Shown here piece after piece: positions 1-22,503 of a DNA stretch of 22,503 nucleotides. The DNA is taken from positions 1 to 22,503 of IMG/VR virus record IMGVR_UViG_3300009431_000147; one strand, written 5' to 3'. Numbering within the stretch: the stretch's first letter is position 1; each line of letters begins with the position of its first letter. The notes below the pieces were generated by a model. The model was not told the DNA's origin. It searched no databases and saw only the letters and a list, made by a program, of their open reading frames with translations. The translations under genes and the position numbers were made by a program. This DNA comes from a virus.

Positions 1-64
1 TTTTTAGTTGATCAACTACTTTTTCCTTATTTACCTGTGCTTTAACATTCAACTCTATTTTCAT
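1..64 (-). CDS. start of the next structural gene (partial)
   Basis: An ATG at 64-62 opens a frame that runs off the window: MKIELNVKAQVNKEKVVDQL and one more residue. The β-strand then amphipathic-helix start resembles the beginning of HK97 gp10-type tail-completion proteins, which normally follow head closure. Twenty-one residues are too few to be sure, and no Shine-Dalgarno is visible. Confidence 0.4.
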   Translation of the reverse strand, partial: MKIELNVKAQVNKEKVVDQLK

Positions 65-83
65 TGTAAATTACCATTATTTG

Positions 84-125
84 CTATTTTAAGCCATTTT
101 CAGCGCATATTTTGGTCTTTTGCAT
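84..125 (-). CDS. 13-codon mini-ORF with Shine-Dalgarno
   Basis: AAGGA lies five bases before an ATG that opens a 13-residue frame (MQKTKICAENGLK) in the gap between the head-closure gene and the next gene. A good ribosome site on so short a frame may be chance or may mark a leader that couples translation. Low confidence. Confidence 0.2.
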   Translation of the reverse strand: MQKTKICAENGLK

Positions 126-156
126 AATATTCCTTATGGAACATGCATAAACCAGA

Positions 157-822
157 TTATACACTTGTTTCATCTAAGTTAATTCTTTTAATTATTGCAG
201 ATTTAAAGATTTCTTCACCAGTCATATATCTATCCCCTAAAATTTGCTCAATTCTCCACTGATTGCCTGTTGCATCTTCAATTATATCTCCAACATGGAC
301 AACCATGTCCCCATTGCCAGTCATAGCAGCCAAATATTGATGATAGAAAAAAGCTTTAGAATTTCCAGGAACTGCCAAGCCCATCTCATGGATTTGCCTA
401 TCTTTTCCTGTGATGTCTTGCTTCATATAAACAATTGAATAAGAATCTGTGACTATGCTTGTTGTATTGCCCATCGGATCCTTAGTTTCTGTTTCTCTCT
501 TTAATGTAACATTGGTTCCATTTTCCAAAACAATATCTTGAAAATCATTTCTCCGATCCGCATAACCAGCCTCAACACCAGCATAGTAATTAACAACCAA
601 ATTCATATCATCCCATAATTTGTTTAGGAAAGTTATTGTTGTATCTGAGCTTGCATGAGAAGCAGTAAAATGAACACCATTAGTTAATCCCAAACCATCT
701 GCAAAAACCATAAATCCATTATCGCCAGTAGTATCTGTGTTTGCAATAGTTAAGACTCTGTTTGCATCCCCATCGCTTCCAGTGCAATCGCTTCCATGAT
801 AGTTTTCAGTATTCCAGGCCAT
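157..822 (-). CDS. head-closure / stopper-like protein
   Basis: A 221-residue protein. Residues ~1-90 are a β/Gly-rich region (ANRVLTIANTDTTGDNGFMV). Residues ~95-215 look like the head-closure fold of HK97/SPP1 stoppers: NVTLKRETETKDPMGNTTSI, SIVYMKQDITGKDRQIHEMG, AVPGNSKAFFYHQY, VVHVGDIIEDATGNQWRIEQ. The β-barrel with a GxxxEDxxGNxWRI closing segment is typical of that family. It follows the adaptor gene in the usual order once the two surface-protein genes are discounted. The added N-terminal region is not usual and may be a docking domain. Confidence 0.65.
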   Translation of the reverse strand: MAWNTENYHGSDCTGSDGDANRVLTIANTDTTGDNGFMVFADGLGLTNGVHFTASHASSDTTITFLNKLWDDMNLVVNYYAGVEAGYADRRNDFQDIVLENGTNVTLKRETETKDPMGNTTSIVTDSYSIVYMKQDITGKDRQIHEMGLAVPGNSKAFFYHQYLAAMTGNGDMVVHVGDIIEDATGNQWRIEQILGDRYMTGEEIFKSAIIKRINLDETSV

Positions 823-2150
823 TATATTATTATATTGGATCCAGCATTTATAAAAATTACTTCACCATCTTTATTTATTGTTAATCCGGATGTTGTGATA
901 TTTGCAGAATTTATTAATGTTAAATTCCCATTATTTATAATAATAATTCCGCTGCCCGTTGTGACTTCAACATTGTCACAAATAATTTTATCAGCAATTG
1001 TCCAGTTTTGATTTAATTCTGGGTTGCAAGCCTCAACAACCCACCACATAGCTTCCTCATATAATTCTGCTGCTCTTGGTTGTTGTGTTGCTTGTGCCCA
1101 AGTATCTGCACCATAAAGATAAATTCCTGAAGAATCCCAATCCCCATCATAAACAGCCAAATATCTTGTGGCATTTGAAATATAAGTGAATCCTTCTGAT
1201 CCAGATTCTATATCCGTGATATTAATCCAACTTCCATTAAAACATTGGCCATATGAATATCCAGTTCCGCCCGCAGAAGGGTGAGATGAATAAAGCCTAA
1301 ACAGTAATTTGGTTGAACTATGATCCCAACAGGAGTTTGGAATTGTGATATTTTTAGCAGATAATGTTCCATGCTTAATTGTCCAATTACTTTCATTGGT
1401 AGCATATTGTGGTTTTGTGTAATTAACATAAACTAATCCTTTTGCACTGTCACTAAACTCTTCATAGTTTCCGGTATAATTCAAACCACAAACCCCATCA
1501 GAACCTGTTTGATTTGAAACATTTGCACTCTCTTGATAGCAAGGTGAATCTTCAATAGGATCAAATAATCTTATGTAAAAAACTTCATAATCACTTGGAA
1601 GATCATATTGTGCTTTCACAATTCCTGAAGAATAAACCCAAGCCCACCGATAACCTTTTTGTAATTCTAATTTCATATTTCTTCCAAAATCTAACTCGTT
1701 TTCACCACCTAATTTATACTTTTCACCATCGTAAATTAAGTCTCTTGCTTCATATCTATAAAAATAACCTTTTCCATTAAATACTTCAATCTTATGTGAG
1801 ATCGGAAATAACTCCACATCTTCAATATCTCCCCGGAAATGATAAGTATCTTTTATGACTGGGCCCCGAATGTAAGTTGTATTCCTATAAATCCAAACAT
1901 TATTTCCGTCCTGCTCAGACCAAACCTTGATGCTACTTGTTCTTCGGTTCATTTTACTGGATCCATCAAATAAAGAATTATATTCCCTTCCGCTTACAAC
2001 CCATAACCATGAATATTCTTCATGGGGCACATAAAAGGTTGTTTTATCATTATCAACCCTAATTCTCACTTGATCAGAATAAGTTATGTAAATTACGCTA
2101 CTTAAGACTAATAAAACCAATGCCCCGATTATGTATTTTCCTTTGTCCAT
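822..2150 (-). CDS. membrane-anchored surface protein, 442 residues
   Basis: An N-terminal hydrophobic helix at 6-24 (YIIGALVLLVLSSVIYITY) is followed by a β-rich module to ~200. That module shares ordered landmarks with the giant LamG protein: VRIRVDNDKTT, GYFYRYEAR, ELDF, SGIVKAQY and FDP. A Cys-containing, sequon-rich middle follows (CYQESANVSNQTGSDGVCGL). The protein ends in a repetitive β-strand tail (NGNLTLINSANITTSGLTIN, IFINAGSNIII) like a β-helix cap. It lies between the fibre-like gene and the head-closure gene. Its TAA overlaps the next ATG as TAATG. It is probably an exterior glycoprotein partnering the fibre-like protein; the exact role is unknown. Confidence 0.75.
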   Translation of the reverse strand: MDKGKYIIGALVLLVLSSVIYITYSDQVRIRVDNDKTTFYVPHEEYSWLWVVSGREYNSLFDGSSKMNRRTSSIKVWSEQDGNNVWIYRNTTYIRGPVIKDTYHFRGDIEDVELFPISHKIEVFNGKGYFYRYEARDLIYDGEKYKLGGENELDFGRNMKLELQKGYRWAWVYSSGIVKAQYDLPSDYEVFYIRLFDPIEDSPCYQESANVSNQTGSDGVCGLNYTGNYEEFSDSAKGLVYVNYTKPQYATNESNWTIKHGTLSAKNITIPNSCWDHSSTKLLFRLYSSHPSAGGTGYSYGQCFNGSWINITDIESGSEGFTYISNATRYLAVYDGDWDSSGIYLYGADTWAQATQQPRAAELYEEAMWWVVEACNPELNQNWTIADKIICDNVEVTTGSGIIIINNGNLTLINSANITTSGLTINKDGEVIFINAGSNIII

Positions 2151-2158
2151 TTTCCATT

Positions 2159-4960
2159 TTAACCAGATATTACTAAAGCAGTTCCATTATAACAAATACT
2201 TGCTTCTTGACCGTTTCCAAAATAATGGCATTCGTCCGTTCCAGAATAAATATCCTCAATTTCATCAGTTGTGCTTCCGATATTCTGACCATTGGTGTCA
2301 AGATAGCCCCCAAGTTGTGGTGAGGTGTCTTCAACAATATCTGAAAGGTAATTATCATCAAGCAAGGCAGTTAAATCTGATTCTGAATCATAATATTGAT
2401 CATCAAGGGCATTATTATCCAATACGATATTATCATAGGTGCCACTTACTTCTCCACCAAAACTTGTTGCAGTTGTTAGATAATTTCCAATTGCTTGGTA
2501 AATTGTATCAAAATAATTTTTTAAGCTTGTGATATTAATCGCAAAAACAGTTCCAGTTAGGGTTAAGTTTGATCCAGCAGTATAGGTTGTATCAGAATCT
2601 CTTAAATCTATTGTGGAATTTAATTTAGTTTCATTGAGATACATAGTGTCTGTGTCGTTATATAAATAGATCCCATCTCCTTGTTTAGTTTGACCACCAG
2701 CACCAACATCATCCCTTTCATCCATTGTAGCATTAAGGAAGGTCATATTAACACCCATTGAATCTCCTGCATCATCATATTCTAAGGTATTATCAAAGAT
2801 TCCGCCAATTATGTCTTGCATATCTTCATCTGAAAGCCCATCAATATCCACAGAAGTTGCACCATCATGAGTTAAACAAACATCTTGATCATCCCCAAAG
2901 CAAATCTTTCTTGAATCTCCTAAGTAAATATCCTCAATTTCATCAGTTGTGCTTCCAATATCAAATCCATCCGTATCTAAATCTCCCCCTAATTGTGGTG
3001 TTAGATCATCATTTAGATTTTGCATAAAACTGAAACTCATAACCCAATCATAAATTTGATCTGCTGTGCTTAAATGGGTTGTATCTCCGTCGGAAGGTGT
3101 TGCTGTTGGAACATCAGTTATATCATCCCAATCACCATCATCTACATTTGCAATTGTAGTATTCAAATAGGTCTCATTCAAATACATTGTGTTAGAATCA
3201 TTATAAAGATAAGTTCCATCACCTGCTTTTCCCGTATCAGTATCTGTGTCACGATCATCTATTGTTTGATTTAAGTAAGTCTCATTTAGATAAATTGTTT
3301 CAGTATCATTGTATAAATAAGGTCCAGATGCATTCTTTCCTCCAGTGCTTACATCATCCCTCAAATCAATAGTTTCATTCAATTTTGTTTCATTCAAGTA
3401 CATTATAGTTGATGAATTATAGAGATAGACACCATCCCCCGCAACATGCGTATCAGTATCTTGATCAAGTAAACTCCAATTAATGACTAATCCCGTATCA
3501 TTAATTACATCATCTGTAAAATTGCTTAAGTGAGTATATTTTGTATCATTATCAACATTATCAGCAAATCCAGCTGGAACCCCCGTCAAATCTCCCCAAG
3601 CCCCTGAAAAGAAAGTTGCAACAGAATTAATAAAGTTCTCCAACCATGTTTGATTCATATTCAATTGGTTTGAATCTCCTGTGAATTGTGATGAATTATA
3701 AGAATCTAAATCCTCCCAGTAATCACTTGAATTCACATTAAAAGTTGAAGTATCCTCAACAACTAAACTACCAACAGTCAGGGTGTCTGTTGTTGAATTA
3801 TATGTGAAGTTTAGATCCTGGGCAGTTTCCCCATCACCATTTGCAAATATAACAACACTTGAATTGAAATTATCTATATCCCTTCTTGGATTAACAAAAA
3901 TAGATCCATCTGTTTCATGGCTTCTTACAACAAATCCTAAATGGTGATCCACATGAGGACTCATTGGTTTAACATTCGTTATTCCCCCAGCAACAGTAGG
4001 ACTTAAATAAATAAGTTCTCCTTCAGAAAATGCTGTTGTATTTATGCCCCTAACCAATCCAATACTTGTCACATATCCAACACCCCCATGATTAATTGAT
4101 GCTTGTGTTACTAATCCTAAAACATCTGCAATAGATCTATTATCTGCCTTAGCCAATTTAACTTCTGGCAAGCTGCCACTTGCTCCAGAAATATAAACTA
4201 CATTTGAATCATTTATTGTTTCTCCAGCATCATTCTTAACTTTGATTAAATTTTCTTCTCCAATATTAACAGAGACATCGCTTTCATCATTATAATAAAT
4301 CAGAGTATCTTGTTCTCCAGAATAATAAAGTCTTCCTTCCTGCCATGCTGGTTCATTACCATTTGCCAAAGGATAGAAATCAACATAAGTTATATTTGTA
4401 TTTGTTCCATTTTGATAAGCGAAGTTATCGTCGATAAAAGTAGAATTATGATAGTTTGGTTTATCTGCAGACCAATTTCCAAACTGTGAGAATATTTGAG
4501 AAGCATTTAACCATCCAAGATTATTATTAATCCAGCTTCCCATTATGTCTGCAACATCATTTAATATTCCTTCTGTGGTAATCCACCATTGAGAAGCATT
4601 AACAGTTGTTCCAGACCAATCTCCTTCAATTAATGTGGCATTTAATGTTGCTACTTCAATATAATCAAAAAAACCCGAAGAAACATTAGTAATATTATTT
4701 CCCATATAATCTGTATTATTAAAGGTTGAAAAACCATCAAACCAGTTATTTCCCTTAATCCACATTGTATTATTTATATTATAAGTGGATCTTAAATTAA
4801 TATCATCTTGTGGTGTAAATGCACTAACAAAAGACATTAAACTAATGGAAGCCATCATCAAGGCAAGCACCACAACAATCCACCACAATACCTTGATTTT
4901 CTTTTTGGCTTCTGCTAATATTTGATCCTTATAGGTTGGTAATTTGATTGTTTTGCTCAT
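2159..4960 (-). CDS. membrane-anchored fibre-like protein with repeats
   Basis: A 933-residue protein. I use the ATG at 4960, which overlaps the upstream TGA as ATGA; a longer ATG at 4981 exists. A cytoplasmic basic stretch (AEAKKKIKV) precedes one membrane helix at ~23-48. Residues ~237-357 carry a domain common in phage tail-fibre proteins (ITNVKPMSPHVDHHLGFVVR, DGSIFVNPR). Four copies of a YLYNDTxTMYLNETxLNxTI repeat follow at ~507-535, 543-570, 577-604 and 758-788. Two PQLGGxLDTxGxxIGSTTDE modules typical of phage fibre stalks lie near 653-690 and 875-925. Sequons are abundant. Fibre domains on a membrane anchor are unusual. It may be a virion spike secreted through the host membrane or a host-surface protein. 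Confidence 0.8.
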   Translation of the reverse strand: MSKTIKLPTYKDQILAEAKKKIKVLWWIVVVLALMMASISLMSFVSAFTPQDDINLRSTYNINNTMWIKGNNWFDGFSTFNNTDYMGNNITNVSSGFFDYIEVATLNATLIEGDWSGTTVNASQWWITTEGILNDVADIMGSWINNNLGWLNASQIFSQFGNWSADKPNYHNSTFIDDNFAYQNGTNTNITYVDFYPLANGNEPAWQEGRLYYSGEQDTLIYYNDESDVSVNIGEENLIKVKNDAGETINDSNVVYISGASGSLPEVKLAKADNRSIADVLGLVTQASINHGGVGYVTSIGLVRGINTTAFSEGELIYLSPTVAGGITNVKPMSPHVDHHLGFVVRSHETDGSIFVNPRRDIDNFNSSVVIFANGDGETAQDLNFTYNSTTDTLTVGSLVVEDTSTFNVNSSDYWEDLDSYNSSQFTGDSNQLNMNQTWLENFINSVATFFSGAWGDLTGVPAGFADNVDNDTKYTHLSNFTDDVINDTGLVINWSLLDQDTDTHVAGDGVYLYNSSTIMYLNETKLNETIDLRDDVSTGGKNASGPYLYNDTETIYLNETYLNQTIDDRDTDTDTGKAGDGTYLYNDSNTMYLNETYLNTTIANVDDGDWDDITDVPTATPSDGDTTHLSTADQIYDWVMSFSFMQNLNDDLTPQLGGDLDTDGFDIGSTTDEIEDIYLGDSRKICFGDDQDVCLTHDGATSVDIDGLSDEDMQDIIGGIFDNTLEYDDAGDSMGVNMTFLNATMDERDDVGAGGQTKQGDGIYLYNDTDTMYLNETKLNSTIDLRDSDTTYTAGSNLTLTGTVFAINITSLKNYFDTIYQAIGNYLTTATSFGGEVSGTYDNIVLDNNALDDQYYDSESDLTALLDDNYLSDIVEDTSPQLGGYLDTNGQNIGSTTDEIEDIYSGTDECHYFGNGQEASICYNGTALVISG
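2247..2278. repeat. 32-nt exact direct repeat, copy 2
   Basis: Identical over 32 nt to 2925-2956, encoding the same IGSTTDEIEDIY segment of the fibre gene. The flanking codons differ more than this core, which suggests recent conversion or duplication of the module. Confidence 0.75.
2595..3440. repeat. four-copy coding repeat (YLYN...LNETxLN)
   Basis: Four units of about 28 codons within the fibre-like gene share the pattern GDGxYLYNDSxTMYLNETxL followed by NxTIDxRD. They lie at about 3354-3439, 3249-3331, 3148-3228 and 2595-2685. The first three (3439-3148) are nearly contiguous and the fourth is separated by the first PQLGG module. Each copy carries two or more glycosylation sequons. Confidence 0.75.
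2925..2956. repeat. 32-nt exact direct repeat, copy 1
   Basis: Partner of 2247-2278. Recombination between the two would delete about 680 nt, including the fourth YLYN unit, and shorten the fibre; 678 nt is a multiple of three, so the reading frame would be kept. Confidence 0.75.
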
Positions 4961-5787
4961 TTTACTTGTGTAGCCCTCCATTGTAAATTTTGCATTATTC
5001 TTTTTCTCTCGGCAATTAATTGATTAGCAGTTTCTCTCCATTGCGTATAGGGTTCCCCTTTTTGAACACTCAATTCTCCAAGAGTATATCCAGTTGTGTC
5101 ATCAGCAGATTCCCCAACAATTCTTGCAACCATACTTATACTTGAAACAATACGCATCAATCTTTTTATAGTTTCTGGAACATCCATTTTTACAACCGTG
5201 CTTCCAGATTCATGATCAAAAACTAATGAATCTACCGTGATCTCGTTTGTATCTGTTCCTGTGACTTGTGCTATCTCCCTATAACCATCCATGCCGTAAA
5301 CTTCTACCCAATCATCTGCAGAGAATCCAGTTTCTGAACTTACAGCTAATGCAACAGAACTTCCAGCACTTGCATCTGCTGTTGTGGCTGTTGATGTTGA
5401 AGTTTCCTCAACCCAACCATAAAGATATTTAATTTTAGTAGATGCTTTTTTTGAAATATATTTAGAAACTTCTGGATTTCCATTTGTATTATCTAATCTA
5501 ACTTCTCCAGATTTGTGAACAATTAAATTATCTGCAATTGTTACATCGGTTGTATCAACCCTTAATTCTTTGACTTTTAATAAGGGTAATTTAGTAGTAA
5601 ATATCCTATTAGTATCATTCCCGTCGATAAAATCAATAGTTTCTGTTGGTGATAATTTTGTATTTAAGAATCTTGGGGTTTGATCTTCTACTTCATCGAT
5701 AATTGCATTTACATCTGTATCATTTATATCTGTGGCAGGAATTCCACAAGTTCTTCTTACTTCTGCTGCAGTGATGTGTGTTGGCAT
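4957..5787 (-). CDS. gp6-like head-tail connector (adaptor)
   Basis: A 276-residue protein. Residues 1-115 and 205-276 together look like the helical adaptor that binds the portal ring: HITAAEVRRTCGIPATDIND, AIIDEVEDQTPRFLNTKL, then VPETIKRLMRIVSSISMVAR and QWRETANQLIAERKRIMQN. Between them (~125-200) an extra β domain is inserted (VALAVSSETGFSADDWVEVY, TDTNEITVDSLVFDHESGST), the kind often seen exposed on connector proteins. Position after capsid genes fits HK97 gp6 or SPP1 gp15. The stop overlaps the ATG at 4960. Confident in family, less so on the exact ring it forms. Confidence 0.75.
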   Translation of the reverse strand: MPTHITAAEVRRTCGIPATDINDTDVNAIIDEVEDQTPRFLNTKLSPTETIDFIDGNDTNRIFTTKLPLLKVKELRVDTTDVTIADNLIVHKSGEVRLDNTNGNPEVSKYISKKASTKIKYLYGWVEETSTSTATTADASAGSSVALAVSSETGFSADDWVEVYGMDGYREIAQVTGTDTNEITVDSLVFDHESGSTVVKMDVPETIKRLMRIVSSISMVARIVGESADDTTGYTLGELSVQKGEPYTQWRETANQLIAERKRIMQNLQWRATQVK

Positions 5788-5788
5788 T

Positions 5789-6016
5789 TTATTTTATTAT
5801 ATTGACTATCAATCCTGTAACGGTTGATGCTAAGATAGTTATCATTATTAAAACCCATTTTGGCACCTTACTACTCTGATGGTTAAATAATTCTGTTAAT
5901 CTCCCGTCAATCTTTTTTTCAAAGGATTCAAACCTTTTCTCCATCTTTGTAAAGCCCTCTGAAAGATTTACTACTTTCTGTTCTAAGACTTTCCCAAATG
6001 CGCATGCTTTTGGCAT
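5789..6016 (-). CDS. XhlA-like coiled-coil membrane protein
   Basis: A 75-residue protein. An amphipathic coiled coil covers residues ~10-45 (EQKVVNLSEGFTKMEKRFES, FEKKIDGRLTELF), and one C-terminal membrane helix spans ~53-74 (KWVLIMITILASTVTGLIVN). Size and order match XhlA/hemolysin-type phage proteins that assist holins, and also small tail-anchored phage proteins of unknown role. If lysis-related, it is placed unusually, between head-neck genes. As an archaeal virus it might instead act in membrane remodelling. It is read from an ATG four bases after the upstream stop. Confidence 0.62.
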   Translation of the reverse strand: MPKACAFGKVLEQKVVNLSEGFTKMEKRFESFEKKIDGRLTELFNHQSSKVPKWVLIMITILASTVTGLIVNIIK

Positions 6017-6020
6017 TTTC

Positions 6021-6401
6021 TTATTTAAACTTCTTTTTCAAAAGTTTTGCAATATCGTCCCTTACAGGAACTTCCTTACCTTTCTGGATAGCTTTCCTTA
6101 AACCTTGCTCGTTTGGATATATATTCATCAAGTCCTGTGCAGTTTTTTTACCTAAACCCTTAACCTTTAAGAGTTTATCTTCAAACTGTTTAGTCTCTAC
6201 TTGTTTTTTTTTATGAACCTTACCTTTCGTAACTTTTCTTTTTGGTTTTTCTACAACTTCTTCAGCTCTTTCAAAACCATAAGCTAATCCAACATATTCT
6301 GGTAATTCTAATGTTTGGCCTTTTCTCAAGGTCAGCCATCTGAATCCACCAACTTCTTGGACTCTTACTTTCACAGGTTCACCGATGTTCTTGAATAACA
6401 T
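6021..6401 (-). CDS. helix-hairpin-helix protein in the neck region
   Basis: A 126-residue protein in three parts. Residues 1-45 are β-rich (EPVKVRVQEVGGFRWLTLRK, GQTLELPEY). Residues 47-75 form a very basic linker (KPKRKVTKGKVHKKKQVETK). The C-terminus is a helix-hairpin-helix DNA-binding motif, LLKVKGLGKKTAQDLMNIYP at about 77-96, followed by a second basic helix. The HhH hairpin GLGKKTA is intact. Among structural genes this suggests a virion protein that touches packaged DNA, for instance at the neck, with the N-terminal β part docking to the particle. A GAGGAG site before the ATG supports the start. Confidence 0.72.
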   Translation of the reverse strand: MLFKNIGEPVKVRVQEVGGFRWLTLRKGQTLELPEYVGLAYGFERAEEVVEKPKRKVTKGKVHKKKQVETKQFEDKLLKVKGLGKKTAQDLMNIYPNEQGLRKAIQKGKEVPVRDDIAKLLKKKFK

Positions 6402-6402
6402 T

Positions 6403-6774
6403 CTAAAACTCCTCGACTAAAACATCCACAGTAACTTCTTCTGTTGCAGTTCCAGATGCAATTGTCAATTTCAATCTGTCAAAAACAGCATAATTATCAT
6501 AGACTTCATTTGATCCATCATATGTTATATCTGTTCCCGCATTGTTTTGAATCTTCACTCTTGGGTAAATAACAATATCTGTATTTGCAGCTGCTAAATC
6601 CAAAATTGTCTGTGCAACTGCTTCATCAGTTGTCAGATCAACTTCGCAAGTATTTGTAGGATAGTTTACATGCACAGCTAAGATCTTACCCCTTACAGGT
6701 TCAGAGTAAGCTTCTGCATCTCCAGAGGCATCTATTGCTCCTGAATTGATCCTTATTCTTTGAAGTTTGGACAT
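6403..6774 (-). CDS. head-module β protein, paralog 2
   Basis: A 123-residue protein and tandem paralog of the preceding gene: RGKILAVHVNYP, VIYPRVKIQNNAG, YDNYAVFDRLKLTIA and VTVDVLVEEF align with the landmarks there. A GGGAG ribosome site lies nine bases before the ATG, so it has its own initiation rather than overlap coupling. Tandem duplication with divergence often gives heteromeric assemblies or two symmetry positions. The family is not one I can name. A structural role in the head or neck is inferred from position and β composition. Confidence 0.65.
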   Translation of the reverse strand: MSKLQRIRINSGAIDASGDAEAYSEPVRGKILAVHVNYPTNTCEVDLTTDEAVAQTILDLAAANTDIVIYPRVKIQNNAGTDITYDGSNEVYDNYAVFDRLKLTIASGTATEEVTVDVLVEEF

Positions 6775-6792
6775 ATTTTTACTCCCTTTAAT

Positions 6793-7188
6793 TTAATTCC
6801 TCTCAACAAGGATTTCAGCCGTAACTGATTTATCCTCTACTGCATTAGCAATTTTAAAATGCAATAAATCAAATATTGCAAAATTGTCATGCACATCTTT
6901 ATCTGTTGAGTATATGTTTGTTCCCATTAATCCAGTTTCATCAGTGGTTAGTGTTCTTGGATAATAAACCGCATCAGTATCTCCAGTTACAATCAAAAAT
7001 GCTTCTGCGTCTTCATCTGAAATATCAGAATCTACAGACCCCCCATAAACCATTGCTTGTGTTGAACTTCCAATTCCTGAATCATATTTAAGTGAGATCA
7101 TTAGTATTTTTCCTCTTTGTGGATTACTTACTGCTGTTCCGTCGCCATTTGCGTCTGCAGTTGCCTGTAATGTTATTCTTTCTATCAT
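6793..7188 (-). CDS. head-module β protein, paralog 1
   Basis: A 131-residue β-rich protein, clearly related to the next gene (6403-6774). Shared landmarks in the same order are RGKIL near residue 26, a YPR motif (VYYPRTLTTDE), DNFAIFDLLHFKIA, and a closing VTAEILVERN. No membrane helix or Cys is present. The pair lies between capsid and head-tail connector genes and probably forms related virion components such as decoration, head-fibre or neck proteins. This copy carries an insertion around GGSVDSDISDEDAEAF. Start by ATGA overlap with the membrane mini-gene. Confidence 0.65.
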   Translation of the reverse strand: MIERITLQATADANGDGTAVSNPQRGKILMISLKYDSGIGSSTQAMVYGGSVDSDISDEDAEAFLIVTGDTDAVYYPRTLTTDETGLMGTNIYSTDKDVHDNFAIFDLLHFKIANAVEDKSVTAEILVERN

Positions 7189-7280
7189 CTTTCTTTTATA
7201 AACACCTGATAAATTTTAATTCCAATTAATATTAATCCCCCGATTCCTATTTCAATCGCACTAATCATTTCCCAATTCAT
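7185..7280 (-). CDS. 31-residue single-span membrane peptide
   Basis: A mini-gene joined by ATGA overlaps to both neighbours (starts on the stop at 7279-7277 and ends on the start at 7188). The product is MNWEMISAIEIGIGGLILIG followed by IKIYQVFIKER: an acidic N-terminus, one hydrophobic helix of about 20 residues with a glycine patch, and a basic C-terminus. Double coupling and a coherent membrane topology argue that it is real. It could be a holin-like or antiholin peptide, a minor virion membrane component, or a partner of the 140-residue protein. No family was recognised. Confidence 0.6.
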   Translation of the reverse strand: MNWEMISAIEIGIGGLILIGIKIYQVFIKER

Positions 7281-7699
7281 ACTATTTCTACTCCTTCTTC
7301 AAATCTGTCCTGGATCTCTCCAACAGGGTAAAATGCACAAATAAAGTGATTGCCTTTCTTACTTTCTACAGCCCTAAGATCTGAACTTTTAATAGAATCT
7401 AATTCTTTGTCGATCTTCTTCATTGAAGGAAATAATTTAATTAAAAAGTTTGATAATAATTTAAATTTCTTTTTGGCTTTGCTTCCATCAGAATCTCCGC
7501 CATGATGATAATCTGAAAAGCTTTTAAGATCTTTTAAGAATTCTTCTCTTCCACATTCATTAATTCCAAAATGAACTGGGATTATAGCTCTCGCTCTAAC
7601 TTTTGCCTTCCCATTGGCATACTCTTTTCCATGAAAGTATCTTAGGAATTTATCTAAAAATTCCCAATAACCCTCGATTACTCCTACTATATGGGTCAT
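7277..7699 (-). CDS. 140-residue hypothetical protein
   Basis: No family recognised. The N-terminal part is helical and aromatic (IEGYWEFLDKFLRYFHGKEY). The middle is basic (GGDSDGSKAKKKFKLLSNFL, IKLFPSMKKIDKELDSIKSS) and the end is acidic. There are two His and a Cys near the middle (VHFGINECG, DYHHGG) but no standard metal motif. A weak AAGG precedes the ATG by nine bases. Its stop overlaps the 31-residue membrane gene as ATGA, so the two are probably made together. Position in the head module suggests a virion or assembly protein, but nothing more can be said. Confidence 0.6.
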   Translation of the reverse strand: MTHIVGVIEGYWEFLDKFLRYFHGKEYANGKAKVRARAIIPVHFGINECGREEFLKDLKSFSDYHHGGDSDGSKAKKKFKLLSNFLIKLFPSMKKIDKELDSIKSSDLRAVESKKGNHFICAFYPVGEIQDRFEEGVEIV

Positions 7700-7726
7700 G
7701 TTTTTTTCCTTGTTTGATTTAAATCT

Positions 7727-7756
7727 AAAAAAATAAAAAAATAATATAAAATTTGT
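7727..7756 (-). terminator. T-tract terminator after the β-repeat gene
   Basis: The minus strand after the stop reads ATTTTATATTATTTTTTTATTTTTTTAG in two runs of seven T's, without a strong hairpin. Archaeal termination needs only T-rich tracts in the coding strand. The stop-proximal TAAACAAATTTTATATTA also resembles a degenerate boundary element. Confidence 0.55.
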
Positions 7757-8122
7757 TTATGCGCTTAAAGCAACTGATCCAATATTTTCAACAACTACAA
7801 ACCTTGTTGCACTTAAGCCGAATAAAACTAATGTTTCTTCAGCTGCATTAAAAGTTGCAATATTGTTTGTTCCGTCAAAATCACCTGCAGTTAATGTCAC
7901 AGTGCAATCATTTGTTGCATCTGTACAAGTAATCACTAACCACTGCCCTTTTGTTGGGGCAGCTAATGTGGCTGCTACTGCATTAGAGGAACCATCTAAT
8001 TCTACAAAACTTGCGTTTGCATTTATAGCTGGTGCTGCTGCACTTAAATTCTGAGATACTCCGAAATTTAAGCCCTTTAGACCTTTAGCTCTTTTCTGGA
8101 TTTCACCGACTGTAGTAACCAT
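7757..8122 (-). CDS. 121-residue β-repeat protein, probable head surface protein
   Basis: A short basic N-terminus (MVTTVGEIQKRAKGLKG) is followed by an Ala/Thr/Val-rich β region: ASFVELDGSSNAVAATLAAP, GQWLVITCTDATNDCTVTLT, FNAAEETLVLFGLSATRFVV. The alternating strands, each ending in Gly/Asn turns, resemble the β domain often seen in phage capsid-surface or fibre-base proteins next to the major capsid gene. AGAAGAAG before the ATG is a weak ribosome site. A T-tract terminator follows its stop, so capsid, decoration and this gene may be transcribed in separate high-level units. Function is inferred. Confidence 0.6.
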   Translation of the reverse strand: MVTTVGEIQKRAKGLKGLNFGVSQNLSAAAPAINANASFVELDGSSNAVAATLAAPTKGQWLVITCTDATNDCTVTLTAGDFDGTNNIATFNAAEETLVLFGLSATRFVVVENIGSVALSA

Positions 8123-8136
8123 CTTCTTCTGATGGC

Positions 8137-8433
8137 TTATCTACCCACGATAACATAAACTCTTTTCTTGTTTGAAACAGTTGATCCACCAACAGTTATT
8201 GTTAAAACTCCCGATGCAACCGCAGTTGTTGGTGCTTCTTCTACAACTATACTATTTTCTGTAGTATGGACATATCCCGTTACAGCCAAAAATGTACTAA
8301 TACCATAATCTGCAAGTGTAATTGCAATAGTATCAGCAGTATCTGCAGTGTTCGCAGTTTCAACTGTGATGATCTTTCTTCCCATGTGTGGGACTGCATC
8401 AACAATTGTTGATCCTGAACTTATATCTGCCAT
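8137..8433 (-). CDS. 98-residue β-rich protein, probable capsid decoration
   Basis: The start is the ATG at 8433 (MADISSG), because ATAGGAG lies seven bases before it. A longer frame reaching to 8508 would translate the terminator T-tract and is rejected. The protein is mostly β strands, with no Cys and no membrane helix: GRKIITVETANTADTADTIA, LADYGISTFLAVTGYVHTTE, VLTITVGGSTVSNKKRVYVI. Small β proteins of this composition directly after the capsid gene are commonly capsid cement or decoration proteins. That role is inferred from position and composition. No catalytic motif is visible. Confidence 0.65.
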   Translation of the reverse strand: MADISSGSTIVDAVPHMGRKIITVETANTADTADTIAITLADYGISTFLAVTGYVHTTENSIVVEEAPTTAVASGVLTITVGGSTVSNKKRVYVIVGR

Positions 8434-8466
8434 GTTTTCTCCTATGTAATTTAATTGTGTTTGTTT

Positions 8467-8513
8467 AAAAATTAAAAAATAAAAAAAAGTAAAAACCAAA
8501 ACAAACAATGGTT
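8467..8513 (-). terminator. strong terminator after the capsid gene
   Basis: Starting at the capsid stop, the minus strand has AAACCA...TGGTTT, a six-bp stem with a ten-base loop. It is followed by long T runs (T5, T8, T6, T5) broken by single A or C. Archaeal polymerase terminates on T-tracts, and the hairpin adds to it. It should separate capsid mRNA from the genes downstream. Confidence 0.7.
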
Positions 8514-9643
8514 TATGCGATATTGTCGATAAAGCTATTAAACTCTGGAGCTTTCATAACAAGACATTCGTATATCTTCAACATGAACTTTTGTGAATCA
8601 TTTGTTTTGCCAAATTCTTCATAAGTCATATCTTGAAGAACCCTCATTTCTATGAAGTCTGTATCTAAGAAGAAGATCTGTTTAGATCCGCTTGTATTAG
8701 ACAAGTTCATAGATGGGATTACTGGAATGTCGCCAACCATTGTGCTAAGAACTAATTTAGCGCTAACACCGAAAGGCAACTCAGCACCAGCAGACATCTG
8801 AGCAGGCGTATATCTATAAGTATCAATCATGATCTTTCTAAGATCTGATAAAACACTTGATGAACATACAGCTAACTTAGGTCTACCGCCGTCGTCAAAA
8901 GCATATCTAACAGCTGTTTCAATATCATCATATGTTAATGATGCACTTGATAAATCCAACTGGTTAGTTGTGCCTTGTAACTTAACTATCCCTGAAAATT
9001 CTGTTGCAGTTGTTGAAGCATCCCCATTTATAATAAGGTCTTCTTCTTTCTCTTTTAATGCTCTTGCTTTCATAAGCACTTCTAATTGCTTTGCATTAGG
9101 TGCTGATTGAGCAGCAAATGGACTTCCAGCTCCAAGGCCTGTGCCTGAAGGTTGAAATCCTTGCATCATATAAGAAGGCATAGCGGCCTGGCTTTGCCCA
9201 GTTACTCTGCCTACTGCATAAACATATTTGATAGAGACAGTTGCTCTTTCGTAGGTATCATTTGCTTCTGATAAAGCAGCATCTTCAGCAGCTGTAAAGG
9301 CAGCACCTTTTGCAGTTACTCTGTTATAATCTGCAGTAAGTCCTTGATTAGACACTCTTGGAATTAACTCAACTAATGGAGTATATTTCCTTGAAACATC
9401 AACTATTGCAGGGTCTAAGTAAACAGGCACCATAACAGTTCCTGCTGTTCCAGCCCCACCAGTTCCAGTTGTTAAAGCTTTCATTTGCATGAAACCTTTA
9501 CTGAAAACATCCTTAAGTTGTGTTCTTTGGTCTATTCCTTTCCAGCCATCAACATATGTAGTATGATCTGCCATAAGTCCGAATGAACTTGAATAAACAG
9601 ATTTTGTGTCAACTGATCCAACACTTGCTGTTCCTACTTCCAT
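8513..9643 (-). CDS. major capsid protein, HK97 fold
   Basis: A 376-residue capsid subunit of normal length. After an N-arm of about 60 residues come VMVPVYLDPAIVDVSRKYTP and LVELIPRV, the typical entry to the HK97 fold. The spine and E-loop region follow (AEDAALSEANDTYERATVSI, KYVYAVGRVTGQS), then LKEKEEDLIINGDAS, the A-domain (YDDIETAVRYAFDDGGRPKL, VLSDLRKIMIDTYRYTP) and a C-terminal β segment (KQIFFLDTDFIEMRVLQD). It follows the protease/scaffold gene with one base between TAA and ATG and no clear Shine-Dalgarno, so it is probably coupled to that gene. A hairpin and T-tract terminator directly follow its stop, as expected for the most abundant virion protein. Confidence 0.93.
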   Translation of the reverse strand: MEVGTASVGSVDTKSVYSSSFGLMADHTTYVDGWKGIDQRTQLKDVFSKGFMQMKALTTGTGGAGTAGTVMVPVYLDPAIVDVSRKYTPLVELIPRVSNQGLTADYNRVTAKGAAFTAAEDAALSEANDTYERATVSIKYVYAVGRVTGQSQAAMPSYMMQGFQPSGTGLGAGSPFAAQSAPNAKQLEVLMKARALKEKEEDLIINGDASTTATEFSGIVKLQGTTNQLDLSSASLTYDDIETAVRYAFDDGGRPKLAVCSSSVLSDLRKIMIDTYRYTPAQMSAGAELPFGVSAKLVLSTMVGDIPVIPSMNLSNTSGSKQIFFLDTDFIEMRVLQDMTYEEFGKTNDSQKFMLKIYECLVMKAPEFNSFIDNIA

Positions 9644-9644
9644 C

Positions 9645-9959
9645 TTATGCTATAAGGTCCAGAGGCTCAATTGCCTTAGCTTCAGTTTTGCTCGCTTTCA
9701 TCTGTTCTTGTTTTCCCTTAACTTGTGGTTTTTCAAGAGCAGCTTTTAATTCCTGAATTTCCTTAGCTTGAGCATCTACTTGTTTCTTAAGAGCCTTAAC
9801 TTCAGCTTCTCCTTCTCCGCCTTCTGCTTCTACAGGTGCTTCCGCCTCTGCTTCTGCTTCAGGTTTTGCAGGTTCGTCTTTTTGTTCAGGTTCTTTAGCT
9901 TCAGCTTCTGCTGGAGCCTCAGCTTCAGGTTTTTCTTGAGCTTCCTGTTCTTCTGACAT
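9645..9959 (-). CDS. nested in-frame scaffold protein start
   Basis: Codon 237 of the protease gene is an ATG preceded by GGAGG with a five-base spacer (GGAGGCAAAGATG), the best ribosome-binding site in the capsid region. Translation from it would give 104 residues: an acidic low-complexity segment (PEAEAEAEAPVEAEGGEGEA) and a coiled coil, with no protease domain. This is the layout of lambda Nu3, the scaffold made from an internal start in gene C. The presence of a Shine-Dalgarno at an internal methionine exactly at the domain border is the evidence. The protein product itself is inferred. Confidence 0.7.
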   Translation of the reverse strand: MSEEQEAQEKPEAEAPAEAEAKEPEQKDEPAKPEAEAEAEAPVEAEGGEGEAEVKALKKQVDAQAKEIQELKAALEKPQVKGKQEQMKASKTEAKAIEPLDLIA

Positions 9960-10667
9960 CTTTGCCTCCTGGTTAAATTTAATTAAGTGTGATTTTTTCT
10001 TTGGGCATTTCTTCTTTTTTAATTCTTCTTCATCTTCCTCTTCATCCTCTTTTTCCCCAGAAGATTTCTTTAAGTAATCTAAACTTTTCATAAAAATTTC
10101 ATTTACAGAAGCGTGCGTATTTACGGGATTTCCAGTAAGAGCCACATTTAATAAAGTAACATCATCCAATAATCTTATATCTGATCCATCATTTGATTTA
10201 ACCTGTTTTGTCTTTGTAGGGATATATGCAATTGAAGTTCCATCATAGAATTTGCCTTCGACATTCTCCACTACTGACTTAAAATCGTAAACCACATCCC
10301 CCTTAGAATCAAATTTCTTCCAATTAGGATTTAATTCCCACGTTACATCAACACCCTTCATGCCTCTTTCAAAACTTACTCTTTTCCCAAGAGGAATTCT
10401 TGTTTTAGCCATTTCTGTTTCTGTTAAACTCTCACCCCTAAATGCTTCATGTTCAAAATCTAACTTGATGGTTCTATCTTTTAATTGTCTGATCATGCTT
10501 TCCATACACTTTTCAGTTACAATATCATTTACAAGATCTTTATCGCCAGTTGTTATGGTAGTTTTTAAGAAAACTTTTGATTGTCCTTTCACTTCAATTT
10601 TCTCTAAATCCAGGTCTCCCGAATTTAAAACAAATATCTCCTCTTTTTTCATATTATTTTGTGGCAT
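9645..10667 (-). CDS. HK97-type prohead protease with C-terminal scaffold
   Basis: A 340-residue protein. Residues ~15-195 are a prohead serine protease (U35/S78 fold), with the probable catalytic His at 73 in LDFEHEAFRGE, Ser at 145 in YDGTSIAYIP, and the closing strand TLLNVALTGNPVN. A Lys/Glu-rich linker (200-230) leads to an acidic Ala/Glu/Pro scaffold region (237-310) and a coiled coil (VKALKKQVDAQAKEIQELKAAL). Protease and scaffold in one gene, directly before the capsid gene, match lambda C/Nu3 and similar systems. The first ATG has no Shine-Dalgarno. Starting at M6 (10652) would suit a leaderless mRNA from boundary element d. It matures the prohead and then degrades itself, by family analogy. 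Confidence 0.9.
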   Translation of the reverse strand: MPQNNMKKEEIFVLNSGDLDLEKIEVKGQSKVFLKTTITTGDKDLVNDIVTEKCMESMIRQLKDRTIKLDFEHEAFRGESLTETEMAKTRIPLGKRVSFERGMKGVDVTWELNPNWKKFDSKGDVVYDFKSVVENVEGKFYDGTSIAYIPTKTKQVKSNDGSDIRLLDDVTLLNVALTGNPVNTHASVNEIFMKSLDYLKKSSGEKEDEEEDEEELKKKKCPKKKSHLIKFNQEAKMSEEQEAQEKPEAEAPAEAEAKEPEQKDEPAKPEAEAEAEAPVEAEGGEGEAEVKALKKQVDAQAKEIQELKAALEKPQVKGKQEQMKASKTEAKAIEPLDLIA

Positions 10668-10676
10668 TTTTATTTT

Positions 10677-10694
10677 TTAAATATTGTTGTTTAA
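10677..10694 (-). promoter_or_regulatory. boundary element copy d / right exact 18-bp repeat
   Basis: Identical over 18 bp to 15954-15971 and covering the stop codon of the LamG gene (TAA at 10693-10691). Its TATA-like core (ATATTTAA) is centred near 10681. A start about 26 nt downstream would fall near 10655, next to the second in-frame ATG (10652) of the protease gene. Probable promoter of the protease-capsid unit. Confidence 0.6.
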
Positions 10695-13600
10695 GTGATT
10701 AAGGTATCTGCGAATGTATAATTGCCAGACCAGTTGTTTGCTGGGTAATTTAGGTCGGCCCTTATCCATATTGAATTATTTTGATTTTCTAATGCTATTC
10801 CAATCCATGTTGGGGTTGCATTATTAATAACATACCATTGATCTGATAAATTCATTGTTGCTTCTAATCTCCATCCAACAAGGGTTATATTGGTCATTAA
10901 GGTAATATTGTATTGTGCTTCATCAGGATTCTCTGCAGTATAAACGCCTAATGAGTTTGTTTGATTATCTGGATAAAGATCTTGTTGATTTGGGAATACT
11001 GGGCTAAATACTACCGCATTCACCCCATATGATAAACTAAAAGTAATTCCAGATCCAGCCCCACTTGAGACAGCGAAAGTTGTTGTTATTATTTCTTCAT
11101 TTCCAAAACTATCATTGGCCCATAATGTGGCAGTATAGATTCCTGTATCTACTAAACTACTAAATTCAACTTCTCCTGGATTGGTTGTATTCTCGTATAA
11201 TAAACTGGAATCTGGTTTTGTAACATTAAAAACTATTGAATCTAAATTTGTATCTGAGGCAGTCCAGTTTAAATAAATGCTTTCCGAAGTATTAATCACA
11301 GAATCATTCTTATAAACTGTTACTTCTGGTAATATGGCTATTGTAAATGATTGATTTCCTTGCTGTGAGAAGTCAGATAATCCCCCGCTTTCATTACATT
11401 CAATATTCCATAAGTATGATCCTTCTGTCAGGTTCAAGAAGAATTGATTTGTAGTTGCATTAACTGGAGAGCTATTTGATTGATTCAATGCCCAACTTCC
11501 AGTAAAGTTTCCATATAATTCACAAACATCGAGGATTTGGGCTTCTGTTGTTGGAGTGAAATTAAAAGGAACATTTGTTAGATAATCTAAAACCGTGCCT
11601 GTAAGTGGATATTCTAAACTAATCATTGGGGGTGTTGTGTCAACTGCAAATTCTACACTCGCCGTATCGTTTTCTCCTTCTGAAGTATTACACCAATAAT
11701 TTACTGTATAACTTCCATCAGCCAATTCTTGTGTGGCATTGAAATAAGTATTATTGACATTATTCATTGTTTGATTTGTTCCATTATAATCATAATAGCA
11801 AACACTTGCATTTTCATTTGTTGTTAAAATGAAATCAGTATCATTTACAATATATGTTATGGCTTCTGGTGAAACTACAGAGATTGTGAAAACATCGGGT
11901 GTTGTTGCATTAACCCACCAAGTTTCTGAACCACTATAATAATGATCTGATTCTTCATAAACAATAGTCATATTATATAATCCTTCAGATAAGGGGATAT
12001 GGGTATCCTCTAATGGTGAAAGTCCGAAATCAATCACCACACCACCCCTATATAAAATTAAACCACCATCAGAATCACCTAATATTGTTGTAGCATTATA
12101 CTGTAATGGAATTCCAACATCCCAAGTTATATTTGCTCTTGAATTATTTAAGTATAAATAAACTGTGGGATTCATAATTGTATTAAAGTTATCCTCTGCA
12201 GTATTTGAATTTCCAAGGGTATCATTAGCCCAAATCCTTGCTTGGTAGGTATCACTAATTGAAAAATTACTTGCGTTTAATGTTACATTTCCAATCCCTG
12301 TTGTTTGATAAAATAGAGATCCATTTGAATAACTTATATTAAATATCACAGTATCTAATTGTGGATCTGATGCAGTCCAATTTATGAAAATGGCTTCCGA
12401 AGTAGTTAAATCAATAAAAGTATCATTCAAATCTAAATCTACACTTGGGGCAGTTATATCAGAATCTAATGTCACAGACCATTCATCTGTTTGATTCCAA
12501 TTATTGCTTGCATCATCGAAATACCATGTCCAGTTTATAGTTCCAGTATCGGCTGGGATTTGCTTTGTTACTTCAATCTCTGTATTATTTGTCCAACTTG
12601 TTGAAGAATCATTAACCCAATCAGTTGTATTATACCATGAAAAGATATAATCTCCCGCTCCTTGATTATCTGTGAAAGTTATATTGAAATAAACATAAGT
12701 ATCCTCAATAGATTCATTTGTTAGATTGGTTTTATTATTACTCCATAATGGTGTTATTTCATCTGGTTCTGCTACTTCTGCTGGCGAAACAGAATAATTT
12801 AACATATAAGGACTTACATCAGTGTCATTTGTCTTGAAAATTGGTTTAAATTGAAAGAAGTTTCCCCCTGATGTTGATGTGTCTGCTGTTAAATCACTAA
12901 TCACTCCTTCATCTTGCCATGAATTCCATTCAATATGATAGCTTCCTAATTCATAGAGGTTTTGGATTTCTGAAGCTGATAAACTTCTATTATAAACCCT
13001 GACTTCATCTATAGAACCATATAATTCAGTAGATGCAGTATAGGCTTGACCTATCCTGCTAATATTAAACCCTGAACATGATGAAGTTCCATCCGGATTC
13101 TCTATTATTAGAACACCATCCCTATAAAAATATACATTTGTTGATTCAATAGCAACAGTTAAATGATGCCATTCATTTGCTATATCTTCAATATTATAGT
13201 TTTCTATTTCACCATCACAATAAAAGTAAAAAGCATCACTACCTTGTCTAAATGCAAAATAATCTCCATTTCCGTCGTCTCCTAAAATCATTTCATAATC
13301 CTGCGGGTCATTTAAGGTATAAACCCAAGCAGATAAAGTTAGGTTTGGACCCACTGCAAATTCACTATCTAGTAATAAATGGTCATCAACTCCATCAAAA
13401 TAATAACCTTTTCCCACTGTTCCATTTCCTTCTGTTGCTGCAGGAATACTACCTTGTAATGTTCCATTATAAACCCCAGTTTCATCAAAAAAATGTGTTG
13501 AATTGTCATTATTAAATCCCCATAATGCTATTAAGTCACTATCACTCAAATTATAACTATCAGCAGTCCTTGTCTCTAAAGTTATATTAGCATTAGCATG

Positions 13601-15928
13601 TTGAGATAATCCTGCTTTGTATAAAACATCAACTTCTGATGCTGTTAAAGTATCATTATAGATTAATACTTCATCAATTATACCTCCAAAAAATTGAACT
13701 GCATCAATAGAACCAATCATGGGAGATATATCATTTAAAGTAGAACTTGCCAAAGTATTTGAATTAGTTGTCTTAGCCTGATTAATATTATTAACATAAA
13801 TTTGAACACCAGAAACATCAGAACTTCCATCATAAGTTACAACCAAATGATACCACTTGTCTGTTGAATCTAATGCTGTACTTGTCGAAACATCAATCCT
13901 TTGAGACCATGTACCAACATGCCTAAATGTTGGCTTTCCAGAAATTAAATAAACCCATTGACCTGTATAGACCCCCCAGTCTCCTTTTCCATATATCATT
14001 TCCAGAGTTCCAGATAAATCATCTGGTTTAATCCACATTGAAAAAGAAAAATTGTCATACCTATCAAAATCAAAGTTTTCTTCATTAGCTATAGTTATTT
14101 TGTCATTCACACCATCAAACCACATAGCCTCTGAGCTTACACCAGTAGCATTATTTGTATCTGTCGGTGTTCCATCATTCCCCCCCTTTCTATCACCATA
14201 ACCATCCCCCGTTAAATAATCTAATGGCCAATAACCTATACAATCAGCATCATTATCACATAAATCCTCAACTTCATGACTCCCACTTGAATCAGCCAAA
14301 CTAAATGTAGTATTCCAATATATTGAGTTTGTGGAGTTATACCAAACTAAGGATTGAAAATGACCTTCATCATGAATATAATAAGGAGTCTTATTATAAT
14401 CTGTTGAACCATTAATTTCTAAGCTAACTCCTAAAAAAGTTGCATTTGTTTGATTTCTCCAGGCATCAGTTCCATTTCCAATTAAATCATCAGCAGAATT
14501 TATAGTAAGAGAATATGCAGGATCTATAATTGTCATTCCCAGGGTATCATTATACTTCTCATAAAACTGAACCTTAAGGATGTTATCTGTATGATTGAAT
14601 GTGCAATTAGAATAAACCTTTGAACATATATCTGTAGTGTTAATAATTTCCCCACTAACCATATCAATAAAGGGTAAATCGATTAATTCATATTGCAACC
14701 AATAATCCCTATATAAGTATTCAATAGTTTCATTAGATACCCATTCATATTCATAAAGAGTTAAATTATAATAAGTTGTATTTGAGATATTTATTTCAGC
14801 AAATCCCGGAAAGGAGGTATCATTTGCACCAATTTTTTTATTATCTCCATCTTCAGTAATCCAGATAGTCTGTAGTGCAATAATAAATTCTTCACCGTTC
14901 CACCGTCTTAAGGTATTATTAACTTGAAAATTCTCAGTTTCATACACTATTAGGGAATCATTTTGATAAACAGAGGTTGGATTAATATCGCACCTAAATT
15001 CATTAACTACAACCCTCTCATAACCATATCTCGTTGTTCCATTAACATTTTTTTGTCTTCTTGGAAGGGTAACTCTTACTTCATCATTATTTGAATTAAA
15101 ACAAGTAATTTGTATAGTTGGTGGCAGATCTAATAATCTTGTTGCGTTTCTACTCCAAAAAGATATTGTTGTGACTCTTTCTGCAGGATTTTCAAATCTT
15201 ACATCATATCCCCTTCCCGCACCCCCAACAACCCTCCAGGAAGGATTTTCTTGAACAATATAAAATGATAGTCCGTCTGTTGTTGGTTCTGTAAAAACAA
15301 CAGGATCGAAATAAGCTTGCCCTTCAAAGACTTTAGTTCTAATTTGTAATATTCCGTTTTGGAATCTTTCTACCCTTTTGATATTCTTCATCTCTTTTTT
15401 CCAATCAAGAGTCATATTGAAATCTAATTCTGCTTCTAATAATTTCTTTTTACTATCTACATAAACTTCCTTTTCTTCAATTTCATCTAAATTCTCATAT
15501 CTCCAATTGAAATAAACTCTCAATTCTGGATCTTCAGGATTCCAATCAAAGGATTGTTTGATTGATCCATCTGGCTTAATTTCAAAATATCTTGTGAGAT
15601 TTCCTTTAGAAAAATATAACTCCTGGGATAGATAATGATTTCCAGAATCATTGGAATAAGATAATTCTGAATACTTGGTGCCTCTTGCACGATACATTTT
15701 CACATAGCCTTTCCTGGAAGGATTATAATAATATGGGCGTATCTCGTCGGCAAATACCAATTCTCTGCCTTCATAAAGTTTTAAAACACCATTTGAATAT
15801 TTGGCTGTTGTTTCCCCATCTATCTCAATTCTAAATCCAAAAGGATCAACATACAAGATTACTCCAGAACCTATTGCTAAAACCAATAGGCTTGTTACAA
15901 TAATCCAGTTCATTAAAGTTTTATCCAT
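10691..15928 (-). CDS. giant membrane-anchored LamG/Ig-like surface protein
   Basis: A 1745-residue protein, the largest in the window. Residues 7-27 are a single hydrophobic helix after a short basic start, giving an N-in anchor or signal peptide. Residues ~30-215 form a β-rich module that resembles the start of the protein encoded at 822-2150. Two LamG/concanavalin-like domains follow at ~555-775 and ~795-1000. Each begins with GYWPLD- or ALWGFN-like strands and ends in EVLIYNDTLTASEV or EVRVYNRSLSASEIQNLYE. Ig-like repeats then run from ~1160 to 1625 (INWTASDPQLDTVIFN, LNWTASDTNLDSIVFN). Asn-x-Ser/Thr sequons are very frequent, as expected for an N-glycosylated archaeal exterior protein. 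It separates portal from prohead protease, where no gene is normally found. It could be a receptor-binding fibre, a virion surface protein or a host-surface adhesin. Sequence cannot decide. Confidence 0.85.
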   Translation of the reverse strand: MDKTLMNWIIVTSLLVLAIGSGVILYVDPFGFRIEIDGETTAKYSNGVLKLYEGRELVFADEIRPYYYNPSRKGYVKMYRARGTKYSELSYSNDSGNHYLSQELYFSKGNLTRYFEIKPDGSIKQSFDWNPEDPELRVYFNWRYENLDEIEEKEVYVDSKKKLLEAELDFNMTLDWKKEMKNIKRVERFQNGILQIRTKVFEGQAYFDPVVFTEPTTDGLSFYIVQENPSWRVVGGAGRGYDVRFENPAERVTTISFWSRNATRLLDLPPTIQITCFNSNNDEVRVTLPRRQKNVNGTTRYGYERVVVNEFRCDINPTSVYQNDSLIVYETENFQVNNTLRRWNGEEFIIALQTIWITEDGDNKKIGANDTSFPGFAEINISNTTYYNLTLYEYEWVSNETIEYLYRDYWLQYELIDLPFIDMVSGEIINTTDICSKVYSNCTFNHTDNILKVQFYEKYNDTLGMTIIDPAYSLTINSADDLIGNGTDAWRNQTNATFLGVSLEINGSTDYNKTPYYIHDEGHFQSLVWYNSTNSIYWNTTFSLADSSGSHEVEDLCDNDADCIGYWPLDYLTGDGYGDRKGGNDGTPTDTNNATGVSSEAMWFDGVNDKITIANEENFDFDRYDNFSFSMWIKPDDLSGTLEMIYGKGDWGVYTGQWVYLISGKPTFRHVGTWSQRIDVSTSTALDSTDKWYHLVVTYDGSSDVSGVQIYVNNINQAKTTNSNTLASSTLNDISPMIGSIDAVQFFGGIIDEVLIYNDTLTASEVDVLYKAGLSQHANANITLETRTADSYNLSDSDLIALWGFNNDNSTHFFDETGVYNGTLQGSIPAATEGNGTVGKGYYFDGVDDHLLLDSEFAVGPNLTLSAWVYTLNDPQDYEMILGDDGNGDYFAFRQGSDAFYFYCDGEIENYNIEDIANEWHHLTVAIESTNVYFYRDGVLIIENPDGTSSCSGFNISRIGQAYTASTELYGSIDEVRVYNRSLSASEIQNLYELGSYHIEWNSWQDEGVISDLTADTSTSGGNFFQFKPIFKTNDTDVSPYMLNYSVSPAEVAEPDEITPLWSNNKTNLTNESIEDTYVYFNITFTDNQGAGDYIFSWYNTTDWVNDSSTSWTNNTEIEVTKQIPADTGTINWTWYFDDASNNWNQTDEWSVTLDSDITAPSVDLDLNDTFIDLTTSEAIFINWTASDPQLDTVIFNISYSNGSLFYQTTGIGNVTLNASNFSISDTYQARIWANDTLGNSNTAEDNFNTIMNPTVYLYLNNSRANITWDVGIPLQYNATTILGDSDGGLILYRGGVVIDFGLSPLEDTHIPLSEGLYNMTIVYEESDHYYSGSETWWVNATTPDVFTISVVSPEAITYIVNDTDFILTTNENASVCYYDYNGTNQTMNNVNNTYFNATQELADGSYTVNYWCNTSEGENDTASVEFAVDTTPPMISLEYPLTGTVLDYLTNVPFNFTPTTEAQILDVCELYGNFTGSWALNQSNSSPVNATTNQFFLNLTEGSYLWNIECNESGGLSDFSQQGNQSFTIAILPEVTVYKNDSVINTSESIYLNWTASDTNLDSIVFNVTKPDSSLLYENTTNPGEVEFSSLVDTGIYTATLWANDSFGNEEIITTTFAVSSGAGSGITFSLSYGVNAVVFSPVFPNQQDLYPDNQTNSLGVYTAENPDEAQYNITLMTNITLVGWRLEATMNLSDQWYVINNATPTWIGIALENQNNSIWIRADLNYPANNWSGNYTFADTLIT

Positions 15929-15953
15929 CTTTCTTTAATATTGCATTTAGTTA

Positions 15954-15971
15954 TTAAATATTGTTGTTTAA
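15954..15971 (-). promoter_or_regulatory. boundary element copy c / left exact 18-bp repeat
   Basis: On the plus strand this is TTAAATATTGTTGTTTAA, identical over 18 bp to 10677-10694. On the minus strand it covers the HNH stop codon and lies with its TATA-like core about 30 nt upstream of the LamG-protein ATG at 15928. A start about 26 nt downstream leaves a leader of only about 4 nt. It may be a promoter, a scar of cassette insertion, or both. Confidence 0.6.
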
Positions 15972-16499
15972 AGAATACTTCTTGACATCTATAAAAGTCT
16001 TTTTTGAGTGACAACTTCCACATAACATTTGAAGGTTTTCTAACTTGTGTTCCTTGCATACACGATAAGGAATTATGTGGTCGCAATATAAATCCACATT
16101 CTTTTTGCCACATTTCACACATTGATTTTTGTCTCTTTTTAAACATTTTTTCCTTAATCTAACAAACTCAGATTCCTCCCACCATTTTTTTGTTGGAGTA
16201 AGTTTGTTCCATGGTTTCTTCTTATACATTGGATTCCCTTTTCCTTTTCTCGATTCTGATAATTTTTTTCTTGCTTCATCTGATATTCTACATTTAAAGA
16301 GATATGAATTATCCCTTTTGTAATGTCCTTTTTTTCTTAAAGTTTCATGTGCTTTTTCAGTGATTTTTTGACCATTTCTTATTCCGTTTTTATATGCATA
16401 ATACATTTGGCAAGATGCATTACAATAGCAATTTCTTTTTTTAACCAAATATTTTGGCCTTTCTATATCTTTTTTACACCATGAACATTTTGTTTTCAT
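15954..16499 (-). CDS. NUMOD3/HNH homing endonuclease, free-standing
   Basis: A 181-residue mobile-gene nuclease. The N-terminus holds a zinc finger (C5-x2-C8, then C24, C26, C30). Residues about 72-100 match the NUMOD3 DNA-binding repeat (ISDEARKKLSESRKGKGNP). Residues 118-170 are the HNH domain with C127-x2-C130, DH at 140-141, N155, and C160-x2-C163-H164. Such genes cut an allele lacking them and spread by repair. It sits between portal and the giant LamG gene, a place where core head genes are normally adjacent, so it probably invaded the cluster. Its last codons (SLNNNI) are encoded by boundary element c itself, so gene end and element are fused. Confidence 0.9.
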   Translation of the reverse strand: MKTKCSWCKKDIERPKYLVKKRNCYCNASCQMYYAYKNGIRNGQKITEKAHETLRKKGHYKRDNSYLFKCRISDEARKKLSESRKGKGNPMYKKKPWNKLTPTKKWWEESEFVRLRKKCLKRDKNQCVKCGKKNVDLYCDHIIPYRVCKEHKLENLQMLCGSCHSKKTFIDVKKYSLNNNI

Positions 16500-16522
16500 G
16501 CCTATTCAACGGCAATTCATTT

Positions 16523-16539
16523 TATATATTTTATTGTTT
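16523..16539 (-). promoter_or_regulatory. boundary element copy e (portal stop / HNH promoter)
   Basis: The minus strand reads AAACAATAAAATATATA, and the portal TAA lies within it. The TATATA core is centred about 26 nt from the ATG at 16499, so transcription should start at or very near the first codon of the homing endonuclease gene and give a leaderless mRNA. It is more diverged than the copies at 10678 and 15955 but keeps the AAACAAYAA flank. Confidence 0.5.
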
Positions 16540-18804
16540 ATCGTCCCCTATCTCGTAAGTTAGGGTGCTTCTGCACGAAACGTGACTTGGAGGTCCCTGA
16601 AATTCTTGACCCGTTGTTGTATCCTTGAAGCTTTCATTAACTCCTACTGATTTTCCATGAAGTCTTTTACAAATTGCACTTGTTCTATCATCCATAGCTG
16701 CAACCCATTTTTTAGTTATTTTCTGGCCAGAGGCTTTCATTACCTGCAAGGTTCCCTGATTTTCAGCCCTATTTACTTCCGTCCTTGCGATTGCTTCTGC
16801 TCTAACTTCGGCTTTATTAAACACATTAGTGACTCTTGATTTTAGTTTATCGATTCCTTCCCCATTTATAATTCCTCTTTGGAGTTCAGCTCGCAGATCG
16901 TTCCCGATCTCCTCACTCATGTTTTTAATATTAGAAAAGGTATAATTCTGTAAATAATCTATTGCGTCCTTATTTGGTAAGAAGTTTCTATCAAGCTTCT
17001 TTTCTGCACTTTCCCAGCCTTTTAGGAAATTATGATTTATTATCTGATCACTCAATCTCCTAACTATGGATAAATCTAAAATTCCTTTCAATACTTTAAA
17101 TATATCATCTACTGCTTTAATTTCTTTTAATTTGCTCTTTCCAACTTCTGATTCAAGTAATTCTTTAATCTTTTTCTCATCTTCCGATAATAAATGAACC
17201 ATTGCTTTTTTTAGTCTTCCTTCAGACATTTCTTCACCTTCCCTCAGAATTAAAGGATTATCTCTTGTTTGTATTGCTTTTCCTTCTGCTCTTCTCATGA
17301 CTTCAGCACAATAGGCTTTGGGATCTTTCTTATCTCTGTTTGCTAAAACACAAGCATCAAAATCTCTATAACCTGCAAATGGTTTTCCTTCGATTGATTT
17401 TTCTTCAGCATTTTCATTCTCAACTGGAAAGTTCTGTTGTGCATTTCCCTGATTAGGAAAATTAAATGTATTTCCTCCAGATTGCCAATTCTTTGGAGGT
17501 TCATCACCCCATTCAACTTCATCTAAATTTTCATTGGTTCTGATCTCATTAACTGTTCTAAGACCATTTTTTATTTGCATTTCATATAATTTTGTTTTCT
17601 TTAATTCCTCATTTACATCATAAGTATCAAATTTAAATTCAATTCCTTCATACTCAAATTCACTTACAACCTCATGATTGATTTGATATTCTATTAATCT
17701 TAATAATGGATAAATTGCTTTCCTTTTGAAAACATTAGATTGAACAATCTCTGTAGCTTTATTTGAATTTTCAGTGTATCCTAACTCTGAAGGGGTTACA
17801 CCAAAACATGCCCACACCATTTTTCCAAACCATTCTTGTTGTTGGATTAATTCAAGCTCAGCATTAGAGAATTGCATTCTTACAAATTCAGGCTTTTTAT
17901 TAACAATTGGTAAGTGGTGTAGGATCTTCTTCCAATTTCCCAAGAAGTCTTTAGTCTTTTGTTGCTCCATCCACTGTTTCTTAAAATTCTCAATGGATTC
18001 TGAATCAGCATCTATTAGTGCCATAAATCCTTTCGGGATTGAATTATCATTATAGTATTCTAAATTGCTTTCAATTGCATAAATTAATGTTTTTAATACC
18101 TCATCTAATACTTCGACTGGACTTCTTCCATATAATGAATCTGTTCTTGGGTGTTGTTCAAACCATACAACTTCCCTCTTTCCAAATGCAACTGGATAGG
18201 CTGCAGTGATCCACCCATATTGAAAATATGCCCCATGTTCTCTTGCCTGCATTTCAGACATTCCACTTGGTCCAACAACACCATTTAATATGATCTCATC
18301 ACGATCTTCATATCTTCCATACTCGTCTGGATTTTTAGTGAATGTGGCACCATCCTTAGCATATAATTCCACCATCTCTTCTTTCTTATTAAAAACTTTT
18401 ATCAATATTGCAGAATCTATCTCTAAAATATCTCTTGCAATTTTCTTTAAAATATTTTCAAAACTTTCTTTATTTGTATTTGGATTTTTAAAAAGTGCTT
18501 TAACATGATCAATTTGTCTTTGCATTTCAGATGTTATGACTGCATCTTCTTCAATTGGCACAATATCCCAGGCAATAGAAGTTATTTCAGAAATAATTGT
18601 GTTTATACACATCTCAACAAATGGTGTGTTGGCTAATTTCCTTATGTCTGGAAGATTAGAATATCTCGGATAACCGTAGGGTGGTTTATATAAGAATTCT
18701 GGAATAAATGCTTTTGGAACCCCATCTCGAGTTTCCTCTAAAATTCCTTGAATAGGTGGGACTGTTTTCACCTCTTTTTTTCTGAATAAATTAAGGATGG
18801 ACAT
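16531..18804 (-). CDS. portal protein fused to a MuF-like domain
   Basis: A protein of about 757 residues. The first ~430 residues are an HK97/SPP1-type portal, the dodecameric ring at the capsid vertex through which DNA passes. Recognisable stretches include NTPFVEMCINTIISEITSIAW, split here as NTPFVEMCINTI and SEITSIAW, then VVWFEQHPRTDSLYGRSP and ACFGVTPSELGYTENSNKAT. A middle module near residues 470-510 carries PFAGYRDFDACVLANRDKKD and AYC, a short Cys-containing module seen in some phage portal or protease proteins. The end (~665-750) is a MuF/SPP1 gp7 domain: ARTEVNRAENQGTLQVMKAS, KWVAAMDDRTSAICKRLHGK and PPSHVSCRST. Start choice is uncertain: ATGs at 18804 and 18810, or GTG at 18828, none with a Shine-Dalgarno. 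The stop overlaps boundary element e. Confidence 0.93.
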   Translation of the reverse strand: MSILNLFRKKEVKTVPPIQGILEETRDGVPKAFIPEFLYKPPYGYPRYSNLPDIRKLANTPFVEMCINTIISEITSIAWDIVPIEEDAVITSEMQRQIDHVKALFKNPNTNKESFENILKKIARDILEIDSAILIKVFNKKEEMVELYAKDGATFTKNPDEYGRYEDRDEIILNGVVGPSGMSEMQAREHGAYFQYGWITAAYPVAFGKREVVWFEQHPRTDSLYGRSPVEVLDEVLKTLIYAIESNLEYYNDNSIPKGFMALIDADSESIENFKKQWMEQQKTKDFLGNWKKILHHLPIVNKKPEFVRMQFSNAELELIQQQEWFGKMVWACFGVTPSELGYTENSNKATEIVQSNVFKRKAIYPLLRLIEYQINHEVVSEFEYEGIEFKFDTYDVNEELKKTKLYEMQIKNGLRTVNEIRTNENLDEVEWGDEPPKNWQSGGNTFNFPNQGNAQQNFPVENENAEEKSIEGKPFAGYRDFDACVLANRDKKDPKAYCAEVMRRAEGKAIQTRDNPLILREGEEMSEGRLKKAMVHLLSEDEKKIKELLESEVGKSKLKEIKAVDDIFKVLKGILDLSIVRRLSDQIINHNFLKGWESAEKKLDRNFLPNKDAIDYLQNYTFSNIKNMSEEIGNDLRAELQRGIINGEGIDKLKSRVTNVFNKAEVRAEAIARTEVNRAENQGTLQVMKASGQKITKKWVAAMDDRTSAICKRLHGKSVGVNESFKDTTTGQEFQGPPSHVSCRSTLTYEIGDDKQ

Positions 18805-18823
18805 GAGCATGATGGGGCTTGTG

Positions 18824-18871
18824 CCCACATTAAAAGGAGGTCAATGCAATGAATAGCACTAACCTTGTGGG
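18824..18871 (-). promoter_or_regulatory. leader hairpin in front of the portal start
   Basis: CCCACA at the start of the leader (18871-18866) can pair with TGTGGG (18829-18824), six base pairs, with AAGG/CCTT next to it able to add pairing. The loop holds GACCTCC, which on the mRNA looks like the anti-Shine-Dalgarno end of 16S rRNA rather than a ribosome-binding site. Immediately downstream GGGCACAAGCCC forms a second small hairpin. No Shine-Dalgarno precedes any portal start candidate, so structure may set initiation here. Pairing is read by eye. Confidence 0.35.
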
Positions 18872-18891
18872 AATATAAGAAATTTGTTATT

Positions 18892-18908
18892 TAAAAATAT
18901 TGTTGTTT
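18892..18908 (-). promoter_or_regulatory. boundary element copy b (upstream of portal)
   Basis: The minus strand reads AAACAACAATATTTTTA, the boundary element with two extra T's. A start about 26 nt downstream falls near 18869, at the outer edge of the CCCACA...TGTGGG hairpin (18866-18871 with 18824-18829). The portal mRNA would then begin with that hairpin and a leader of about 40-65 nt. This is the probable portal promoter. Confidence 0.5.
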
Positions 18909-18924
18909 GATGAATTAATTTTGT

Positions 18925-18988
18925 GCTTCCCGTAATTGACTAAAAAATTGATTTGCCCTTTACAATTAATCAGCGGACAACGGGAAGC
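18925..18988. repeat. 9-bp perfect inverted repeat with 46-nt interior
   Basis: GCTTCCCGT at 18925-18933 and ACGGGAAGC at 18980-18988 are exact reverse complements. Outside them, TTGTG and CACAA can extend pairing after a TAAA bulge. Inside, TGATT/AATCA offers a further short pairing. It is one of the few GC-containing stretches in an otherwise AT-rich gap with no reading frame. It could be a structured RNA, a 5' leader, an operator or a packaging site. Its place directly after the terminase genes makes the last worth considering. Confidence 0.55.
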
Positions 18989-19000
18989 TAAACACAATTG

Positions 19001-19015
19001 CCTATTATAATTAGG
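19001..19015. promoter_or_regulatory. 15-bp quasi-palindrome, possible operator
   Basis: The plus strand reads CCTATTATAATTAGG, two CCTA/TAGG half-sites around an AT core. It spans the start point predicted for the boundary element at 19029-19043, which is where a repressor or activator dimer would act. The winged-helix proteins encoded at 21513-22077 are natural candidates, but no binding can be shown from sequence. Confidence 0.3.
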
Positions 19016-19028
19016 TTTCAGAATTTAA

Positions 19029-19043
19029 TAAATATTATTGTTT
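19029..19043 (-). promoter_or_regulatory. boundary element copy a (downstream of terL)
   Basis: On the minus strand it reads AAACAATAATATTTA, beginning about 17 nt after the terL stop. It matches the other boundary elements at 14 of 15 positions against the exact copies. If it is a BRE/TATA promoter, transcription would start near 19006, inside the 15-bp quasi-palindrome at 19001-19015. The transcript would then begin with the long hairpin at 18925-18988 rather than a gene. Confidence 0.45.
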
Positions 19044-19059
19044 GTATGATTATTTTTGA

Positions 19060-20571
19060 TCATATAAAATCCGCAATCAATTCTGAATTATCCTTCCAAG
19101 TGAAATAAACCATTGAATCGCACCAATCAGGAGATTTTTCTTCAGGATCAATTATTTTTATTTTTTCTGAGCTTGTTGTATCCCATTTCATAGCCATTGC
19201 CTGGCTTTTGAACTTCTGCATTTGTGGGATCTTAATTAAACCATCAATGAGGAATTGTCTAAGTCTGAAATAGTTCTCTGCCTTCATATTTGAAAATCTT
19301 TCTTTTTTTATGGCTTTATTCCCAAAGTGACAGGCCCTTACTACCACATAATCTCCAAGGCCTTTTTCCTTGATCCAATCTTTAACATAACTTACAACGC
19401 CCGCACCAACACCAATTGTATCAATGTTCACTTGGATCTTCTGAGCATAGGTGGTTAATTTATTTACATATTTTGTAATTCTTCTGGATAATTCAATATT
19501 CTCTGTTTTTGGCTCTGAGTAAAAATCAAATATCTCATAATAATTTCCTATCTTGAATCCAACCAGAATCACAGATTCATCCAATCCCTTATCTGCAACA
19601 TCACAACTGATTACAAATCTAAAGTCTTTTAGAACATCTTTTGCTTCCTTAACTTCTGATTCTCTATATTTGTATGGTTCTTTCAATAATTCCATTGCTT
19701 GGAGATATTCATCATATTTTGGGCTTCTAACCTCTGCTTCTTTAATTCTGGCTAAATTAAAAATACTATCTTCAGATTCTTCTGGGAATTCGGACTCATA
19801 TAAAACTGTGAATTCTAAGGGAGTTAGTTCTTTTCTTTGTTCCTCTATAAATAATTTTGTGACTCTCTTGTCTTTTTCAGCTTCTTTCCAACCAACCTGG
19901 AAAACATCCCAATCTCCAGAACTGTAATGTTCAAAAGCCCTATTGTCTCGATCCCATGGATTGAAAAGCTCTATCTCTAAAACATTTTCTGGACAATCTC
20001 CCTTCATACGTGAAATCTTTGTGTTTGCTTCTGAACTAATTTTTGTTGCTTCATCCTTAATGAGAATCCCCCCAGAAGATCCAAGCCCATGCCCCATAAG
20101 TCTTGTTGCATCACCTTCAGCAGAAAAAACCCTATACTCACAGCCATTCTTAAAAGTCATTCTGGTTCTGCTTGCTTCTTTTTGAATTTTCTCAACACCA
20201 GCCACTTCTAAATGAGCCAATTGTAGTAATTCAGGACATTTAAGAATTAACTCGGCCATATAATCTCTTAAGATTCTTGCCTGATCTTGCTGCGGACCTA
20301 TGAAAAAAGCTTTAATTCCTGATTGTGTTAGGAAATTTAATGCAATTGCTCTTGAAACACAGAAGGACTTCCCCCACCTCGTCATTGCACAAACAGATAT
20401 TTTTTTCAATCCATTTTCCCTATAAAATAATATTTTAGAAATTAATTCTGCTTGTAAATTAGATATTTTCTCCTTAAAATAGAATTTGCATAATGCTTTA
20501 GCAACCTTTTTTCTATTGTCATTCTGAAGGATTTTCTTCAATATCTCCTTCTTCTCCATTAAAGACTTCAT
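19060..20571 (-). CDS. terL: terminase large subunit (ATPase-nuclease)
   Basis: A 503-residue DNA-packaging motor and nuclease of normal family length. The N-terminal ATPase has a terminase-type Walker A, AMTRWGKS at 62-69, lacking the usual first glycine as is common in this family. Walker B is ILIKDE at 169-174 with E174 as catalytic acid. The C-terminal RNase H-like nuclease shows the expected acidic residues: D324 in SCDVADKG, D384 in NIDTIGVGAGV, and D482/D485 in SPDWCDS. The start at 20571 is supported by AGAGGAGG six bases before the ATG. It overlaps terS and is followed by a 231-nt non-coding segment before the portal gene, an unusual gap in so compact a cluster. Confidence 0.95.
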   Translation of the reverse strand: MKSLMEKKEILKKILQNDNRKKVAKALCKFYFKEKISNLQAELISKILFYRENGLKKISVCAMTRWGKSFCVSRAIALNFLTQSGIKAFFIGPQQDQARILRDYMAELILKCPELLQLAHLEVAGVEKIQKEASRTRMTFKNGCEYRVFSAEGDATRLMGHGLGSSGGILIKDEATKISSEANTKISRMKGDCPENVLEIELFNPWDRDNRAFEHYSSGDWDVFQVGWKEAEKDKRVTKLFIEEQRKELTPLEFTVLYESEFPEESEDSIFNLARIKEAEVRSPKYDEYLQAMELLKEPYKYRESEVKEAKDVLKDFRFVISCDVADKGLDESVILVGFKIGNYYEIFDFYSEPKTENIELSRRITKYVNKLTTYAQKIQVNIDTIGVGAGVVSYVKDWIKEKGLGDYVVVRACHFGNKAIKKERFSNMKAENYFRLRQFLIDGLIKIPQMQKFKSQAMAMKWDTTSSEKIKIIDPEEKSPDWCDSMVYFTWKDNSELIADFI

Positions 20572-20920
20572 TATAGGCCTCCTCTAATTCCGATTTTCTA
20601 ATGTCTACTTTAGCAGAAATATCAAGTTCTTTTTTCTCAACATATCCCCTATCTTTGTTTCTTGTTTTATTGAAAAATATTATTGCTTGCGGATTCCCTG
20701 CTTTCATTAGTTTAAATAATGCATTTTCTCCAAAATCTTTCAATACAAGTTCTGATTCTTCAATTGCTTGTTTATATTTTGGACTTTCTTTCATCCACCT
20801 ATAATGCGTATCTCTGCTTACATTTGCTTTCTTGCATGCGGCAGAAACAACCCCTAATTGAGATTTCATGGCTTCAATCATTGCCTTCTTTTTTGGGGAT
20901 AATCTGTCAGATTTTGTCAT
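20519..20920 (-). CDS. terS: terminase small subunit
   Basis: A 133-residue protein that recognises viral DNA and recruits the large terminase for packaging. Residues about 10-50 contain an HTH (VVSAACKKANVSRDTHYRWM) followed by ESPKYKQAIEE. After it come the oligomerisation segment, the conserved NPQAIIFFNKTRNKDRGYVEKKE stretch in two pieces (NPQAIIFFNKTRNKDRGY, then VEKKE), and an acidic tail. This is the architecture of the phBC6A51-type small-terminase family in tailed phages. Its 3' end overlaps the large-subunit gene by 53 nt, and the GGAGG site used by terL lies within it. A GAGG lies about 14 nt before its own ATG, which is long spacing, so coupling to the upstream mini-ORF may matter. 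Confidence 0.9.
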   Translation of the reverse strand: MTKSDRLSPKKKAMIEAMKSQLGVVSAACKKANVSRDTHYRWMKESPKYKQAIEESELVLKDFGENALFKLMKAGNPQAIIFFNKTRNKDRGYVEKKELDISAKVDIRKSELEEAYNEVFNGEEGDIEENPSE

Positions 20921-20991
20921 ATTTCATTATTTATCCTCTTTCCACAAGGTTTTATTTTGCTTATTTCTACTTTTTTAATTTCCATTTTCAT
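20917..20991 (-). CDS. 24-residue mini-ORF, possibly a ParB-like stub
   Basis: A short frame whose TGA overlaps the ATG of the small terminase (ATGA) and whose start overlaps the end of the 58-residue gene. It encodes MKMEIKKVEISKIKPCGKRI and four more residues. The pattern (hydrophobic/charged alternation ending in xIxxIKP) resembles the first strand of ParB-like nuclease domains, which some phages carry next to terminase genes. Only that strand is left, so it could be a degenerate remnant or simply a coupling ORF that delivers ribosomes to the terminase start. The ParB resemblance is weak inference. Confidence 0.35.
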   Translation of the reverse strand: MKMEIKKVEISKIKPCGKRINNEI

Positions 20992-21151
20992 TAGGTTTTT
21001 TTAAGTTAAAGCACCAACATAATAGTTCTATCTGTGAACCTATTGCTAAAGCAAGTGAATGATCATTTCTTGCTAATGCATCTCTCCAAGCCATAACAAG
21101 TGAATCATACTTGTTTTTCACTTCAACTGGATGTCTTGGTCCTGCACTCAT
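20975..21151 (-). CDS. 58-residue hypothetical protein
   Basis: A small gene coupled to the coiled-coil gene by an ATGA overlap. The product has a helical middle (KNKYDSLVMAWRDALARNDH and LALAIGSQIELLCWCF) and an Asn-rich tail. No signal, membrane helix or known motif is evident. Its last codons overlap the start of the next mini-ORF. The tight overlaps on both sides and sensible amino-acid composition support translation. The function is unknown. Confidence 0.55.
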   Translation of the reverse strand: MSAGPRHPVEVKNKYDSLVMAWRDALARNDHSLALAIGSQIELLCWCFNLKKPNENGN

Positions 21152-21495
21152 AGTTTTAGTCTATCTCCAATTGTGCTTTTTATATCATCAAGATCCTTTT
21201 TGATTAGCTTTCTGTTTTTCTCAAGTTCTTCAAGTTGTTGTTTATGTTTTGTTGATTCCTCGATTTGAACTAAGGCATCTACTTTTTCTTTTAATGCTTG
21301 TAATTCTTCAGTCATTTCTGGGGCTTCTTTTTGTTTTGATTTGAGTTTCTTTATGTCTTGCTCTACTGCGGCTAATGAATTCCTTAGGAAATCAACGTTT
21401 TTCCTAATATCTTTTTCATCAAGATTCCAGATTCTTTTTCTTGTTAGAACTTTCCTTCTGCTATCATAGTCTAAAATGTCTTTAACTTTTTCCAT
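21148..21495 (-). CDS. coiled-coil protein of unknown function
   Basis: A 115-residue, highly charged protein. Residues 25-110 are almost continuous heptad-like helix rich in Lys, Glu, Leu and Gln (for example LRNSLAAVEQDIKKLKSKQ and KQQLEELEKNRKLIKKDLDD). There is no membrane segment and no cysteine. A GGAGG Shine-Dalgarno sits 6-10 nt before the ATG. Its stop overlaps the next mini-gene as ATGA. Position upstream of the terminase genes would fit a packaging accessory or a regulatory protein, but nothing in the sequence identifies it. Confidence 0.68.
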   Translation of the reverse strand: MEKVKDILDYDSRRKVLTRKRIWNLDEKDIRKNVDFLRNSLAAVEQDIKKLKSKQKEAPEMTEELQALKEKVDALVQIEESTKHKQQLEELEKNRKLIKKDLDDIKSTIGDRLKL

Positions 21496-21512
21496 ATTTT
21501 CCTCCTGAAAAT

Positions 21513-21827
21513 TTATTTTGATTCTTTTTTAGGTTTTGTTGTTGGTTTTTCTTTAATTGGTTTCTTCAAATTGTCTAATTTCTCTACCCTTTTAGCAATC
21601 TCCAACCATTCTTTTCCTTCTTCAGTTAATCTGATATTTATTGCACGACCATCTTTGTCTTGTTTGGTTATATAACCTTTTCCAGCCCATTCTGAAAATA
21701 TCCTGGAAAGGTGTGCAATAGACATGCCAAATTCCCTTGCAATCTGATGCTCGTTTAGATCATTCATTCCAGGAATGGAACTTATCAACTTAAGATACCT
21801 TCTTTGTGTAAGAAATCTATACGCCAT
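21513..21827 (-). CDS. MarR-like winged-helix protein with basic tail
   Basis: A 104-residue protein. Residues about 5-75 are a MarR-type winged helix: LNEHQIAREFGMSIAHLSRIFSEW is the HTH with its recognition helix, followed by the wing KGYITKQDKDGRAINIRLTEEG. The C-terminus is a Lys/Pro-rich tail (KPIKEKPTTKPKKESK), probably disordered and able to contact DNA or RNA non-specifically. A strong GAGGTGA Shine-Dalgarno precedes the ATG inside the end of the upstream winged-helix gene. Two adjacent winged-helix proteins suggest a regulatory pair or heterodimer. An alternative is a DNA-binding protein used in packaging, since it is transcribed toward the terminase genes. Confidence 0.72.
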   Translation of the reverse strand: MAYRFLTQRRYLKLISSIPGMNDLNEHQIAREFGMSIAHLSRIFSEWAGKGYITKQDKDGRAINIRLTEEGKEWLEIAKRVEKLDNLKKPIKEKPTTKPKKESK

Positions 21828-22077
21828 TCTTCACCTCTTTATTTAAGTAAATTCTGCCTTGTTTGTCTTCAAGTAGTTTTCCTTCATCCTGAAGCATTTT
21901 TAAGGCAAAATTAACTGAGTTATAATCTATTCCAAGACTTCTTGTGATTTCGGACTTATTTATTGGTTCAATCTGTTGAACTAAAAACTCCTTTATTTTT
22001 TTAAAAGTAGCCAGATGTATATTTTGTCTGGTTGTTGGATCTTTTTTCCTTATTATTTCCTCTTTTTTATTCTTCAT
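21817..22077 (-). CDS. winged-helix DNA-binding protein
   Basis: An 86-residue basic protein. Residues about 22-80 form a winged helix-turn-helix: a helix (FKKIKEFLVQQI), the HTH segment NKSEITRSLGIDYNSVNFALKML, then a wing (GKLLEDKQGRIYL). This arrangement is typical of archaeal transcription factors of the ArsR/MarR type. It starts at an ATG with no Shine-Dalgarno, consistent with a nearly leaderless mRNA from the TATA box just upstream. Its stop overlaps the start of the next winged-helix gene by 11 nt, so the two are probably co-translated. The likely role is control of viral early or late transcription. Which promoters it binds cannot be read from the sequence. Confidence 0.72.
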   Translation of the reverse strand: MKNKKEEIIRKKDPTTRQNIHLATFKKIKEFLVQQIEPINKSEITRSLGIDYNSVNFALKMLQDEGKLLEDKQGRIYLNKEVKNGV

Positions 22078-22108
22078 ATTATATAGATATAATTATAGAG
22101 AAATAATC

Positions 22109-22118
22109 TTTTATAAAT
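22109..22118 (-). promoter_or_regulatory. TATA-box promoter for the winged-helix operon
   Basis: The minus strand reads ATTTATAAAA here, a close match to the archaeal TATA box. It is centred about 36 nt upstream of the ATG at 22077. Archaeal transcription starts roughly 22-27 nt downstream of the box, which leaves about 10 nt of leader and no Shine-Dalgarno. It lacks the AAACAAYAA flank of the elements between terL and the protease, so it may belong to a different (early) class. Confidence 0.5.
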
Positions 22119-22212
22119 GTTTGGGGTTATTGACATAACCGCATTTTTTGCATTTTATGCCTTCTTTGGATCCAATCAATCGACTGCTATTACATATTGG
22201 ACATTTTTTCAT
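22111..22212 (-). CDS. 33-residue zinc-ribbon mini-protein
   Basis: A short gene beginning one base after the HNH stop (TAAGATG). It encodes a 33-residue protein with CPIC near the N-terminus and CKKCGY at residues 21-26, giving two CxxC knuckles 13 residues apart, the classic one-domain zinc ribbon. A GGTG Shine-Dalgarno-like stretch lies about 10 nt before the ATG. Such minimal zinc ribbons are common in archaeal and viral genomes and usually bind nucleic acid or act as structural zinc modules. Its 3' end overlaps the TATA box proposed for the next gene, so the downstream promoter sits inside this coding sequence. Specific function unknown. Confidence 0.72.
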   Translation of the reverse strand: MKKCPICNSSRLIGSKEGIKCKKCGYVNNPKHL

Positions 22213-22213
22213 C

Positions 22214-22438
22214 TTAATGACACCCCGATTCATTTGCGTGAAACTCCTTGTGGCATTCTTTACATAGAACTAAGCAATTATTAGGACAGTATTTTCCCCC
22301 ATGACTTTTCCTTTTTATTCTGTGAATTTCTAAAGGCCCTGTATTCATCTCATGTCTTAAGCAATTTTGGCATACATAATTCACCAGGCCCGTTAAAACT
22401 TCCTTGTCTCTTTTTGTTAATTTTGTTTTCCCAATCAT
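22214..22438 (-). CDS. small HNH endonuclease-like protein
   Basis: A 74-residue protein with a compact HNH fold. Visible elements are a zinc knuckle C23-x2-C26, the central LEIHRI strand with H39, N54, and a second knuckle C59-x2-C62 followed by H63 and H67. This is the ββα-metal nuclease pattern. I start it at the ATG at 22438, which overlaps the upstream stop as ATGA. A TTG 12 nt further upstream would give 78 residues but has no better context. In HK97-like phages a small HNH protein near the terminase genes assists DNA packaging. Here it lies about 1.5 kb upstream of the small terminase, so a packaging role is possible but inferred. A general viral nuclease is the alternative. The family call is firm and the role is not. 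Confidence 0.8.
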   Translation of the reverse strand: MIGKTKLTKRDKEVLTGLVNYVCQNCLRHEMNTGPLEIHRIKRKSHGGKYCPNNCLVLCKECHKEFHANESGCH

Positions 22439-22503
22439 TTTTCGTGCCAATTATCCAATACCCTTTTTGTACATAAATCCAAATATTTTTCAATCTGTTT
22501 TAT
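22435..22503 (-). CDS. C-terminal end of an upstream gene (partial)
   Basis: One reading frame stays open from the window edge to a TGA at 22437-22435 and encodes 22 residues ending in VLDNWHEK. The other two minus-strand frames hit stops almost at once. The TGA overlaps the ATG of the next gene as ATGA, the coupling pattern repeated throughout this window, which supports it as a real gene end. The residues are charged and amphipathic (IKQIEKYLDLC). No function can be assigned from so short a piece. Confidence 0.55.
   Translation of the reverse strand: MKQIEKYLDLCTKRVLDNWHEK

Follow-up and report, generated by a model that had tools for sequence, protein, structure and literature searches.

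Does an exact direct repeat on either side of a single giant gene mark that gene as an exchangeable cassette, or does it have another meaning? The question arises in a 22,503-nucleotide stretch of viral DNA (the window; positions 1 to 22,503 of IMG/VR record IMGVR_UViG_3300009431_000147), where TTAAATATTGTTGTTTAA matches exactly at 10677-10694 and at 15954-15971 and the two copies flank a 1745-aa LamG ORF at 10691-15928 on the minus strand. The initial annotation had described both the repeat and its position around one giant LamG gene correctly, and had taken the arrangement as evidence for a cassette. We favor a different reading, to which we assign a probability of about 0.9 from sequence comparisons: the repeat would be two copies of one late viral promoter, and LamG would be an accessory gene that carries its own copy at a recurrently occupied junction.

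The locus and its repeat

The genes of the region run on the minus strand in the order terminase-like 503-aa ORF, portal, HNH, LamG, protease, and capsid, with LamG between portal and HNH (15954-18828) on one side and the protease (ORF 9645-10667) on the other. Pfam and PHROG matches identify an HK97-type capsid, a portal, and a protease. The portal protein (16531-18828, minus strand; Phage_portal 3e-31) has a C-terminal Mu-F-like domain (Phage_Mu_F 2.8e-20), the major capsid protein (8513-9643, minus strand) is of the SU10/HK97 type (SU10_MCP 8.4e-21), and the prohead protease (9645-10652, minus strand) is identified by a PHROG head maturation protease match (9.7e-5) and by the promoter-to-start spacing described below. 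About 150 related loci were gathered by portal- and capsid-based searches. Five of these relatives fall in genome bins, four of which belong to Woesearchaeota, Nanoarchaeota, or another archaeon; the remaining relative, L155, is binned as a WOR-3 bacterium, which is likely misbinning. Judged by the gene matches and by the relatives' metagenome bins, from which the host is taken, the virus is a tailed virus (Caudoviricetes) of DPANN archaea.

The 18-bp exact repeat is real and above chance. Two exact direct repeats of at least 18 bp were observed in the whole window against 0.03 expected. A further copy of TTAAATATTGTTGTTTAA, with three mismatches, lies at 18893-18910; 0.37 matches with up to three mismatches are expected by chance, and three matches were reached in none of 100 shuffles. 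We note that the longest exact repeat of the window is a different one (32 bp, 2247-2278 and 2925-2956), which lies inside a 940-aa gene and reflects internal protein repeats. On the gene strand the 18-bp repeat reads TTAAACAACAATATTTAA, with copy 2 just before LamG and copy 1 just before the protease. Each copy overlaps the stop codon of the preceding gene: the LamG stop codon falls inside copy 1, and copy 2 takes in the HNH stop codon while coding for the HNH C-terminus (SLNNNI*). Outside the copies, identity is 8/40 upstream and 17/40 downstream. No extended homology was found in the compared 40-nt flanks, and the duplicated sequence is limited to the promoter itself.

The gene between the copies encodes a protein with Laminin_G_3 domains (Pfam 5e-38), Ig-like similarity, and an N-terminal hydrophobic segment that is a predicted membrane anchor. 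It contains 88 N-glycosylation sequons where 29 are expected (z 11.8), an excess that is absent in the capsid, portal, and protease, and a Nanoarchaeota bin (DPANN) contains very large ORFs that match both the C-terminal and the LamG domains of the protein. Our best guess from these features is that the product is an exported, membrane-anchored, N-glycosylated surface adhesin that would be made late in infection. Two other proteins, of 940 aa (2159-4981) and 442 aa (822-2150), also combine N-terminal membrane anchors with a sequon excess, which is unusual for virion proteins; comparison of the LamG N-terminus with the 442-aa tail-region protein gave an hhalign probability of 4-7%.

The repeated element and its distance from gene starts

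Portal and protease are separated by ∼50 nt in the window's clade, and this gap has one RAACAACAATATTTAAATA copy at a fixed place. A 24-nt matrix was built from the protease-upstream sites of 23 relatives (consensus ATTGAACAACAATATTTAAATATA), with the window left out of the training. In the window, the best match (25.9 bits) is the predicted protease late promoter at 10672-10695 (minus strand), which holds copy 1 and consists of a BRE-like AACAACAA and a TATA-like TATTTAA. The second best (18.1 bits) is the predicted LamG late promoter at 15949-15972 (minus strand), which holds copy 2, and the third (13.7 bits) lies upstream of the portal at 18888-18911 (minus strand); throughout the clade the element likewise occurs before both portal and protease. 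Two weak promoter-like sites on the gene strand are found before HNH (16519-16542, minus strand; 4.3 bits) and where the terminase-portal gap begins, ahead of a predicted hairpin RNA (19023-19046, minus strand; 3.1 bits). The remaining gene-strand positions score at most -1.0 bits, and the opposite (plus) strand reaches 5.2 at best. Across 0.37 Mb of relatives, the element is strand-specific, with 70 gene-strand matches and a single match for the reversed matrix.

In 25 of the 27 relative loci, an in-frame protease ATG follows the end of the element at a distance of exactly 19 or 20 nt, when second in-frame ATGs in L006, L118, L064, and L050 are counted. The window obeys this rule when its protease start is taken as ATG 10652, 19 nt downstream of the element; LamG ATG 15928 is 20 nt downstream of its own. 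The protease probably starts at ATG 10652 (M6), not at 10667. A double-ATG protease start pattern is also present in L006, L118, and L064. The box lies ∼26 nt 5′ of the start codon, with the BRE-like AACAACAA just 5′ of TATTTAA. Because an archaeal TATA box/BRE serving a leaderless transcript lies at this distance (19-20 nt) from the ATG, we take the element to be such a promoter, and the positions of the elements suggest that portal, LamG, and protease would each be transcribed as a single late gene into a leaderless mRNA. Two points count against the promoter explanation: the LamG copy scores below the protease copy (18.1 vs 25.9 bits), and the matrix represents one clade of the virus family, with farther clades retaining, in the corresponding position, only the TATA-like box, next to a different upstream stretch. 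Wide use of the full element in hosts was not found (38 matches at ≤1 mismatch in 100 genomes). The initial annotation had allowed that promoter conservation elsewhere in the genome might explain the repeat fully, which would speak against a cassette, and what we find is a predicted late promoter conserved across the family.

Portal and protease promoters are closer to each other within a genome than between genomes (19.2 vs 18.4 of 24, permutation p 0.007, 18 relatives); ACATCAAT, for example, is common to the two promoters of L019 and AATAATGT to those of L108. This likeness could reflect co-evolution with a regulator, or conversion. A stable hairpin at 18925-18988 (minus strand, z -3.3), in the terminase-portal gap and 3′ of the weak promoter copy at 19023-19046, is a possible viral non-coding RNA. 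No Rfam family matched in the window, and GC-rich inverted repeats are present in the terminase-portal gap of L035 and L045.

The portal-protease junction and the origin of LamG

A survey of 77 portal sequences, the window among them, bears out the earlier remark that portal and protease are normally neighbors: about 60 of the 77 junctions are without an inserted gene, the two genes being adjacent and ∼50 nt apart. The occupied junctions hold HNH genes only (five), large fiber/adhesin-like genes (six), or small ORFs (five), and the window's junction, with HNH plus LamG, is one of its kind (1/77). Comparison of related loci across portal-protease, proposed in the initial annotation, showed that most relatives are without the LamG gene; it is missing from the junction in all relatives examined but L150, whose LamG gene differs. 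Since most relatives have an empty junction, the 1745-aa LamG gene is accessory. Our search found no close relatives of the gene, and a 21-mer scan of viral contigs returned 10 stretches only, several of them already known relatives. The HNH-only and fiber states are scattered over the portal tree, where every occupied state takes at least five changes; these changes may be gains or losses. In the fiber-bearing relatives L008, L135, L140, and L144, a visibly similar small ORF comes first after the portal, and their inserts may be one old shared insert. Probable portal inteins were seen at L006:10013-13558, inside the WAC/CFGVT motif, and at L008:2603-5358 and L150:7003-7713, both at the C-terminal HVN/CRS motif; the L008 intein is recognized by sequence and the L150 intein by a weak Pfam Intein_splicing match.

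Exact repeats of 18-24 bp also bracket the portal in 7 of the 18 relatives with both promoters (L006, L019, L053, L100, L105, L108, and L118). The portal is indispensable for tailed virions and is present in every relative, a universality that follows from finding the loci via the portal and capsid gene. As a gene present in all relatives is repeat-bracketed too, bracketing alone is uninformative on cassettes, and the repeat loses its value as cassette evidence, being a family-wide late promoter in our reading. The idea that recombination would remove the gene cleanly survives in part. Deletion between the copies would give the HNH-promoter-protease layout of L118, L053, L104, L032, and L058, different fiber genes occupy the junction in other relatives, and the within-genome promoter likeness (p 0.007) could come from recombination between copies. 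However, repeats bracket the insert at none of the nine other insert-bearing junctions, so that exchange through repeats is no general mechanism, and a deletion route between the repeats is at most specific to the window's virus. Empty junctions have one promoter, alternative inserts are without bracketing repeats, and no close relative, whether carrying LamG between the same repeats or lacking it there, turned up in the search. It is quite unlikely that the 18-bp repeats work as functional cassette ends through which recombination removes or swaps LamG in the living population. As an account of what the repeat is, cassette ends were rejected: relatives that lack an insert have the element before protease and portal as well.

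A single gene that is absent in relatives and has direct-repeat flanks might also suggest a transposon-like element, with the repeat as its end or as a target-site duplication, but no transposase or integrase was among the matches for the genes tested, and the element is also found before the portal and in the relatives' empty junctions. We regard this origin as exceedingly improbable. A target-site duplication is ruled out by the presence of the same element before protease and portal in uninserted relatives.

The gene upstream of LamG encodes a free-standing NUMOD3-HNH homing-type endonuclease (15954-16499, minus strand), with an HNH nuclease domain (PF01844, 2e-9) and a NUMOD3 DNA-binding motif (PF07460, 2.4e-6). 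At its 3′ end the gene extends into the LamG promoter, and placement is alike in relatives; where a relative has HNH only, that gene reaches as far as the protease promoter. The junction HNH genes are of at least two types (HNH_3 and NUMOD3-HNH) in five relatives and the window. Of the 23 HNH-type ORFs in the window's clade, 8 terminate in the promoter zone, compared with 6 of the 236 remaining ORFs (Fisher p 2e-6), and HNH ends at promoters occur in both the terminase-portal and the portal-protease gaps; the clustering may arise from simple space limits, these gaps being the main non-coding sites. HNH/zinc-finger genes of the terminase-portal gap (L006:9571-9957, L115:9511-9990, L050:5130-5669, and L096:2859-3425) terminate within the portal promoter or next to it, and this promoter then doubles as coding sequence. 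The N-terminus of the window HNH resembles the L008 intein ORF, and a second small HNH ORF, of 78 aa, is located at the contig end (22214-22450).

The HNH gene had earlier been offered as a natural source of breaks. Its recurrence at the same junction agrees with that role, but five relatives have HNH without LamG. In a homing scenario, an empty junction would be cut and repair would copy HNH together with the linked LamG into new viruses. The two or more HNH types at the junction and the clustering of HNH ends at promoters speak for such a route, as does flank co-conversion, a known property of homing endonucleases in T4 (PMC2988022). Weighed against the HNH-only relatives, several fiber inserts without a free-standing HNH, the 5.2 kb length of LamG, and a cleavage site that is putative, homing is a tentative possibility that we do not favor.

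Under the promoter reading, LamG plausibly arrived as a gene-plus-promoter unit, either through recombination at the shared promoter or through repair after an HNH cut. It would have been inserted at the portal-protease junction, 3′ of an HNH gene abutting the promoter, and its expression would be late, from its own copy of the shared promoter. A more general proposal, which we consider unlikely, is that the late promoter is the family's landing site, against which HNH families insert and at which promoter-promoter recombination moves gene-plus-promoter units like LamG. If true, transcription start, homing, and recombination would all take place at one sequence.

Comparison with known viral systems

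With the element, promoters of uncultured DPANN viruses can be defined in a testable way and gene starts corrected, and the portal-protease junction emerges as a place where homing endonucleases and surface/fiber genes recur. More generally, when a viral genome is compact, two promoters can be all that lies behind an exact repeat flanking a gene. Phage morons are single accessory genes that bring a promoter of their own into a row of conserved structural genes. LamG is likewise a lone accessory gene with its own predicted promoter among structural genes, but that promoter is its neighbors' late promoter and not an independent one.

The element is a new instance of a repeated viral promoter, in DPANN viruses. 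In halovirus HF2 (Haloferacalesvirus), intergenic repeats of 58 or 29 bp are TATA/BRE promoters with activity in reporter assays, and one class has been proposed to regulate late morphogenesis genes (PMC8707807). Both cases have a repeated intergenic promoter motif of an archaeal tailed virus at positions conserved among relatives. HF2 is haloarchaeal, whereas here the element is ∼20 bp, AT-rich, and found in DPANN viruses, with putative activity; the two are likened by description, and they differ in hosts and base composition. HGTV-1 has a conserved TATA/inverted-repeat motif that has been likened to the shuffling elements (PeSLs) of T4 (PMC3950731; for T4-type PeSLs, Arbiol et al. 2010, as cited in PMC3950731). 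As in the window, promoter motifs are repeated between genes and have been suggested as recombination points for gene shuffling, but the window motif is without a stem-loop, and shuffling is here suggested by geometry and a variable junction only. T4-like phages carry free-standing homing endonucleases (seg/mob) in promoter-bearing gaps (PMC2988022). The HNH genes described here also occupy intergenic, promoter-bearing gaps between conserved genes; unlike seg/mob, the HNH ORFs of the window's clade, whose mobility is putative, often end within the promoter of the next gene.
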